64,000 bases of DNA. It comes from Roseicyclus mahoneyensis. GTDB lineage: Bacteria; Pseudomonadota; Alphaproteobacteria; Rhodobacterales; Rhodobacteraceae. Each line of letters begins with the position of its first letter. Position 1 is the stretch's first letter. The stretch lies in the NCBI RefSeq assembly GCF_003148775.1, contig NZ_QGGW01000002.1, positions 310,001-374,000 on the forward strand, read 5' to 3'. Under the pieces are notes generated by a model. The model saw only the letters and a list, made by a program, of their open reading frames with translations. It did not search any database and was not told the DNA's origin. The translations under genes were made by a program, and so were the position numbers. Shown one piece after another: positions 1 through 64,000 of the stretch.

Positions 1-13
1 TCATGGTCTTGGG

Positions 14-610
14 TCAATCCTGCGGCTGGTATAGCAGCCGAACGCCGCCGGTGAAACTGAGGAAACTCTCACCGTCGAGGCCGGTGAGAGTCATCGCGCC
101 TGCCTCAAGCGTCAGGCCAGGCCCGGTCAAGACGATGGCCTCCGGCGCGGCCAGGTCCATGCTGTCCAGACCCACGGTCAGCCGGTCGGTGGACATCTGG
201 TAGCCTGTGGTCACCACCACGGTGACAGAGCCGTCAAGGACGACGACCTGTCTGGCCAATTCCAGATCGCCCCGGTCTGCCGACAACAGCAGCGCTGCGC
301 CGTCGGACAGGCTGAGGCGACTTTCGACGGCCGTCATCAATATGGTGTTGGGGTCCTGTACGGCCGCGGCGGCAGTTTCGGCCACCAACGTTACCTCGCG
401 CCCGTCGTCCAGCGTTCCGGCAAAGCGTGGCCGCGACAGGCGTTGTTCGCGCACAAGCTGGTCGACATCCACCTGCGCAAAGGGCAGGGCATCCTCGGGG
501 TCGGGCGTCCGCGAAAACAGGAACAGCGTCGACAACAGCGCCAGCGCGATCAATGGCAGGGCCACCTTTGCCCAGGCGACCGTCGTGGAATATCGGTTGC
601 CGCGTGCCAT
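14..610 (-). CDS. lptC: LptC, LPS transport periplasmic protein
   Basis: Probable LptC (198 residues), the bitopic inner-membrane protein that receives lipopolysaccharide from the LptBFG transporter and passes it to LptA. A single membrane segment lies at about residues 13-33 after a short basic N-terminus, followed by a periplasmic beta-rich domain with repeated short strands, as the LptC/LptA/OstA fold requires. I start it at the ATG at 610 (residues MARGNRYS) because the reading frame upstream is already rnd, whose stop is 13 bases away. The neighbours support the call: rnd is upstream, and an ATG complementary to bases 2-4 would begin the next gene (probably lptA) running out of the window. 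Sequence conservation in LptC is low, so the call rests on topology plus gene order. Confidence 0.8.
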   Translation of the reverse strand: MARGNRYSTTVAWAKVALPLIALALLSTLFLFSRTPDPEDALPFAQVDVDQLVREQRLSRPRFAGTLDDGREVTLVAETAAAAVQDPNTILMTAVESRLSLSDGAALLLSADRGDLELARQVVVLDGSVTVVVTTGYQMSTDRLTVGLDSMDLAAPEAIVLTGPGLTLEAGAMTLTGLDGESFLSFTGGVRLLYQPQD

Positions 611-623
611 CGGACCCTCGACC

Positions 624-1235
624 TCAATGGGCGAAGATGTCGATCTCGGGCCATCCGGCAAGGTCAAGCTGCGCGCGGGCGGGCAGGAAATCGAAACACG
701 CTTGCGCAAGGTCGGTCCGCCCTTCGCGCTCGAGCATCACGTCGAGTTTCGCCTTGAGCCGGTGCAGATACAGCACGTCCGACGCGGCATAGGATTTCTG
801 TGCTTCGCTCAGCGAAACCGCGCCCCAGTCCGAGCTTTGCTGCTGTTTGGAAATGTCGATGTCGAGCAATTCCTGCAGAAGATACTTCAGCCCGTGGCGG
901 TCGGTATAGGTGCGTACAAGTCTGGATGCGATCTTGGTGCAATAGACGGGTGAGGCCAGCGCGCCGAAGGCGTGATACATCACCGCGATGTCGAAACGCC
1001 CGAAATGGAACAGTTTCAGAACCTCCGGGTCACGCAAGAGGCGCGCCAGATTGGGTGCATCTGTCTGGCCCTTGTCGATCTGCACCAGATGGGCGTCGCC
1101 GTCGCCCGAAGACAGTTGGACAACGCACAGCCTGTCGCGCTGGGGGATCAGCCCCATGGTCTCGCAATCAATTGCGACAATGGGGCCCAGATACAGTCCG
1201 TCGGGCAGATCGTTCTTGTAGAGGTGATTGGTCAC
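624..1235 (-). CDS. rnd: Ribonuclease D-type 3'-5' exonuclease (short form)
   Basis: DEDD-family 3'-5' exonuclease (203 residues) resembling the catalytic domain of RNase D, which trims the 3' ends of tRNA and other structured RNAs. Visible motifs: Exo I DCET at residues 23-26, Exo II around HFGRFD, and Exo III YAASDVLYL with the catalytic Tyr and Asp. The HRDC domains of the roughly 375-residue E. coli enzyme are absent, which is common for the alphaproteobacterial form. Start: the frame stays open upstream to 1394, but those extra codons are the tRNA-Leu gene read as protein, so the start is the GTG at 1235, giving an N-terminus like relatives (MTNHLYKNDLP). It lies 78 bases downstream of tRNA-Leu on the same strand and 13 bases upstream of lptC. 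Confidence 0.9.
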   Translation of the reverse strand: MTNHLYKNDLPDGLYLGPIVAIDCETMGLIPQRDRLCVVQLSSGDGDAHLVQIDKGQTDAPNLARLLRDPEVLKLFHFGRFDIAVMYHAFGALASPVYCTKIASRLVRTYTDRHGLKYLLQELLDIDISKQQQSSDWGAVSLSEAQKSYAASDVLYLHRLKAKLDVMLEREGRTDLAQACFDFLPARAQLDLAGWPEIDIFAH

Positions 1236-1313
1236 GCGCCCGTCCCTTTCAGCATCCAGTCGGAGCCAGCTATGCCCCAACCTGCCCGAAGGCGCCAGAG
1301 CGTCGAAGGGATT

Positions 1314-1400
<87 letters not shown>

Positions 1401-1417
1401 AGGTGTCGTGAGCGGGG

Positions 1418-1446
1418 CTGATATATCCGCATCGCGGGGCTGTCAA
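1418..1446 (-). promoter_or_regulatory. Probable sigma-70 promoter of tRNA-Leu
   Basis: On the minus strand a perfect TTGACA (1446-1441) is followed after 17 bases by TATCAG (1423-1418); an overlapping TATATC at 15 bases is an alternative -10 box. The -10 box ends 17 bases before the tRNA 5' end, with tamB ending 27 bases further upstream. The position and the perfect -35 box suggest a strong housekeeping promoter for tRNA-Leu and possibly rnd-lptC. Confidence 0.6.
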
Positions 1447-1472
1447 CGGGCCAAACCCGGGAAAATCGGCGC

Positions 1473-4400
1473 TTAGTAATCGCGCTCGAAAAAGACACCC
1501 AGCCTCGAGGTTCCATCGGTCGAAAACGTTCCACGCGCGGTGATGTCGGGCGTCAGGTCGATGTTGAGCGAGGCACCCGTGTTGCCGTCCTGGTCAATGA
1601 CGACGTCCGTATAGACATTGTCCGACAGGTAGCGCCCGGCGCGCAAGGCGGCGTTGCCCTCGGCGTCGGTCTGAAGGTCCAGATCGTCGAGGCCCAGGCC
1701 CTCGCGCAGGGTGGCGAAGATGCCGGACTGGCTGGAACCGCCCGCCAGCGAAGCGGCGGCATCGGCCATCTGCAACAATTGCACCGGTGACAGGGCCGAG
1801 ACCGAGCGCCCGAACAGAAGCTGGGCCAGAACCTCGTCCTCTGGCAGGGCCGGGGTGGACGTAAAGCTGATCTCGGGCGCGCTGATCCGGCCGATCATGT
1901 TCACGCCGATGGTATAGCCTCCGTTGCGCGACGTGGCCAACAGGCGGATGTACGGGTCAAAGTTGCCTTGCAGGGTTGCAGACCCATCCGTCAGGTCCAG
2001 CCGGTTTCCAAGGATCGCAAGCCGCCCCCGGATCAGATCGAAGCGGCCCGAAGGGATCACATTTGCCGTGGTCCCAGCCAGGCCGAGCGTCCCGCCCAGT
2101 TCGGCATCCAGACCGCGACCGCGCAGGAAGATCCGGCCGGGTGCGGTAATGGTCAGGTCCAGACCGATCCTTTGCGATCCACCGCTACCGGTTTCGGAAG
2201 GACCGAGGCCCGCAGCGACCCGCGTGCGACGTTCGGCAGCGGTTTCGCCCAGATGTGTGATCGGCGGAATCGGGGCAGACCCGCCCAGCCCGCTTTCGGG
2301 GATACGCAGTTCCGTTTCGCCAAGCGCGATGGTGCCGCCCACCTGAAGCGACCCCGCCAGCGACCCGCTGACCGTCACGTCGGCCCGGTTGATGGAGGCG
2401 GAATAGAGCGTCGGATCGATAAGCCGCAGGCTCTGCCCAGTGACAGTGATCTGTGCCGGAAGGCCCGGCGTGGTCAGCGTCACCGATCCGTTGGCGCCGA
2501 TGGTGCCGCCGGTGCCGAGCGTTCCGTTCGCGTCAAAGCTGAGACGCCCGCCCGAAATCTGACCCGACGCCGACAGTCCGTCAATGGATGTCTGCACGAT
2601 CGGGAGCGTGACGCGCGCGCCGCCGGTCCGGAAGCTTCCGGACAGATTCGCAAGGCTTGGAGCGCCCCGGAGCGTCAGGTCAAAGGCCAAGGATCCGCTT
2701 ATCCCTCTGGGTGCCAGTGCCCGGTTCGCCAGCGCGAGCGGCAATTGCCCGTTGGCCGTCAGGTCGACCGTGCCCGCCACAGGCTCTGCGCTGCCCGACA
2801 GCGTCGCCGTGATGCCCGCGGCACTGCCTACATTGGCCACGATCCGGTAGGGCGCCGCGCTGTCCGGCCCGCGTGTCACATTGAGTGTGCTGGTCACGGC
2901 CCCGCTCAGGGCGTCGGTGAACAGGCCGATGTTGTTCAGCCGCACTTCGGCCGACGCGACGGCGCCCGCATCGCTCAGTTGCCCGCTGCCTGTCAGGGTC
3001 AATTCAGGGCCCGCCAACCGCAGGTCGCGCAGGATCAGAACGCCATCGTCGCGCCGCGCGGACACAAAGAGCCGGATTTCCCCGGCCGAAAGCTGCGGCG
3101 GCAAGGCGGCAGGCAGCGGCAGGTCGGTCGCGGTACCGCTGAGGGTCAGGTCGAAATCGCCTGATACAGGGTCTGCTCCGCCCGTCAGGTCGGCGTTGAT
3201 GCCGGCATCGCTGCGCAGGTTCGCGGCGATCTGCAAGGTGGCGTCGTCCTCGACACCTTGGGTGATGTCAATCGTCACATTCGCCGGTCCGCTCAGGGCA
3301 TCGGTGAACAGACCCACCTCGGCCAACCGCGCCTCGGCTGACAGGGTCGCGCCCGTCGAACTCAACCGTCCGTTCGCAGTCAGGGACACCTCTTGCCCCG
3401 AAAGCCGCAGCTCGCGCAGGGTCGTGCCGGTTGCGTCGCGCAGCGCCGAGACGGTCAGCGTCGTATCGCCCGCCAAAAGCTCGGGCGGGACGCCATCGGC
3501 AAGGACCAGATCGGTTCCGGTGCCGGTCAGAACCATGTCGAAGGCGCCTGACAGGATCTCAGCCTCGCCCGACAGCGCCCCGCTCAACGATCCGGCCAAC
3601 GGCTGGCCTGTCAGTGCGGCAAAGCGTGACAGGTCGCCCGCCTCCGCCCTCAGGTCGGTGGTCAGGGTCAGCTGCTGGTCGGCCAGCAACAGCGCGGCCA
3701 TGCCGGACAGGAACAGGTTGCCGGCCTGCGTTTCCAGATCGCTCAGGATCAGTGGCGCGCCTTGCAGCCACGAGATTTGCGCCGTCAAGCGCGCGCTGTC
3801 GCCCAAGGCGGTCGCAAGGGCCGGATCATCGTGGCTCAGCCCCCCGATTTCGATGGTGACGGGAGAGCTGACGGACAGCCCCTGAGGGGTCTCGCCGATC
3901 TGTCCGCTGGCATCGAGGCTCAGGCTCGCGACCCGCGCCGGTCCTAGGTTCAGCGACGTGACACCGACCTTGGCGGTGTAGCTGTCGCGGTCGGCGGAGT
4001 CATAGCTCAGGTTCAGGTCGACTGCTCCGACGGTGACGTCACCGCCGGACACCGGCAGGCGCACCGGGCCCTCGTCCTCCGGGTCGGCGATGCGACCGAC
4101 CAGTTCGAACGCACGCGGATGCCCGCCGGGTGCCAGCGACAACGTACCGTCCAGCGTCAAGGCCGCTGAGCCAAGTGAAAGGGTATCAAGCTCGACCGAT
4201 CCATCCGGCAAAAGCCGCAGGTCGGTTTCCAGTGCCACGTCCGGTCCAAAGAACCTGCGGTAGTCCGGCATGAGCAGCGGGGTGATGTCGCCACCCAGAT
4301 CGGCCTGCACGCGACGTTCGCCCGTGTCAGCCGCCAGCGACGTCACGACCTGTCCGGTCAGACGCGGCTCGCCGTCGCTTTCCAACGCGATATCGGCGGT

Positions 4401-5114
4401 GAACTCGTCAATCGGCCCCGCGCCGTCGACAGAAAGCCGCACAGGGGGCGCGCCCGGCAGGCCCAGAAGGGTCGTGGCGATGCCGCCGGCCTCTTCCTCC
4501 ACGAGCAGGGCCAGATCGAGCTGCCGTGTTGTGTTGCCATAGGATGCCTGCAGGTCGAACAGTCCGCGCGGCCCGTCAATCCGTTCAAGATTAAGGTTGG
4601 CTGATCCCTCGCCCCCTGCCAGCCGCGCGTTGCCCTCGATCGAGAACGCGACAGCGAGGCCGAGGATATCCTCGCCCAGCGAGACGCGCGCGATGGCGGT
4701 GCGCTCGATCGCGATGGACACCGGCAATTCTGGCAGGGAAAACGGCGTCGCCTCGGCGCTGGACAGATCCGGGCCCGATCTTGTGATGGTCGGGCGGCGC
4801 GCGATCTCCAGATGCTCGGCGGTCAGCTGGTCGATCTGCAGCGCCCCTCTGAGCAGTGCTGCCCGCGACCAAGTCAGCTGGACGTTTTCCAGCGTCAGCC
4901 AGACCCCATCGTCGTCGGCGATGGTCATCAGGTCCATCTGCGCGGTGGAACTGAGCGCGCCGCGAAAGCCGCTGATCGTGACCGTGCGTGCCCCGTCCGA
5001 AAGCTGGTCCTCGAGAAAGCGGACGATCCGGGTGCGGTCGTCTTCCTCCTGCGCCAGCACCGTTGCGGGCAGGATGAAGGCCAGAAGGGTCAGACAAAGA
5101 GCCAGCGCGCGCAT
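1473..5114 (-). CDS. tamB: TamB, translocation and assembly module inner-membrane subunit
   Basis: TamB/DUF490-family protein (1213 residues). TamB spans the periplasm as a long hydrophobic-groove beta structure. It works with TamA in outer-membrane protein assembly and is linked to phospholipid transport to the outer membrane. The N-terminus (MRALALCLTLLAFILPATVLAQ) is a signal peptide or anchor. The long middle consists of repeating AsmA-like beta segments (recurring LTGSGQLSDAGA-type blocks near residues 500-850), and the last ~350 residues form the conserved C-terminal domain ending in FFERDY. The start is the ATG at 5114, whose A is also the last base of the tamA stop (TGATG), so the pair is translationally coupled. 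The frame is open for 159 bases further upstream, but that part overlaps tamA and lacks a signal sequence. Confidence 0.93.
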   Translation of the reverse strand: MRALALCLTLLAFILPATVLAQEEDDRTRIVRFLEDQLSDGARTVTISGFRGALSSTAQMDLMTIADDDGVWLTLENVQLTWSRAALLRGALQIDQLTAEHLEIARRPTITRSGPDLSSAEATPFSLPELPVSIAIERTAIARVSLGEDILGLAVAFSIEGNARLAGGEGSANLNLERIDGPRGLFDLQASYGNTTRQLDLALLVEEEAGGIATTLLGLPGAPPVRLSVDGAGPIDEFTADIALESDGEPRLTGQVVTSLAADTGERRVQADLGGDITPLLMPDYRRFFGPDVALETDLRLLPDGSVELDTLSLGSAALTLDGTLSLAPGGHPRAFELVGRIADPEDEGPVRLPVSGGDVTVGAVDLNLSYDSADRDSYTAKVGVTSLNLGPARVASLSLDASGQIGETPQGLSVSSPVTIEIGGLSHDDPALATALGDSARLTAQISWLQGAPLILSDLETQAGNLFLSGMAALLLADQQLTLTTDLRAEAGDLSRFAALTGQPLAGSLSGALSGEAEILSGAFDMVLTGTGTDLVLADGVPPELLAGDTTLTVSALRDATGTTLRELRLSGQEVSLTANGRLSSTGATLSAEARLAEVGLFTDALSGPANVTIDITQGVEDDATLQIAANLRSDAGINADLTGGADPVSGDFDLTLSGTATDLPLPAALPPQLSAGEIRLFVSARRDDGVLILRDLRLAGPELTLTGSGQLSDAGAVASAEVRLNNIGLFTDALSGAVTSTLNVTRGPDSAAPYRIVANVGSAAGITATLSGSAEPVAGTVDLTANGQLPLALANRALAPRGISGSLAFDLTLRGAPSLANLSGSFRTGGARVTLPIVQTSIDGLSASGQISGGRLSFDANGTLGTGGTIGANGSVTLTTPGLPAQITVTGQSLRLIDPTLYSASINRADVTVSGSLAGSLQVGGTIALGETELRIPESGLGGSAPIPPITHLGETAAERRTRVAAGLGPSETGSGGSQRIGLDLTITAPGRIFLRGRGLDAELGGTLGLAGTTANVIPSGRFDLIRGRLAILGNRLDLTDGSATLQGNFDPYIRLLATSRNGGYTIGVNMIGRISAPEISFTSTPALPEDEVLAQLLFGRSVSALSPVQLLQMADAAASLAGGSSQSGIFATLREGLGLDDLDLQTDAEGNAALRAGRYLSDNVYTDVVIDQDGNTGASLNIDLTPDITARGTFSTDGTSRLGVFFERDY

Positions 5115-6928
5115 CAGAAGGCCTGTCCGATACCGATGTAGAGATAGGCCTCTGTCCCGGCATTGTTGCCGCTGGCCGGAGTCGCCAGATCGATTCGGAT
5201 GGGGCCGAAGGGCGTGGCATAGCGCAGGCCAAGGCCCACACCCGCGTGCCAGTCGGCCGCCCCGTCGCCCCATGCGCCTTCGCTGACATAGCCCGCGTCG
5301 GCAAAGCCTACGATGCCGAAGTTCGTGTCGCCGATGTCGTGCCGCACTTCTCCCGAAAGGCCGACAAAGCCGCGCCCGCCGCTGGGCACCCCGCCTTGCA
5401 GCGCCCCAAGTGATCGGTAGGCCTGACCGCGCACGGTGCCCGATCCGCCCGAATAGAACAGGTCATCAGGCGCGATGTCGATCAGATCGCCGCCGAACAG
5501 GCTGCCCAGCTGCACCCGGGCGGCCAGCCGTGTCCGTTCCTCGGCCCCAAGGCCCCAGTACCCGCGCCCGTCCAGTGTGAACCGCGCCCCACCGCCGCCG
5601 CCGATGACCTGAAACGGAGTCAGCGTCAGGTCGGCATAGGCCCCGCCGCGCGCGTCGATCGGATCATCGCGGTTCTCGTAGGTAGCGCGCAGCGGGAGGG
5701 TAAAGCGGGTGATGTCGCGCGCGCCAAGACCATCCTCGATCTCGGAATAGGTGAGGCCGACGCCGCCCGCGACCGTCACCGTGCGTGACAGGCGATGGGT
5801 CAGCGAGGCCTCGACGCCGATGCCTTGTATCGTGAAGGTCGGTTCCTGCAGGAACACCAACGCCCCCTCGACAGCGAGCGAGGTATCGGGCGTAAAGGTC
5901 GCCGGACGCTCGAAGCGCGCCCGGAACTCGGCATCGACCCCGTCGCCTTCAAACTCCTGAATGCCCGCGATCTCCAGATCAAAGCGCAGCCGCTCTCCGC
6001 CACCCAGAAGGTTGCGGTGCAGCCAGTAGGCGCTGAGCAGCAGCCCCTCGTCGCTGGCAAGCTCCGCCCCAAAGCCCAGTCTGCGCAGCGGCGCCTCGGC
6101 CAGCGTCGCGGTGACATCGGCCACATCGCCCGCTTCGGGGTCGCGCAGGCGCAGGGCGACAGCGGAAAACACGCTGGTGTCGCGCAGCCGTTCTTCGGCG
6201 CGCTCCAGCGCGGCGGGCGAATAGACCTCCCCGGTGGGGAGGCCCGCTATCTCGAGGATGCGCTCGACCCGCATGCGTTGCTGACCCTCGGGGATCAGCG
6301 ACCCGAAGGTGATGACCGGCCCCGGATCGACGCGGATCGCCACATCGAGGATTGCGGCGCGGTTCTGGGCGGTGATCTGCTGGCTGGCGACATCGGCGGT
6401 GGCATGACCCTGGTTCTGCCAGCCTTCGAGCGCAGCACGCGTGGTGGCGCGCAAAAGCGGTGTGGTCGCGGTCTCGCCGGGGCGGAACCCGTCGGGCAGG
6501 TCGGTATTGGCGGCAAGCGGCCCGATCTCTGCGCGGCCAAGCAAGAAGGGAGGGCCGGTTTCGATGTCGATCTCGACGCGCGTCACCTGCGCGGGCGCGT
6601 CAAAGGGAGAGATGCCCGCCGCATCGCGTCCGTCGAGCCGGATGGTGATGACAGGCGCAAAGAACCCCTGTTCATAGAGAATGCCGATCAGTCGCCCGTA
6701 ATCTGCGCGCGCGGCGGCGGTGATATCCTGTCCGGTCCGAACGGTCCCCTCCTCGGGGGTGCGCAGCAGCAGAGCATTCGCCCTGAGCCGGTCGATCAGA
6801 TCCTCCGAGGCCGATGGCGCGCGCAGCGTCACCTCTTGGCCTGACACGGCCAACGGGGCCATGGCCACGGCAGCGGCCGCGATGGTGGCGCGGATCAGGG
6901 CAAAGCTCTTGCGTGACACTGCAGGCAT
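5114..6928 (-). CDS. tamA: TamA, BamA-family outer-membrane protein
   Basis: TamA (604 residues), an Omp85/BamA-superfamily outer-membrane protein that pairs with TamB. A signal peptide ends near VSG-QE (about residue 31). POTRA domains occupy roughly residues 35-270, followed by a C-terminal 16-strand barrel (surface antigen/Bac_surface_Ag domain). Barrel hallmarks are the GGSGTVRGQAYRSLG segment (VRGY-type loop motif) and the terminal strand ending in aromatic Phe (YIGIGQAF). It is upstream of and overlaps tamB by one base, forming a two-gene operon. The divergent NDUFA9-like gene begins 147 bases away, so the promoter must lie between 6929 and 7075. Confidence 0.93.
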   Translation of the reverse strand: MPAVSRKSFALIRATIAAAAVAMAPLAVSGQEVTLRAPSASEDLIDRLRANALLLRTPEEGTVRTGQDITAAARADYGRLIGILYEQGFFAPVITIRLDGRDAAGISPFDAPAQVTRVEIDIETGPPFLLGRAEIGPLAANTDLPDGFRPGETATTPLLRATTRAALEGWQNQGHATADVASQQITAQNRAAILDVAIRVDPGPVITFGSLIPEGQQRMRVERILEIAGLPTGEVYSPAALERAEERLRDTSVFSAVALRLRDPEAGDVADVTATLAEAPLRRLGFGAELASDEGLLLSAYWLHRNLLGGGERLRFDLEIAGIQEFEGDGVDAEFRARFERPATFTPDTSLAVEGALVFLQEPTFTIQGIGVEASLTHRLSRTVTVAGGVGLTYSEIEDGLGARDITRFTLPLRATYENRDDPIDARGGAYADLTLTPFQVIGGGGGARFTLDGRGYWGLGAEERTRLAARVQLGSLFGGDLIDIAPDDLFYSGGSGTVRGQAYRSLGALQGGVPSGGRGFVGLSGEVRHDIGDTNFGIVGFADAGYVSEGAWGDGAADWHAGVGLGLRYATPFGPIRIDLATPASGNNAGTEAYLYIGIGQAF

Positions 6929-7075
6929 GCTCCAGACCTAGCCCTGACGCAGCCCTCTGGCCAGCGCGTTTGCCGTGATCGGGCAAGACCGGCGGAAAAA
7001 CGGGACGATTTGCGCCTTGTCGCGCCGCGGCCCCGCTTCTATCACGCATGCAACCGCGACCGGAGGACATCATCC

Positions 7076-8065
7076 ATGTCGAAGCTTGTCACCATTTTCG
7101 GCGGCTCGGGCTTTGTCGGCCGCTATATCGCGCGCCGCATGGCCAAGGAGGGCTGGCGCGTCCGCGTAGCTGTCCGCCGCCCGAACGAGGCATTGTTCGT
7201 GCGCCCCTTTGGCGTCGTCGGGCAGGTCGAGCCTATCCTTGCCAATATCCGCGACGATGACAGCGTGCGCGCGGCGATACACGGGGCCGATGCCGTGGTA
7301 AACTGCGTGGGCATTCTGGCCGAGCAGGGCAAGAACCGGTTCAACACGGTCCAGCAGCACGGTGCTGCCCGCATCGCCCGCATCGCCGCCGAGGAAGGCG
7401 TGACGCGCATGGTTCATGTTTCGGCCATCGGGGCCGACCGCGCCAGCAAAAGCGAATACGCCAAGACCAAGGCCAAGGGCGAGGCGGCGGTTTTGTCGGC
7501 GGTGCCGAACGCGGTGATATTGCGCCCTTCGATCATCTTCGGGGCCGAGGACCAGTTCTTCAACCGCTTTGCTGCGATGACGCGGCTGGGACCGGTCTTG
7601 CCCGTGGTTGGCGGCTCGACCCGGTTCCAGCCGGTCTATGTCGATGATGTTGCCAAAGCGGCGGTGATGGGCGTTCTGGGTCAGGCCAAGCCGGGCATCT
7701 ATGAGCTGGGTGGGCCGGATGTGGAGACCTTCCGAGAGTTGATGGAGCGCATGTTGCGCATCATCCGACGGCGCAAGCTGATCGTGAACGTGCCCTTCTG
7801 GGCGGCAACGATCATGGGCGGCGGGTTCGACCTTTTGCAGACCGTGACGCTGGGTCTGGCGCGCAATGGCGTTCTGACCCGCGATCAGGTGCGCAACCTG
7901 CGGCGCGACAATGTCGTCGGCGACGGTCGCATGGGCTTTGCCGATCTGGGGATCGAGCCTGTGGCGATGGACCCGGTGCTGGAGGACTACCTTTGGCCCT
8001 ACCGGCCCGGCGGTCAGTATTCCGAGATCAAGGAAAGCGCCAAGCACCTGCGCGATCAGGAATAG
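7076..8065 (+). CDS. NDUFA9-like NAD(P)-binding protein
   Basis: Atypical short-chain dehydrogenase (329 residues) of the group related to complex I subunit NDUFA9, which binds NADPH but is not known to catalyse a reaction. The N-terminal Rossmann motif GGSGFVG is at residues 9-15. The downstream YAKTKAKGE segment takes the place of the usual YxxxK region, and the C-terminal ~100 residues are specific to the family. The start is the ATG at 7076, 10 bases after a GGAGG at 7062-7066; the open frame upstream has no such site. Its last 10 bases overlap the end of uppP, which runs in the opposite direction. In bacteria such proteins may assist complex I or quinone-linked metabolism; no nuo gene is present here to confirm it. 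Confidence 0.85.
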   Translation: MSKLVTIFGGSGFVGRYIARRMAKEGWRVRVAVRRPNEALFVRPFGVVGQVEPILANIRDDDSVRAAIHGADAVVNCVGILAEQGKNRFNTVQQHGAARIARIAAEEGVTRMVHVSAIGADRASKSEYAKTKAKGEAAVLSAVPNAVILRPSIIFGAEDQFFNRFAAMTRLGPVLPVVGGSTRFQPVYVDDVAKAAVMGVLGQAKPGIYELGGPDVETFRELMERMLRIIRRRKLIVNVPFWAATIMGGGFDLLQTVTLGLARNGVLTRDQVRNLRRDNVVGDGRMGFADLGIEPVAMDPVLEDYLWPYRPGGQYSEIKESAKHLRDQE

Positions 8066-8859
8066 GCGACCCACAGCAGCACCATGCCCAGCGCGACGCG
8101 GTAGATCACATAGGGCGTGAAGCTGACCGATCTCAGCAAGCGCATCATCACCGCCAGCGCGGCCAGCGCCGAGACAAAGGCGAAGGCGGCCGCGATGGCA
8201 CCGTCTCGGGCGGCTTGCGCATCGGCGGTCATCATCACCTCGCCGCCCAGCAAGATTCCCGAGGCGATGATGGTCGGGATCGACATCAGCATCGACAGCC
8301 GCGCCGCGCTGGTCCGGTCAAATCCCAGCAGGCGGGCGCCCGTGATGGTGATGCCCGACCGCGACGTGCCCGGGATCAGCGCGACCGCCTGCCACAGGCC
8401 AAGGGTGATCGCGTCGCGGAGTGTCCAGGCTTCGGCCGGTTTGACCTGCTGTCCGCGCTGGTCGGCCCAATAGAGCACCACACCGAACACCAGCATGGCC
8501 CAGCCGATCACGGCAATCGAACGCATCACATCGGCCAGCCCGGTCAGATGCACGATCAGGCCCGCGACGATCACGGGCACGGTCGCGGCTAGCAGCAAGA
8601 AGGCCAGTCTCGCGCCGACCGTGTCGATCCGCCCGGTCAGCATCCGGGGGATGCCGCCCAGCGCCACCCGGACGTCGGACCAGAAGTAAAGGATTACTGC
8701 GCCAAGCGTGCCGACATGGACGGCCACGTCGATGACCTGCCCTTGGTCCTGCAGGCCGGTGAGATTCGGCAAAAGCACGAGATGGCCAGAGCTGGAAACC
8801 GGCAGGAACTCGGTCACGCCCTGGATCAGTGCCAGAAGCAGCAAATTCCAGAGCGCCAT
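8056..8859 (-). CDS. uppP: Undecaprenyl-diphosphate phosphatase UppP (BacA)
   Basis: Integral membrane phosphatase (267 residues) that converts undecaprenyl diphosphate to the monophosphate, recycling the lipid carrier for peptidoglycan and other surface polymers; it also gives bacitracin tolerance. Signature motifs are present: QGVTEFLPVSSSGH at residues 13-26, with the catalytic Glu17 and Ser/His cluster, and PGTSRSG in the second half. About seven or eight hydrophobic segments are visible. I start it at the ATG at 8859; an upstream TTG at 8886 is in frame but adds a polar tail unlike the family. The 3' end overlaps the convergent NDUFA9-like gene by 10 bases. Confidence 0.95.
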   Translation of the reverse strand: MALWNLLLLALIQGVTEFLPVSSSGHLVLLPNLTGLQDQGQVIDVAVHVGTLGAVILYFWSDVRVALGGIPRMLTGRIDTVGARLAFLLLAATVPVIVAGLIVHLTGLADVMRSIAVIGWAMLVFGVVLYWADQRGQQVKPAEAWTLRDAITLGLWQAVALIPGTSRSGITITGARLLGFDRTSAARLSMLMSIPTIIASGILLGGEVMMTADAQAARDGAIAAAFAFVSALAALAVMMRLLRSVSFTPYVIYRVALGMVLLWVAYS

Positions 8860-8922
8860 CACAGACGCCCGGTCAGGTTCAGCCAATAGTTAACAGTCTG
8901 GTATTTCATCACAAAAAACTCT

Positions 8923-8944
8923 ATAGGTATGATTTGTTACCTAT
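8923..8944. promoter_or_regulatory. Operator-like inverted repeat upstream of gltD
   Basis: ATAGGTA (8923-8929) and TACCTAT (8938-8944) form a perfect 7-bp inverted repeat with an 8-bp spacer in an unusually AT-rich stretch. An isolated ATAGGT half-site recurs at 8997-9002. It lies in the 211-base gap between divergent uppP and gltD, about 130 bases before the gltD start. This looks like a regulator binding site; the regulator is unknown. Confidence 0.35.
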
Positions 8945-9070
8945 TTTCGTGTCGAGGGCCGTCTCCGGTGTGCATACCCAGGCCAGAAATCGACAAATAG
9001 GTCAGTATTGTTGTCTTTTTATCCCCGCGGCATCTTTGTATAGGGGCGCAGCTAGGATGGGAGATGTTTC

Positions 9071-10504
9071 GTGGCCAAGCAACCCATGTTGAAATTCGTG
9101 ACCGTCAGCAAGCAGATGCCCGAAAAGCGTCCGCCCGACCTGCGTCGCGAGGATTTCGATGAGATCTACGGCGAATATGCCCGCGAAAAGGCGGCCGAGC
9201 AGGCCGGGCGCTGCAGCCAGTGCGGCGTGCCCTATTGCCAGACGCATTGCCCGCTGCACAACAATATCCCCGACTGGCTGAAGCTGACCGCCGAAGGGCG
9301 GTTGCAGGAAGCCTATGAGTTGAGCCAGGCGACCAACACCTTCCCCGAGATCTGCGGTCGGATCTGTCCGCAAGACCGGCTCTGCGAAGGCAATTGCGTG
9401 ATCGAACAATCGGGCCACGGCACGGTCACCATCGGGTCGGTCGAGAAATACCTGACCGACACCGCGTGGGAACAGGGCTGGGTCAAGCCCATCGCGCCTG
9501 CGGTGGAACGCCCCGAATCGGTCGGCATCATCGGTGCAGGTCCGGGCGGTCTGGCTGCCGCCGACATGCTGCGCCGTGCCGGTCTGCAGGTCACGGTCTA
9601 TGACCGCTACGACCGCGCGGGCGGGCTGATGACCTATGGCATCCCCGGCTTCAAGCTGGAAAAGGATGTGGTGATGCGCCGCAACGCCCAGCTCGAGGCG
9701 GGCGGGGTGGAATTCGTGCTCAACTGCACCGTGGGCGAGGACGTCAGCTTTGACGCGATCTACGGCAAGCATGATTTCGTCATCATCGCCACCGGCGTCT
9801 ACAAGTCGCGCGACCTGAACGCGCCGGGCGTGGGGGCCGATGGCATCGTGCGCGCGATCGATTATCTGACGGCGTCGAACCGCAAGAGCTTTGGCGACGA
9901 GGTGCCGGAATTCGACAGCGGTGAGCTGAACGCCCACGGCAAGCGCGTCGTTGTCATCGGCGGTGGCGACACCGCGATGGATTGCGTGCGCACGGCGATC
10001 CGGCAAGATGCGATCAGCGTCAAATGCCTCTATCGCCGCGACAAGGCCAACATGCCGGGCAGCCAGCGCGAGGTCGCCAATGCCGAGGAAGAGGGCGTGG
10101 AATTTGTGTGGCTCTCGACGCCCAAGGGCTTCACCGGCGACGCTGTCGACGGCGTGATGGTGCAGAAGATGCGGCTGGGCCAGCCCGACGCGACTGGCCG
10201 CCAAAGCCCCGAGATCATCGAGGGGGCCGATTACGTCGAAGGGGCCGATCTGGTCATCAAGGCGCTGGGTTTCGAGCCAGAGGATCTGCCGACACTTTGG
10301 GGCGCGCCCGAGCTGGAAGTGACGCGCTGGGGCACGATCAAGGCCAATTTCCGCACGCATGAGACGCAGATCCCCAATGTCTACGCGGTGGGCGATATCG
10401 TGCGCGGTGCCAGCCTTGTCGTCTGGGCGATCCGCGACGGGCGCGAGGCGGCTGAGGCGATCCTCGAGAAACTGGCGGTCACCGGCGCGGTGGCGGCAGA
10501 GTGA
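9071..10504 (+). CDS. gltD: Glutamate synthase (NADPH) small subunit
   Basis: Beta subunit of glutamate synthase (477 residues). It takes electrons from NADPH onto FAD and passes them through iron-sulfur clusters to the large subunit, which makes two glutamates from glutamine and 2-oxoglutarate. Cluster-binding cysteines are visible at residues 48, 51, 56, 60 and at 96, 100, 106, 110. The FAD site GAGPGG is at 156-161, and a second dinucleotide motif VIGGGDTAMDC lies near residue 295. The start is the GTG at 9071 preceded by GGGAG (9059-9063); the nearby ATG at 9064 is out of frame. The stop overlaps the GTG of the next gene by four bases, and gltB follows that gene, so all three are coupled. 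Confidence 0.96.
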   Translation: MAKQPMLKFVTVSKQMPEKRPPDLRREDFDEIYGEYAREKAAEQAGRCSQCGVPYCQTHCPLHNNIPDWLKLTAEGRLQEAYELSQATNTFPEICGRICPQDRLCEGNCVIEQSGHGTVTIGSVEKYLTDTAWEQGWVKPIAPAVERPESVGIIGAGPGGLAAADMLRRAGLQVTVYDRYDRAGGLMTYGIPGFKLEKDVVMRRNAQLEAGGVEFVLNCTVGEDVSFDAIYGKHDFVIIATGVYKSRDLNAPGVGADGIVRAIDYLTASNRKSFGDEVPEFDSGELNAHGKRVVVIGGGDTAMDCVRTAIRQDAISVKCLYRRDKANMPGSQREVANAEEEGVEFVWLSTPKGFTGDAVDGVMVQKMRLGQPDATGRQSPEIIEGADYVEGADLVIKALGFEPEDLPTLWGAPELEVTRWGTIKANFRTHETQIPNVYAVGDIVRGASLVVWAIRDGREAAEAILEKLAVTGAVAAE

Positions 10505-11319
10505 GACAGGTACCGGGCATCACGGGTGGGGCCTTGACCGCGGTTTTCGCGGTTCTGACCCTTGCGCCCGTGCTGCCCGCTTCGGCGCAGGATCAGCCCG
10601 AGTTGTTCCAGGTGCCGCCCGGTTGCACGGCCTATCTGACCGTGCAGTCGCGCGGCTGCATGGTCAGCCATCACTGGACCTGCGAGGCTGATCCGCCGGG
10701 CACGCATTGGCGCGCCTCACTCGACGAGGACAGCCCGTTCTACGTCAGCTTTTCCGACAGCGAGTTTCGTTGGCTGCAAAGCTGGAACCTGCGCGGCGGC
10801 GGCACTTCCATCCTGATCGAGCCCGAGGAAGATCCCGCCAGCCTGACGGAGTTGTTGACGACGGGCAGCGACACGATGGTGTTCAGCCTGCGGACAGAGT
10901 CGAACTTCGGCAGTTTCCAGCGCGACTATACCGGCTTTGACCGACTGACTGGCGATGAGGTGGTGGTCGATGGCCGCACGCTGGCCGTGACCGAGTTTTC
11001 CTATCAATACCCGGTCGACGGCGGGATACGCCGCGTGCAGGGCAACCAGTTCGTACACGAAGGCTGGCGGCTGTTCTTCGGGGGTGTGGAGACCGTCACC
11101 GAAGCCAATGGCGAGAGTTTCGAATACAACAACAGCCCGATGGAATTCGCCGAACCCGGCGAACCGGGCTTTCTGACGATGCAACCTATCTACGACTGCG
11201 GCGAGATGTTCAGCGGCTTGCCCCGCGCGGCACCGTCGATTTCCGACCAGATTTTCCGGGTACTCGCGCGTGAGGCGGCACCCGGCCCGAACGGAGGGAC
11301 TGACCATGACGACCTATGA
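10501..11319 (+). CDS. Secreted protein of unknown function between gltD and gltB
   Basis: I do not recognise this 272-residue protein. It begins with a clear Sec-type signal peptide (hydrophobic residues ~9-27, likely cleavage after ASA near residue 29). The mature part has cysteines at residues 42, 53 and 61, a pattern that could form a disulfide-stapled N-terminal lobe, and a fourth near the C-terminus in YDCGEMF. The mature part is rich in aromatic and acidic residues with no membrane segment. The GTG start overlaps the gltD stop (GTGA), and the 3' end overlaps the first 14 bases of gltB, so translation is tightly coupled to glutamate synthase although this product should leave the cytoplasm. 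Codon use resembles its neighbours. The role is unknown; a periplasmic sensor or binding protein is only a guess. Confidence 0.85.
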   Translation: MRQVPGITGGALTAVFAVLTLAPVLPASAQDQPELFQVPPGCTAYLTVQSRGCMVSHHWTCEADPPGTHWRASLDEDSPFYVSFSDSEFRWLQSWNLRGGGTSILIEPEEDPASLTELLTTGSDTMVFSLRTESNFGSFQRDYTGFDRLTGDEVVVDGRTLAVTEFSYQYPVDGGIRRVQGNQFVHEGWRLFFGGVETVTEANGESFEYNNSPMEFAEPGEPGFLTMQPIYDCGEMFSGLPRAAPSISDQIFRVLAREAAPGPNGGTDHDDL

Positions 11320-14300
11320 CGCCACCTGGGCCGCCGCCGAGGAAGCCAAGCGCCAGTGGATGAATGACAACAGCCTGTTCCGCGAAGAGGATGAACATTC
11401 CTCCTGCGGGGTGGGGCTTGTGGTGTCGATCGACGGAACGCCCTCGCGCAAGGTCGTGGAAAACGGCATCAACGCACTGAAAGCCGTCTGGCACCGGGGC
11501 GCGGTCGACGCTGATGGCCGCACCGGTGACGGCGCGGGCATCCATGTGCAGATCCCCGCCACGTTCTTCTACGATCAGGTGCGCCGCACCGGGCATGAGC
11601 CGCGGATGGACGAGTTGATGGCCGTGGGGCAGGTCTTCTTGCCGCGCACCAATTTCGGCGCGCAGGAAACCTGCCGGACCATCGTGGAATCCGAGGTTCT
11701 GCGCATGGGCTACTACATCTACGGCTGGCGTCATGTGCCGGTGAACGTCACCGTGCTGGGCGAAAAGGCAAACGCGACACGGCCCGAGATCGAACAGATC
11801 ATCATTTCCAATGCCAAGGGCGTGGACGAGGAAACATTCGAGCGCGAGCTTTACGTCATCCGCCGCCGGATCGAGAAAGCCGCCGCCGCCGCCGGCATCA
11901 AGGAACTGTATCTTTGCAGCTTTTCGTGCCGGTCGATCATCTACAAGGGGATGATGCTGGCGCAGGACGTGGCCAATTTCTATCCCGACCTGATGGATGC
12001 GCGGTTCGAAAGCGCATTCGCCATCTACCACCAGCGCTACTCCACCAACACCTTCCCGCAGTGGTGGCTGGCGCAGCCTTTCCGCATGCTGGCCCATAAC
12101 GGCGAGATCAACACGTTGAAGGGCAACGTGAACTGGATGCGCAGTCACGAGATCCGCATGGCGTCGACCTATTTCGGGGACATGGCCGAGGATATCAAGC
12201 CGATCATCCCGCAAGGTGCGAGCGATAGTGGCGCCCTTGATGCCGTGTTCGAGGTTCTGGTGCGCGCAGGCCGCTCCGCGCCTATGGCCAAGACCATGCT
12301 GGTGCCCGAGGCGTGGTCGAACACCGCGACCGAACTGCCGAAGGCGTGGCAGGACATGTATTCCTACTGCAATTCCGTGATGGAACCTTGGGATGGCCCA
12401 GCCGCCCTCGCCATGACCGATGGCCGCTGGGTCTGCGCCGGGCTTGACCGGAACGGGTTGCGCCCGATGCGCTATGTCGTGACCGGCGAAGGCTTGCTGA
12501 TCGCGGGCTCCGAAGCCGGGATGGTGCCGGTGAACGAGGCGACGGTGGTGGAAAAGGGCGCGCTTGGCCCCGGCCAGATGATCGCGGTCGACATGGCCGA
12601 GGGGCGTCTTTTCCATGACACCGAAATGAAGGACAAGCTGGCCGCGTCCCGCCCCTTTGGCGACTGGGTGGGCAAGATCGTCGATCTGGCCGCCGAGACC
12701 GAAGGTGCCAGCGAAAGGACCCTGTTCGACGGTGCCGACCTGCGGCGTCGGCAGGTCGCGGCGGGCTACTCCATCGAAGAGCTGGAACAGATCCTTGCGC
12801 CCATGGCCGAGGATGGCAAGGAACAGCTGGCCTCGATGGGCGACGACACGCCCGCCGCGGTGCTGTCGAGCATCTACCGCCCGCTGTCGCATTACTTCCG
12901 CCAGAACTTCAGCCAGGTGACGAACCCGCCGATCGACAGCTTGCGCGAATACCGCGTGATGAGCCTCAAGACCCGGTTCGGCAACCTCAAGAACGTGCTG
13001 GACGAGGACAGCAGCCAGACCGAGATCCTCGTTCTGGAAAGCCCCTTCGTCGCCAACGCCCAGTTCGAGGCGATGGTCAAGCACTTCAACGCCGAACACG
13101 TCGTCATCGACTGCACCTTCCCGGCCGGCGGCAAACCCGATGCGCTGCGCGAAGGGTTGGAACGTATCCGCCACGAGGCGGAGGATGCGGTGCGCTCGGG
13201 GGCGGGCCACATCATCCTGACCGATCAGGGCCAGTCCGAGACGCGCGTGGCGATGCCGATGATCCTTGCGACCAGCGCCGTCCATTCCTGGCTGACGCGG
13301 CAAGGCTTGCGCACTTTCTGCTCGCTCAACGTGCGGTCGGCCGAGTGCATCGACCCCCATTACTTCGCGGTTCTGGTGGGCTGTGGCGCCACCACGGTGA
13401 ACGCCTATCTGGCGCAAGACAGCATCGCCGACCGCATCGCGCGCGGGTTGATCGACGGCACGCTAACCGAGGCGATGGCACGCTACCGGACCGCCATCGA
13501 TCAGGGCTTGCTCAAGATCATGTCCAAGATGGGGATTTCCGTCATCTCCTCCTACCGCGGCGGCCTGAACTTCGAGGCGGTCGGCCTGTCCCGCGCCATG
13601 GTGGCCGAATATTTCCCCGGCATGCTGAGCCGGATTTCCGGCATCGGCGTCAGCGGTCTGCAAAAGAAGGTCGAAGAAGTCCACGCCAAGGGCTTTCTGC
13701 GCGGCGAGAGTGTTTTGCCAATCGGCGGTTTCTATAAGGCGCGTCGCTCTGGCGAAAAGCACGCTTGGGAAGCAACCTCTATGCATATGCTGCAAGAGGC
13801 CTGCAACCGCGCGTCCTATTCGCTGTGGAAGCAGTACTCTGAGAAGATGCGGAGCAACCCGCCGATCCATCTGCGCGACCTGCTGGACATCAAGCCGCTA
13901 GGCAACCCGGTGCCGATCGAAGAGGTGGAATCGATCACCTCGATCCGCAAGCGCTTCGTGACACCGGGCATGTCGCTGGGCGCGCTCAGCCCCGAGGCGC
14001 ACAAGACGCTGAACGTGGCGATGAACCGGATCGGCGCGAAGTCGGACAGCGGCGAGGGCGGCGAGGATCCGGCGCATTTCGTGCCGGAACCCAATGGCGA
14101 CAATCCCAGCGCCAAGATCAAGCAGGTCGCATCGGGCCGCTTCGGCGTCACCGCCGAATACCTCAACCATTGCGAAGAGCTTGAGATCAAGGTGGCTCAG
14201 GGCGCCAAGCCCGGCGAGGGTGGTCAGCTGCCCGGCATGAAGGTGACCGAACTGATCGCGCGCCTGCGTCATTCGACCAAGGGCGTCTCGCTGATTTCGC

Positions 14301-15844
14301 CCCCGCCGCACCACGATATCTATTCGATCGAGGATCTGGCGCAGCTGATCTACGACCTCAAGCAGATCAACCCGCGCGCCAAGGTGACGGTCAAGCTGGT
14401 CGCCTCCTCCGGCGTAGGCACCATCGCGGCGGGCGTGGCCAAGGCCAAGGCCGACATCATCTTGATCTCGGGCCATAACGGCGGCACAGGCGCCAGCCCC
14501 GCGACCTCGATCAAATATGCGGGTCTGCCATGGGAAATGGGTCTGACCGAGGCGCATCAGGTTCTGGCGATGAACAACCTGCGCGACCGGATCACGCTGC
14601 GCACGGATGGCGGCCTGCGCACCGGGCGCGACATCGTCATGGCCGCGATGATGGGGGCCGAGGAGTACGGGATCGGCACCGCGGCGCTGATCGCCATGGG
14701 CTGCATCATGGTGCGCCAGTGCCAGTCCAACACCTGCCCCGTCGGCGTCTGCACCCAGGACGAGGCCCTGCGCGCCAAGTTCACCGGCAATGCCGACAAG
14801 GTGGTGAACCTGATCACCTTCTACGCGCAGGAGGTGCGGGATATCCTCGCCTCCATCGGGGCGCGGTCGATGGATGAGATCATCGGGCGGGCCGATCTGT
14901 TGACGCAGGTCAGCCGTGGGGCGGCGCACCTCGATGACCTCGACCTCAACCCGATGCTGATCACCGTAGATGGCGCGGACCGCATCAAGTATGACCGCAA
15001 CAAGCCGCGCAATGTCGTGCCCGACACGCTGGACGCGCAGATCGTGGCCGATGCCAGCCGCTTCCTACAGGATGGTGAGAAGATGCAACTGTCCTATGCG
15101 GTGCAGAACACGCTGCGCACCATCGGCACCCGCACGTCGAGCCACATCGTACAGGCGTTTGGCATGCGCAACGCGCTGCAGCGCGATCACCTGACGGTCA
15201 AGCTGCAGGGCTCGGCCGGGCAATCGCTGGGTGCCTTTGCGGCACCCGGGCTAAAGCTCGAGGTGACGGGCGACAGCAACGACTATGTCGGCAAGGGCTT
15301 GTCAGGCGGCACCATCGTGGTCAAGCCGATGCAGGACAGCCCGCTGGTGGCGCATGAGAACGTCATCATCGGCAACACGGTCCTTTATGGCGCGACCGAC
15401 GGATACCTGTTCGCCTGCGGGCGGGCCGGCGAGCGGTTCGCCGTGCGCAACTCGGGCGCATCGGTCGTGGTCGAGGGCTGCGGGTCGAACGGCTGCGAAT
15501 ACATGACGGGCGGGGTCGCAGTGATCCTGGGTCGTATCGGCGCAAATTTCGGGGCCGGCATGACCGGGGGTATGGCCTATCTCTACGATCCGGATGGCGT
15601 CGCGCAGGTCAACATGAACCTCGAGACGCTGGTCACCTGTCCGGTCACGGTGGCGCACTGGGAAAACCAGCTGAAGGGCCTGATCGAGGCACATCTGCGC
15701 GAAACCGGCTCACGCCGCGCCGCCAGCATCCTCCAGCATTGGGAAGTCGAGCGGGGCAACTTCATTCAGGTCTGCCCGAAGGAGATGCTGGACAAGCTGG
15801 CCCATCCGCTGACGGTCGAAGCGCGCGCCGTCCCAGCAGAGTGA
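11306..15844 (+). CDS. gltB: Glutamate synthase large subunit
   Basis: Alpha subunit of glutamate synthase (1512 residues, normal length). Domains in order: a class II glutamine amidotransferase with nucleophile Cys34, exposed after removal of a 33-residue propeptide (SSCGVG at 32-37); a central domain; the FMN-binding synthase barrel (about 800-1200) ending in the 3Fe-4S motif CIMVRQCQSNTC starting near residue 1133; and the C-terminal GXGXG beta-helix domain. Ammonia released from glutamine tunnels to the barrel to aminate 2-oxoglutarate. The start is the ATG at 11306 behind GGAGGG (11293-11298); an earlier in-frame codon at 11270 lies inside the upstream gene. A terminator hairpin follows 18 bases after the stop. 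Confidence 0.97.
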   Translation: MTTYDATWAAAEEAKRQWMNDNSLFREEDEHSSCGVGLVVSIDGTPSRKVVENGINALKAVWHRGAVDADGRTGDGAGIHVQIPATFFYDQVRRTGHEPRMDELMAVGQVFLPRTNFGAQETCRTIVESEVLRMGYYIYGWRHVPVNVTVLGEKANATRPEIEQIIISNAKGVDEETFERELYVIRRRIEKAAAAAGIKELYLCSFSCRSIIYKGMMLAQDVANFYPDLMDARFESAFAIYHQRYSTNTFPQWWLAQPFRMLAHNGEINTLKGNVNWMRSHEIRMASTYFGDMAEDIKPIIPQGASDSGALDAVFEVLVRAGRSAPMAKTMLVPEAWSNTATELPKAWQDMYSYCNSVMEPWDGPAALAMTDGRWVCAGLDRNGLRPMRYVVTGEGLLIAGSEAGMVPVNEATVVEKGALGPGQMIAVDMAEGRLFHDTEMKDKLAASRPFGDWVGKIVDLAAETEGASERTLFDGADLRRRQVAAGYSIEELEQILAPMAEDGKEQLASMGDDTPAAVLSSIYRPLSHYFRQNFSQVTNPPIDSLREYRVMSLKTRFGNLKNVLDEDSSQTEILVLESPFVANAQFEAMVKHFNAEHVVIDCTFPAGGKPDALREGLERIRHEAEDAVRSGAGHIILTDQGQSETRVAMPMILATSAVHSWLTRQGLRTFCSLNVRSAECIDPHYFAVLVGCGATTVNAYLAQDSIADRIARGLIDGTLTEAMARYRTAIDQGLLKIMSKMGISVISSYRGGLNFEAVGLSRAMVAEYFPGMLSRISGIGVSGLQKKVEEVHAKGFLRGESVLPIGGFYKARRSGEKHAWEATSMHMLQEACNRASYSLWKQYSEKMRSNPPIHLRDLLDIKPLGNPVPIEEVESITSIRKRFVTPGMSLGALSPEAHKTLNVAMNRIGAKSDSGEGGEDPAHFVPEPNGDNPSAKIKQVASGRFGVTAEYLNHCEELEIKVAQGAKPGEGGQLPGMKVTELIARLRHSTKGVSLISPPPHHDIYSIEDLAQLIYDLKQINPRAKVTVKLVASSGVGTIAAGVAKAKADIILISGHNGGTGASPATSIKYAGLPWEMGLTEAHQVLAMNNLRDRITLRTDGGLRTGRDIVMAAMMGAEEYGIGTAALIAMGCIMVRQCQSNTCPVGVCTQDEALRAKFTGNADKVVNLITFYAQEVRDILASIGARSMDEIIGRADLLTQVSRGAAHLDDLDLNPMLITVDGADRIKYDRNKPRNVVPDTLDAQIVADASRFLQDGEKMQLSYAVQNTLRTIGTRTSSHIVQAFGMRNALQRDHLTVKLQGSAGQSLGAFAAPGLKLEVTGDSNDYVGKGLSGGTIVVKPMQDSPLVAHENVIIGNTVLYGATDGYLFACGRAGERFAVRNSGASVVVEGCGSNGCEYMTGGVAVILGRIGANFGAGMTGGMAYLYDPDGVAQVNMNLETLVTCPVTVAHWENQLKGLIEAHLRETGSRRAASILQHWEVERGNFIQVCPKEMLDKLAHPLTVEARAVPAE

Positions 15845-15862
15845 GATATCATCTTGTCGGCG

Positions 15863-15891
15863 GGGCCATCGCAGCACTGCGGTGGCCCTTT
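15863..15891 (+). terminator. Rho-independent terminator of the glt operon
   Basis: GGGCCATCGCAG (15863-15874) pairs with CTGCGGTGGCCC (15877-15888), twelve base pairs including one G-U, followed by TTT. It sits between the convergent ends of gltB and serB; on the minus strand no T-run follows, so it acts for gltB only. Confidence 0.7.
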
Positions 15892-15905
15892 GCCATTTCC
15901 GGGGC

Positions 15906-16781
15906 TCAGGCGGCCACGAAATCCGCCTTGGCGTAGCCCTGAATATACAAAAGCGCCGTCAGATCGCCGTGGTTGATCGCGTGCGCCGCCTGTGCCTGCA
16001 CGACGGGCTTGGCATGGACCGCCACACCCAACCCCGCGCGGGTCAGCATGCCCAGATCATTGGCCCCGTCGCCGATGGCCAGCACATCGGCCGCGGTGAT
16101 TGACAGTTTCGCGGTCAGATCCTCCAGCGCCGCCACCTTGGCCTCACGCCCGAGGATCGGTTCGGCGACCGTGCCGGTCAGCGCGCCATTCTCGATATGA
16201 AGAATGTTGGCGCGATTCTCATCGAACCCAAGCTTTTCAGCCACGTCTGCCGTAAAGGCAGTGAAGCCGCCCGAGACCAGCGCCGCATATGCGCCATGCG
16301 CCTTCATCGTGGCCACCAGCGTCGCGCCGCCCGGCATCATCGTGATGCGGGTTTGCAAGACGTCACCGATCACGGTCTCGGGCAAACCTTTCAGCAGGGC
16401 GACGCGTTCTTTCAACGCTGCCTCGAAATCAAGTTCGCCATTCATGGCGCGCGCGGTGATCGCCGCTACCCGTTCACCGATACCCGCGGCCGCGGCCAGT
16501 TCGTCGATGCATTCCTGCTGGATCATGGTCGAATCCATATCGGCCAGCAGCAGCTTCTTGCGTCGCCCCGCGCTGGGCTGGCAAACAAGATCGACCCCCT
16601 CGGCGGTTAGGCTGTAGCGGAGGTCTTCGAGGTTCTTCGGTGCCTTGCGCACAGGGAACTCGGCCGCGCAATTGGGATCGAGCCAAAGGGCGTCACCCCC
16701 GCCAAGCGCGTCGCGCAGCGCACGCACCAGCGCGGGTTCCAAGATCATCGCAGGGTTGGTGACAAGCGTCAGGGTATACAT
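15906..16781 (-). CDS. serB: Phosphoserine phosphatase SerB
   Basis: Haloacid-dehalogenase phosphatase (291 residues) catalysing the last step of serine synthesis, O-phosphoserine to serine. HAD motif I is DMDST at residues 81-85 (nucleophile Asp81, acid Asp83). The family-specific IQQECIDELA follows, then motif II VSGGF, the motif III lysine in GREAKV, and motif IV GDGANDL. The ~75-residue N-terminal extension resembles the ACT-like regulatory domain of SerB. I start it at the ATG at 16781 because the long upstream frame overlaps the divergent hydrolase. SerA and serC of the same pathway are about 15 kb away at 32.0-34.9 kb, so the pathway is split in two loci here. Confidence 0.95.
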   Translation of the reverse strand: MYTLTLVTNPAMILEPALVRALRDALGGGDALWLDPNCAAEFPVRKAPKNLEDLRYSLTAEGVDLVCQPSAGRRKKLLLADMDSTMIQQECIDELAAAAGIGERVAAITARAMNGELDFEAALKERVALLKGLPETVIGDVLQTRITMMPGGATLVATMKAHGAYAALVSGGFTAFTADVAEKLGFDENRANILHIENGALTGTVAEPILGREAKVAALEDLTAKLSITAADVLAIGDGANDLGMLTRAGLGVAVHAKPVVQAQAAHAINHGDLTALLYIQGYAKADFVAA

Positions 16782-16905
16782 CGGCGCCCTCGGTCCGGTT
16801 TTTGGGGCATAGACCATGAAGTGCCGCGTCTGGCCAGTGGCTTTGGCTGTTGGCTGTGGCCGGGCTTCGGCTATGTCTTTGACGATACGGGTAACGGATG
16901 GGCTG

Positions 16906-18378
16906 ATGAGACAGGCGATTGTGGCGGGGATCGCGGTGCTGTGCATCGCGCTGGGGCTATGGGGGCTGGAGGCGCCGCGCAGCGGGTTGGCGATATCGCA
17001 CGACCGGGTCGGCGACACGCCCGTGACGGTCATGCGCCTGCCCGACGCGCAGGGGCCGGTGGCCGTGATCGCCCATGGCTTTGCCGGATCGCGCCAGTTG
17101 ATGGCGGCATGGCAGCTAAGCCTTGCGCGGGCTGGTTTCATCACCGTCAGCTTCGATTTCGAGGGGCATGGCCGCAACCCCGTGCCGATGTCGGGGGATG
17201 TGACCAGCATCGACGGCACCACGCGCCTGCTGATGGAGGAAACCGCCCGCGTCACCGATTACGCGACCGCCCTGCCGGGGGCAGAGCCGCGCGTGGCGCT
17301 GGTGGGTCATTCCATGGCGTCGGACGTGGTCGTGCGTCAGGGGCTGGCCGATGACAGGGTCGCGGCGATCGTGGGTATCTCCATCTTCAGCCAGGCGGTG
17401 ACGTCCGAGGAACCCCGCAACTTGCTGATGTTGAACGGCGCATGGGAAGGCGCGCTCCGCACCGAGGCGCAGCGGGTGATGGCCGAGCTGGGCGTCGGCG
17501 AAGGCGAGACGGTCGGCACCCCCGGCGACGGATTCGCGCGGCGGGCCGAGGCGGTGCCCTTGGTCGAGCATGTAGGCGTTCTTTACGCGCCATCGGGGAT
17601 CGCGGCGGGCATCGACTGGATCGCGGCGAGCTTTGGGCTTGTGCCGCAGGCGGGGCTGGTGTCGCTCGGGCCGTGGATCTTGCTGACGCTCTCTGGCGTG
17701 GTGCTGCTGGTCTGGCCGCTCGCGCGGCTGCTGCCGGAGGGCCGCGCGCCCTGGCACCCCGGGCGTATGCAGTTCTGGGCCATGGCGGTTCTGCCGGCGG
17801 TTCTCACACCGGGTCTGCTCAGCCTGTTCGAGACGCGTTTCCTGCCGGTTCTGGTTGCCGATTACCTTGCCCTGCATTTGGCGCTTTATGGCGCTCTGGT
17901 TCTTGCGGGGGCGGCCTGGGCGGGCGGGCTGCCCGCGCGCCGGGGGCTGCTTTTGGGTCTTGGCCTTGCTGTCTATGGCATCGTCGTGTTCGGCGGTGTC
18001 ATGGACCGCTACGTTGGCAGTTTCTTTCCTCATCCCGGACGTGCCGTGGTGATGCTGGCGATCTTGCCCGGGGCGGTTCTGGCGATGCTGGCCGATGCCG
18101 TGCTGCTGGAGGCTGCGCGCGCCGCGCTCTGGCGGCGGATCGTGGCGCGGGGGATGTTCCTGATCTCGCTCGGCATCGCGGTGGCGCTGGATTTCGAGCG
18201 CTTGTTCTTCCTCATCATCATTCTGCCGGTGATAGGTCTGTTCTACCTGAGCTATGGTATGATGGGCCGGTTCGTCGGCAAACGGACAGGCTCGGCCGTG
18301 GCCATGGGGGTCGGGATGGGCGTGATCCTGGGCTGGGCGTTGGGCGTGACATTCCCGATGTTTGATCCCGGCGTCTGA
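16906..18378 (+). CDS. Alpha/beta hydrolase fused to a polytopic membrane domain
   Basis: A 490-residue two-part protein. The N-terminal half (about 40-240, after a hydrophobic leader at 4-22) is an alpha/beta hydrolase: the oxyanion-loop motif HGFAGS at 57-62, DFEGHG at 84-89 and the nucleophile elbow GHSMAS with Ser136. The C-terminal half (about 265-490) is very hydrophobic, with seven or so predicted membrane helices. The substrate is unknown; a dienelactone-hydrolase or lipase-like esterase acting at the membrane is plausible. ATG 16906 is chosen because it gives a leader-like N-terminus; in-frame starts at 16873 and 16816 are possible. It is divergent from serB, and a palindromic repeat/terminator follows. 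Confidence 0.8.
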   Translation: MRQAIVAGIAVLCIALGLWGLEAPRSGLAISHDRVGDTPVTVMRLPDAQGPVAVIAHGFAGSRQLMAAWQLSLARAGFITVSFDFEGHGRNPVPMSGDVTSIDGTTRLLMEETARVTDYATALPGAEPRVALVGHSMASDVVVRQGLADDRVAAIVGISIFSQAVTSEEPRNLLMLNGAWEGALRTEAQRVMAELGVGEGETVGTPGDGFARRAEAVPLVEHVGVLYAPSGIAAGIDWIAASFGLVPQAGLVSLGPWILLTLSGVVLLVWPLARLLPEGRAPWHPGRMQFWAMAVLPAVLTPGLLSLFETRFLPVLVADYLALHLALYGALVLAGAAWAGGLPARRGLLLGLGLAVYGIVVFGGVMDRYVGSFFPHPGRAVVMLAILPGAVLAMLADAVLLEAARAALWRRIVARGMFLISLGIAVALDFERLFFLIIILPVIGLFYLSYGMMGRFVGKRTGSAVAMGVGMGVILGWALGVTFPMFDPGV

Positions 18379-18388
18379 GGCGTGAAGA

Positions 18389-18453
18389 GGGGCTCTGCCC
18401 CGTCACGGCCGTTCCGGCCGCGCCTCCCCGGGATATTTTTGAAACAGAGAAGG
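18389..18453. repeat. Intergenic palindromic element, possible terminator
   Basis: Two adjacent hairpins, GGGGC-TCT-GCCCC (18389-18401) and CGGCC-GTTCC-GGCCG (18406-18420), are followed by CCCCGGGATATTTTTG (18426-18441) and a purine-rich tail. From memory, sequences of this form recur between genes in Rhodobacterales; only one copy is in this window. It separates the convergent hydrolase and PNPOx-like genes and could end transcription of the former. Confidence 0.5.
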
Positions 18454-18455
18454 GG

Positions 18456-18992
18456 TCAGGGCACGATCCACTGTCCCTGCCAGTTCCCGTCGGCACGGTA
18501 GCGGGCGCGACGGTGCGGGTCGGAGAGGAGGAGCGCGTCGACCTCGGTCAGATGGCAGAGGATGCGCGTGAAGCGGGCGGGGTCGCCGGCGGCGCGCTTT
18601 GCTGGACCGGGCAGCGGCGTCCCCGGGACCGGACCGCCGTAATTCGCCTGAGCCTCGGGCGGGAGATTGGCAAAGACGGCGGGATCGCCCGGTTCGAGCA
18701 GGGCCATCGCCCGTGCCCGTATTTGCAGGCGCGGTTTGGGCAGCCAGACATGCAGCGCCACGCGGGGGTCGGCGACGATCTGAACAGCCTTGGGGCTGGC
18801 CGCGTCGGTGTGCACCTCAAGCAGCGCTCCGGACCGCTCCGCGCGGCGCAGCACGAGCGTGCGCAGCTCGGGCCCATCCGTGCCAATGGAGGCCAGCGTG
18901 GGGTGGCGCGCGGGATGGTGGCGGTCGGCTGTGCCTCGGGCAAGGTGCTGCCAGATCGTATCGAGAAGGCCAGTCAGGGTCTCTTCAGTCAT
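18456..18992 (-). CDS. Pyridoxamine 5'-phosphate oxidase-family flavin-binding protein
   Basis: A 178-residue split-barrel protein of the PNPOx-like family, which bind FMN or related cofactors and reduce or oxidise diverse substrates. Visible are the RTLVLRRA strand and the KAVQIVADPRVALHVWLPKPRLQIRA-type core (residues ~43-95), where FMN phosphate is normally bound, and a C-terminal ARYRADGNWQGQWIVP that resembles the end of this subfamily. It is shorter than true PdxH (about 200-215 residues) and lacks its usual C-terminal R-L-x-P ending, so I would not call it vitamin B6 synthesis. Its start overlaps the attH-like stop by 8 bases, making it the last gene of the long minus-strand block. Confidence 0.75.
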   Translation of the reverse strand: MTEETLTGLLDTIWQHLARGTADRHHPARHPTLASIGTDGPELRTLVLRRAERSGALLEVHTDAASPKAVQIVADPRVALHVWLPKPRLQIRARAMALLEPGDPAVFANLPPEAQANYGGPVPGTPLPGPAKRAAGDPARFTRILCHLTEVDALLLSDPHRRARYRADGNWQGQWIVP

Positions 18993-20046
18993 ATCCGGTC
19001 ATCTCCAGGTAGCCGCGCCCGGGATGGGTGCCGGTCATACGGATCGGCCCTTCCCAATAGGAGACGGAGACATCCATCCAAGCCTGTGGGTTGAGCGGCA
19101 GGGTGGTGATGTCGAGCCCACGGTCGGGCAACTCGATCCGCCATTCGGTCGGAACCTCACGGCCAGCAACATCGGTAACGGCCAGCGGCGTCATGGTGAG
19201 CGCACCGTCAAGATAGGCTTGAGTGCTGCCATCCGCCTCGATCCATGTCGCCGCCGTATAGGCCGTGCCATCGGTCTGGCGCAGCGTGAACCCCATCAGC
19301 CGCGCGCCGCTGTCGAACTGGAGCGAGACCCAATCCCACCCCTCCTGGCGTTCCGATAGTGGTTGCGACGACCATTCGCGGTCCAGCCAGGCGTTTCCCG
19401 TGACGGCGACGGGGCCATCGGGCAGGGTCAGCGTGCCGGTGACGCTGTAGAAGGGTTGCGAATAGTAATAGCTGGCCTGCCCCTCGGCGGATTTCACCGA
19501 ATAGCCGCCATCGCCATGAAAGATCAGGGGTCCGGTGGCGGTCAGATCGAGGTCATAGGCGAAATCCGTCCCGCGTGCGGTCAGGGTCAGCGCATCCAGC
19601 GCATCGGCGGCCTCCGGGTCGATCGCTGTCATCGCCCAGTCGTCTATCCACGCGCTGAAGGGCGCAGGTCTGGCGCCGGCCTGCCCGATGCCGCCGCGCG
19701 CAAGCCGTTCTGCGCTGAAATGCGCCTCGGACGAGGTCAAACCCGCATGGCCCATCCAAAGTTGCGACGCATCCCAGCCTTCGGCCTCTCGCGGGGCAAG
19801 AGCGGAGCGGAACAGGGTCCATTGCACGCCATACTCCGCGCCATCCTCGCCGGTCAGCGTCGCGGTCAGATACCACCACTCGATGCGATAGGCCGGGTGC
19901 GGGCCATGATCCTCGGGAAAGTTGAACAGCGCCGGGCTTTGCGGCAGGGCGAAACCGTCGGCGGCCGTGCCGAGGCCCGCGAAACCTTGTGCCCAGATCG
20001 GCGATGCCAGCAGGCACAGGCCAAGGGTGAGGGTCCTAGCGTTCAT
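18985..20046 (-). CDS. AttH-like / CrtC-like lipocalin-fold protein
   Basis: A 353-residue exported protein with a clear signal peptide (residues 1-19, ending PIWAQ). It belongs to the AttH/carotenoid 1,2-hydratase-related family, two lipocalin-like halves. The diagnostic RIEWWYLTATL segment is near residue 55, with WLDREWSS and GWDWVSLQFDSGARLMGF in the second half. Family members are found beside LolD/FtsX-type ABC transporters, exactly as here (named after the Agrobacterium att genes), and their substrate is not settled; a lipid or other hydrophobic molecule is likely. The start overlaps the permease stop by 11 bases. No carotenoid genes are nearby, so a hydratase role in pigment synthesis is unlikely. 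Confidence 0.82.
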   Translation of the reverse strand: MNARTLTLGLCLLASPIWAQGFAGLGTAADGFALPQSPALFNFPEDHGPHPAYRIEWWYLTATLTGEDGAEYGVQWTLFRSALAPREAEGWDASQLWMGHAGLTSSEAHFSAERLARGGIGQAGARPAPFSAWIDDWAMTAIDPEAADALDALTLTARGTDFAYDLDLTATGPLIFHGDGGYSVKSAEGQASYYYSQPFYSVTGTLTLPDGPVAVTGNAWLDREWSSQPLSERQEGWDWVSLQFDSGARLMGFTLRQTDGTAYTAATWIEADGSTQAYLDGALTMTPLAVTDVAGREVPTEWRIELPDRGLDITTLPLNPQAWMDVSVSYWEGPIRMTGTHPGRGYLEMTGYD

Positions 20047-22441
20047 GCGCGAACACCTTGAGCAGGGTCGTAGGCGGCATGCGCGCCAGCCGCAGGGCCG
20101 GCACGGCCGCGGCGAGGGCGGCAGCCAGCAACGCCAGCGCGAAGAGGCGCAGCCAATCGGCGGGGAACAGCGTCATCGGAAGCCGCCAGCCAAAGGCTTC
20201 CACATTCACGACCGCCAGCAGAACCCAAGCCAGACACAGGCCAACCGGCAGGGCCAGCGCAAAGGTCAGCGCGGCAAGGATCAGGCTGCGTGCCAGTTCG
20301 AACCACGCAAGACGCGCGCGTGTCAGGCCCAGTGCCCAGACCGGGGCCAGTTGCGGCAGGCGCATGTCGGCCAGCGTCAACAGGCTGGTCAATAGCGCGA
20401 AACCTGCGACGCCCAGCGTCAGCACGTTCAAGGCGCCGGTGATGAGGAAGGTCTGCTCGAAGACCTCCATCGAAAACCGCTTGATCTGGGTCTGATTGAT
20501 GACGGCGTCGGTGGGCAGGCCGAAATCTTCGCGCAGGGCTGTGGCCAACATCGGGGCATCCTCGGGTGCGATGCGCAGGGCAAACCGTGTCTGGGGCACG
20601 TCTGGAAACGTCTCTGCAAAGCGGCTCAGGGTCACAATCGCTTGTGCCGCCGGGTTGCCGTAATCGGAATAGACCCCGGCGATGGTGAGGGTCAGATCCG
20701 GCGTGATTTCGAGCGGATCGCCCAGTGACAGGTCGGCAAAGCGGGCAAGCTGTTCGTTTATCAGCACGGCTTGGCCGCTGGCCATTATGTCCCAGGCGTC
20801 GGGCACGGCCTGCAACAGCGGCCAGTGATCGCGGTAAGTGGCATGATCGATATGGCCGAACACCTCGCCGGGGCGACCGGAAAGGGGCACTTCGGCGCTG
20901 ACGATGGGCAGGATCGCTTGGGCGCGGGGGATAAGGAAGGCGCGCAGGCGCGCAGCCTCGTCAAGACTTGCGGCGGTGACGTAGAGTTCGGGCGCAAGCC
21001 GCTGGTCAAGCCAACCGATGAATGTTCCTCGGAACGACCCCACCATGGTCGATACCCCGATATTGGCCGCCAGCGCCAACAAAAGCGCCATCAGAGCAAG
21101 GGACAGGCCCGGCAATTGCTGCCGCGTGTCAGCGAAGAGCCATTGCGCCAGCGCGCCCCGTGCCCCACGCCCGGTCAGGTGCAGCACAAGGCCCAGCGAT
21201 GCGGGCAAGATCATGGCCGCCCCCAGCAACAAACCCGCCAACGCGGCAAAGCCTGTCAGAAGCGACCCGCCCCAGACGCCAAGGGCAAGTGCGGTGGCGA
21301 AACAGGCCGTGGCGACCAGCGCCTGCACCCGCATCGACCGGGCCGAGGCCAATGCCCAAGCCCGCGGGTTGGCTGGTGCAAGGATCGGCATGCTCGCGGT
21401 GCGGCGCAGGGCCTGCGCCCCCGCAAGCGCGGCGCCGGCCAGCGTCATTCCCAGCGCCGAGGCCGCCCAGACCGGATCGAAGCTCAGCGTTCCGGGGATG
21501 GTCGCGCCGTAGAGCCCGCGCAGGGTGCCCGCGACACCGGGCATGAGCGCTGCGGCGATCCCATATCCAAGCACAAGGCCCAAGACCCCGGCAAACAGGG
21601 TCAAAACGGCCAGTTCGAGACTGATGGCGACCAGCAGGCTTCGCAGGGGCAGACCCAGCGCGCGCAAGGTCCGGATCGTCGCGCGGCGCTGTTCAAAGGC
21701 CAGACCGATGGCGGCATGGACGATGAACAGGCCCACGGCAAAGGACAAAAGGCCAAAGGCGGTGAGGTTGAGATGAAAGCTGTCGGTCAGGCTTGCGATA
21801 TCGGTGGTGGCGCCTGGCCGTTCCAGTCGCAGGTCTGTTGCCTGCTCAAGGGGCGGCAGGCCCGCGGGCTGAACCCGGGCCACCAGAAGGTAGCTCGGAT
21901 CGTGCTGGTCCATCAGCCGCGCCGCGGTTCCGATGTCGGTGAGCGCGGCGCCGGGCGGAATACCCTCGCGCAGAACGATCTCGGGCAGGCCCGGGGGCAA
22001 CGATCCCAAGGATGTTTCTTCCTCCATCAACAGCAGGCCGGGGGCGGTGAAAAAGGTGGGCAGGTCCAGCGCCTCGCCCTGCAGCGCCGGGGCACCGGCT
22101 TCGGGCGGGGCCGTGAGCGGGTCGATGCCAAGGAGGCGCAGGCGAGCCTCACCCTCGCGCAGCTCGCCCGAGATGACCGGGGAGACAAGGTAGCCGGCGC
22201 GGCGCAGGGCCACGAATTCGGCCAAGGGCACCGGCCGCCCGGAGGCAGAGACGAGCCGGTCAAGACTGTCTTGACCCAAGGTCGCGGCGGCCTGCGCGTA
22301 GGAGGTGCGCGCCTCGGCATTGATCGCCTGCACGCCCGACCAGAGCGCTGTGGCCAGCGCCAGCCCGGCAATCAGGGTTGCGAGTTGGCCGGGGTGACGT
22401 CGCCAGTGGGACAACAGGGTCGAAACGGCGGTCTGGATCAT
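20036..22441 (-). CDS. FtsX-type ABC transporter permease (double FtsX domain)
   Basis: A large permease (801 residues) of the MacB/FtsX superfamily. A first membrane helix lies near residues 21-40, then a periplasmic domain of ~200 residues, three helices (about 245-370), two further helices (about 380-440) and a second helix-periplasm-three-helix unit reaching the C-terminus (ALRLARMPPTTLLKVFAHER). Two FtsX domains in one chain let it work as a full permease with the single ATPase encoded just upstream. Such systems export or mechanically release lipophilic molecules or lipoproteins rather than import. The start is the ATG at 22441, one base after the ATPase stop. It overlaps the AttH-like gene, the probable periplasmic partner. 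Confidence 0.88.
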   Translation of the reverse strand: MIQTAVSTLLSHWRRHPGQLATLIAGLALATALWSGVQAINAEARTSYAQAAATLGQDSLDRLVSASGRPVPLAEFVALRRAGYLVSPVISGELREGEARLRLLGIDPLTAPPEAGAPALQGEALDLPTFFTAPGLLLMEEETSLGSLPPGLPEIVLREGIPPGAALTDIGTAARLMDQHDPSYLLVARVQPAGLPPLEQATDLRLERPGATTDIASLTDSFHLNLTAFGLLSFAVGLFIVHAAIGLAFEQRRATIRTLRALGLPLRSLLVAISLELAVLTLFAGVLGLVLGYGIAAALMPGVAGTLRGLYGATIPGTLSFDPVWAASALGMTLAGAALAGAQALRRTASMPILAPANPRAWALASARSMRVQALVATACFATALALGVWGGSLLTGFAALAGLLLGAAMILPASLGLVLHLTGRGARGALAQWLFADTRQQLPGLSLALMALLLALAANIGVSTMVGSFRGTFIGWLDQRLAPELYVTAASLDEAARLRAFLIPRAQAILPIVSAEVPLSGRPGEVFGHIDHATYRDHWPLLQAVPDAWDIMASGQAVLINEQLARFADLSLGDPLEITPDLTLTIAGVYSDYGNPAAQAIVTLSRFAETFPDVPQTRFALRIAPEDAPMLATALREDFGLPTDAVINQTQIKRFSMEVFEQTFLITGALNVLTLGVAGFALLTSLLTLADMRLPQLAPVWALGLTRARLAWFELARSLILAALTFALALPVGLCLAWVLLAVVNVEAFGWRLPMTLFPADWLRLFALALLAAALAAAVPALRLARMPPTTLLKVFAHER

Positions 22442-22442
22442 G

Positions 22443-23111
22443 TCATGCGACCAGAGGTGCGGCGGACAGCAGGCCACGCGACAGGTGCAGGCGGCGGTCG
22501 AGACGGGCAGCCAGCCGGGTCGAGTGGGTGACCATCATCAGGGCCGCGCCGGTGTCGCGCACCAGATCGAGCAGCAGGTCAAGCACGGCATCGCCGGTGG
22601 CCTCGTCCAGATTGCCCGTCGGTTCATCCGCAAGGATCAGCGCAGGACCATTTGCCACCGCGCGGGCGATGGCGACGCGTTGCTGCTGGCCGCCCGAAAG
22701 ATCCTCGGGATAGCGCGCGGTCAGGGCGCTGATGCCCAAACGGTCGGCCAGCATGGCGCATCGCGCGGGGTCGTGTCGCCCGGACAGGCGGGCCTGAAAG
22801 GCGATGTTCTGGGCCACGGTCAGCGACGGGATCAGGTTGAACTGCTGGAACACCAGCCCGATCCGATCCCGGCGCAAGGCGGCGCGACCGCTATCGTCCA
22901 GCGTGGCGATTTCGACCCCATCCAGCCTGATCGAGCCTGCATCAGGCTGATCCAAGGCCGCCACCAGATGCAGAAGCGTGCTTTTGCCCGATCCGCTTTC
23001 GCCGGTGAGCGCAAGGCTCTGGCCCGCGTCCAGCGTAAGCGACACGCCGTTCAGCACGGACACAGGCCCATAGGCCTTGGTCAGTTCCTCGATGTGCAAC
23101 AGCAGTCCCAT
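22443..23111 (-). CDS. LolD/MacB-type ABC transporter ATPase
   Basis: ATP-binding subunit (222 residues) of the LolD/MacB/FtsE family. Walker A GESGSGKST is at residues 37-45, the signature LSGGQQQR lies in the middle, Walker B is ILADEPTGNLDEAT, and the switch histidine is in MMVTHS. It couples to the FtsX-type permease encoded one base downstream and, by gene order, to the AttH-like protein. It starts 39 bases after the tonB stop on the same strand, with no terminator between them, so it may share the B12-riboswitch transcript. Confidence 0.92.
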   Translation of the reverse strand: MGLLLHIEELTKAYGPVSVLNGVSLTLDAGQSLALTGESGSGKSTLLHLVAALDQPDAGSIRLDGVEIATLDDSGRAALRRDRIGLVFQQFNLIPSLTVAQNIAFQARLSGRHDPARCAMLADRLGISALTARYPEDLSGGQQQRVAIARAVANGPALILADEPTGNLDEATGDAVLDLLLDLVRDTGAALMMVTHSTRLAARLDRRLHLSRGLLSAAPLVA

Positions 23112-23150
23112 GACCCCCTACCTAGCGGTCGCGCGCGTCAGTGAAAGGGC

Positions 23151-24152
23151 CTAGCGAAACCGGATCGGCAGGGAAAAGCCGTAGCTCGTCTCGGTCAGGC
23201 CCGCGGGGGCGGCGGGAAAGGACCCGGCGCGCCGGACGGCCGTCATCGCGGCTTCGTCCAGCGCCGGGTCGCCCGAGGATCTGGCGACCGACAGACCCGC
23301 CAATTGCCCGCTGCGTGAGACCTGAAGGGCCAGCACCACCTGACCCGACGCCCGGACACGCGGGCGGGCGCGTTCGATCCGCGCCATGATCTGCCCGCCC
23401 CATTGCGCCATCAAGCTTTGGCGGTCGGCGGCGCTGAGCGTGGCGGGGGCCTGTGTCGGCGCAGGTGATGCTCCTTGTGCGGCCCCGTTGCCGGCGCCTG
23501 CGGCAACGCGGGCAGGTTGTGGCGTCGATGGCGGGCTGGCTGTGGGCGCGACCTGTGCCGGTGGCGGGGCGAACGGGCGGACGGGCGGCCGTGGAGAGGT
23601 GGCGGTGGCCAGTTCCGTGCTGCCGGGCGGGGCGGGTGCGGCTGTGTCTGGTGCGGGGTTTGATGGGGTTTCGGGCGTGGTCAGCGGCGGCGAGCCGTTG
23701 CGCGGTGGCGCGAGATCGACGTGGTCGGGTGCGGCGGGCGGGGTCTCGGGTATCGGCATCGCCGGGGCGATCGGCACGACGGGCATCGCGGGACGCGGGG
23801 GGGCTGGCGCCGGGGTCCGCTCGACCGGGGGAGTTTCCGCAGGTGTCTGCTGTGGCAGTGGTGGCATTGCCGGCAGGCGTTGCGGTGTGCTGTCCATGGG
23901 CAATTCGACGGCATTTTCCGAGACCACCGGCTGGGCCATGGACGCGGCCGATGTCATCGGGTCGGGCGGCGTCGTCCAGCGGGTGGCCAATGCGGCAAGG
24001 CTTTCCGGTGCAGCTTGCAGGCTGATCCGGTCGGCACCCTGCGCACCTTGTCCGTCGGGCCCTCCGCTGCTGGTGCCAAGCCCCGACATCACCCCGGCAT
24101 GCACCGCCGCCGACAGGCCCAGAAAGGCAGCGATTTCGGCGGCCCGTCTCAT
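23151..24152 (-). CDS. tonB: TonB energy transducer
   Basis: TonB-family protein (333 residues) that carries proton-motive energy from ExbB/ExbD to outer-membrane receptors. The N-terminal anchor (residues ~6-24) contains Ser14 and His18, the SxxxH pair typical of energised TonB. Residues ~55-235 form a long Pro/Ala-rich periplasm-spanning linker. The last ~85 residues (GQVVLALQVSRSG onward, ending SLPIRFR) are the C-terminal domain that grips TonB boxes. Its ATG overlaps the exbD2 stop (ATGA). Because it ends the btuBFCD-exbBDD run, it is probably dedicated to the B12 receptor, though TonB proteins can serve several receptors. Confidence 0.9.
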   Translation of the reverse strand: MRRAAEIAAFLGLSAAVHAGVMSGLGTSSGGPDGQGAQGADRISLQAAPESLAALATRWTTPPDPMTSAASMAQPVVSENAVELPMDSTPQRLPAMPPLPQQTPAETPPVERTPAPAPPRPAMPVVPIAPAMPIPETPPAAPDHVDLAPPRNGSPPLTTPETPSNPAPDTAAPAPPGSTELATATSPRPPVRPFAPPPAQVAPTASPPSTPQPARVAAGAGNGAAQGASPAPTQAPATLSAADRQSLMAQWGGQIMARIERARPRVRASGQVVLALQVSRSGQLAGLSVARSSGDPALDEAAMTAVRRAGSFPAAPAGLTETSYGFSLPIRFR

Positions 24153-24535
24153 GGGCGGACCGTGATCAGGCGAATATCGGACACGCCCTGCGCCGCCAGA
24201 CGGGGCAAGAGCCGCGCAAGATCGGCGGCGGAAAATGCGGCGTCGGCCAGAACCGGCAGCGGTCCGTCCCTGTCTGCTTCGGCCAGCGCCGCGAGCGCGT
24301 CCTCGCCCGTGGTCGCGCCAAAGATCAGTGTGCCATCGGCCATGATGTAAAGCGTCCCCGCCTCCGGGTCGGTCTGTGGCATGTCGGCTGTTGGCGGCGT
24401 AAGGTCTTGCGGCGGCGGTGGGGTCAGGCTGGCCGTCATCAGAAAGAAGATCAGCAACAAGAACACCACATTGATCATCGGCACGATGGCCCGATCCTGC
24501 CCGCCACGGGGCCGTGAGGGGCCACCGAAGGTCAC
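24149..24535 (-). CDS. ExbD-family protein with Asn at the proton site (second ExbD)
   Basis: A 128-residue ExbD/TolR-family protein: a short N-terminal tail, one membrane helix (about 18-37) and a periplasmic domain. In E. coli ExbD the helix carries an essential aspartate (Asp25) that shuttles protons. At the equivalent position this protein has Asn22 in VPMINVVFLLL, read clearly as AAT. The first ExbD encoded immediately upstream keeps Asp22. The rest of the helix is intact, so this is not a decayed copy; it may pair with the first ExbD in an asymmetric dimer inside the ExbB ring. Starts and stops overlap by four bases on both sides (ATGA), so exbB-exbD-exbD2-tonB are translated as one unit. 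Confidence 0.9.
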   Translation of the reverse strand: MTFGGPSRPRGGQDRAIVPMINVVFLLLIFFLMTASLTPPPPQDLTPPTADMPQTDPEAGTLYIMADGTLIFGATTGEDALAALAEADRDGPLPVLADAAFSAADLARLLPRLAAQGVSDIRLITVRP

Positions 24536-24921
24536 GGGCTCACCAAGGCAAGCGTGGTGAAGCCCGCCCGCTCCAAAAGGCCCATCCCATCCATCAGGCG
24601 CTGCAGGTCAACGCCTTCTGCCGGTTGCACGAGGATGAGGTCCGAACCCGTGTCTGTCAGGCGGCTCAGGGTCTCGATCAATCCGTCCAGATCGGTGATC
24701 TGGCCGTTCAGCCTGAACCCCTCCGGCTCGATCCGGACAAGGCGCGGCGGGCCTTGCCACTCCGCGCCGCCACTGGCCGCGATGCGCAACTCAAGCGCGC
24801 CTTCCTGCCCGAACCGGGCGGCCAGCATAAAGAACACCAGCAGCAGGAACACCACATCGATCATCGGCGTCAGGCTCGGGCGACGGCGCGGCCGCGCGGG
24901 CGCGAAACAAAACCCCGTCAT
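24532..24921 (-). CDS. exbD: ExbD biopolymer transport protein (first ExbD)
   Basis: ExbD (129 residues), a component of the proton-driven motor that energises TonB. It has a basic N-terminal cytoplasmic tail (RPRRR, residues 10-14 region), a membrane helix starting TPMIDVVFLLLVFF with the proton-carrying Asp22, and a periplasmic domain ending TTLALVSP. I start it at the ATG at 24921: the frame is open far upstream, but that part overlaps exbB. The ATG overlaps the exbB stop, and its stop overlaps the start of the second, Asn-bearing ExbD. Confidence 0.9.
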   Translation of the reverse strand: MTGFCFAPARPRRRPSLTPMIDVVFLLLVFFMLAARFGQEGALELRIAASGGAEWQGPPRLVRIEPEGFRLNGQITDLDGLIETLSRLTDTGSDLILVQPAEGVDLQRLMDGMGLLERAGFTTLALVSP

Positions 24922-25544
24922 CGTGCGCCCCCGCGGGTGAAGATGCGGGTGGCGTCCCCCTCCATGTCGGCCTGCACTCGGTCGGCGATGCTGTCGAACC
25001 ATGTGAGCGCCGCGGCGGCAGGGATCGCCACGGCCATCCCTGCGGCGGTGGTCAAGAGCGCCTCCCAGATGCCGCCGGCCAGCGTGGCGGGATCGGTCTG
25101 GCCACCGGCCTCCTGCAGGGCCTGAAACGCGGCGATCATGCCAAGAACGGTGCCCAGCAGCCCCAGCAAAGGCGCGATGGTTACGATCAGGTCGAGCGGG
25201 CGCAAGCCGGCGCGCAACTCGGCCAGCATGGTGCGTGCGATGCGGGCGGTTTCCTCGCGCGCGGCCTCGTCGGACAGGAAGACATCGCGGTGCGCCGACA
25301 TCGCGGCATGGGCCAGCCTTGCGCGGACGGACCGGCGCGCGGTCAGCAGCGACAGGGCGCCCACTGCGTCGCCCTGTTGCCACAACGTGATCGCTTCTGT
25401 CGCGACATGCCCACCGGACCAGGCCCCGAGCGTGGACAAGCGGTAGAGCTTCCACAAGATCAGGGCGAGCGTCAGAACCGACAGCGCGGCGATGGCCCAG
25501 ATCACCGGGCCGCCGCGCGTCAGAAGATCGGGCATGTCGGTCAT
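24918..25544 (-). CDS. exbB: ExbB/TolQ/MotA-family proton channel protein
   Basis: ExbB-like protein (208 residues) forming the ring around ExbD. It has a first membrane helix at about residues 13-32, a cytoplasmic segment of ~85 residues, then two helices around IVTIAPLLGLLGTVLGMIAAF and WEALLTTAAGMAVAIPAAAAL. These carry the threonines and the GLLGTV motif characteristic of the MotA/TolQ/ExbB family. I start it at the ATG at 25544, which overlaps the stop of the upstream ABC ATPase gene (ATGA). Its position between the B12 transporter and the ExbD/TonB genes argues for a role with BtuB rather than a Tol-Pal system. Confidence 0.9.
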   Translation of the reverse strand: MTDMPDLLTRGGPVIWAIAALSVLTLALILWKLYRLSTLGAWSGGHVATEAITLWQQGDAVGALSLLTARRSVRARLAHAAMSAHRDVFLSDEAAREETARIARTMLAELRAGLRPLDLIVTIAPLLGLLGTVLGMIAAFQALQEAGGQTDPATLAGGIWEALLTTAAGMAVAIPAAAALTWFDSIADRVQADMEGDATRIFTRGGAR

Positions 25545-26296
25545 GTCAGCACCTCGAGCGGCTGAAAGATGACGCCGTCGGGTCCGCGCGTCAAATGGGC
25601 TGAAATGCCGAAGACATCGGCGAGATTGGCCTTGGTCAGCACTTTCTCGGGCGGTCCGTCGGCATGGATGCGGCCCCGGTGCATCAGGATCAGCCGGGTG
25701 CAATGGCGCGCGGCAAGGCCAAGATCATGGAGCGAGACCATGATCGCCTTGCCCCCGGCGGCCAGCTGGGCAAAGGCCTGCATCGTGGCGATCTGGTGGC
25801 CGGGGTCGAGGCCCGCGATGGGCTCATCCGCGAGGATCAGCGGTGTGTCCTGCGCCAGCGCGCGGGCGATCAGGACGCGGGCCTGTTCGCCGCCCGACAA
25901 CTTGGTCGCGGGGCGCGCCTCAAAGCCCGACAGGTCCATGATCCGCAACGCCTCCGCGACGGCGGCGCGGTCGGTTTCGCTCGGGCGCTGGCCCGCCGCC
26001 AGATGGGGCGTCCGGCCCAGTGTCACCAGCGTCTCGACACTCACAGGCCAGGCGATCTCGCGCGCTTGCGGCAGCCACGCGACGTGGCGGGCGCGAGTCT
26101 GCGGGGCCATATCCGTCAGCGAAGACATGCCCGTATGTGGCAGAAGACCAAGCGCGCCGCGCATCAGCGTGGTCTTGCCCGCACCATTCGGCCCGATCAG
26201 GCCGACCAGTTCCCCAGGCGCGATGGCCAGGCTGGCGCCGTCGACCACGGGGCAGTCGCCGCGCATCACAGTCAGACGGTCCAGCGCCAGATGCAT
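25541..26296 (-). CDS. btuD: Vitamin B12 ABC transporter ATPase (BtuD/FecE type)
   Basis: ATPase (251 residues) of the FecCD-type importer family that includes BtuD, FhuC and HmuV. Walker A GPNGAGKT is at 35-42, the signature LSGGEQARV about residue 133, Walker B LILADEPIAGLD and the switch histidine in MVSLHDLGLA. By sequence alone the substrate (B12, haem or siderophore) cannot be told; the cobalamin riboswitch upstream of the operon decides for B12. The start is the ATG at 26296, sharing its A with the permease stop (TGATG); a GTG at 26299 is an alternative. The stop overlaps the exbB start. Confidence 0.88.
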   Translation of the reverse strand: MHLALDRLTVMRGDCPVVDGASLAIAPGELVGLIGPNGAGKTTLMRGALGLLPHTGMSSLTDMAPQTRARHVAWLPQAREIAWPVSVETLVTLGRTPHLAAGQRPSETDRAAVAEALRIMDLSGFEARPATKLSGGEQARVLIARALAQDTPLILADEPIAGLDPGHQIATMQAFAQLAAGGKAIMVSLHDLGLAARHCTRLILMHRGRIHADGPPEKVLTKANLADVFGISAHLTRGPDGVIFQPLEVLT

Positions 26297-27279
26297 CACA
26301 GCGCCCTCCGCGTCTTGTAGATCAGGTGCAAGAACAGCGGCGCGCCGATGATCGCCATGAGGACGCCGAGCTTAAGGTCGCGCTCGGGCAGCACCAGCCG
26401 CACGGCGATGTCGGCCAAAAGCACCATTGCCGCCCCCCCAAGCGCTGAGGCGGGCAAAAGGACCGAAGGCCGGGCGCCGACGAGCGGGCGCAACAGATGC
26501 GGCACGACCAGCCCGACAAAGCCGATGGCACCCGCGACCGCTGTTGCCGCGCCAACGCAGGCCGCGACGCCCAGAACCAGTTGCAGGCGCATCCGGTCAA
26601 GCCTGATGCCCATGGCGGCGGCGGCATCCTCGCCCAGTGTCAGCGCATCGAGGCCCCGGCCCAGCGGCAGCAACAGCGCCCAGCCGACCGCCATGAAGGG
26701 TACGGCAAGCCAGACATGGGAAAACGACCGATCCGCCAGAGATCCCATCATCCAGAACACGATCTCCGCCGTGGCGAAGGGATTGGGCGAGAGGTTCAGT
26801 ACCAGCGAGGTCAGCGCACCGGCCAGCGCCGAAATCGCGATACCAGCGAGGATCAGTGTCAGCGACCCGCCACGCGGCCCGGCAAGTGCGAGGATCAGCA
26901 GGACCGCGATCACCGCACCGGCAAGCGCCGTCAAGGGCAGGGCAAGGGCAAAGGCCGCGGCAAATCCGGTCTGGATGGCGATGACGGCGCCCAAAGCCGC
27001 AGAGCCTGAGACGCCGATCAGACCCGGTTCGGCCAAAGGATTGCGCAAATAGCCCTGCAGCGCCGCGCCCGACAGGCCGAGGCTCGCGCCGATCATGACG
27101 GCAAGGATCGCGCGGGGCAGGCGGATCTCGCGCATCACCAGCGTCACGGCCTCGCCTTGCCCGGTGATGAGGGCTGACACACTTTCGCTGAAGCCAAAGC
27201 CCGCAGGGCCGGTCAGCAGCGAGAGGGCAAACAGTGCAGTGGTCAGCAAGCCCAGTCCGGGGAACAGGGCGCGGGTCAT
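26296..27279 (-). CDS. btuC: Vitamin B12 ABC transporter permease (BtuC/FecCD type)
   Basis: Inner-membrane permease (327 residues) of the FecCD family with about ten membrane helices. It has the typical IRLPRAILAVMIGASLGLSGAALQG start region near residue 52, where the first-periplasmic-loop Gly-rich motif LRNPLAEPGLIGVSGSA follows, and the GLVVPHLLRPLVG coupling-helix region in the C-terminal third. Two copies would pair with two BtuD. The ATG overlaps the binding-protein stop (ATGA) and the stop overlaps btuD. The assignment to B12 rather than iron chelates is from the riboswitch and the adjacent BtuB-like receptor. Confidence 0.88.
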   Translation of the reverse strand: MTRALFPGLGLLTTALFALSLLTGPAGFGFSESVSALITGQGEAVTLVMREIRLPRAILAVMIGASLGLSGAALQGYLRNPLAEPGLIGVSGSAALGAVIAIQTGFAAAFALALPLTALAGAVIAVLLILALAGPRGGSLTLILAGIAISALAGALTSLVLNLSPNPFATAEIVFWMMGSLADRSFSHVWLAVPFMAVGWALLLPLGRGLDALTLGEDAAAAMGIRLDRMRLQLVLGVAACVGAATAVAGAIGFVGLVVPHLLRPLVGARPSVLLPASALGGAAMVLLADIAVRLVLPERDLKLGVLMAIIGAPLFLHLIYKTRRAL

Positions 27280-28109
27280 GGTGCGCCCTCCATCATCTGA
27301 CGGGCCTCGACAAGATCGCGCAGCGCCTCAAGGACACGGGGCGTGCCGCAGGCCCAATCCGGCCCCATCTCCAGCCCGTTGCCAGCGGCGATCAGCGCCT
27401 GCAGGGCTGGGTGGTGCAAGATCTCCTCTGACCGCGAGGCGCCCGGGTAGCGGGCGGTGCGCAGGATCAGATCGGGCGCGGCCATCACCAGAAGTTCCAG
27501 CGCGATCTGGCCGGTGTCGCTGCGCGCGACCTCTGCGGCGATGTTGCGGAACCCGGCGCGGGTCAGGATCTCATGCGCCATGCCGCCTTCGCCCATGGAA
27601 TAGCCATTGGCCCCGTAAAAGGCGGCGCGCGGACCGAGCGGCAGGGTGCCAAGGGCTGCAAGATCCGTCTCGAACTGGCGGATCAGGGTCTGTGCCTGTT
27701 CTTCGCGGCCAAAAAGCGCGCCGACCTGCGCCAGCCGCTCGGGAATATCGGCCAGGCTTTCGACCCCCGGCACCTGAACCACGCTGACGCCGAGGCGGCG
27801 CAGCATGGCGATAGCGGTGGGGTCGGACCAGGGATGGGCCAGCACCAGATCGGGCCGCATCAGGTAGATCTGTTCGGCGCTGCCATAGTTGAGCGGATAG
27901 GCGGCGGCCGCGTCGGCCATGGGCGAGGTGACGGGATCTGCCGAGACATAGCTGACCGAGACCAGCTGCCCGGGTGCGGCGAGCATCAGAGCGAACTGGT
28001 CGGTGCAGAGGTTCATGGACACCACGCGGGCAGGTGCCTCGGTGGACTGCGCGCCCACGGGCCCCGCCGTGACGGTCAGGGCGAGGGCGAGGGCGCGCAG
28101 GGGGATCAT
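27276..28109 (-). CDS. btuF: Periplasmic B12-binding protein (BtuF type)
   Basis: Class III periplasmic binding protein (277 residues) delivering cobalamin to the BtuCD transporter. A signal peptide covers residues 1-~19 (LALTVTAGPVGAQ). The mature protein opens with the family strand RVVSMNLCTDQFALML and contains the conserved Glu in GSAEQIYLMRPDLVLAH, used in contacts with the permease. I start it at the ATG at 28109, one base after the btuB stop; upstream codons in this frame overlap btuB and would displace the signal peptide. It ends overlapping btuC. Confidence 0.87.
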   Translation of the reverse strand: MIPLRALALALTVTAGPVGAQSTEAPARVVSMNLCTDQFALMLAAPGQLVSVSYVSADPVTSPMADAAAAYPLNYGSAEQIYLMRPDLVLAHPWSDPTAIAMLRRLGVSVVQVPGVESLADIPERLAQVGALFGREEQAQTLIRQFETDLAALGTLPLGPRAAFYGANGYSMGEGGMAHEILTRAGFRNIAAEVARSDTGQIALELLVMAAPDLILRTARYPGASRSEEILHHPALQALIAAGNGLEMGPDWACGTPRVLEALRDLVEARQMMEGAP

Positions 28110-28110
28110 C

Positions 28111-29937
28111 TCAGAACCGGGCCCGAAGGCCGAGGTAGAAGGCCCGGTCGGAGGTGCCGTAGCCACGCGTCAACTGGTATTGTTCGTCGAGAATGTTGTC
28201 GATCCGCAGATAGGCATCGACATCGTCGCTCAGGGCGTAGGTGAAGGTTGCGTTCGCGATAGTATAGTCGCTCAGAGTCGGGCGGTTCCACACAGATTGC
28301 ACAGACAACGCCGCTGACAGCCGCTCGGTCATGTCGCCCGTCAGGGTCAAGGACAGGTCGTTCTCAGGGAACTCAAGGTTCCACGCGTTTCCGGCCGTAA
28401 GGGGCGGGTTGCGTCCGGTCGTATACGTATAGCTGCCGTCAAGACGCCACGCGTTCGTGATAGGTGCGCCGAATTCCAGTTCCACGCCCCGGCGGCGGAC
28501 CGTGCCGGGCACCTGCGCGTAGGGAAAGGGGAAATCGATCAGATTGTCGGTCTGGTTGTAGAACAGCGTTGCCCGCACAAAGGCATCCTGCGCCAACCGC
28601 CGTTCCACGCCCAGATCGAACGAGTGGCTTTCTTCAGGTTGCAATGTCGGTTCGCCGAAAGGCCCGTAAAGTTCGTAGAGCGAAGGTGCCCGGAAGCTTT
28701 GCGCTGCAGACGCGCGAATGATCCACGCCTCGTCCGGTCGCCACGAGGCCGCAAAGCGTGCCGAGGTCAGGCCACCAAATTGCGAATGGTCATCGTAACG
28801 CAGGGTTGCCGACAGGTCGAAGCTGTCGTTGGGCGACCACGCCAGCTCCCCGAAGAGCCCGACAGTCTCGCTTTCACCGCCGCCTGGGCCAAAGGTTCCT
28901 CCCTGCGAGAAAGTCTCGCGCGTGGCATCGAGCCCGAACCTCAGCGAAGTCGACTGGTCGAGGTCAAGCGCGCCGAGATAGCTCAGTGCGATCCGCTCGC
29001 CGGTGTATATGTTCTCCGCCGGGCCGAATGTGGTCGACCCCCGGACATCGCGTTCGATCTGATAGTAGGTGGCGGCAAAAGTGCTGTCGACTGCCCCGGT
29101 CGGCAGTTCCAGATAGGCGCGCAAACCGAAGCTGTCATTGTAGGACACCTCATCGGGCGAACCGTCCGATATCGGGAACTGCTCGTCGAACTCCACCCGT
29201 GCGCTTTCGACAAAGGCGCTCAGCCCGACGCGGCCGCCATTCGCCAGATCATGCCCGAGCGAAAAACTCAGCCGGTTCGATTCGAACCCGTCAGCTTCGG
29301 TATTGCCGTCATTCTCGTCGGCGGCAGAAAATCCGTCGGTCTGCGTGCGCGTCAGGGTCAAGGCATAGTCCAGCGGACCTTGCCGAACCGCAACTCCATA
29401 GCTTCCACGGTAGCTGTTGTAGCTGCCTGTCTCGATACTGGCGAACTGGTTCACGCCCTCTTCTTCGGCACGGAGGGTCGTTATGTTGATGACGCCGCCG
29501 ATCGCCTCCGAACCGTAGATCGCAGATTGCCCGCCACGCAGCAGTTCGATCCGGGAAATGTCGGATGTGGTCAAGCTGCCGAAGTCAAAGGCCGCCTGCG
29601 GGCCGGACAAATCGCTGACGTCGATCCCATCCACCAGCACACGGACATAGTTTTGCCCGGCACCGCGGATGGTGATCGAGGTCAGAGACCCGATCGGGCC
29701 GCGTGCGCGCACATCGACGCCGGGAAGGCGCGCGATATAGTCGATCACGCGGGTTTCCCCGGTCGCCTCAAGTTCCTCGCGGGTGACGACCGATACGGTC
29801 GCGCCGGTTTCCTCCAGCGTGGTTTCGCCGAATTCGGCCGAAAACACGATCTCCCCCAGATCAAATACGGATTGCGCCGGCGCCATGGCCGGGAAAAGCA
29901 ACGCCAAGGGCAGCGCGGCCGTTATGTGGTGTTTCAT
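28111..29937 (-). CDS. btuB: TonB-dependent outer-membrane B12 receptor (BtuB type)
   Basis: TonB-dependent receptor (608 residues) of BtuB size. A signal peptide covers residues 1-~22. A TonB box-like EIVFSA is at about 29-34. The plug domain (about 45-150) contains GATVSVVTREELE and IELLRGGQSAIYGSEAIGGVINI, and the barrel ends with the terminal aromatic FYLGLRARF. The cobalamin riboswitch in its 5' leader and the btuFCD genes immediately downstream identify the ligand as a corrinoid. The start is the ATG at 29937, eight bases after GAGGGG. The receptor leads a run of twelve same-strand genes with almost no gaps. Confidence 0.92.
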   Translation of the reverse strand: MKHHITAALPLALLFPAMAPAQSVFDLGEIVFSAEFGETTLEETGATVSVVTREELEATGETRVIDYIARLPGVDVRARGPIGSLTSITIRGAGQNYVRVLVDGIDVSDLSGPQAAFDFGSLTTSDISRIELLRGGQSAIYGSEAIGGVINITTLRAEEEGVNQFASIETGSYNSYRGSYGVAVRQGPLDYALTLTRTQTDGFSAADENDGNTEADGFESNRLSFSLGHDLANGGRVGLSAFVESARVEFDEQFPISDGSPDEVSYNDSFGLRAYLELPTGAVDSTFAATYYQIERDVRGSTTFGPAENIYTGERIALSYLGALDLDQSTSLRFGLDATRETFSQGGTFGPGGGESETVGLFGELAWSPNDSFDLSATLRYDDHSQFGGLTSARFAASWRPDEAWIIRASAAQSFRAPSLYELYGPFGEPTLQPEESHSFDLGVERRLAQDAFVRATLFYNQTDNLIDFPFPYAQVPGTVRRRGVELEFGAPITNAWRLDGSYTYTTGRNPPLTAGNAWNLEFPENDLSLTLTGDMTERLSAALSVQSVWNRPTLSDYTIANATFTYALSDDVDAYLRIDNILDEQYQLTRGYGTSDRAFYLGLRARF

Positions 29938-29941
29938 ATAG

Positions 29942-29965
29942 CCCCCTCGCGGGCCGTTTGGCCCG
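29942..29965 (-). promoter_or_regulatory. btuB ribosome-binding site with adjacent hairpin
   Basis: On the minus strand a perfect CGGGCC-AAAC-GGCCCG hairpin (29965-29950) runs directly into CGAGGGGGC, which holds the Shine-Dalgarno sequence of btuB, 5-9 bases before the ATG at 29937. This is the likely expression platform of the riboswitch upstream, since alternative pairing could hide or expose the site. The 120 bases between it and the aptamer hold no other structure I can support. Confidence 0.45.
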
Positions 29966-30085
29966 ATTGGTTCTGATGCAATGTTCTTGAGGGGGGGCAG
30001 ACAGACCCCTCCCGTGAACGGTGAAGCGTCACCACAACGGAAGGGTCCGTTGCCCATGGCGCCCACCGCGCCCGGACAGGGTGAT

Positions 30086-30258
30086 CACTTCGGCAGGTCT
30101 CCTGACTCGCGGGTCATCGCGTGGGCCGGGCCTTCCCGGGGTGTCCCCCAGTGGCATGTGCCGGTCACGCTCGCCGCTTACAGTTGCGGGGGCAGTCGCG
30201 GATTTGAACCGCGTTCCCTTTTCACCGGACGATGTGAATCGCCCGGACCGAAGCAGTG
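30086..30258 (-). promoter_or_regulatory. Cobalamin (adenosylcobalamin-class) riboswitch
   Basis: On the minus strand the conserved cobalamin aptamer core is present in order: GGTGAAAAGGGAA; CGGTTCAAATCCG; CTGCCCCCGCAACTGTAAGCGG; ATGCCACTGG; GGGAAGGC; and the B12 box GAGTCAGGAGACCTGCC. The closing stem P1 is visible as CTTCGG near the 5' end (30253-30248) pairing with CCGAAG (30093-30088). It lies 149 bases upstream of the btuB ATG. No U-tract terminator follows; instead a CGGGCC-AAAC-GGCCCG hairpin (29965-29950) abuts the ribosome-binding site, suggesting control of translation: B12 bound, btuB off. Confidence 0.95.
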
Positions 30259-30296
30259 TCACGCTAACGTGACAGCCGGTCTTGGCGCAAGACCGG
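30258..30296. repeat. Two perfect hairpins upstream of the riboswitch
   Basis: GTCACG-CTAA-CGTGAC (30258-30273) and CCGGTCTTG-GCG-CAAGACCGG (30276-30296) are back-to-back perfect inverted repeats just 5' of the cobalamin aptamer, in the divergent gap before the hydrolase gene. Neither is followed by a T-run. They may be a regulator operator, a 5'-end stabiliser of the btu transcript, or a barrier between the two transcription units. No clear -35/-10 pair is visible between them and 30395. Confidence 0.45.
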
Positions 30297-30395
30297 AAGG
30301 TGGGGGATGGGGCGGGCAACGAAAGTGCCGCAGGCGGCTTGCATTGCGGGCAGGCTTGCGACTTTCTGGCCTCCGACGACGTGAGGGAGCCCTTG

Positions 30396-31208
30396 ATGCC
30401 GATCACCGATTGGGATGATGCCTATGCCAATGCCGCCCATATCCCGGATGCGGAGCGGTTTCTGACGGATTGGCCCGCGCGCACCGCCGCCTTGCGCACC
30501 GGTATCACCCCCGGCCGGCTCCGCTACGGGCCCGGCGCGCGGCAGACGATCGACCTTTATCGACCCGAAAGCGCCATTCAGGGTCTCACAGTGATTGTGC
30601 ATGGCGGCTACTGGATGCGGTTTTCGCCCGATGATTTCGGCTTTCTGGCCGAGGGGCCGCTGGCCCATGGGCAGGCCGTGGCGCTGGTGCGCTACACGCT
30701 GGCGCCCGACGCGCGTATCGCCGCCATCACCGCCGAGGTCGCGGCTGCGATCGGCGTGGCGGCGGAGGCTGTGTCGGGGCCTGTCACCCTGACCGGGCAT
30801 TCAGCGGGCGGGCATCTGGTGACCCGCATGGCCTGTCGCGGGGTGCTGCAGGATGCGCTTGCGGACCGTGTCACGCATGTTGTTTCGGTATCCGGGGTGC
30901 ATGATCTGCGCCCGCTTCTGCGCACGCAGATGAACGAGACGCTGCAGCTGGACCCGGCCGAGGCTGAAGTCGAAAGCCCTGCTCTGCTGATCCCACGCGA
31001 CGGACTGAGGGTGACCTGCGTTGTGGGTGGCAATGAACGGCCCGAGTTCATCCGGCAGACCGACCTTTTGGCGAATGTCTGGTGGGGGCTTGGGGCCGAG
31101 GTGCGGGCCGTGCATCTGCCCGGCCTGCATCACTTCGATGTCATCGACGGATTGGCCGCGCCAGATGGCGATCTGACCCGGATGCTGCTGGATCAGAGCC
31201 TGCCGTAA
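30396..31208 (+). CDS. Alpha/beta hydrolase, kynurenine formamidase-like
   Basis: A 270-residue alpha/beta hydrolase resembling arylformamidase, which hydrolyses N-formylkynurenine in tryptophan breakdown. The oxyanion motif HGGYW is at residues 69-73, the nucleophile elbow GHSAGG at 134-139 (Ser136), and a late His in LPGLHHFDVIDGL fits the triad. HGGYW followed by a GHSAGG elbow is typical of this group, but carboxylesterases share it and no other kynurenine-pathway gene is close. The start is the ATG at 30396 behind GAGGGAG; the frame is open to 30282, but that part runs through a strong hairpin. Its 3' end overlaps the convergent marR gene by 16 bases. Confidence 0.75.
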   Translation: MPITDWDDAYANAAHIPDAERFLTDWPARTAALRTGITPGRLRYGPGARQTIDLYRPESAIQGLTVIVHGGYWMRFSPDDFGFLAEGPLAHGQAVALVRYTLAPDARIAAITAEVAAAIGVAAEAVSGPVTLTGHSAGGHLVTRMACRGVLQDALADRVTHVVSVSGVHDLRPLLRTQMNETLQLDPAEAEVESPALLIPRDGLRVTCVVGGNERPEFIRQTDLLANVWWGLGAEVRAVHLPGLHHFDVIDGLAAPDGDLTRMLLDQSLP

Positions 31209-31627
31209 AGGTCGCCCACTGCGGTCTTGAGGTTGGCGCGATCCTCGGGGCCCAGATTGTCGAGCATGGAGGATTCGACCTCGCGGGCGGCATGGCGCAA
31301 GCGCGCGACCTCTTCGGTGCCCTTGTCACTGAGCTGCACGACCAGCCTGCGCCGGTCGGCATTGTCGCGCACGACGTGGATCATCTCGAGATCTTCGAGC
31401 CGCCGCTGGGCCCGGCTGACGCGGGCGGCATCCATGGCGGTCAGGGCGCACAATTCATGGCTGGAGCAGGGCTGATGTGCGGGCAGCGCCATCATGATGC
31501 GCCATTCGGGCACCTGAAGACCGGCCGCGATCATGATGCGCTGGAATGCGCGCGACGCGATCACCGACATCTGGAACGGCAAGAAATCCGTGAGGTCGAA
31601 GGTTAGGGTTTGGGCCTGGTCTCTCAC
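31193..31627 (-). CDS. MarR-family transcriptional regulator
   Basis: A 144-residue winged-helix regulator of the MarR family. The recognition region SSHELCALTAMDAARVSRAQRRLEDL is at about residues 55-80, and the wing contains RDNADRRRLVVQLSDKG, a typical D-x-R-s/r motif. MarR proteins usually act as dimeric repressors released by small aromatic ligands. It starts with GTG at 31627. An 18-bp palindrome at 31704-31721 lies 77 bases upstream in the gap shared with serC and is a candidate binding site. The convergent formamidase-like hydrolase overlaps its 3' end, so the two may or may not be functionally linked. Confidence 0.88.
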   Translation of the reverse strand: MRDQAQTLTFDLTDFLPFQMSVIASRAFQRIMIAAGLQVPEWRIMMALPAHQPCSSHELCALTAMDAARVSRAQRRLEDLEMIHVVRDNADRRRLVVQLSDKGTEEVARLRHAAREVESSMLDNLGPEDRANLKTAVGDLYGRL

Positions 31628-31703
31628 GCGCCTACCGATTGTTTTAGGTTAAGGTCACTCTCCCCTGAGTTTAGCGTCGGGCGTGCGGCGACGGCAAGCA
31701 GAA

Positions 31704-31721
31704 TGTCCAGTGAACTGGACA
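31704..31721. promoter_or_regulatory. Perfect 18-bp palindrome between marR and serC
   Basis: TGTCCAGT-GA-ACTGGACA, two perfect 8-bp arms with a 2-bp centre, in the 378-base divergent gap. Its size and symmetry fit a dimeric regulator such as MarR. It could control the marR gene, serC or both. Nothing else with a confident identity is seen between 31628 and 31920; a short plus-strand frame there looks non-coding. Confidence 0.55.
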
Positions 31722-31929
31722 GGTGTTGTGTTTGAATGGCACGACAGAAAGGATTTCTTTCGTGAGATCAAAATCCTATGATGAATGCCGATATTATGGG
31801 CGGAATGCCGCAGCTCTGCACGGCAGTCGGTTGAGCCGTGCAAAGAGGACGGCGTTTCCGATCGGCACCGCCGACGCAGGCCGGGTCGCGAAAAACGACG
31901 CTTGAGCTGCATTTTCCGTCTTGTCGCAG

Positions 31930-32004
31930 CGCCGCGCCCGCCGTAGACGCGGCGGTGGGACACCCTTCCCCAACGAAGGGCACATATCTGAGAGGGTATC
32001 AGAT
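31930..32004 (+). promoter_or_regulatory. Structured serC leader (serC RNA motif-like)
   Basis: Three consecutive hairpins precede serC: CGCCGCG/CGCGGCG (31930-31936 with 31948-31954), CCCTTC/GAAGGG (31963-31968 with 31975-31980) and ATCTGA/TCAGAT (31986-31991 with 31999-32004). The loop of the last one holds the Shine-Dalgarno GAGGG (31992-31996), and the stem ends two bases before the ATG. A conserved serC RNA motif is described upstream of serC in Alphaproteobacteria; I believe this is a member from position and layout, without an alignment. It probably adjusts translation of serC and serA. Confidence 0.65.
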
Positions 32005-32005
32005 C

Positions 32006-33160
32006 ATGGCACCGACCAAACCGGCAGCGCGCCCGGACAATGCGCGTTTTTCCTCTGGCCCCTGCGCCAAACCCCCCACATTTGTGCTGGATCAGCTTGC
32101 CGACGCGCCCTTGGGCCGGTCGCATCGCGCATCCGTTGGCAAGTCCAAGCTCAAGGCGGCCATCGACCTGACGCGCGAGATCCTTGGCGTTCCAGCAGAT
32201 TATCGCATCGGAATCGTTCCCGCGTCTGACACCGGCGCGGTCGAAATGGCGATGTGGTCGATGCTTGGCGCACGACCCTGCACCATGATCGCCTGGGAAA
32301 GCTTTGGCGCCGAATGGGTCACCGATGTGGTCAAGCAGCTCAGGCTGGATGCCACCGTCCTCAAGGCGGGCTACGGTGAGATCGTCGATTTGACCCAAGT
32401 CGATTTCGACACGGACGTCGTATTTACCTGGAACGGCACCACGTCGGGCGTGCGTCTGCCCAATGGGGATGCGATTCCCGTGACCCGCGCCGGTCTGACG
32501 ATCTGCGACGCGACCAGCGCCGCCTTCGCGCAGGATCTGCCGTGGGACAAGCTCGATGTCACCACCTTCTCGTGGCAGAAGGTGATGGGCGGCGAAGCCG
32601 CGCATGGTATGCTGATCCTGTCGCCCCGCGCCGTCGAACGGCTGGAAAGCTACACCCCCGCATGGCCCCTGCCCAAGATCTTCCGCCTGACCAAGGGTGG
32701 CAAGCTGATCGAGGGCATCTTTGTCGGCGAGACGATCAACACGCCGTCGATGTTGGCCGTCGAGGATTACCTTGTCGCTTTGGCATGGGGCAAATCGGTG
32801 GGTGGTCTGCCCGGCCTGATGGCGCGCGCCGATGCCAATGCGAAGGCCATCTTCGATTTCTGCGAGGCGCGGGACTGGATCGACAATCTGGCGATTGACC
32901 CAGCGACGCGGTCGAACACCAGCGTTTGTCTGAAATTCACCGATCCCCGCATCACCGATGGCGCAGCCTTTGCCAAGTCGGTCGCCAAGCGGCTCGAATC
33001 CGAAGGCGTTGCGCTGGATATCGGTGCCTACCGCGATGCCCCTCCGGGTCTGCGGATCTGGTGCGGTGCGACGGTGGAAACGGCGGATATCGAAGCCATG
33101 CTGCCGTGGCTCGATTGGGCCTTCGTGGTAGAGATCGAGGCGCTGGCGCAAGCCGCCTGA
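32006..33160 (+). CDS. serC: Phosphoserine aminotransferase SerC
   Basis: PLP-dependent aminotransferase (384 residues) converting 3-phosphohydroxypyruvate plus glutamate to phosphoserine, the second step of serine synthesis. The PLP-binding lysine is Lys192 in [12 protein letters not shown]. The N-terminal [11 protein letters not shown] and the [11 protein letters not shown] region match the alphaproteobacterial SerC subgroup (longer than the 360-residue E. coli type). I start it at the ATG at 32006, directly after the structured leader carrying GAGGG; the frame is open upstream to 31838 but covers the leader. SerA follows 99 bases downstream, separated by a palindromic repeat. Confidence 0.95.
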
Positions 33161-33166
33161 CGGTTT

Positions 33167-33225
33167 GGTGGGCAGATTGCCCACCCTGCCCCCAACACAT
33201 TCGTCGGGTGGGCAATCTGCCCACC
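33167..33225. repeat. Paired palindromic repeat (copy A) between serC and serA
   Basis: Two 19-20-base units, GGTGGGCAGATTGCCCACC (33167-33185) and GGTGGGCAATCTGCCCACC (33207-33225), are each nearly palindromic and are exact inverted copies of each other. The RNA can therefore fold as two small hairpins or one 20-bp hairpin. A diverged second copy lies at 36628-36683. The layout resembles REP/BIME elements. Confidence 0.8.
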
Positions 33226-33259
33226 TGCCCGCCATATTCCCATTTCAAGGACCACACCC

Positions 33260-34855
33260 ATGGCCCCCAAGGTTCTCATATCCGACAGCCTGTCGGACGC
33301 TGCCGTCCAGATATTCAAGGATCGCGGCATCGACGTCACCTTTGATCCCTCGATCGGCAAGGACAAGGACAAGCTGCTGGCCGTCATCGACCAGTATGAC
33401 GGCCTCGCCATCCGGTCGGCCAGCAAGGTCACGGAAAAGATCATCGCCGCTGCGACCAACCTCAAGGTGATCGGGCGCGCAGGGATTGGCGTCGACAATG
33501 TCGACATCCCCGAGGCGTCGAAAAAGGGCATCATCGTGATGAATACGCCCTTCGGCAACTCGATCACGACGGCCGAGCACGCCATCGCGATGATGTTCGC
33601 CACAGCCCGCCAGATCCCTGAGGCCAATGCCTCGACCCATGCCGGAAAGTGGGAGAAATCCCGTTTCATGGGCGTGGAACTGACCGCCAAGACGCTGGGC
33701 GTGATCGGCGCGGGCAACATCGGCTCCATCGTCTGCGACCGGGCGCGTGGTCTCAAGATGAAGGTCATGGCTTATGACCCCTTCCTGTCCGAGGATCGCG
33801 CGCGTCAGATGGGCGTGGCAAAGGTCGACCTCGACCAACTGCTGGCGCAGGCCGATTTCATCACGTTGCATGTGCCCTACACCGAGAAAACCGCCAATAT
33901 CCTGTCGGCCGAGGCGCTGGCCAAGACCAAGAAAGGCGTGCGCATCATCAACTGCGCGCGCGGTGGTTTGGTGGATGAGGCGGCCTTGGCCGAATTGATC
34001 AAATCCGGCCATGTCGCAGGCGCGGCCTTCGACGTCTTCGCCGAGGAACCGGCGACCGAGAATCCGTTGTTCGACCTGCCCAATGTCGTCGTGACCCCGC
34101 ATCTGGGCGCCGCCACGACCGAGGCGCAGGAAAATGTCGCCCTTCAGGTCGCCGAACAGATGGCCGATTACCTGCTGACCGGTGCGGTGTCGAACGCGCT
34201 GAACATGCCGTCGGTGACCGCGCAGGAGGCCGCGATCATGGGGCCCTGGCTGAAGCTGGCGGAATACCTCGGTGCTTTCGTCGGCCAGCTGACCGACGAG
34301 CCGATTGAGACGATCGAGGTGGTCTATAACGGCATCGCCAAGGACATGAACCTGAAAGCGCTGAACTGTGCGGCCATCGCGGGCGTGATGAAGGCCACGA
34401 ACCCTGACGTGAACATGGTCTCGGCCCCGATCATGGCCAAAGAGCGGGGGGTGGAGCTGTCGACCACCACGCAAGACAAGACTGGCGTGTTCGATGGCTA
34501 CATCCGTCTGGTGGTGACCACGCCCACGCGCACCCGGTCGATTGCCGGTACCGTGTTCAGTGACGGCAAGCCGCGCTTCATCCAGATCAAGGGCATCAAT
34601 ATCGACGCCGAGATCGGGCAGCACATGCTCTACACCACCAACAAGGACGTGCCGGGCATCATCGGCACCTTGGGCCAGACGCTGGGCGAGAATGGCGTGA
34701 ACATCGCCAACTTCACGCTCGGCCGGTCTGTGCGCGAAGGTGAGGCGATTGCGCTGCTCTACCTTGACGAACAGCCGCCCGCTCATGTGCTGGCCAAGCT
34801 CAAGGCCACGGGCCTGTTCCAGCAGGTCCGCCCGTTGCAGTTCGACGCAGCCTGA
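33260..34855 (+). CDS. serA: D-3-phosphoglycerate dehydrogenase SerA
   Basis: First enzyme of serine synthesis (531 residues): oxidises 3-phosphoglycerate with NAD. Domains: an N-terminal substrate-binding part; the NAD-binding Rossmann domain with GAGNIG at 150-155; the active-site Arg (NCARGGLVDE), Glu and His (TPHLGAATTEAQ); an intervening ASB domain (about 310-450); and a C-terminal ACT domain (about 455-531, HMLYTTNKDVPGIIG). The ACT domain suggests serine feedback control. This is the long (type I) form. It is downstream of serC and followed by a strong terminator. Confidence 0.97.
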   Translation: MAPKVLISDSLSDAAVQIFKDRGIDVTFDPSIGKDKDKLLAVIDQYDGLAIRSASKVTEKIIAAATNLKVIGRAGIGVDNVDIPEASKKGIIVMNTPFGNSITTAEHAIAMMFATARQIPEANASTHAGKWEKSRFMGVELTAKTLGVIGAGNIGSIVCDRARGLKMKVMAYDPFLSEDRARQMGVAKVDLDQLLAQADFITLHVPYTEKTANILSAEALAKTKKGVRIINCARGGLVDEAALAELIKSGHVAGAAFDVFAEEPATENPLFDLPNVVVTPHLGAATTEAQENVALQVAEQMADYLLTGAVSNALNMPSVTAQEAAIMGPWLKLAEYLGAFVGQLTDEPIETIEVVYNGIAKDMNLKALNCAAIAGVMKATNPDVNMVSAPIMAKERGVELSTTTQDKTGVFDGYIRLVVTTPTRTRSIAGTVFSDGKPRFIQIKGINIDAEIGQHMLYTTNKDVPGIIGTLGQTLGENGVNIANFTLGRSVREGEAIALLYLDEQPPAHVLAKLKATGLFQQVRPLQFDAA

Positions 34856-34870
34856 GCCGCCAATACCAAC

Positions 34871-34906
34871 GGCCCGCTGCTTCACCTTGCGGCGGGCCTG
34901 TCTTTT
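34871..34906 (+). terminator. Rho-independent terminator after serA
   Basis: GGCCCGCTGC (34871-34880) pairs with GCGGCGGGCC (34889-34898), ten base pairs with one G-U, loop of eight, followed by TGTCTTTT. It closes the serC-serA operon 15 bases after the serA stop. Confidence 0.88.
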
Positions 34907-34948
34907 GCGCATGCTTCGATGCATGTGCAACGATCAGGCGGGGTACCG

Positions 34949-35422
34949 ATGCCCGATCCCTTCGTCCTCGACGGCTTTCTGCCCTATCGTGTCGCGGTGA
35001 CTGCAGGCCGCCTCAGCCGCGAATTTTCCCGCGTCTATCAGGAACGCTTCGGCCTTAGCCGTGCCGAATGGCGGGTCATGGCGCATCTGAGCCAGGAGGC
35101 CGAGGTATCGGTGCGCGAGATCCACGCCCGCGTGGACATGGACAAGTCCAAGGTCAGCCGCGCCGCAACACGGCTGGAAGAGGCCGGGATCATCACCAAA
35201 CGTATCAGCGACAGCGATCGGCGGCTGGTTGTCCTCGGCCTGACCGACAAGGGTGCTGTGATGATGGCCGAACTGGCCGAAGCGGCGGTGGCTTATCATG
35301 CCCAGCTTATCGTGCGGCTTGGGCCGGGGGCGACGGCCTTTCTCGCCGGGCTGGAGGCGCTGGGCGATGCGGACGGAACGCAGCGTCACGCTGGTCACAC
35401 TGGCGCGGATCAGGGCCAATAG
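34949..35422 (+). CDS. MarR-family transcriptional regulator
   Basis: A 157-residue MarR-family regulator. The winged helix is at about residues 32-110, with recognition region SVREIHARVDMDKSKVSRAATRLEEAG and wing KRISDSDRRLVVLGLTDKG (the D-x-R-R motif). The C-terminal tail (after ~140) is polar and probably disordered. I start it at the ATG at 34949; an in-frame ATG at 34919 would add ten residues and cannot be excluded. It lies just after the serA terminator and 24 bases before a thiolase gene on the same strand, so it most likely regulates that two-gene unit, for example in response to an acyl-CoA or aromatic ligand. Confidence 0.87.
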   Translation: MPDPFVLDGFLPYRVAVTAGRLSREFSRVYQERFGLSRAEWRVMAHLSQEAEVSVREIHARVDMDKSKVSRAATRLEEAGIITKRISDSDRRLVVLGLTDKGAVMMAELAEAAVAYHAQLIVRLGPGATAFLAGLEALGDADGTQRHAGHTGADQGQ

Positions 35423-35446
35423 GCCCGAACAAGGGAGGGAAGATCC

Positions 35447-36622
35447 ATGGACGAGATTGTCATCCTGTCAGGCGCACGAACCGCCATCGGCACCTTCGGC
35501 GGGTCGCTGGCCGCTGTGCCGCCGACCAAGCTCGGCGCCATTGCCGCAAAAGCCGCGCTGGAGCGGGCCGGCGTCGAGGGCGCACAGGTCGGACATGTCG
35601 TGTTCGGCCATGTCATCAACACTGAGCCCAAGGATATGTACCTGTCCCGCGTTGCCGCGATGGAGGCGGGCATTCCCGATACGGTGCCGGCGATGAACGT
35701 GAACCGGCTGTGCGGGTCCGGCGCGCAGGCCATCGTCTCGGTGATCCAGTCCCTCGCCATGGGCGACGCGCAGTTCGGGTTGGCCGGCGGGGCGGAAAGC
35801 ATGTCGAACGGGCCGCATATCCTGCCTGCTGCCCGCTTTGGCCAGAAGATGGGCGATGTCCGCGCGCTCGACATGATGATCGGGGCGCTGCACTGCCCCT
35901 TTGGCACCGGCCATATGGGCGTCACGGCAGAGAATGTCGCGGCCGAGCATGGGGTCAGCCGCGAGGCGCAAGATGCTTTTGCGCTGGAAAGCCAGAGCCG
36001 TGCCGCCCGTGCGATTGCCGAGGGGCGGTTCCGCGATCAGATCGTGCCGGTCGAGGTGCGGGTGAAGCGCGACCTCGTGCCCTTCGACACCGACGAACAT
36101 CCCAAGGCGACGACGGCCGAGGCGCTGGCAGGTCTGCGCCCCGCGTTCCAGAAGGATGGCAGCGTCACCGCCGGCAATGCGTCGGGCATCAACGATGGTG
36201 CGGCGGCGCTGGTGCTGGCGCGCGCCGAGGCGGCCGAGGCGTCAGGTTTGACGCCCCGCGCCCGCATCATCGGCTACGCCCATGCGGGCGTGCGCCCCGA
36301 GGTGATGGGCATCGGCCCGGTGCCCGCAGTGGAGGCGCTGCTGGCGCGCACGGGCCTCAAGATCACCGATTTCCACGTGATCGAATCGAACGAGGCCTTC
36401 GCCGCGCAGGCATTGGCGGTGAACAAGGGTCTGGGGCTGGATCCGGCAAAGGTGAACCCCAACGGCGGGGCCATTGCGCTGGGCCATCCGGTGGGCGCGA
36501 CTGGCGCGATCATCACCGTCAAGGCGATGCATGAGCTTGAGCGCATCGGCGGGCGCCGCGCGCTCATCACCATGTGCATCGGCGGCGGTCAGGGTATCGC
36601 GCTGGCGATCGAGCGCATGTGA
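35447..36622 (+). CDS. Acetyl-CoA acetyltransferase / thiolase
   Basis: Thiolase (391 residues), condensing two acetyl-CoA to acetoacetyl-CoA or cleaving 3-oxoacyl-CoA. Active-site residues are all present: Cys89 in NRLCGSG, His347 in GHPVGATGA and Cys377 in CIGGGQG. The length and the RTAIGTFGGSL start fit biosynthetic or BktB-type thiolases more than FadA, but substrate chain length cannot be read from sequence. A ribosome-binding GGGAGGGAAG (35433-35442) precedes the ATG. It is cotranscribed with the MarR gene 24 bases upstream. A palindromic repeat begins five bases after its stop, at 36628. Confidence 0.93.
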   Translation: MDEIVILSGARTAIGTFGGSLAAVPPTKLGAIAAKAALERAGVEGAQVGHVVFGHVINTEPKDMYLSRVAAMEAGIPDTVPAMNVNRLCGSGAQAIVSVIQSLAMGDAQFGLAGGAESMSNGPHILPAARFGQKMGDVRALDMMIGALHCPFGTGHMGVTAENVAAEHGVSREAQDAFALESQSRAARAIAEGRFRDQIVPVEVRVKRDLVPFDTDEHPKATTAEALAGLRPAFQKDGSVTAGNASGINDGAAALVLARAEAAEASGLTPRARIIGYAHAGVRPEVMGIGPVPAVEALLARTGLKITDFHVIESNEAFAAQALAVNKGLGLDPAKVNPNGGAIALGHPVGATGAIITVKAMHELERIGGRRALITMCIGGGQGIALAIERM

Positions 36623-36627
36623 ATTGG

Positions 36628-36683
36628 AGGGTGGGCGATCTGCTCACCCTGCGCGTGTTTGGTAGGCAGATTGCCCGCCCTAC
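36628..36683. repeat. Paired palindromic repeat (copy B) between thiolase and pbpC
   Basis: Units GGGTGGGCGATCTGCTCACC (from 36629) and GGTAGGCAGATTGCCCGCCC (36661-36680) are diverged inverted copies of each other and match copy A at 33167-33225. The last unit covers the pbpC stop codon (36682-36680). Either strand can fold, so it may act as a two-way transcription end between the convergent genes. Confidence 0.75.
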
Positions 36684-38722
36684 GGCGTCGCCAGTTCCAC
36701 GGCGACCCGCGCAGCGCGCCCCTCCGCGTCGATCACGGTCAACTCGCCGAACCCCACGCCCGGTGCCTCCAGCATCACCTCGCGGTCGCCCGCGCCGGTG
36801 GCCACCGGCGCGCCGTTCCAGAGCCATGTGAAGGGCGGCGCGCCCTCGGCGACGCGGGCCAGCACGGGCAGTGTCGGGTCATGGGCCAGCACGACACCTG
36901 GGGGCGGAAAGACGATCTCGGGCGCTGTTGCATCCGCCCCCATCCCTGCGCGTTGCAAGGGCGCGGGGAGAGCGCCCCAGCCCACGGTCAGCGCGCCGGG
37001 CGGCGGGCCTGTGCGCGGTGTCATGGGTGCGCCCAGTCGGGCAAAGGCCTCGAACAGTACCGGTGCCGACACCTCTGCCCCGAAGGCGCCCGGCACGGCC
37101 GCCCCGTCGGCGCGGCCAAGCCATACGCCCACCACATGCCGCCCGTCATAGCCGAACGCCCAGGCATCGCGGTGACCATAGCTGGTGCCGGTCTTGTAGG
37201 CCAACTGCACCCGAGGGGCGGTCGGTGGCGGCGGGACATCGCCCAGCACATCGCCCAGATACCACGCGGCCACCGGCCCCATCACCCGCGCGCCCTCGGC
37301 CATCGGGTCATCGTCTCGCCAGCGCAGATCGACCGCCGTGCCACCCCGGGCCAGCGCGGCGTAGAGGCCCATCAGATCTTCCATCCGTGTCCCAAGGCCA
37401 CCCAATGCGATGGCGAGCCCCGCGCCCCCGTCGCCCTCGGGCAGGCGCACCTCCATCCCCGCGCGGCGCATCGCGGCCAGCATCTGTGCAGGACCCATGG
37501 CATCGAGCAGCGCCACGGCGGGAATGTTGAGCGAGGTCTGCAGCGCCTCGGCCACGCTGACCTCGCCGCGAAAGACGTTGTCGAAATTCTGCGGTCGGTA
37601 GCTGCCGAAGCCGGTGGGCCGGTCGGCAATCCGGGTCTCGGGATGAGCAAGCCCCGCGTCGAAGGCGAGGCCATAGATCAGCGGTTTCAGGGCCGAACCG
37701 GGGGACCGCACGGCCTGCGTCATGTCGACGAAACCCTGCCGCGCCATGTCGGTGTAATCGGGCGATCCGACCGAGGCGAGGATTTCGCCCGTGCGGTGGT
37801 CCAGCACCATGATTGCGGCGCTCATCTGCGGCCCCTGCCCCTCGACGGCGCGGCGGGCAAGCTGTTCCATCCGGCCTTGCAGACCAGCCTCGAGCGTCAG
37901 ACGGTGGGTGCCCTGCGTTGGCCGCTGGGTCAGCGCGCGGTCAGCCAGATGAGCGGCCAGCACCGGGAAATCGCGGCGAAGCGTCGGGATGGGGGCGGCG
38001 CGGGCCCATTCCACCTCGGCCTCGGTCAGGCCGGTGAAGCGCACGGCGCGGTCCAGAACCCGGTCGCGGGCGATGCGCGCGGCCTCGGGGAAACGGTCGG
38101 GGCGGCGGGAGGATGGCGCCTGCGGCAGCGCCACCAGCAGCGCTGATTGCGCGGCGGTCAGGCGGTGGGGTTCCACGCCGAACCAAGTGAGGGTTGCGGC
38201 GCGGATGCCCTCGATATTCCCGCCATAGGGCGCGAGGTGCAGGTAGAGCGTCAGGATCTCGTCCTTGCCGAGCCGCCGTTCCAGCGCCAGCGCCAGCCGG
38301 ATCTGCCGGATCTTTCCTTGCCACACGCCGGTGCCCGAGTTCTCCAGCAGCCGCGCCACCTGCATGGTCAAGGTGGACCCGCCCGACACCACGCGGCCCG
38401 TCGTCACCGCCTGCCAAGCCGCGCGGACAAAAGCGCGCGGGTCGACGCCGTGGTGGCGGTAGAAGCGCCGATCCTCGTAGGCCACCAGCATCTCGACAAA
38501 GCCCGGATCGACGGCATCGAGGCTGACGGGCAGGCGCCAGCGCCCGTCCTCGACCGTATAGGCGCGCAGAAGATCGCCGTTGCGGTCCAGCACCTCCACC
38601 CCGGTTTGCAGGACCAAGGGCGGGATATCCGTCTCGTCGATCCAGTCATCGAGCCAGAGCGTCGCGCCGGTGACGAACAGCGCGACAAGGATCGCAAGCG
38701 TGCCTGCGATCTGGCGGATCAT
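36680..38722 (-). CDS. pbpC: Penicillin-binding protein 1C
   Basis: Bifunctional peptidoglycan synthase of the PBP1C type (680 residues). Membrane anchor at residues ~5-24; GT51 glycosyltransferase domain with catalytic Glu83 (AYEDRRFYRHHG) and GGSTLTMQVARLL at 114-126; transpeptidase domain with SALK at 343-346 (nucleophile Ser343), an SLN-type motif in TSLNIPAVALL and KTGTSYG later; and a C-terminal BiPBP_C domain (last ~90 residues, GAPPFTWLWNGAP). The ATG overlaps the stop of the large alpha-2-macroglobulin gene (ATGA), the classic pairing in which the macroglobulin traps proteases while PBP1C repairs the wall. Confidence 0.95.
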   Translation of the reverse strand: MIRQIAGTLAILVALFVTGATLWLDDWIDETDIPPLVLQTGVEVLDRNGDLLRAYTVEDGRWRLPVSLDAVDPGFVEMLVAYEDRRFYRHHGVDPRAFVRAAWQAVTTGRVVSGGSTLTMQVARLLENSGTGVWQGKIRQIRLALALERRLGKDEILTLYLHLAPYGGNIEGIRAATLTWFGVEPHRLTAAQSALLVALPQAPSSRRPDRFPEAARIARDRVLDRAVRFTGLTEAEVEWARAAPIPTLRRDFPVLAAHLADRALTQRPTQGTHRLTLEAGLQGRMEQLARRAVEGQGPQMSAAIMVLDHRTGEILASVGSPDYTDMARQGFVDMTQAVRSPGSALKPLIYGLAFDAGLAHPETRIADRPTGFGSYRPQNFDNVFRGEVSVAEALQTSLNIPAVALLDAMGPAQMLAAMRRAGMEVRLPEGDGGAGLAIALGGLGTRMEDLMGLYAALARGGTAVDLRWRDDDPMAEGARVMGPVAAWYLGDVLGDVPPPPTAPRVQLAYKTGTSYGHRDAWAFGYDGRHVVGVWLGRADGAAVPGAFGAEVSAPVLFEAFARLGAPMTPRTGPPPGALTVGWGALPAPLQRAGMGADATAPEIVFPPPGVVLAHDPTLPVLARVAEGAPPFTWLWNGAPVATGAGDREVMLEAPGVGFGELTVIDAEGRAARVAVELATP

Positions 38723-41700
38723 TCGGCCACCGTCACGCGCCCCGATGCGGTCTGGGCACGATAGGCGGGGCGATACATGTCCTCGACGCTGGCGGCGGGG
38801 TGGTGGAAGTCGCCGGGCGTGACAGCGCGCACGATATAGGCCAGCCGTAATGAGCTATCGCCCCGGTTGTCGATGGCGGCAAGGAACCGATCCTGCCGAA
38901 ACTCGGTATGTTCGGCCCATGCGTTCAGGTCGAGCCCCTGAACCGCCCGGATATCGCCCGAGGTCAGCAGGTTGGGGTTGTCGATCTCGAAGCCTGCGGG
39001 CAGCGGGTCGGTGACCATCAGCCGCCCCTCGGGCGCACCCAGTGGCGTGACGGTCAGCACCGTGACCAGCCGTGTGCCTTGCGCAACCGTCGCGGGATCG
39101 ACCGGCTGGCCGTCGAGGTTCAGATAGGCCCGGTCGATCCGGTAGCGGTTACCGAAGGCTTGCGTCGCGCCCTCGGGGATGCCGAAGCGGGTGACGGTAA
39201 GCACCTCGTCGCCCGTCCCGGTATTGGTGACCATCCGCGTGGTCGTGTCGCCCGCGCGGACCGCTTGGATCAGCGGACCGTTGATCGCTGCACCGTCGAG
39301 CGTCAGACCCTCGGTTGCAGGATTGTCGATCAAGGCATGGGCTGCCAGCAGGGTCCAGACCGCTTCTTGCGTGGACACGACATCGGAGGCTGTGCTCAGC
39401 GACGTGTCGGGGATCGCATCCGACCCCGCCGCGGCGGCCAGCGCGATCAGGCCGGCGGCATCGCGCGCCACGGTGCCATAGTCGCTGCGCCAGACCTCGG
39501 GCAGCGGGTTGGTCTGCATGCCTTGCAGCATCGCGTAGCCCGCGCGGAACATCGCATCGGCGCGCGGCTGGTCGCCATAAAGCGCGAGCGCCGCGCCCAG
39601 TTGGCCAAGGGCCAGCGGGGTGGCGAAATTCCCGGCCTTCACATCGGCGTAGTAGCGCAGGTCGCCCATGCTGGCCTGACCTTCGCGGGCGAGCACCATG
39701 AGGACATAGGCCAGCCCTTCGCCGCCATCCTCGAAATCGGGGTGGCTGGCGACCTGATTGGCAAGATTGTCGAGCGCGAGGGTGAAGGCGATGGCGGGTA
39801 CGTCATGCCCTTCGGCCCGAGCGCGGGAGAGGAAATCGGTGACATAGGCGTCAAGCCACAGATCTCCGTCGCTGGCCCACCAGAGGCCGAAGCCGCCATT
39901 GCCCGACTGGTTCACCAGCACGCGGGCGATGGCATTGTTGATGCGCGCATCCAGATCGGCGGCGGTGCCAAGGTCCAGCGCCTCGGCCACCGATGACAGG
40001 TAGAGAAGCGGCATGGCCTGACTGGTGACCTGTTCCGTGCAGCCCCAAGGGTAGGCATCAAGCCGCGCCAGCAGCCCCGCCGCGTCGAAGCGCGCGAGCG
40101 GACCAGCCGCCAATGTCGCCCGGCCCGTGCCGGGGCGGAAGCCGGACAGGAGCGTGGCGTCGATGGGCAGGCTTTGGCCGGGGGCAAGGGTCAGGCGGGT
40201 GGTTTCCGCCACCTCGGGGTCATTGACCTGCACCGGCAACGATAATGTGCGGGTCAGGGTCCGGCCACCCGGCAGAGTGGCGGTGACGGTGATCCGCTCC
40301 TGCCCGGTCGCGTCCCCGGCAGTGACCGGGATCGTCAGCCGCGCGGTTTCCAGCGTGCCAAGCGTCACGGGGGCAGTGGATGTGCTCAAAGACAGGCCCG
40401 CGGTCGATGAGATCGCAAGCGTCACCTCGCCTGTCGGCCCTTCGGCGTGGGACAATTCCAGCAGCATCCTGCCCGTGTCGCCCGGCGCAAGGAATCGCGG
40501 CAGGCTGGCCGTGACCACGACAGGGTCGCGCACCAGCACATCGCCCGACGCTTGCCCAACGCCCGTTTCGGACCATGCCATCGCCATGACCCGCACGGTG
40601 CCGTTGAAGGCGGGCAAGTCGAACCGGGCGCGCGCGATACCATCGGCATCCACGGTCAATGCGCCGGAGAATTGGGCCAGCAGCTCCTCGGTCGGCGGCG
40701 GGGCCTGCATGCGCAGGCCCGCGCCCGCGTCTCCGCCTTGGCGGATGCGCCCCTCGGCGCCGTCGCGGGCGTCAATGAGGCGACCGTAGACATCGCGGAA
40801 GGCGACGCCAAGCCGGCGCTGGCCGAAGTAATGCGCCTGCGGATCGGGGGCGTCGAAGCCGGTCAGGTTGAGAATGCCCAGATCGACGGCGGCAATGCTG
40901 GCATGGACCGTCTCACCGGGCCGCGCGCCCTCGACGCGCAGGGCAACCTCCAGCGGGCCGCGCGGTTCTGCGGTCGCGGGCAGGTCCAGCGTGGCGGTCA
41001 GCGCGCGGTCGCCCGGTGCCACGGTCGCATGCGCCAGACCCAGCGAGCGGGCGGGCACGGGGCCCGAGACGGTCGACAGCGGCCGGATCAGGGTCGCGGT
41101 GACATAGGCGCCGCTGCCCCACTCCTCGGTCACGGTGAGGGGGATGGTCATGGGCTCTTCGCCGACCGTCACGATGCGCTGTTCGATCAGGCGGTTCGAC
41201 ACGACCTGCACCAAGGCGATGCCACCCTGACGCGGCACGATCCGCAGATTGGCGGTGTCGCCGGGGGCGTAGGCGGCCGCGTCCAGTGCAATCTCCAGCA
41301 CGTCGGGTGTGTCGGTGCCGCTGGCCGCGCCATACCAGCCCGCGTCAAAACCGACAGAGGTAAGCGAGAACCCTTCGCCTGCCGTTTCCACACGCAACTC
41401 GTAGCTGCCCCAATCGACGGGCAGGTTCAGGGCCACGGGTTCCGCGCCCAGCACAGCCTCGCCGGTGGCGATGCGTGCGCGAGTGGTGACGGGTTCCCAC
41501 GACCAGTTGCCGTTTTGCTGATACCATTGGTAGCGCAGGTCGACGCGGTTGAGCGTCCAGCGGGCCGGCAGGGCCTCGGCCCCCACGGCGATCAACTGGA
41601 ACCCTGCCTCGGCCCCTTCGGGAAGCGTCTCGTCGAACAGCGGGCGGATGCCGATCATCGGCGCATCGGGCAGGACGGGCCGTGTGATCCGGCGTTCGAC

Positions 41701-44127
41701 CGGGCGGCCCGAGCCTTCGGTGATCGTGGCGGTCACGGTCAGGGTCGCGGGCTGAGGTGCGCCGCTGAGGGTCGGGATATCGATGCGGGTATTCCCAGCG
41801 CCTGTGGCATCGGTAGCCAGCGCCGCAATCCCCGCGAATTCCGGCTGCGGCTGCTGGTCGTGGCGCCCGAAACGGTAGCCCGGGTGCGCGTCGAGTGTTG
41901 TGGCGGGGCGCAGCGCCACTTGCCCCTCGACGGTCAGATCAGCGGCGGGCGCACCAAAGAGGTAATCGGCTTGCACGCCCAGCATGGGCCGGTCGCCGGG
42001 GGCAAAGGGGCCACCTGCCATCGACAGCACCATGTCGAGCCGTTCTGGCAAGAAGTCCTCGACCAGCACGGTGCGCGTCGCCAGCGCGGGCGCATCCGGG
42101 TCGGCATGCAGCGCCAGCCGCCATGTGCCGCGCGGCACCTGCGCGCCGATGGGCAAGGAAAAGACGTAGCCACCCGCGCCGACCTCGGTCAGGACGTGGC
42201 GGCTGTATTCCACGCCATCGGCGCGGGTCAGGATGGCGGTCAGCGGCAGGTCGGTTATGGCCTGCGCCCGACCGTCACGAGCCAAGGCGGTCGCATGGAT
42301 CACCTCGCCTGCGCGATAGGCACCGCGGTCGGTGGTGAGGAAGACATCAATGGCCCCTGCGGGCGCGCGCCCCTCGACGCCGCGATCCGAGAGATCAAAC
42401 TCTGCCTCGCGCAACGACAGAAAGGCGAAATCCGTCTCACCATCGCGCACCGACACCAAAGCGGGCGCGGCGCTGCCCTGCCCGCGGGCAAGACCCGCCT
42501 CGAACCGGGCATAGCCGTCGGCATCGGTGATGGCCTCGGCCAGCACACGGTTTGAGTCTGCCACCAGCGCCACAGTGACGCCCGCGCGCGGCCCGGCATC
42601 GGCCAGCGCGCGCACCATGACATGCACCCCATCCGCGCCCGTCATCACCGACAGGCCCAGATCGCTGACAAGAAACCACTGCGTGGCAGGCGTGCCGAAG
42701 TCGCCCGCGCCGCCCACCCGCGCCTGAAGCGCGTAGACCCCGGGCGCAAGCCCGGCCATCACATCGCCCATCGGCAGGCGCGTCGTCACGGCGCGGTTTT
42801 GCGCGCGTGCGACATCCGCCTCGCCCTGCCAGACCACTTCGGCCAGATCGCGGGCGAGGAAATCGAACTGCCAATCGCGCAAAGGCTGGCCGAAATACTC
42901 GTCTTGCAGGGTGCGCAAGATGTTGCGGTCGGACACGGCATAAAGCGTCAGATCGACCAGATCGGCATTGACCGCGACGATGGGCAGGGCCGCGCCCTCG
43001 CTTGCGGGCAGGATATAGGCGCGGCCCGCGAACCGGACCGAGGGCGCGCGGTCGCGGACGTATTGACGGACGGGAACGGGGGCACGCAGCACCTCGCCCG
43101 AGGCGGCGGGCAGGCCCGCGCGCAAGGTGAGATCGTAGCGCGACCCATGCTGGACGCCCGAAACACACAGCTGCTGCCCCTCGGCCTCGGCACTCAGGCC
43201 GGGCGTGGTGGTCTGGAGGTAATCGTCCCAGACAACGCCGCCTGCGGCCAGCGTTTCGGAAAACACGGCACAGATGCGGGGAAAATCTGTGTCCAGATCG
43301 ACCAATGTTTCGATCATCCGGAACCCGTAGAGGCCCAGAACCCGGTCAAGCGCTTGGGTCCGCACAGGGCTCGCGGCCTCCGCCACGGCAAGTCTGAAGG
43401 TCGGGACCGTGTCGCGCCCGCGGCCCTGACGTTCCAGCGCCTCGGCCAGCACGTCAAGCGCGTTGGCCAGATCCGTTCCCGGTGCGGCGCGCAGGCTGGC
43501 GTTGATCGCGGCGGCGAAGGCTTCGGCCTCGCGCTGGCGGCGTTCGCTGCTTGAATTGCTGTCCATGCTCAGCAAAAGCCGCGCGTGATCGGCCCAATCC
43601 TGCGCCAGATCGCCCCGCGAGGCTGCGGCCCCGTACATGCGCATCGCGCCGGAGAGGTTCCCTGAGGATTCTTCGCGCAGAGCCGCCTCGCGCCAGTCCT
43701 GCGCGCTGAAGGGACCGGCGTAATGCGCGCGGCCCATGCCCAGAGCCTGCTCGCGCGCACTGGCAAGGTCAGCTGAGGTCAGAAAGGACAGCGCAGCCAG
43801 CCTTGCGTCGAGCCGGGCCAGCACGGCTGGATCGGTGGCAAACACCTCGCCCGACAGCGCGCCATCATAGGCCACGGGCGCGCCAATGGTGGATTTGGGG
43901 AAACAGGACCCGTTGCGCCCGTTGTAGGTGAAACCGACACAGTCCGGATCGGCGCGGCAGGCGGCCTCGCAGGCCGAAAGCGTCGTGTCGAGGATCGGGC
44001 GCAGGTCGCCGCCGGGGAAATCGACATCGCGGGTGATCGACACGAAGCGGTCGGGGATCGCTTCATGCGCGGCGGCCGAAAACGGCAACACAAGCAGCGC
44101 GGCGAGAACGGCGGCGGACAGGCGCAT
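38719..44127 (-). CDS. Bacterial alpha-2-macroglobulin (YfhM type) with N-terminal PAN-like region
   Basis: A 1802-residue alpha-2-macroglobulin that entraps attacking proteases in the periplasm. Signal peptide at residues 1-~20. A cysteine-rich PAN/apple-like stretch follows (about 45-85: SACEAACRADPDC, GFTYNGRNGSCF). Then come macroglobulin-like domains, bait region and ANA-type domains, and the thioester motif GCTEQ with Cys1363 and Gln1366 inside the helical TED domain (about 1330-1620). I found no lipobox, so it may be soluble or anchored otherwise, unlike E. coli ECAM. The start is the ATG at 44127, chosen for its signal peptide; upstream codons in frame lack one. It is translationally coupled to pbpC downstream. 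Confidence 0.93.
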   Translation of the reverse strand: MRLSAAVLAALLVLPFSAAAHEAIPDRFVSITRDVDFPGGDLRPILDTTLSACEAACRADPDCVGFTYNGRNGSCFPKSTIGAPVAYDGALSGEVFATDPAVLARLDARLAALSFLTSADLASAREQALGMGRAHYAGPFSAQDWREAALREESSGNLSGAMRMYGAAASRGDLAQDWADHARLLLSMDSNSSSERRQREAEAFAAAINASLRAAPGTDLANALDVLAEALERQGRGRDTVPTFRLAVAEAASPVRTQALDRVLGLYGFRMIETLVDLDTDFPRICAVFSETLAAGGVVWDDYLQTTTPGLSAEAEGQQLCVSGVQHGSRYDLTLRAGLPAASGEVLRAPVPVRQYVRDRAPSVRFAGRAYILPASEGAALPIVAVNADLVDLTLYAVSDRNILRTLQDEYFGQPLRDWQFDFLARDLAEVVWQGEADVARAQNRAVTTRLPMGDVMAGLAPGVYALQARVGGAGDFGTPATQWFLVSDLGLSVMTGADGVHVMVRALADAGPRAGVTVALVADSNRVLAEAITDADGYARFEAGLARGQGSAAPALVSVRDGETDFAFLSLREAEFDLSDRGVEGRAPAGAIDVFLTTDRGAYRAGEVIHATALARDGRAQAITDLPLTAILTRADGVEYSRHVLTEVGAGGYVFSLPIGAQVPRGTWRLALHADPDAPALATRTVLVEDFLPERLDMVLSMAGGPFAPGDRPMLGVQADYLFGAPAADLTVEGQVALRPATTLDAHPGYRFGRHDQQPQPEFAGIAALATDATGAGNTRIDIPTLSGAPQPATLTVTATITEGSGRPVERRITRPVLPDAPMIGIRPLFDETLPEGAEAGFQLIAVGAEALPARWTLNRVDLRYQWYQQNGNWSWEPVTTRARIATGEAVLGAEPVALNLPVDWGSYELRVETAGEGFSLTSVGFDAGWYGAASGTDTPDVLEIALDAAAYAPGDTANLRIVPRQGGIALVQVVSNRLIEQRIVTVGEEPMTIPLTVTEEWGSGAYVTATLIRPLSTVSGPVPARSLGLAHATVAPGDRALTATLDLPATAEPRGPLEVALRVEGARPGETVHASIAAVDLGILNLTGFDAPDPQAHYFGQRRLGVAFRDVYGRLIDARDGAEGRIRQGGDAGAGLRMQAPPPTEELLAQFSGALTVDADGIARARFDLPAFNGTVRVMAMAWSETGVGQASGDVLVRDPVVVTASLPRFLAPGDTGRMLLELSHAEGPTGEVTLAISSTAGLSLSTSTAPVTLGTLETARLTIPVTAGDATGQERITVTATLPGGRTLTRTLSLPVQVNDPEVAETTRLTLAPGQSLPIDATLLSGFRPGTGRATLAAGPLARFDAAGLLARLDAYPWGCTEQVTSQAMPLLYLSSVAEALDLGTAADLDARINNAIARVLVNQSGNGGFGLWWASDGDLWLDAYVTDFLSRARAEGHDVPAIAFTLALDNLANQVASHPDFEDGGEGLAYVLMVLAREGQASMGDLRYYADVKAGNFATPLALGQLGAALALYGDQPRADAMFRAGYAMLQGMQTNPLPEVWRSDYGTVARDAAGLIALAAAAGSDAIPDTSLSTASDVVSTQEAVWTLLAAHALIDNPATEGLTLDGAAINGPLIQAVRAGDTTTRMVTNTGTGDEVLTVTRFGIPEGATQAFGNRYRIDRAYLNLDGQPVDPATVAQGTRLVTVLTVTPLGAPEGRLMVTDPLPAGFEIDNPNLLTSGDIRAVQGLDLNAWAEHTEFRQDRFLAAIDNRGDSSLRLAYIVRAVTPGDFHHPAASVEDMYRPAYRAQTASGRVTVAE

Positions 44128-44290
44128 CGGAACCTCGCTTGGGTGGTGACGAACACGGTTCAGACTCTGGCAGCGCCGCTTCCCGCTGTCGATGATTCCC
44201 CCGGCCAAAGGTGCGGCAAGTGGGGTTAACCGCATGTTCAGCGGCGCCTGCCAGATTGCCTGAAAAAGGCGCGGCATTGTGGGAAGCGGG

Positions 44291-46519
44291 ATGAGTATTC
44301 ATGGGTTCGACGACCGTCTGGCGCGGGAACGGCGCGCGCGGCTGCAGGCTGAGCGCCTGCTCGCCCAACGGTCGGAGGAGCTGTATTCCGCTCATCGCAA
44401 GCTGGCCGAACACGCCCACGCCCTGTCGCATACCGTCATCGAACAGCGCGAGGCGAACGCGGCGCTGATCGGCCGCACGACGCAGGCGCAGGCGGCGCTC
44501 GAGGTGGCGACCGAAAAGGCCGATGTCGCCGAACGCCGGCTGTGGGATTCTCTAAGCGCGGTGGAGGACGGCTTTGCCATCTTTGACCGCGACTGGCGGC
44601 TGGTGGTGGCCAATCCGGCGTGGCTGGGCGCCTTTGACGGGGCTGCCGATGTCGCGCCCGGCGCCAGCTACGAGGCGATCTTGCGCATTGCAGCCGACGA
44701 GGGGCTGGTCGATCTGCAAGGTACCGCGCCCGTCGACTGGATCGACCGCATGATCGCCCGCTGGGAGGCGCCGAACGTGCCGCAGACCGACATCCGCCTG
44801 TTCAACGGGGTCTATGTCCGCCTGATCGACAAGCGCACGCCCGAGGGTGACATGGTCAGCCTTGCGGTCGACATCACCGACACGATCCGGCGCGAACGCG
44901 ATCTGGAGCGCGCCCGCGACGAGGCCGAGGCGGCGGCCCGGGCGAAATCCGCCTTCCTCGCCAACATGTCCCACGAGATCCGCACGCCGATGAACGGGGT
45001 CGTCGCCATGGCCGACCTGCTGCGCGACACAATGCTGACCGAGGAACAAAGGCTTTTCGCCGACACGATCCGCAATTCCGGCGAGGCGCTCTTGGTGATC
45101 ATCAACGACATCCTCGACTATTCCAAGATCGATGCAGGCAAGCTGGTGCTGCACCCCGAAAGCTTCGATCTGCAGCAGATGATCCAGGAGATATTCCAGC
45201 TGATGCGGCCGGGGCTTGAGGGCAAGGCGCTGGAGCTGCGGCTGGATTACGACATCTTCCTGCCTGACCGGATGATCGGGGATCGCGGGCGCATCCGGCA
45301 GATCCTGACCAACCTGATCGGCAATGCGGTCAAATTTACGGAAAAGGGGCATGTGACCGTCCGCGTCGTGGGCGCGCCGCGCGACCATCCGCCGGGGCAG
45401 GTGCCTGTGCGCGTCGTGGTCGAGGATACCGGGATCGGCATCGCGCCCGAGATGCAGGCGCATGTCTTCGGCGAATTCAATCAGGTCGAATCAGAGGCGA
45501 ATCGCCGGTTCGACGGCACCGGGCTGGGTCTGGCCATCACGCGCAAGCTGGTCGCGCTGATGGAGGGCGAGATCTGGCTCGAGTCGGAGGTCGGGCGAGG
45601 GTCGAGTTTCGGCTTTGCCGTCAGCCTTGCCGCTGATCCCGATGCCCAGGCGCAGCCGGTGGAACCTTTGCCGTCCGACAGGGCCGAGGTCTGGGCGATC
45701 ACGGGGGGCCGGATGCTGCCCGACACGATCCTTGCGCATCTGATGCGGTTGCGTGCGCGGCTGACCGAGACGGTCGGCCCGGTGGGCGGGCCTGCCGTGC
45801 CGTCTGCCGTGCTGATCGCAGGAATGTCGGGCGATGGCGACGATCCGATCGCGGCGCTGCGGTTGGGCGGTTATGGCGGCCCCATATTGTGCCTGTGCCC
45901 GACCGCCCCGCGCGCCGACCCCTTGCCCGGTGTCCGGCCGATAAGCCCGACCCTGTCGCTGCAGGAGTTCCGTGCCGCACTGGTGCCCGACCCCGATCCG
46001 GGCAGTCATGCCAACGTCGTCGACGCAGCGGAACACATGCCTGAGCCGCAACCGGAACCGACCCCTGCGCTGCTTGATCCCGCGCCCAGCCGGCGGCTTC
46101 GGATTCTTGCGGCCGAGGACAACAAGACCAACCAGCTCGTGTTCCGGACCATGCTCAAGGGTGTCGAAATCGACCTGCACATGGTGGAAAACGGGGTGCT
46201 TTGCGTCGAAGCCTTCCGCGCGGCGTCACCGGACCTGATCTTCACGGATATCTCCATGCCCGAAATGGACGGCACCGAAGCGGCACGCGCGATTCGTGCG
46301 CTGGAGGCCGCGCATGGCCTGCCGCCCGTGCCCATCATTGCGATGACCGCCCACGCGATGGACGGCGACCGCGACCGCATCCTTGCGGCGGGCATCGACG
46401 GTTACATGACCAAACCGCTCAAAAAGGCGGAGTTGCATGCCATGATCCGGGCCTACGCGCCCGAGGCTGTGGGCAAGGTCGGCGGACTTACGGCCTCCAG
46501 TCGCCCAGTGCCGGTGTAA
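44291..46519 (+). CDS. Hybrid sensor histidine kinase with receiver domain
   Basis: Cytoplasmic hybrid kinase (742 residues, no membrane helix seen). The N-terminal coiled coil (about 5-90) is rich in Arg, Glu and Ala. A PAS-like domain follows (about 95-200, SLSAVEDGFAIFDRDWRLVVAN). Then HisKA with phosphoacceptor His228 (NMSHEIRTPMNG), and HATPase with N-box NLIGNAVKFTEKG, G1 DTGIGI and G2 GTGLGL. A diverged receiver-like stretch (about 460-560) has no obvious acceptor Asp, and a true receiver domain has Asp653 (IFTDISMPEMDG). No HPt domain or partner regulator lies nearby. ATG 44291 follows GGGAAGCGGG; the earlier GTG at 44279 is less likely. Its 3' end overlaps the asparaginase gene by 32 bases. 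Confidence 0.9.
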   Translation: MSIHGFDDRLARERRARLQAERLLAQRSEELYSAHRKLAEHAHALSHTVIEQREANAALIGRTTQAQAALEVATEKADVAERRLWDSLSAVEDGFAIFDRDWRLVVANPAWLGAFDGAADVAPGASYEAILRIAADEGLVDLQGTAPVDWIDRMIARWEAPNVPQTDIRLFNGVYVRLIDKRTPEGDMVSLAVDITDTIRRERDLERARDEAEAAARAKSAFLANMSHEIRTPMNGVVAMADLLRDTMLTEEQRLFADTIRNSGEALLVIINDILDYSKIDAGKLVLHPESFDLQQMIQEIFQLMRPGLEGKALELRLDYDIFLPDRMIGDRGRIRQILTNLIGNAVKFTEKGHVTVRVVGAPRDHPPGQVPVRVVVEDTGIGIAPEMQAHVFGEFNQVESEANRRFDGTGLGLAITRKLVALMEGEIWLESEVGRGSSFGFAVSLAADPDAQAQPVEPLPSDRAEVWAITGGRMLPDTILAHLMRLRARLTETVGPVGGPAVPSAVLIAGMSGDGDDPIAALRLGGYGGPILCLCPTAPRADPLPGVRPISPTLSLQEFRAALVPDPDPGSHANVVDAAEHMPEPQPEPTPALLDPAPSRRLRILAAEDNKTNQLVFRTMLKGVEIDLHMVENGVLCVEAFRAASPDLIFTDISMPEMDGTEAARAIRALEAAHGLPPVPIIAMTAHAMDGDRDRILAAGIDGYMTKPLKKAELHAMIRAYAPEAVGKVGGLTASSRPVPV

Positions 46520-47498
46520 CGCGGTAGCGCCCGGTCTCTAACTTGCGCCAGTTGCGGATCGGGCCGGTGGTGTAGGACAGCGCCACCGGATCGGCCGGGT
46601 CGATCACGCCAAGCGCGCCAAGGATCTGCGTGATGGCGGCCTCGGACGCACGTGTGGTGCCGTCCGCAATCTTGAGCGCGATGCCGATCCGGCGTTCGGG
46701 GATGATCGCGGCGAACACCGCCTCCGCCCCGGTCTTGATCGCGGCGCGATTGCCCATGACGCGCATCAGCTTGGTGCAAGATCGCCCTTCGCCCGCGACC
46801 AGATGGGGATGGGCCATCATCGCGTTGCGCAGGCGCACCATCGCGGTCTGGCGGGCATCAGCACCCTCGACCGCGGCGGCATACATCGCCATGGCGCGCG
46901 CGAACCCCTTGAGCGAGCTTGCGAAATTCGGGGCGGAACAACCGTCGATGCCATAGCCCGGCGTGGTCTCGTCGGTCACATCCTCCCATGCTGCGCGCAC
47001 CGCCTGCTGCACCGGATGATCGGGATCGACATATTCTGGCCCGGCCTTGAGGTGCTTGGTCAGCGTCAGGAAACCCGAATGCTTGCCCGAGCAGTTGTTG
47101 TGCCGCTGGTCCGGGCCGCAATGGGCGCAGATCATCCCGTCGCGGGCCGCCTCGTCACTCGGCCATTGCACGCCACATCGCAGATCGGCCTCGGACAGGT
47201 TCAGATCGGCCAGCCAGCGCGTCACCAGATCGGTGTGCACCGCCGCGCCCTGATGCGACGCGCAGGAGATCGCCAGTTGTTCTTGCGTCAGGCCGTGGGC
47301 ATCTGCCGCCCCGCTTTCAATCAGGGGCAAAGCCTGAATCATTTTGGAGGAGGATCGCGGCAAGATCACGCCATCGACATCGCCCAGACCCCAGATCAAT
47401 CCGCTGTCGGCATGCCAGACTGCGACATGACCGTGATGCACGCTTTCGCAAAAATCGCCGCGCCAGACCTCGACCAGACGCTCTGCTGCATGTGCCAT
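46488..47498 (-). CDS. Asparaginase, AnsA/L-asparaginase II (Rhizobium) type
   Basis: A 336-residue protein of the asparaginase II family typified by the thermolabile Rhizobium etli enzyme, which hydrolyses asparagine to aspartate and ammonia and is unrelated to E. coli AnsA/AnsB. Family hallmarks: RSSSKMIQALPLIESGA near residue 48, ISCASHQGA, CGPDQRHNNCSGKHSGFL in the middle with the conserved Cys/Lys cluster, and TTPGYGIDGCSAPNFA. Normal length, no signal peptide. It is convergent with the hybrid kinase and overlaps its last 32 bases; the divergent IalB-family gene begins 162 bases away. Confidence 0.93.
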   Translation of the reverse strand: MAHAAERLVEVWRGDFCESVHHGHVAVWHADSGLIWGLGDVDGVILPRSSSKMIQALPLIESGAADAHGLTQEQLAISCASHQGAAVHTDLVTRWLADLNLSEADLRCGVQWPSDEAARDGMICAHCGPDQRHNNCSGKHSGFLTLTKHLKAGPEYVDPDHPVQQAVRAAWEDVTDETTPGYGIDGCSAPNFASSLKGFARAMAMYAAAVEGADARQTAMVRLRNAMMAHPHLVAGEGRSCTKLMRVMGNRAAIKTGAEAVFAAIIPERRIGIALKIADGTTRASEAAITQILGALGVIDPADPVALSYTTGPIRNWRKLETGRYRVTPALGDWRP

Positions 47499-47660
47499 GA
47501 TCCCATCCCTTTCACATCCCGGCGATTTTCCGCCACCGGGGCTTTTGCTGAACGGCGGTTTCCTCTAATCTAGCGCACGATAAGGTCTGCCGCCTGGCCT
47601 TTACTTGAAGCAAGAACCGGGCGTAGACCAGAGGCAGACGAGAGCGGAGGCTCCTGAGAC

Positions 47661-48191
47661 ATGAAACACTGGCTTGTCGGTGCGCTGACGGGGACTGTTC
47701 TGGCGGTGTCGCCCAGCCTGTCCTTGGCGCAAGAGGAATCCACGAACCGCGTAAACGCTGCGACGGATTGGTCCGTTTTCGTCGAGGATGATCCGACGCA
47801 GTGCTGGGTGGTGTCGACCCCGCGCACGACGGTCAACACCCGCGACGGCCGCGTCGTGTCGGTGAACCGCGGCGAGATCTTGATGTTCGTCAGTTTCTGG
47901 CCCGGACAGGAGCGTTTGGGCGAGGTGTCGTTCACTGGCGGCTATCCTTTCGCGGATGGGTCCACCGTATCGATGCGCGTGGGAGAGACGACGTTCGAGC
48001 TGTTCACTGATGGCGAAATGGCCTGGGCCGCGTCGCCGCAAGATGACCAGCGCATCATCACCGCGATGAAGCGCGGCGCCAATGCCGTGATGACCGCGCG
48101 GTCGGCCCGGGGCACCCAGACGCAAGATACCTTCTCGCTGATGGGTTTCACCGCCGCTGTCGAGGATGCCGAGCAGCGCTGCGCCAACTGA
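47661..48191 (+). CDS. IalB-family (invasion-associated locus B) periplasmic protein
   Basis: A 176-residue exported protein of the IalB family, named after a Bartonella invasion gene but common in free-living alphaproteobacteria, where its role is unsettled. Signal peptide at residues 1-~23 (LSLAQEE). The mature part begins DWSVFVEDDPTQCWVVSTP, and a second cysteine three residues from the C-terminus (QRCAN) would form the usual disulfide with the first. The pattern of short strands ending DTFSLMGFTAAVEDA fits the family beta-sandwich. It stands alone, with rlmN 84 bases downstream. Confidence 0.82.
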   Translation: MKHWLVGALTGTVLAVSPSLSLAQEESTNRVNAATDWSVFVEDDPTQCWVVSTPRTTVNTRDGRVVSVNRGEILMFVSFWPGQERLGEVSFTGGYPFADGSTVSMRVGETTFELFTDGEMAWAASPQDDQRIITAMKRGANAVMTARSARGTQTQDTFSLMGFTAAVEDAEQRCAN

Positions 48192-48275
48192 CGCTGGCCA
48201 ACCGGTCATAGCTCAAAAGCTTTGCGCCGGGGCAGAGATGCCTATATCTGCCCCGAGCCACCAAGGATGATGCCC

Positions 48276-49460
<1,185 letters not shown>

Positions 49461-49477
49461 CGCAAACCCAAGATGTG

Positions 49478-49507
49478 AAAAAGGCGGCCCGTGAGGACCG
49501 CCTTTTT
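49478..49507. terminator. Bidirectional terminator between rlmN and the 61-residue peptide gene
   Basis: AAAAAGGCGG (49478-49487) pairs with CCGCCTTTTT (49498-49507) around a ten-base loop. Read on plus it ends rlmN, with five Ts; read on minus it likewise ends with five Ts, 24 bases after the stop of the small convergent gene. Confidence 0.92.
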
Positions 49508-49531
49508 CGAAACCAAGCGACTTTCGTCGGA

Positions 49532-49717
49532 TCAGTTGTTGGCTGCGACAGCTGCAGCGATCAGGATCAGCGCCAGGATCGGAACCAGGATGCCACCGGC
49601 CGAGGAAGACGTGTCTTCCACGACGATGATCGGGTCGATGACGGGCTGAACATAGCCGCCTGCGAACGCGCCAGTGGCAACGACCGTCAGAACAGCAGCG
49701 AGAGCGAGTTTCTTCAT
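49532..49717 (-). CDS. Small exported membrane peptide (61 residues)
   Basis: A tiny protein with a strong signal-peptide-like start (MKKLALAAVLTVVATGAFAGG). A short proline- and valine-rich middle (VQPVIDPIIVVEDTSSSAGG) is followed by a second hydrophobic segment to the end (ILVPILALILIAAAVAANN). After cleavage only ~40 residues would remain, mostly a membrane helix. I have an impression of similar peptides in Rhodobacterales but no name. The ATG at 49717 follows a consensus GGAGG (49727-49723), and a clean terminator follows, both signs of a real, possibly highly expressed gene. Codons upstream in frame to 49807 lack support. Confidence 0.8.
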   Translation of the reverse strand: MKKLALAAVLTVVATGAFAGGYVQPVIDPIIVVEDTSSSAGGILVPILALILIAAAVAANN

Positions 49718-49744
49718 TGTATCCTCCAAGATACGCCCCTTTTC

Positions 49745-49790
49745 GCGCACTATGCGCAAGGTCAGGGCACCCAAGACTGTACCTCGTACA
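49745..49790 (-). promoter_or_regulatory. Leader of the small peptide gene with two perfect short palindromes
   Basis: GCGCA-CTA-TGCGC (49745-49757) and TGTAC-CTC-GTACA (49778-49790) lie 28-73 bases upstream of the ATG at 49717. They could be hairpins in the 5' leader or operators. No confident -35/-10 pair is seen in the 148-base gap. Confidence 0.3.
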
Positions 49791-49865
49791 ATTTCTTTAA
49801 GCAGCAATACCTAGCGATTGCAATCCGTCCGAAATCGTCCTGAGCGCAGGATTGCCCTGTTGTCG

Positions 49866-50462
49866 TCAAATTAGCAACACCTGAGTGCCCAACCGCGCAA
49901 AGCCGAAAAGTTCGGCGATATGTTCGTTGTACAGTCCCACACAGCCGTTCGATGACCGCCGCCCGATCTTGCGTGTGTCATGGGTGCCGTGGATGCGGTA
50001 ATACTCCCAACTCAGGTGCAGCGCATGGGTGCCCAGCGGGTTATCGGGCCCCGGCGGCACGAATTCGGGCCATTCCGGATTGCGCTGCCGCATCGCGGGT
50101 GTTGGGCGCCAAGATGGGCCTTCGACCTTGCGCACCACCTCGGTCCGACCGCGCCGGGTCAGGTCCTCCGACATCGGTACGGAGGTCGGATAGAGACGGT
50201 AGATGCTGCGGTCCTCGCTCCAGTAGTGCAAAACGCGCGAGGTAAGATCGACCAAGATCGCGCCATTGCGCGTATCGTCGAAATAGGGGCGCCAGTCCAT
50301 GGACCGGAAGCTTGAGATGTTGCGCCGCGCGCCTTGATCCAGCGCAGCCTCGAATTCGGTCGAATCGGGAATGGCTTGTCCGATGGCGGGTGCGGCAAGG
50401 CCGCTGGCCACGCCACCAAGGACCACGCGACGGCTGATGCCGCCACGGTCTGAGCTGCTCAT
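49866..50462 (-). CDS. L,D-transpeptidase (YkuD family) with Tat-like signal
   Basis: A 198-residue YkuD-domain protein. L,D-transpeptidases use a catalytic cysteine to form 3-3 crosslinks in peptidoglycan or attach proteins to it. The active-site block is HGTHD at 158-162 through RRSSNGC, with nucleophile Cys174. The N-terminus (SRRVVLGGVASGLAAPAIG) has twin arginines at residues 11-12, pointing to Tat export. The start is the ATG at 50462; an upstream frame to 50528 lacks this signal layout. It is divergent from the CAP-domain lipoprotein gene 177 bases away, with a second L,D-transpeptidase beyond that. Confidence 0.9.
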   Translation of the reverse strand: MSSSDRGGISRRVVLGGVASGLAAPAIGQAIPDSTEFEAALDQGARRNISSFRSMDWRPYFDDTRNGAILVDLTSRVLHYWSEDRSIYRLYPTSVPMSEDLTRRGRTEVVRKVEGPSWRPTPAMRQRNPEWPEFVPPGPDNPLGTHALHLSWEYYRIHGTHDTRKIGRRSSNGCVGLYNEHIAELFGFARLGTQVLLI

Positions 50463-50639
50463 GATGTCTGCCTCCTTGTAGCCGGGGGCTATATGTTTCT
50501 GCCTCGATGGCGTGATCATACCACACACGCGGCCAGCCTGCGCGGCGCTTGCGTCGATTTGGCAACGGATGTGGTGGAATGGTCGCAGCGGCCAAGACGG
50601 GCAGTTGTAAACGGATTGGCAAAAGTTTTTCGTTAAACG

Positions 50640-51206
50640 ATGGCACCCATGGATACACGCAGATCATTTCTTGTTTCTCTGGCCGGGGTTCTGGCGCTGT
50701 CGGCCTGCGCCGATCCGCTGGCGCGGGTCACCTTGGGCGCTGATGGGCAACCCCTGCCGGTTCTGTATCGAATCGATCCGGCCGATACCTCACGCATCCA
50801 GTTCCGCGTGCTCGACAGCGTGAATTCCCTGCGTGCGGCGGCGGGGGTTCCCGCGCTGCAACTCAATGCCGAACTGACCGCGGCTGCCGCCACTCATTCG
50901 CGCGACATGGCGTCGCAGAACCGACCCTGGCATTTCGGGTCTGACGGGTCGTCGCCAATCGACCGGGCGCAGACGGCTGGCTACCGCGGCACGGTTCTGG
51001 GCGAAAACATCTCGGAAACCTATGAATCCGAGCTTGAGACCATCGCCGCATGGATGACCCAGGCGGATACTCGCGAGGTCATCACCGACCCTGCTGGTCG
51101 CGATCTGGGGGTCGCCTTCTTTCAGGAAGACAGCGGCAAGATCTGGTGGACGCTGGTTGTGGGGGATGGCGGCACGTCCGGGCCCGCCAACACGCCGGGC
51201 CGCTGA
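50640..51206 (+). CDS. CAP-domain lipoprotein
   Basis: A 188-residue CAP/SCP-domain protein (cysteine-rich secretory protein superfamily; bacterial forms often act at the cell wall). The signal contains TRRSFLVSLAGVLALSAC: twin arginines plus a lipobox with Cys24, so probably a Tat-exported lipoprotein. The CAP core shows LDSVNSLRAAAGVPALQLNAEL, AAATHSRDMASQNRPWHFGSDG (His and Glu pocket region) and LGENISETYES. ATG 50640 and 50649 are both possible starts. It is convergent with the L,D-transpeptidase gene that ends six bases beyond its stop. Confidence 0.88.
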   Translation: MAPMDTRRSFLVSLAGVLALSACADPLARVTLGADGQPLPVLYRIDPADTSRIQFRVLDSVNSLRAAAGVPALQLNAELTAAAATHSRDMASQNRPWHFGSDGSSPIDRAQTAGYRGTVLGENISETYESELETIAAWMTQADTREVITDPAGRDLGVAFFQEDSGKIWWTLVVGDGGTSGPANTPGR

Positions 51207-51212
51207 GCAGCG

Positions 51213-51719
51213 TCAGGGGTAGATGTCGATTGCCGTGCCGTCGCGGACCATTGCATAGATGTGGCGCATCTCGCGGTCGGTGACGGCGATGCATCCCACG
51301 GTCCAGTCGTCTTGCCGACGGAACGGGCGCGGCGTCCCGTGGATGAAGATGTCACCCCCCGGGCTGACGCCGCGTTCGCGGGCCTGCGCGCGATCTTCCT
51401 CATTGGGATAGCTGATGCCAAGCGACAGGTAGAAGGCGCTGTTGGGGTTGCGCCGGTCGATGTAATAGCGCCCCTCGGGCGTGCGGCCATCCCCTTCGGT
51501 GGTCTTGTGGCCTGCAGGGGCAAAGCCCAGTTCTATATCGTAGCCCGCAAGCACCTGATCGTGGTGCATCAGATACATCCGGCGGGCAGATTTCTGCACC
51601 TCAATCCGGGTCACTTCAGGACCGTTGTACTCGATGAAGCGTGACGGCTCGCAGCCCGCGACAGCGACGGAGGCAAGGAGTAGCGACAGCGTGGAACGCC
51701 GGGTGAAACTGGGGATCAT
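51213..51719 (-). CDS. L,D-transpeptidase (YkuD family) lipoprotein
   Basis: A 168-residue YkuD-domain protein of the ErfK/YafK-like kind. The signal TRRSTLSLLLASVAVAGC ends in a lipobox and also holds twin arginines. The catalytic region IHGTPRPFRRQDDWTVGCIAVTD contains His and the nucleophile Cys. The start is the ATG at 51719, chosen because it places the signal correctly; an in-frame ATG at 51752 would add eleven polar residues. The YafK relative in E. coli releases Braun lipoprotein from the wall rather than making crosslinks, so either role is possible. Confidence 0.88.
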   Translation of the reverse strand: MIPSFTRRSTLSLLLASVAVAGCEPSRFIEYNGPEVTRIEVQKSARRMYLMHHDQVLAGYDIELGFAPAGHKTTEGDGRTPEGRYYIDRRNPNSAFYLSLGISYPNEEDRAQARERGVSPGGDIFIHGTPRPFRRQDDWTVGCIAVTDREMRHIYAMVRDGTAIDIYP

Positions 51720-51777
51720 GGTGCTGCTCGGCTCAGGCTTTTTTCGGCGCATACACCAAAACGCCGTGCCCGCGAAG

Positions 51778-52644
51778 TCACGTTTTCGCGGTTTCCGCAG
51801 CCAGCACGGCAGCAAGCCCCGCGCGATAATCCGGATAGCGCAGGGTGACGCCCAGATCCTCCTTGATCTTGCGGTTATCGACCCGCTTCGATTCAGCGTA
51901 AAAGCTTGCTGCCATGGGCGAAAGATCTGCCGTGTCGAAGGGAATTTCAGGCGGCAGGGGCAGACCCAGAAGGGTGGCCGCGTGGGCGATCACGTCTTGC
52001 GGCGGGGCCGGATCGTCGTCGCAGACATTGTAGACCGCGCCCGGATCAGGCCGCGCCATCGAGGCGAACAGCACCTGCGCGATATCCTCGGCATGAATGC
52101 GGGAAAACACCTGTCCGGGCTTGAGGATGCGCCGCGCCGTGCCGTCGCGGACCTTTTCAAACGGGCCGCGACCGGGGCCATAGATGCCGGCAAGGCGGAA
52201 GATGTGCACGGGCAGGCCATGCTTGTCGTGCAGGTCCATCCATTCGGCTTCGGCCGTGACACGTGCACGCCCCCGCTCGGTCGAGGGGGTCAGGGGCGTG
52301 GCCTCGTCCACCCAGCCGCCCTGATGGTCGCCGTAAACGCCGGTGGTCGACAGGTAGCCGACCCAGACCAGCCCGTTGGCGGCGTTCTCGATGGCCTCGC
52401 GCGCATGTGCCAGCACCGGATCGCCCCCGTTTTCCGGCCCGGCGCTGATCAAGACATGGGTGGCCCATGCCAGATCGGCGGCCATGTCGGCGCCGGGAAA
52501 GACGCGGGCGGTCAGGCCCCCTGCCTCCAGCCGCGCGGCCTTGTCGGCGCTGCGGGTTGTAACGCGGATCGTGCCGGCGGGTTGGGCAAGTTCGCGCGCC
52601 AAAAAGCGGGCGCTGTAGCCATAGCCGAAGATCAGAAGGTTCAT
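51778..52644 (-). CDS. SDR-family NAD-dependent epimerase-like protein
   Basis: An extended short-chain dehydrogenase/epimerase (288 residues), similar to the YeeZ-type group. The N-terminal Rossmann motif is FGYGYSAR, the central strand [18 protein letters not shown] includes the Tyr of the active site, and [11 protein letters not shown] is typical of NAD-dependent epimerases. The substrate is unknown. The ATG at 52644 overlaps the queG stop (ATGA), so it is the last gene of mtgA-fzlA-queG-SDR on the minus strand. Confidence 0.85.
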
Positions 52645-53672
52645 CGCAGCCTCTCCACCGCCCAACGCGCCGCATCGGCGACCGTCGCATCCGCATCCTC
52701 GGTCAGGCTCTGCGCCACAGGCGCCAGCCCTGCGTCAGCCGAATTGCCGATTGCATAGAGCACATTCCGCACGAACCTGTCGCGCCCGATCCGCTTGATC
52801 GGGCTGCCTGCGAAAAGCGCGCGGAACCCCGCGTCATCCAGCCTTGCAAGATCCACCAGACGCGGGCTGACCAATTCGGGCCGCGCGGCATAGCGCATCT
52901 CGGTCGCCGTTTGGGCGAACTTGTTCCAAGGGCAGACGGCAAGGCAATCGTCGCAGCCATAGATGCGGTTGCCCATCAGCGGGCGCAAGTCGGCATCGAC
53001 CGGGCCCTTGTGCTCGATCGTCAGGTAGGAAATGCAGCGCCGCGCGTCGAGTTGGAAGGGTGCCGGAAACGCATCGGTCGGGCAAATGTCGAGGCAGGCG
53101 GTGCAACTGCCGCAATGCTCGGCCTCGGGCGTGTCGGGGGGCAGGTCCACGGTGGTGAAGATCGCGCCGAGGAAAAACCAGTTGCCCAGATCGCGCGACA
53201 AAAGGTTGGTGTGCTTGCCCTGCCAGCCCAGCCCTGCGGCTTCGGCCAGCGGTTTCTCCATCACGGGCGCAGTGTCGACAAAGACCTTGATCTGATGCCC
53301 CGGCGCCTGATCCAGCAGCCAGCGCCCCACGCGCTTGAGCCGTTTCTTGACCAGATCGTGGTAATCGCGGTTCTGCGCATAGACGCTGATCGTGGCCCGG
53401 TCGCGGTGGGTCAGCGCCTCCAGCGGGTCGGCGTCGGGTGTGTAGACCTCCGCCAGCATGATGACGGACCGCGCCTCGGGCCAGAGCGCGGCAGGGTCGC
53501 CGCGCCATCCCATCCGCTCCGCCATCCAGCCCATCTGACCGTGCCGTCCCCCCTCGACGAAGCCCGCCAACCGCCCGGCGGCCTGCGGGATCGCGTCGGG
53601 ACGACACACGCCCATCTTTGCGAAGCCCGCCGCGCGGGCCTCGGTCAGAAGGGCTGCCTTCAGGTCGCTCAA
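52641..53672 (-). CDS. queG: Epoxyqueuosine reductase QueG
   Basis: Cobalamin- and iron-sulfur-dependent enzyme (343 residues) performing the last step of queuosine synthesis in tRNA, epoxyqueuosine to queuosine. Two 4Fe-4S motifs are visible: [16 protein letters not shown] and [15 protein letters not shown]. The N-terminal YTPDADPL and [16 protein letters not shown] segments are family typical. I choose the TTG at 53672 as start because it overlaps the fzlA stop (TTGA) and gives the usual [16 protein letters not shown] beginning; the longer frame upstream lies inside fzlA. The enzyme needs B12, whose uptake operon is about 23 kb away. Confidence 0.94.
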
Positions 53673-54349
53673 AAGTCGAGATTCGCGTAATGGGGCGGCT
53701 GGATGAAGCCGGGGATCTGGTCGGCGAGGATCGACCGGAACGCGGGGCGCGATTTCACCTTGGCATACCAGTCCTTGACGATCTCGGACCGGTTCCAGTC
53801 GACGTCCGAGATATAGTCGAGGCACGACAGGTGGGCGGCGGCGGTGAAATCAGCCAGCGTCAGCTTGTCGCCCGCCAGCCAGCGCCGGTGATCCAGCAGC
53901 CATGCCATGTAATCGAGATGGTACTTGATCTGCTGTGCGCCGGTTTTCACCGCTTTGCCATCAGGATAGCCGCCGCGCATGATCTTCTTGTTGACCCGTT
54001 CATAGACCAGATTCGCCGTCACCTCGTGGTGGAACTTGTCGTCGAACCAATGCACCAGCCGCCGCACCTCTGCCCGGCCCTTGGGGTCCGAGGGCATCAG
54101 GGGCGGTTCGGGCCGGGTTTCCTCGAGGTATTCGCAGATCGCGTTCGATTCCGTCAGGTGCATTCCGTCGATCTTGAGGACCGGAACCTTGCCTGCGGGA
54201 TTGCGACGCAGGAATTCGGTCGTGGGCTCCCAATAGCGTTCTTCGAGCAATTCCACCTCGATCCGCTTTTCGGCAAGCACAAGCCGGACCTTGCGGCAAA
54301 AGGGGGAGAGGGCAAAATGGTACAGGCGCGCCATGGACTGCTCGATCAT
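53669..54349 (-). CDS. fzlA: FzlA-like glutathione S-transferase-fold division protein
   Basis: A 226-residue GST-fold protein. The N-terminal thioredoxin-like domain ([31 protein letters not shown]) and helical C-terminal domain end in HYANLDF. From memory this closely resembles FzlA, the alphaproteobacterial FtsZ-binding protein that in Caulobacter curves FtsZ filaments and promotes constriction; its C-terminal tail matters for FtsZW signalling. FzlA lacks glutathione transferase activity, so the GST name is misleading if this is right. The start is the ATG at 54349 behind GAAGGT; the ATG at 54334 is an alternative. It is coupled to queG by a 4-base overlap and lies 39 bases after mtgA. Confidence 0.75.
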
Positions 54350-54388
54350 GTTAGGCTGACCTTCTATGGCGCGAAAGAGTGTCCGACT

Positions 54389-55156
54389 TCAATTCGCAAA
54401 GCAATCATCGCGCCCATCGGCGGCGATGGTGGCGGCCCCGCCCGCGATGGACCGCGCGCGTCGGTCGACAAATCCCGAGGGCGCCGAGGCGATCCGGTTC
54501 TGCGGGCTGGGCAGGACGGCGGCCAGCAGCGAAGCCTGCCGCAGCGACAGATCGGCGGCAGACACACCGAAATGATGCTGCGCGGCGGCCTCCGCACCAA
54601 AGACACCTTCGCCGAATTCGGCGACGTTCAGGTAGACCTCGAGCACGCGCCGCTTGGACCAAAGCAGTTCCATCACCGGGGTGAATGCCGCCTCGAGCGC
54701 TTTTCGCACCCATGTCCGGCCATGCCACAGAAAGGTGTTCTTGACCGTCTGCTGGCTGATCGTAGACGCGCCGCGCTGCCCGCCTTCGGCGATGGCGTCT
54801 CGGATGGCATCCATGTCAAAGCCCCAATGCCGGCAGAAATTCGCGTCTTCCGCCGCGACCACGGCTCGTTGCAGATTGACCGAAATCTCCTCGATCGGGA
54901 TCCATTGGCGCTCGATTCCGCCCAGCCGACGGCTTTCGCCGATCATGTAGGCCGTCGTGGGTACCGGGATGAAGGCATAGAGAATGACCCATCCAAGCCC
55001 AAGGACGATAAGCGCCGCGACCGACCGCACAAGCCAGCGCCGCAGCCATATCGCCGCACGGCGCAGGCGAGAGGGCTGCCGTGCCTGTGCGCGTTTGTGC
55101 GGCTTGCCACGGATCGCGGATTTCACCGCGCTGTCCGGATCGGATTTTCTGGCCAA
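54389..55156 (-). CDS. mtgA: Monofunctional peptidoglycan glycosyltransferase MtgA
   Basis: A GT51-only peptidoglycan polymerase (255 residues). After a basic cytoplasmic tail there is one membrane helix (about 42-62). The catalytic domain includes AVVAAEDANFCRHWGFD with the essential Glu, GASTISQQTVKNTFLW, and EVYLNVAEFGEGVFGAEAAAQHHFG. No ATG exists in the usable frame; the TTG at 55156 preceded by GAGGT is the best start. It is the first gene of a minus-strand group with fzlA, queG and the SDR gene, which puts a wall polymerase next to a constriction regulator. Confidence 0.92.
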   Translation of the reverse strand: MARKSDPDSAVKSAIRGKPHKRAQARQPSRLRRAAIWLRRWLVRSVAALIVLGLGWVILYAFIPVPTTAYMIGESRRLGGIERQWIPIEEISVNLQRAVVAAEDANFCRHWGFDMDAIRDAIAEGGQRGASTISQQTVKNTFLWHGRTWVRKALEAAFTPVMELLWSKRRVLEVYLNVAEFGEGVFGAEAAAQHHFGVSAADLSLRQASLLAAVLPSPQNRIASAPSGFVDRRARSIAGGAATIAADGRDDCFAN

Positions 55157-55393
55157 TCTGACCTCATGTCGTTCATGCCCTTGCGCGGGCAGGCTAGTTC
55201 CTGTGGGGCAGGAAGGCCAATACCCCGGCGGACAGATCCCTTGCCCGTGTTCTCGCCTCGCGTCGACGCCAAATTGATGCGGCACCACGAACGATCCGTT
55301 GAATTACCCGGCTTTGGCCCGCCCGCTTCCGCAATCGCGCCGCATTTGGGGGTCAAACAGGAGAAGACCAACAAGCCCGAGCAGGTAGTAAAG

Positions 55394-56299
55394 ATGGATC
55401 GACTTACGGAAATGGAAGCCTTCGCCATGGTGGTGGACCAGGGTGGCTTTACCGATGCCGCGAAGAAGATGGGGATTTCCAAATCCGCCGTGTCCAAGCA
55501 TGTCTCCAGTCTTGAGACGCGTTTGGGCGCGCGACTGCTCAACCGCACCACGCGCCGCGTCAGCCCGACCGAGATCGGCCTAGCTTATTACGACCGCGCC
55601 CGCCGCGTGCTCAACGACGCCGGCGAGGCCGACGCGCTGGTAACCGCGATGCAATCGGCTCCGTCGGGCACATTGCGCGTGTCCATCGCCACCGATTTCG
55701 GGGTGAATCATGTCTCGCCCATTCTGGGCAAGTTCCTGCACAGATACCCCGATGTCACCGTCAACATGGTGCTCAACAACCGCTATGTCGAACTGATCTC
55801 GGAAGGGTTCGACATGGCGATCCGGGTGGGCGAGTTGGAGGACAGCAGCCTGCGCGCCCGCAAGATTTGCGAGACGCAGCGCCGGATGATCGCGGCGCCG
55901 TCCTATTTCCAGCGCTATGGCCGCCCGGAAAAGATCGACGACCTGAACGAACACAAGCTCTTGCATTATTCCAACAACGCCAATGGCAACGTCTGGAAGA
56001 TCACCGCCCCTTCGGGCGAACAGCGGCAGGTGCGCAGCGGTGGCTGGCTGACCGTGAACGACGGCCAGTCGCTGCTCAATGCCGCGATCGGGGGGCTGGG
56101 CATCGCCTACCTGCCCAGTTTCCTTTATGCTGACCCGCTTCGTGCCGGGTTGATCGAGGATGTGATCCCCGATCTGCCGGTCGACATCCAAGGCGTATAC
56201 GCGATCTATCCGCCCGGCCGCTACACGCAGCCCAAGGTAAGATCCTTCATCGACTTTCTTGTCGACGCCTTCAAGGACAAGGGACCCACCGACTGGTGA
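55394..56299 (+). CDS. LysR-family transcriptional regulator
   Basis: A 301-residue LysR regulator of the group resembling DsdC/CrgA-like proteins. The winged helix-turn-helix is at residues 1-60 (FAMVVDQGGFTDAAKKMGISKSAVSKHVSSLE), followed by a two-lobed effector domain starting SGTLRVSIATDFGVN. The start is the ATG at 55394; the enormous open frame running from 53618 into it is chance coding on the strand opposite queG, fzlA and mtgA. LysR proteins often control the divergent neighbour, here mtgA, with a 237-base gap, but the target is not evident. A strong terminator follows. Confidence 0.92.
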   Translation: MDRLTEMEAFAMVVDQGGFTDAAKKMGISKSAVSKHVSSLETRLGARLLNRTTRRVSPTEIGLAYYDRARRVLNDAGEADALVTAMQSAPSGTLRVSIATDFGVNHVSPILGKFLHRYPDVTVNMVLNNRYVELISEGFDMAIRVGELEDSSLRARKICETQRRMIAAPSYFQRYGRPEKIDDLNEHKLLHYSNNANGNVWKITAPSGEQRQVRSGGWLTVNDGQSLLNAAIGGLGIAYLPSFLYADPLRAGLIEDVIPDLPVDIQGVYAIYPPGRYTQPKVRSFIDFLVDAFKDKGPTDW

Positions 56300-56384
56300 T
56301 GCGCTGTCGCGCCTGCCCCGCTGATTTTTTTGCCTGATGCCGTGCCTGCGCCCTGTCTTCTGTTCCGGGGCGCGTGCCTGACTG

Positions 56385-56421
56385 CGCCCGGATTGGCTCC
56401 GCGCCGATCCGGGCGTTTTTT
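56385..56421 (+). terminator. Rho-independent terminator after the LysR gene
   Basis: CGCCCGGAT (56385-56393) pairs with ATCCGGGCG (56407-56415), nine perfect base pairs, followed by TTTTTT. It ends two bases before the stop of the convergent OmpA-family gene. Confidence 0.92.
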
Positions 56422-56423
56422 CG

Positions 56424-57389
56424 TCAATAGGCGATCAAGACGGCCTCGACCCGCCGATTGGCCTCGCGGCCGGCGGTCGTGCTGTTGGAGGCGCGGGGGG
56501 CAAGATAGCCGATCCCCTCGGCCTCGATCTGGGCCGGGTCCGCGCCGAGAGCATCGACCAGATATGCGCGTACGGCAGAGGCCCGGGCCCTGCTGACGGC
56601 GATATTGGCCTCGCGCGAGCCTTCGGTGTCGGTATGCCCGACCAAAACGATCCGTCGCCTCGGGTCTTCGGCAAGATAGGCGGCCAGCGCCACAAGGCTT
56701 TCAATGCGGTCGCCCGCCAAGGCAGAGGCGCCCGTGGCGAAGGTCACGTCACTCAGGACGGCAGAGCCGGTGGTGGTCAGGCGCGCGATCACCCCCTCGG
56801 CGTCCGCGGCACCTTCGTGCGGGTCGGTCTGCCGGGTGGAGGATGTCACCGGCACGGCCAAGGCGCCCACCGGGGTCACGCGCGCAACATGCACATAGCC
56901 ATGCTGACCCCCTTGCGAGATCGTCACGGCCAGATGTTCCACCGCGTCGACCAGCGCGCGCGAGGCGGTCAGATAGTGGAACCGGCCCAGATCGACATGC
57001 ATCGACGGGCCATCCGCTATGGGCAGGGCAAAGCGGAAATCGAAGCCGCCGCAGCCGATGTCGGCGCAGGCAAACCCGATCGTGTAGCCTTGCGCGGTCA
57101 GCTGGCCCTCGATCGTCGCAAAAATCCGGGTCGAGTCGCCTGCTTCGTCGGGCAGGACCCATATTTCCTGCGACAGGTCGCCGGCAAACTCGAGCGTGGG
57201 CACGGCGCGGCCGTCGAAGGGGCCCGTGGCGATGCGGAACCCTGCCACCCTGTCGGTCTCGATCCGGACAAGCTCTGCCCCTGTCGGCCAATCCAGATCC
57301 AGCCCCGCGGCAGGCAGCACGCCACACAAGGAAACAAGCACTGCGGTCAGACATCGGACAATGGGCTGCGCGCGGCCGTTTTGCGTCAT
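56424..57389 (-). CDS. OmpA-family peptidoglycan-binding protein
   Basis: A 321-residue exported protein. A signal peptide ends near PAAG (about residue 29). An N-terminal domain of ~170 residues is of unknown function, with paired cysteines in FACADIGCGGFDF. A C-terminal OmpA domain (about 205-321) has the peptidoglycan-binding signature VGHTDTEGSREANIAVSRARASAVRAYLV and ends with REANRRVEAVLIAY. It probably sits in the periplasm or outer membrane and grips the wall. The start is the ATG at 57389; upstream codons lack a signal. It is seven bases downstream of the GNAT gene on the same strand, so cotranscribed with it. Confidence 0.88.
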   Translation of the reverse strand: MTQNGRAQPIVRCLTAVLVSLCGVLPAAGLDLDWPTGAELVRIETDRVAGFRIATGPFDGRAVPTLEFAGDLSQEIWVLPDEAGDSTRIFATIEGQLTAQGYTIGFACADIGCGGFDFRFALPIADGPSMHVDLGRFHYLTASRALVDAVEHLAVTISQGGQHGYVHVARVTPVGALAVPVTSSTRQTDPHEGAADAEGVIARLTTTGSAVLSDVTFATGASALAGDRIESLVALAAYLAEDPRRRIVLVGHTDTEGSREANIAVSRARASAVRAYLVDALGADPAQIEAEGIGYLAPRASNSTTAGREANRRVEAVLIAY

Positions 57390-57396
57390 GGGCCTG

Positions 57397-58122
57397 TCAG
57401 GCTTGCGGGGATCGGTAGTGGTATGTTCCCACAGCCTCGAACCCCAAGGAAGCATAAAGCCCAAGCGCCGGCTGGTTTTCGCCGGTGACAAGGATGGCGA
57501 ACCGCGCAGCGCCCTCGGCCTGTGCCCAATCGGCGGCAGCGCGCATCATGATCTGACCCAGACCCTTCCGACGCTGCGCGGGCGCGATTTCCAGCGCGTG
57601 CAGCATGGCGATGCCGTCATGGATGGCGACGAAGGCCGTGCCTGCAGGCTTGTCATCGACCCTGCCGAAAAAGGACATCTTGCGCCCTGTCGCACGGTCC
57701 ATAACGGCCAACCTGCCGGGGCCCACGCCTGCGGCCGCCCAGATCTCGGTCTGTATGGCCAGCGGCGGCCATGTGGCAAAGCAGGTGACGGGTGGTGGAT
57801 GGGCGGCAAGTGTTGCTGTGGGCGCGATCATCGCATGGGTCGTGTCGCGGATGGCAAACCTGCGCGCGGACAGCCGCACATCCAGCGCGGTCTGATGATC
57901 TTGCACCATGACCAGTGGCGCCTGCCCCTGATCGGCCTGCGCAGCAAGGGCCGCGTCGATCTCTGCCTCGCTGGCGTCGGTGGCGTCGGGATCGGTCAGG
58001 CGTGCGGCGCTGACCCGCTGGCCGCCGCCCGCCCCTGTCGGCACCGTGAAGGGCCCTATGGTCCGCACTGCGGCAGGGGGCCAAGTGGCAGCGATGACCG
58101 GGGCAAGATCGACGAGCCGCAT
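57397..58122 (-). CDS. GNAT-family N-acetyltransferase
   Basis: A 241-residue protein whose C-terminal half is a GNAT acetyltransferase: HALEIAPAQRRKGLGQIMMRAAADWA carries the acetyl-CoA-binding R/Q-x-x-G-x-G motif (RRKGLG), followed by FAILVTGENQPALGLYASLGFEAVGTYHYR, the usual last strands. The N-terminal half (about 1-120) is more diverged and may be a degenerate second GNAT fold. The substrate cannot be deduced. It lies between a molybdopterin-binding protein gene (six bases upstream) and the OmpA-family gene. Confidence 0.87.
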   Translation of the reverse strand: MRLVDLAPVIAATWPPAAVRTIGPFTVPTGAGGGQRVSAARLTDPDATDASEAEIDAALAAQADQGQAPLVMVQDHQTALDVRLSARRFAIRDTTHAMIAPTATLAAHPPPVTCFATWPPLAIQTEIWAAAGVGPGRLAVMDRATGRKMSFFGRVDDKPAGTAFVAIHDGIAMLHALEIAPAQRRKGLGQIMMRAAADWAQAEGAARFAILVTGENQPALGLYASLGFEAVGTYHYRSPQA

Positions 58123-58128
58123 GCCGCG

Positions 58129-58857
58129 TCACCCTGTTGCGGGGAACAGGCGCACCAGCGCGCCCATCACGGCGTCGACGGCCGGGCCGTCCTGACTGCG
58201 CACCACGATGTTGGACCCGTGCACCCCGTCACGTTGGAACGGGTAGGACCCGATCGAGACCTCGGGATGATCGGCGGCGAGCCGGCCCAGCGCCTCGGCG
58301 ATGTCGCCTTCGCCGCGGACCACGCGCAGCGATTGCGACAGCATCGGCGGCCCGCCGGTGAGGGTGGGCATGACGCTGGCCACCATCGCCTCGAAGATGC
58401 TGGGGACACCTGCCATCACATGGACATTGCCGATGGTGAAGCCGGGTGCCGCGGAAATCGGGTTGTCAATCAGGCGGGCCCCTGCCGGGATGCGGGCCAT
58501 GCGCAGGCGGGCGGCGTTCAGCTCCTGTCCACGGGCGTCATAATGCGCTTGCAAGATCGCACGCGCGTCGTCGCGGATGTCGATCGGCGCGCCCATCGCA
58601 TCGGCGACGGCATCGGCGGTGATGTCGTCATGGGTAGGGCCGATTCCACCCGAGGTGAAGACATGGTCATAGGCGGCAGACAGGGCCTGTACGGCCTGTT
58701 TGATCCTGTCATGCTCGTCGGCGACGACGCGCGCCTCGGTCAGGCGGATGCCGTGATCGGTCAGCGCGCGGGCGAGGAAATTGGTGTTGCTGTCGCGCGT
58801 GCGGCCCGACAGGATCTCGTCGCCGATCACCAGCATCGCGGCGGTGGGGGTATGCAT
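58129..58857 (-). CDS. Molybdopterin-binding (CinA N-terminal/MoaB-like) protein
   Basis: A 242-residue protein with the MoCF-biosynthesis/CinA N-terminal domain. LVIGDEILSGRTRDSNTNFLARAL opens it, and FTSGGIGPTHDDITADAVADAMG carries the typical GGxGPTxDD motif. There is no C-terminal CinA deamidase domain. Despite the cofactor-binding name, many such proteins are thought to act on pyridine-nucleotide damage or FAD; the substrate is open. The start is the ATG at 58857, which puts LVIGDEIL near residue 9 as in relatives; the frame upstream is open but overlaps map. It is the first gene of a three-gene group with GNAT and OmpA genes. Confidence 0.9.
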   Translation of the reverse strand: MHTPTAAMLVIGDEILSGRTRDSNTNFLARALTDHGIRLTEARVVADEHDRIKQAVQALSAAYDHVFTSGGIGPTHDDITADAVADAMGAPIDIRDDARAILQAHYDARGQELNAARLRMARIPAGARLIDNPISAAPGFTIGNVHVMAGVPSIFEAMVASVMPTLTGGPPMLSQSLRVVRGEGDIAEALGRLAADHPEVSIGSYPFQRDGVHGSNIVVRSQDGPAVDAVMGALVRLFPATG

Positions 58858-59074
58858 TCTGTGCCCTTCGCTTGTCCATCCCTGCAAGATCGGTATAGGC
58901 CCCTGCCCATGCGGTTTCCAAGCCCTCTCATCGGTACGGCCCCTATCCGCCGCCGGTCGAAACGGGCTGGTCGGCAAGGGTTTGGGGCCCACGCGATTGT
59001 CAGGCCTGCCTGACTGGAAATTGTCACGCAAGGCGACTAACTTAGCCATCGGCACGCGTTCGGAGGTCCGGGGT

Positions 59075-59884
59075 TTGGACGATTTCAAGGGCCGTCTCAC
59101 AAAAGACGGCATTCGCATACACGGGGCAGAGGATTTCGCCGGGATGCACCGCGCGGGACACTTGGCCGCGCGCATTCTCGACGATGTGGCCCCTATGGTG
59201 TTCCCCGGCCAGACCACCGAGGAGATCGACGCCGCGATCGAAGGGATGGTGGCGGATGCAGGCGCTGTCTCGGCCACCATCGGCTATCGTGGCTACAAGC
59301 ATGCGTCCTGCATCAGCGTGAACCATGTGGTCTGCCACGGGATTCCCGGACCCAAGGTGCTGAAAGAGGGCGATATCCTCAACATCGACGTGACCGTGAT
59401 CGTCGATGGCTGGTTTGGCGACACCAGCCGGATGTACGTCGCCGGAAAGCTGGGCCGCAAGGCCGAGCGCTTGGTGCAAGTCACCCATGACGCCCTGATG
59501 AAGGGGATCGAGGCGGTCCGGCCCGGCAATACCTTCGGTGACATCGGCCACGCCATCCAGAGCTTCGTGGAGGCGCAGCGTATGTCGGTTGTGCGCGATT
59601 TCTGCGGGCATGGGCTGGGGCAGGTGTTTCACGCACCGCCCAACGTCTTGCATTACGGCCGCCCCGGCACGGGCCCCCGGCTGGAAGAAGGCATGTTCTT
59701 CACCATCGAGCCGATGGTCAATCTGGGCAGGCCGGAAACCAAGGTTCTGGCCGATGACTGGACGGCGGTGACCCGCGACAAGTCGCTGTCGGCGCAGTTC
59801 GAGCATTCCATCGGCGTGACCGCGACCGGGGCCGATATCTTCACCCTGTCGCCCGGCGGAAAATTCCACCCGACCTGGACCTGA
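59075..59884 (+). CDS. map: Methionine aminopeptidase type I
   Basis: Removes the initiator methionine from new proteins (269 residues). Metal-binding residues are in place: His in GYRGYKHASCISVNHVVCHG, Asp in NIDVTVIVDGWFGDTSR, His in FCGHGLGQVFHAPPNV, and Glu in FTIEPMVNLG and near the end in AQFEHSIGVT. I take the TTG at 59075 as start: a perfect GGAGG (59062-59066) lies eight bases before it and it yields a family-typical LDDFKGRLTKDGIRIH N-terminus. The frame continues upstream to 58781 but opposite the molybdopterin-binding gene. radC follows 37 bases downstream. Confidence 0.95.
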   Translation: MDDFKGRLTKDGIRIHGAEDFAGMHRAGHLAARILDDVAPMVFPGQTTEEIDAAIEGMVADAGAVSATIGYRGYKHASCISVNHVVCHGIPGPKVLKEGDILNIDVTVIVDGWFGDTSRMYVAGKLGRKAERLVQVTHDALMKGIEAVRPGNTFGDIGHAIQSFVEAQRMSVVRDFCGHGLGQVFHAPPNVLHYGRPGTGPRLEEGMFFTIEPMVNLGRPETKVLADDWTAVTRDKSLSAQFEHSIGVTATGADIFTLSPGGKFHPTWT

Positions 59885-59921
59885 TAACAGACCGTTAACC
59901 TTTTTTGCGGAGGCTGGTCGC

Positions 59922-60707
59922 ATGTCCGATCAGCCGTCCTTTTCCTTTGGCGAGGTGTCGCCGCGTTTCGTGCCCGCCAAGGCCGACATGCCGCGATCTG
60001 CAGCGCGCAAGGCCGGCGGCCCGTCAACAGGGGCCGAGCTGCACCGCCACGCCCATCGTGACCGGCTGCGCCAACGCTTCACCGATGGCGGGGCCGAGGC
60101 CGTGCCGGATTACGAACTGCTGGAGATGATCCTTTATCGCGCGCTGCCGCGCGGCGATACCAAACCGCTGGCCAAGGCGCTGCTGAAACGCTTTGGCGAT
60201 CTCAACCACGTTCTGGCCGCCCCGCCCGCCCGCCTCAAGGAGGTGGAGGGGGTGGGCGAACGGGTGATCTTCGAGCTGAAGCTGATCGAGGCTGTGGGCC
60301 ACCGCATGGCGCGGGCACGTGTCTTGAAAAAGCCGATCCTGTCATCATGGGATGCGCTGCTGGAGTATTGCCAGACGGCCATGGCGCACCGCGACCTCGA
60401 GCAATTCCGTGTGCTCTACCTCGACCGCAAGAACGTGCTGATCGCGGATGAGGCGCAGGCGGACGGCACTGTGGATCACGTGCCGGTCTACCCGCGCGAG
60501 GTGGTCAAGCGCGCACTGGAACTGAACGCGTCGGCCCTGATCCTTGTGCACAACCATCCGTCGGGCGATCCGTCCCCCAGTCAGGCGGATATCGACATGA
60601 CCTTTGCGATCCGCGATGCTGCGCATGTGCTGGGTCTGGTCATCCATGATCATCTGATCATCGGCAAGGCGCGTGAGTTGAGTTTTCGCAGTGAAGGGTA
60701 TCTGTAG
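59922..60707 (+). CDS. radC: RadC-family (JAB1/MPN) protein
   Basis: A 261-residue RadC/DUF2466 protein. A helix-hairpin-helix region is at about 100-125 (RLKEVEGVGERVIFELKLIEA). The JAMM metalloprotease-like motif is near the C-terminus: LILVHNHPSGDPSPSQAD with the two His and Asp, plus an upstream Glu region. The earlier link to recombination repair has been withdrawn in the literature, so the true function is unknown; a DNA-associated or protein-processing hydrolase is likely. The ~45-residue N-terminal extension is polar. It is downstream of map and followed by a possible 49-residue frame. Confidence 0.92.
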   Translation: MSDQPSFSFGEVSPRFVPAKADMPRSAARKAGGPSTGAELHRHAHRDRLRQRFTDGGAEAVPDYELLEMILYRALPRGDTKPLAKALLKRFGDLNHVLAAPPARLKEVEGVGERVIFELKLIEAVGHRMARARVLKKPILSSWDALLEYCQTAMAHRDLEQFRVLYLDRKNVLIADEAQADGTVDHVPVYPREVVKRALELNASALILVHNHPSGDPSPSQADIDMTFAIRDAAHVLGLVIHDHLIIGKARELSFRSEGYL

Positions 60708-60708
60708 T

Positions 60709-60858
60709 ATGTTGGGTCGTCCGTGTTTTCCCGTGTTTTCCCGTCCACCGCTATCCGAGACCGAGACCGAGACCGAGGCGCCAGCGCCGGTCCGCCGCCC
60801 CGATCAGGCGAAAGCCGACGAACAACAGCCGTCTGATCCAAGGCGTAACGCCGCCTGA
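60709..60858 (+). CDS. Possible small protein after radC (49 residues)
   Basis: An ATG one base after the radC stop opens a 49-codon frame ending TGA at 60858. The predicted product is Pro-, Glu- and Thr-rich with a SETETETEAPAP run and a highly charged, polar tail, which suggests disorder. The DNA contains two tandem repeats (60721-60744 and 60757-60777). Position so close to radC allows translational re-initiation, but there is no separate ribosome-binding site and I recognise no relative, so it may be non-coding. Confidence 0.3.
   Translation: MLGRPCFPVFSRPPLSETETETEAPAPVRRPDQAKADEQQPSDPRRNAA
60721..60777. repeat. Two short tandem repeats downstream of radC
   Basis: CCGTGTTTTC is repeated directly from 60721 to 60744 (2.4 copies of 10 bases), and GAGACC from 60757 to 60777 (3.5 copies of 6 bases), in the 155-base gap between the convergent radC and OmpA-chimera genes. 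Such runs are prone to slippage. Confidence 0.8.
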
Positions 60859-60862
60859 GGGC

Positions 60863-62431
60863 TCACTCCAGCCAGACCTCCACCCGACGGTTCACGGCGC
60901 GCCCCCAGTCGCTGTCCTCGCAGGCCATCGGCATCGCCTCGCCGAAGGCATCGATGTCGAGCGTCACGCGGTCGGGCTCAGCGGCCTCAGCGGCGGCCTG
61001 GATGGCGTTTCGCACCGTTTCCGCGCGGCGCAGCGACAAGCGCAGGTTCAGCTCAGCCTGTCCCTCGCCATCGGAAAATCCGACGAAGACAAGCCGACGC
61101 CCGTCAAACGCGCCGCGTTCGATGGCGGCGGCCAGACGCGCGACAGAGGCGCGCGATTGCGCATCTAGGTCGATCGACCCGTCGTCAAACCGAAAGGTCG
61201 ATGACAGACGTTCGGCCTGTCCCAGTGTTGCGACAAGGCGTTGCAACTCGGCAAGCGGCACCTCGTCACCGGCGGCGGTGATGGCATTTGCGATGCGGCT
61301 GCCCTGCAGGGCCATTGGTGTCCGCGTCAGGCTCTGGTTCACGAAACCGGCCGCGGCCACGGTGCGCTCGGCGGCCTCAGATTCGGTCCAGATCAGGAAA
61401 TCGCGCACCAACTGTGGCAAGCGGCGCGGCGCGAGATACAGGTAGACCGGCGCGGTGAGGGGATAATCCTCGGCCTTGACGGCATTGGCATCAGCCGCCT
61501 GCGAAAACCCGCAGCTGCCCGCAAGTGGCAGACTTTGCGCCGGGCCGCGCGCCGATTGCGCCGTGATACCGATGGCATAGGCGTCGCGCGCCACGGCGCT
61601 GGCCAGATCGCGGGCGCTGGCGTGGCGGGTCAGCGCCTCGGTGCCGAGCGTGGATATGCCGGGTGGCAGGATTCGGGTCTCGAAGACCTGCGCCAGCCCC
61701 AGATCGGCATCCAGCAGATGCAGCGCGATGGGCGCATCCGGTCCACCAAGTGCCTGCCAGTTGTCGATCTCGCCCGTAAAGACTTGCGCCAGTTGCGGCA
61801 GGGATATCGCGTTGATCGGGTTCTGCGCCGCCACCACGGGCACCAGCGCTTCAAGCCCGATGACCCGCACCCGCCGGATCAGGGCGGGATCGTCGGGCGC
61901 CGCTGCGCGGTCGGCGCGGCGTTCCGCCTCGGACGCCTCTCGCAGGCTGATGGCCAGGTCGGCCTCGCCGTTCAGTAGCGCCAGCATGCCCGTGTCGCTG
62001 GTGCCCGCTGCGATGTCAAAGCGGGCGGCCGGGCTGCCATCGGCCCGGATCAGGGCATAGGACAGACCATTGTCGGTGATCTCGGGCGTGGCCAGAACCA
62101 TGCCGCGGCTTTCGGCGAAGCCCGCCAGCAGGGCGGGCAGCAGGCCTTCGACGACCGTGGCCTCGCCCGCGATGCGCGCTTCGGCCACGAAGCGTTCAAG
62201 GTCGGGGCATCCGGGCCCTGCGCACTGCACCCCTTCTGCGGCGATGGTGAGCGGGCCGTAGATGCTGTCTAGACGGTAATAGGCCCCGTCAAAGGCCATG
62301 AGGTTGCCCTCCAACGTCACGCTGCCGTCGAGCGAGCGCAGTTGCACATCCTGCGCGATGGCAGTCATGGGGCCGGAAAGGCTGAATAGGGTCAAGGCGG
62401 CACAGATGGCCGCCCCCCGGAGATATGGCAT
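60863..62431 (-). CDS. Phosphate-binding-protein-like/OmpA chimeric envelope protein
   Basis: A 522-residue two-part exported protein. Signal peptide at residues 1-~26. A short beta segment (about 28-60) is followed by a PstS-like type 2 periplasmic binding domain (about 85-375) showing LPQLAQVFTGEIDNWQALGG, the signature stretch of phosphate-binding proteins, and a late FLIWTESEAAERTVAAAGFV. A C-terminal OmpA domain (about 400-522) has VFVGFSDGEGQAELNLRLSLRRAETVRNAI and ends WGRAVNRRVEVWLE. The combination suggests a ligand-binding protein tethered to peptidoglycan; the ligand may be phosphate or something else, since no pst genes are near. It is 19 bases downstream of the unrecognised envelope protein gene. 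Confidence 0.85.
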   Translation of the reverse strand: MPYLRGAAICAALTLFSLSGPMTAIAQDVQLRSLDGSVTLEGNLMAFDGAYYRLDSIYGPLTIAAEGVQCAGPGCPDLERFVAEARIAGEATVVEGLLPALLAGFAESRGMVLATPEITDNGLSYALIRADGSPAARFDIAAGTSDTGMLALLNGEADLAISLREASEAERRADRAAAPDDPALIRRVRVIGLEALVPVVAAQNPINAISLPQLAQVFTGEIDNWQALGGPDAPIALHLLDADLGLAQVFETRILPPGISTLGTEALTRHASARDLASAVARDAYAIGITAQSARGPAQSLPLAGSCGFSQAADANAVKAEDYPLTAPVYLYLAPRRLPQLVRDFLIWTESEAAERTVAAAGFVNQSLTRTPMALQGSRIANAITAAGDEVPLAELQRLVATLGQAERLSSTFRFDDGSIDLDAQSRASVARLAAAIERGAFDGRRLVFVGFSDGEGQAELNLRLSLRRAETVRNAIQAAAEAAEPDRVTLDIDAFGEAMPMACEDSDWGRAVNRRVEVWLE

Positions 62432-62450
62432 GTATGCTGCGCGACAGGCT

Positions 62451-63389
62451 TCAGTTCGAGGCGAGTCTCAGGTCAAGAAAGAGATTTTGCAACATCAGAA
62501 ACTCGCCCACGGCTTCGCAACCGGGCAATGTCATCGTCACGGGCCGGATCTCGATCGCCTCGCCGGGGGTGATCTGCAGGCTTTGTGCACGCACGGGCCG
62601 GCCACAGGTCGTTTCGGTGATCGGCACCTCGACCACGAGGGACAGGTCGTCGCGCAGGGCGCGCGGGATGGTAAACACCTGCGCCAGTTGCGGTTGCGCA
62701 AGACCGGGATCGCCGAGAATGCTCAAGAAGCCCCCCGCCCCGATCGAGGCGTCGGCCACGCTGCCGGGACTGTCCTGCCAGACGTGACCGGTCTGGCCAA
62801 AGGTGGCTTCGCCCAGATAGCCGTGCAGTTGCAGGCCGATGTCGCCGGTCCATGTGATCGCCGCCCGCGCGTGGTCGATCAGGTCGGGCAGACCGGCGAG
62901 CGTCGTTGCCTCAGCCCCGGTTTCAAGGCGGACGGTGAAGAAGGCGGGTGTCTCGAGCGCCGGAATGTCCAGCGTCAGCAGACCCATGGCATCGGTCCTG
63001 CCGCTGAAGCGCAGCGCGCCATGGGTGATGTCGACCCGCGTCTCGGGCGCGCAGGGGTCGATGATGTCGAGGGCGACCATCGCGCCCGGCATGGCTTCGG
63101 CGCTGACGTTCAGGCCGCAGGGCAGGCCCAGCGGGCTCAGCGCCACGGCATCTTCGCGCGGGGTTTCGGCGGTCGGAGGGATTGGGCCGCCCTGCTCCAG
63201 AGCCTGCGTCGGCGCTTCGGGTTGCGCTGGCGGTGTGCTGGCGGGCGCGGGGCCTGCCGTCAGGACGACCGCGCCGACCTCGGCCCGAACGGGCGTTGCG
63301 GCCAGATCGTAATGCACGAAGGCCGCGACCCCGGACCCGCACAGGGCGGCAAGGGTGATGGAGCGCAGCAACAGTTTGCGGACAGACAT
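62451..63389 (-). CDS. Envelope-anchored protein of unknown function
   Basis: Unrecognised 312-residue protein. A hydrophobic anchor or signal lies at residues ~8-29 (LLRSITLAALCGSGVAAFV). A Pro/Ala-rich linker (about 48-80) is followed by a beta-rich domain with cysteine pairs (LGLPCGLNVSA, IIDPCAPETRV, ETTCGRPV and LPGCEAVGEF). It may be a periplasmic binding or scaffold protein. The start is the ATG at 63389 with AGAGG ten bases upstream, that site being part of a small hairpin. It is upstream of and probably cotranscribed with the PstS/OmpA chimera (19-base gap), so the two may act together. secA ends 118 bases upstream. Confidence 0.8.
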   Translation of the reverse strand: MSVRKLLLRSITLAALCGSGVAAFVHYDLAATPVRAEVGAVVLTAGPAPASTPPAQPEAPTQALEQGGPIPPTAETPREDAVALSPLGLPCGLNVSAEAMPGAMVALDIIDPCAPETRVDITHGALRFSGRTDAMGLLTLDIPALETPAFFTVRLETGAEATTLAGLPDLIDHARAAITWTGDIGLQLHGYLGEATFGQTGHVWQDSPGSVADASIGAGGFLSILGDPGLAQPQLAQVFTIPRALRDDLSLVVEVPITETTCGRPVRAQSLQITPGEAIEIRPVTMTLPGCEAVGEFLMLQNLFLDLRLASN

Positions 63390-63470
63390 GAACACGATGC
63401 CTCTGGAACTTCTGGTCAGAGGCTTATTGTTCCGAGATTGAGGCGAAACCACGGTCGAATTGGACATTGT

Positions 63471-63496
63471 TTATGAAACCTGCGCCAAGGCGCAGG
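63471..63496 (-). terminator. Terminator hairpin downstream of secA
   Basis: On the minus strand CCTGCGCC-TT-GGCGCAGG (63496-63479) forms an eight-base-pair hairpin followed by TTTCATAA, 11 bases after the secA stop. The T-run is short, so termination may be partial. Confidence 0.6.
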
Positions 63497-63507
63497 ATTT
63501 TGGCGGT

Positions 63508-64000
63508 TCAGGTCAGACGTCCGTGGCAATGCTTGAACTTCTTGCCCGATCCGCAGGGGCAGGCATCGTTGCGGCCGGGATTGCCCCAGGTCTCGGGGTT
63601 GGTTTCGTCGAAACCATCGCGCGCGGGCCCTGCCGCGTCTTCCGGCGCTTCGGCGGCCACGGGTTCCAGCGCGCGCTGGGCGGCTTGTTGCTGCGCCTGC
63701 AACTGGCGGATCAACTGGTCCTGCTGCTCGGGGCTGAGCGGCTGGATGCGCGCCAGTTTCGCGGTCACATCCGTGCGCAGGCTGTCGAGCATGGATTCGA
63801 ACAGCTGGAAGCCTTCGGTCTTGTATTCGTTCAGCGGGTCGCGCTGGGCATAGCCGCGGAAGCCCACGACCGACCGCAGATGTTCCAGCGTCAGCAGATG
63901 GTCGCGCCATTTGGCGTCGATGGTTTGCAACAGCACCTGCTTTTCAATGCTGCGCATCTGGTCCGGGCCGAACTGCGCGGCCTTGGAGGCCATGTATTCG
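63508..64000 (-). CDS. secA: SecA preprotein translocase ATPase, C-terminal part (runs off window)
   Basis: The final ~164 residues of SecA; the gene continues beyond 64000, so the motor domains are not visible. Present are the helical wing/scaffold end ([54 protein letters not shown]), a flexible Gln/Ala-rich linker and the zinc-binding tail [14 protein letters not shown], which binds SecB and phospholipids. All three zinc cysteines plus His are intact. SecA drives proteins through SecYEG and would serve the many exported proteins of this region. Confidence 0.97.

Follow-up and report, generated by a model that had tools for sequence, protein, structure and literature searches.

The leader of serC has been regarded as an orphan riboswitch candidate since 2005 (Corbino, 2005; PMC1273637), and it was still so called fifteen years on (Breaker, 2020; PMC7266159). 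The element, the sequestration of its Shine–Dalgarno (SD) sequence and its orphan status are all already published in these two papers. In vitro, neither serine, threonine, PLP nor any of four related compounds elicited a response from the serC RNA of A. tumefaciens (PMC1273637). According to the 2020 review, 'additional conserved sequence and structures' in serC leaders were reported by Greenlee et al. (2018), and it may be that the pseudoknot discussed below was already drawn there; apart from that paper, our literature search for a ligand or a pseudoknot of this leader yielded only Corbino (2005) and Breaker (2020). Neither of those describes a compensated pseudoknot, an A.C pair with isosteric replacements, or leaders without the SD hairpin, but because Greenlee et al. 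(2018) are said to add conserved serC structure, we claim no priority for any of these.

The copy considered here lies in a window (the whole stretch of DNA analysed, 64,000 nucleotides) from Roseicyclus mahoneyensis, and all parts of the leader and the two genes behind it are on the plus strand. The Rfam serC covariance model, RF00517, matches positions 31953–32004 over all 52 of its model positions, with 71 bits (about twice the gathering threshold of 35 bits) and an E-value of 1.1e-13. The element is therefore a member of this family, ending just 5′ of serC, and it is the only copy in the host genome, the SerC protein of which groups with those of Roseicyclus-like Rhodobacteraceae. Besides its score, it has the two covarying stems, the GNRA loop and SD sequence in the final hairpin, the promoter and the serC–serA context that go with membership, and the start codon (32006–32008) falls within 11 nt of the end of the hairpin at 31999. 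The downstream genes are serC (32006–33160; phosphoserine aminotransferase, TIGR01365, E 2.3e-187) and serA (33260–34855), an open reading frame named as 3-phosphoglycerate dehydrogenase from the published serC–serA operon (PMC1273637). A first-pass annotation of this DNA had recognized the serC motif of Alphaproteobacteria and proposed the Rfam search, and the match and the gene context bear out its identification; its remark that the motif has no known ligand agrees with the literature just cited (PMC1273637, PMC7266159). The folding energy of 31953–32008 is itself unexceptional (z −0.6), and the support for the leader is comparative.

Where does the RNA begin? A −35 element, TTGTCG (31921–31926), and a −10 element, TAGACG (31944–31949), are separated by 17 nt, and in 203 distinct upstream regions, counted from the first G of a conserved GGG, TTG stands at −36 or −35 in nearly all relatives and TA is enriched at −13/−12, while the base at −1 is a pyrimidine in every relative. 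Such spacing is normal for a sigma-70-type promoter whose +1 is the first G. We infer that the serC transcript starts at G 31957, so that GGG (31957–31959; present in 219 of 219 distinct leaders, and AGG in two compensated variants) would be both the 5′ end of the RNA and a strand of the pseudoknot. Corbino (2005; PMC1273637) also placed putative starts directly upstream of the motif. The first-pass annotation counted three hairpins ahead of serC: two of them would be in the RNA, but the first, a GC-rich hairpin at 31930–31954, belongs to the promoter and would lie outside the transcript, given a start at 31957. The same promoter layout precedes serC in five alphaproteobacterial loci without the module (L213, L215, L216, L225 and L231); the leaders behind it there differ from this one, resemble each other and begin near CCGCCGCG, and they possibly form another type of serC leader.

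The first stem, P1, has seven base pairs. Its 5′ strand (31962–31968) is an A followed by CCCUUC, and its 3′ strand (31975–31981) is GAAGGG followed by C; between them the loop, with consensus CCCA(A/C)C, consists of CCC (31969–31971) and AAC (31972–31974), the latter nearly invariant as A(A/C)C. Six of the pairs are of standard type with many compensatory changes, and the covariation score for the whole structure is 0.505, against 0.154 in shuffles. The seventh joins positions 10 and 29: here 207 distinct leaders have A.C, seven have G.U, four G-C and one U.C. A protonated A+.C wobble is isosteric with G.U, and the 11 leaders with G.U or G-C in place of A.C are what would be expected of such a wobble.

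The GGG and the loop CCC do not vary in the 219 distinct leaders, and this invariance alone is uninformative about whether they pair. The exceptions are L066 and L073, which read C-AGG-ACA-P1-CCU-AAC-P1′: in both, G5 has become A and C19 has become U, with no other change at the six pseudoknot positions, so that the outer pair, 5-19 (G-C in 219 leaders), would be A-U in these two and the other two pairs are intact. The chance of both changes hitting the same two leaders is 4e-5. Among the 79 SerC-anchored Rhodobacteraceae leaders in which the region is present, 77 have GGG/CCC, two have AGG/CCU and none is a single mutant. This compensatory change argues that the 5′ half of the leader is an H-type pseudoknot, with GGG paired to the CCC of the P1 loop; pairs 6-18 and 7-17, both invariant and hence uninformative, would then follow from the register. 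The geometry, in which a loop 1 of 2 nt crosses the 7-bp P1 and the AAC, as a loop 3 of 3 nt, crosses the 3-bp helix, is sterically ordinary for an H-type pseudoknot. The first-pass annotation had overlooked this structure, the most conserved part of the leader by comparison of sequences. We also asked whether the fold continues into the serC reading frame, with GGGNC pairing to a GNCCC further downstream, and rejected this, as the complement failed to track position 8.

The covarying evidence for the pseudoknot concerns one of three pairs in two leaders, both on draft MAG contigs; it is strong in register and small in number. Did the double change happen twice? The two SerC proteins are 81.6% identical to each other, and 88.7% (L066) and 86.4% (L073) identical to those of their nearest GGG/CCC lineages; L066 has two congeners with GGG/CCC, and none of 200 bootstrap trees of SerC unites the two carriers. 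Since the identities place them apart and no bootstrap tree joins them, two independent double changes are likely, if not proven (an AU test for a common origin gave p 0.06, so that one origin is not formally rejected). Searches for further AGG leaders covered the genomes of the two carriers and those listed for their genera. The contig bearing L073 (JAHBAN010000063.1) is in a MAG labelled Flavobacteriia, whereas its SerC and leader are rhodobacterial; it is probably misbinned, since the leader was absent from all 11 other genomes of that genus.

Two or three nucleotides beyond the pseudoknot lies the second hairpin, P2 (31984–31999; AUAUCU-GAGA-GGGUAU), which has a GNRA loop and would sequester the SD sequence GAGAGGG (31990–31996). 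This is the structure in Rfam, and it covaries in 207 relatives: pairs 4 and 5 from the loop are intact in 207 and 206 of the 207 leaders, respectively (about 106 expected), pair 4 being made up of six types of standard pair. The hairpin is anchored on CU-GNRA-GG (CUGNRAGG in 187 of 199 distinct leaders), and the family SD sequence, RAGGR, extends across the tetraloop and the 3′ arm; GAGAGGG here is equivalent to the RAGG position in all relatives with a GNRA-form P2. From leader to leader, the SD sequence stands at very different distances from the first start-like codon. P1 and the tetraloop, by contrast, are 8 nt apart in 125 and 9 nt apart in 62 of the 187 leaders that have the GNRA hairpin, differences in stem length being offset by the linker. 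Translational control, which the first-pass annotation read from the position of the SD sequence, had already been proposed on the same grounds by Corbino (2005; PMC1273637).

Some leaders depart from this plan. In 65 genomes that had no Rfam match, the DNA upstream of serC yielded 12 further modules. The pattern that first picked them out required GGG/CCC; a scan of those genomes with relaxed criteria revealed no leader with an altered GGG or CCC. In eight leaders (L194, L195, L196, L239, L248, L251, L259 and L266; the first three being sub-threshold Rfam matches) the pseudoknot module is kept without the CUGNRAGG hairpin, and most of these have an AAGG-type SD sequence some 8–12 nt after P1. 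Seven of them have G10.U29 and L266 has G-C at this pair. Three more (L230, L232 and L258) have P2 with another loop. Retention of the module where P2 is missing argues that P2 is not the sole expression platform, and the separability of the two would fit a sensor with changeable expression platforms.

The distribution was surveyed with a custom model of the 33-nt 5′ module, for which E-values are rough. The module was present in 139 of 387 alphaproteobacterial genomes, as a single copy in each except for one genome that carried it on two short contigs. When 397 genomes were drawn from the whole phylum, the search gave 121 matches, every one of them within Alphaproteobacteria. In every one of 232 loci that were read, serC is directly downstream, and a serA homologue follows serC in every relative for which the fetched DNA extends far enough; no other gene was found under the module in these 232 fetched loci.

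Two other features of the window may be mentioned. A short palindromic repeat, GGTGGGCAGATTGCCCACC, occurs twice in the serC–serA gap (33167–33225) and twice, in degenerate form, at 36632–36679 (six strand-wise matches in all, against 0.8 expected); in the serC–serA mRNA, such repeats could form hairpins. On the minus strand, a cobalamin riboswitch (RF00174, 141.7 bits, 30075–30267) precedes an open reading frame (28111–30066) with the look of a TonB-dependent outer-membrane receptor, and the next frame (27276–28166) resembles a periplasmic substrate-binding protein, so that the three read like a typical B12 uptake set.

What might the leader do? We think it probable that it is a cis-acting translational switch of the serC–serA mRNA, in which the pseudoknot senses and P2 withholds the SD sequence. 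The transcript would begin at the GGG, and its first 25 or so nucleotides would fold into a compact pseudoknot serving as the sensor; P2, two or three nucleotides further 3′, would act as the expression platform, a gate keeping the SD sequence in its GNRA loop and 3′ arm. With a signal of sufficient serine supply bound, be it a metabolite or a protein that reports on one, P2 would stay closed and ribosomes would be blocked; without it, P2 would open and serC–serA would be translated. Feedback repression is favoured because SerC and SerA make serine, but both the nature of the signal and the direction of the response are guesses. Comparison among relatives brings out P1, P2, pair 5-19, the A.C pair and the exclusive link to serC, and from the fixed spacing a coupling of pseudoknot and P2 may be supposed. 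Against this proposal we count the lack of response in vitro (PMC1273637), the leaders without P2, the more stable alternative fold of this copy, and the roughly two-thirds of sampled alphaproteobacterial genomes that have no such element, most of which have serC. More tentatively, and with some doubt, the first 25–29 nt might by themselves make up a pseudoknot aptamer that recognizes a serine-pathway intermediate or product, built from the first transcribed base onwards and combined in the course of evolution with two or more expression platforms, one being the P2 SD hairpin and another, in several families of Alphaproteobacteria, lacking P2.

Instead, a protein regulator that reports serine or PLP status, of the PyrR-like kind suggested by Corbino, could bind the same fold. 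The small size of the element and the failure to see small-molecule binding in vitro (PMC1273637) speak for this, and invariant letters in loop and tail would suit recognition by a protein equally well; yet a candidate protein is wanting, RNA-binding regulators are often autoregulated or multi-target whereas this regulon has a single site, and small riboswitches commonly have a pseudoknot with conserved loops, so that we consider a protein site rather unlikely. A structure that merely set mRNA stability, or a low basal translation of serC–serA, without sensing anything, would account for 20 years without a ligand and for a P2 that is a plain SD hairpin; it seems improbable, in that near-absolute conservation outside the covarying stems, the pseudoknot and the strict spacing exceed what a stability hairpin needs, and the biosynthetic context is exclusive.

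Two further alternatives concern parts of the leader. The first-pass annotation had placed the SD sequence in the loop of the last hairpin, and the hairpin it described, AUCUGA-GAGGGUA-UCAGAU (31986–32004), with the SD sequence in an open 7-nt loop, is indeed present and is the minimum free energy fold here and in two near relatives; kin that have it include L032 and L087. Its predicted energy is −15.3 kcal/mol, against −11.6 kcal/mol for the family register, a difference of 3.7 kcal/mol, and it would also pair CAU with the AUG start, made possible by the UCAGAU that follows P2. Among 79 Rhodobacteraceae leaders, however, such a helix of at least 6 bp can form in six, against 4.5 expected when tails are exchanged, and on this test we rejected it as the family structure; the family register covaries strongly. 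That this hairpin is the regulatory one even in the present genome is quite improbable. As to the 5′ GGG, its position exactly at the presumed +1, after an invariant pyrimidine, would suit a role in initiation (choice of start site, or sensing of the initiating GTP) rather than pairing with the loop, but this predicts neither the invariance of CCC nor an AGG accompanied, twice, by a CCU 14 nt downstream, and we think it very improbable.

Few riboswitch candidates have gone unsolved for as long as serC, and the pseudoknot, the probable 5′ end and the single-gene regulon together define the RNA and the mutants to test. The construct used for A. tumefaciens spanned −46 to +11 (PMC1273637), and in L123 and L130 the first G of the GGG is at −47. 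Should the A. tumefaciens leader be spaced like these two, the construct would start at the second G; the earlier negative ligand tests could then have used RNA short of part of a pairing strand, and would need repeating.

Compared with RF00517 as published (PMC1273637), the present element agrees in sequence, in its two stems, GNRA loop and SD position, in its serC–serA context and in its restriction to Alphaproteobacteria. The published text has two stems only; from comparative evidence we add a pseudoknot of the 5′ GGG with the loop CCC, a seventh P1 pair of A.C type and a transcript that would start at GGG. Among other known systems, T-box and glycine riboswitches stand before serC in other bacteria, regulating the same genes (PMC8002221, PMC9481103), but their folds, signals and lineages are all different. 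SAM-II (the metA motif of PMC1273637), the model of which (RF00521) had no match at gathering score in the whole 64-kb window, is likewise alphaproteobacterial, shorter than 70 nt, start-proximal and made of one stem with a pseudoknot; its sequence is unrelated and its ligand, SAM, is known, whereas the serC leader has a separate downstream SD hairpin. The preQ1-I riboswitch is also a small stem-loop, of about 34 nt, in which a conserved tail closes a pseudoknot (PMC7266159); the sequences are unrelated, and its pairing strand is 3′ of the stem, whereas that of the serC leader would be the very 5′ end of the transcript.
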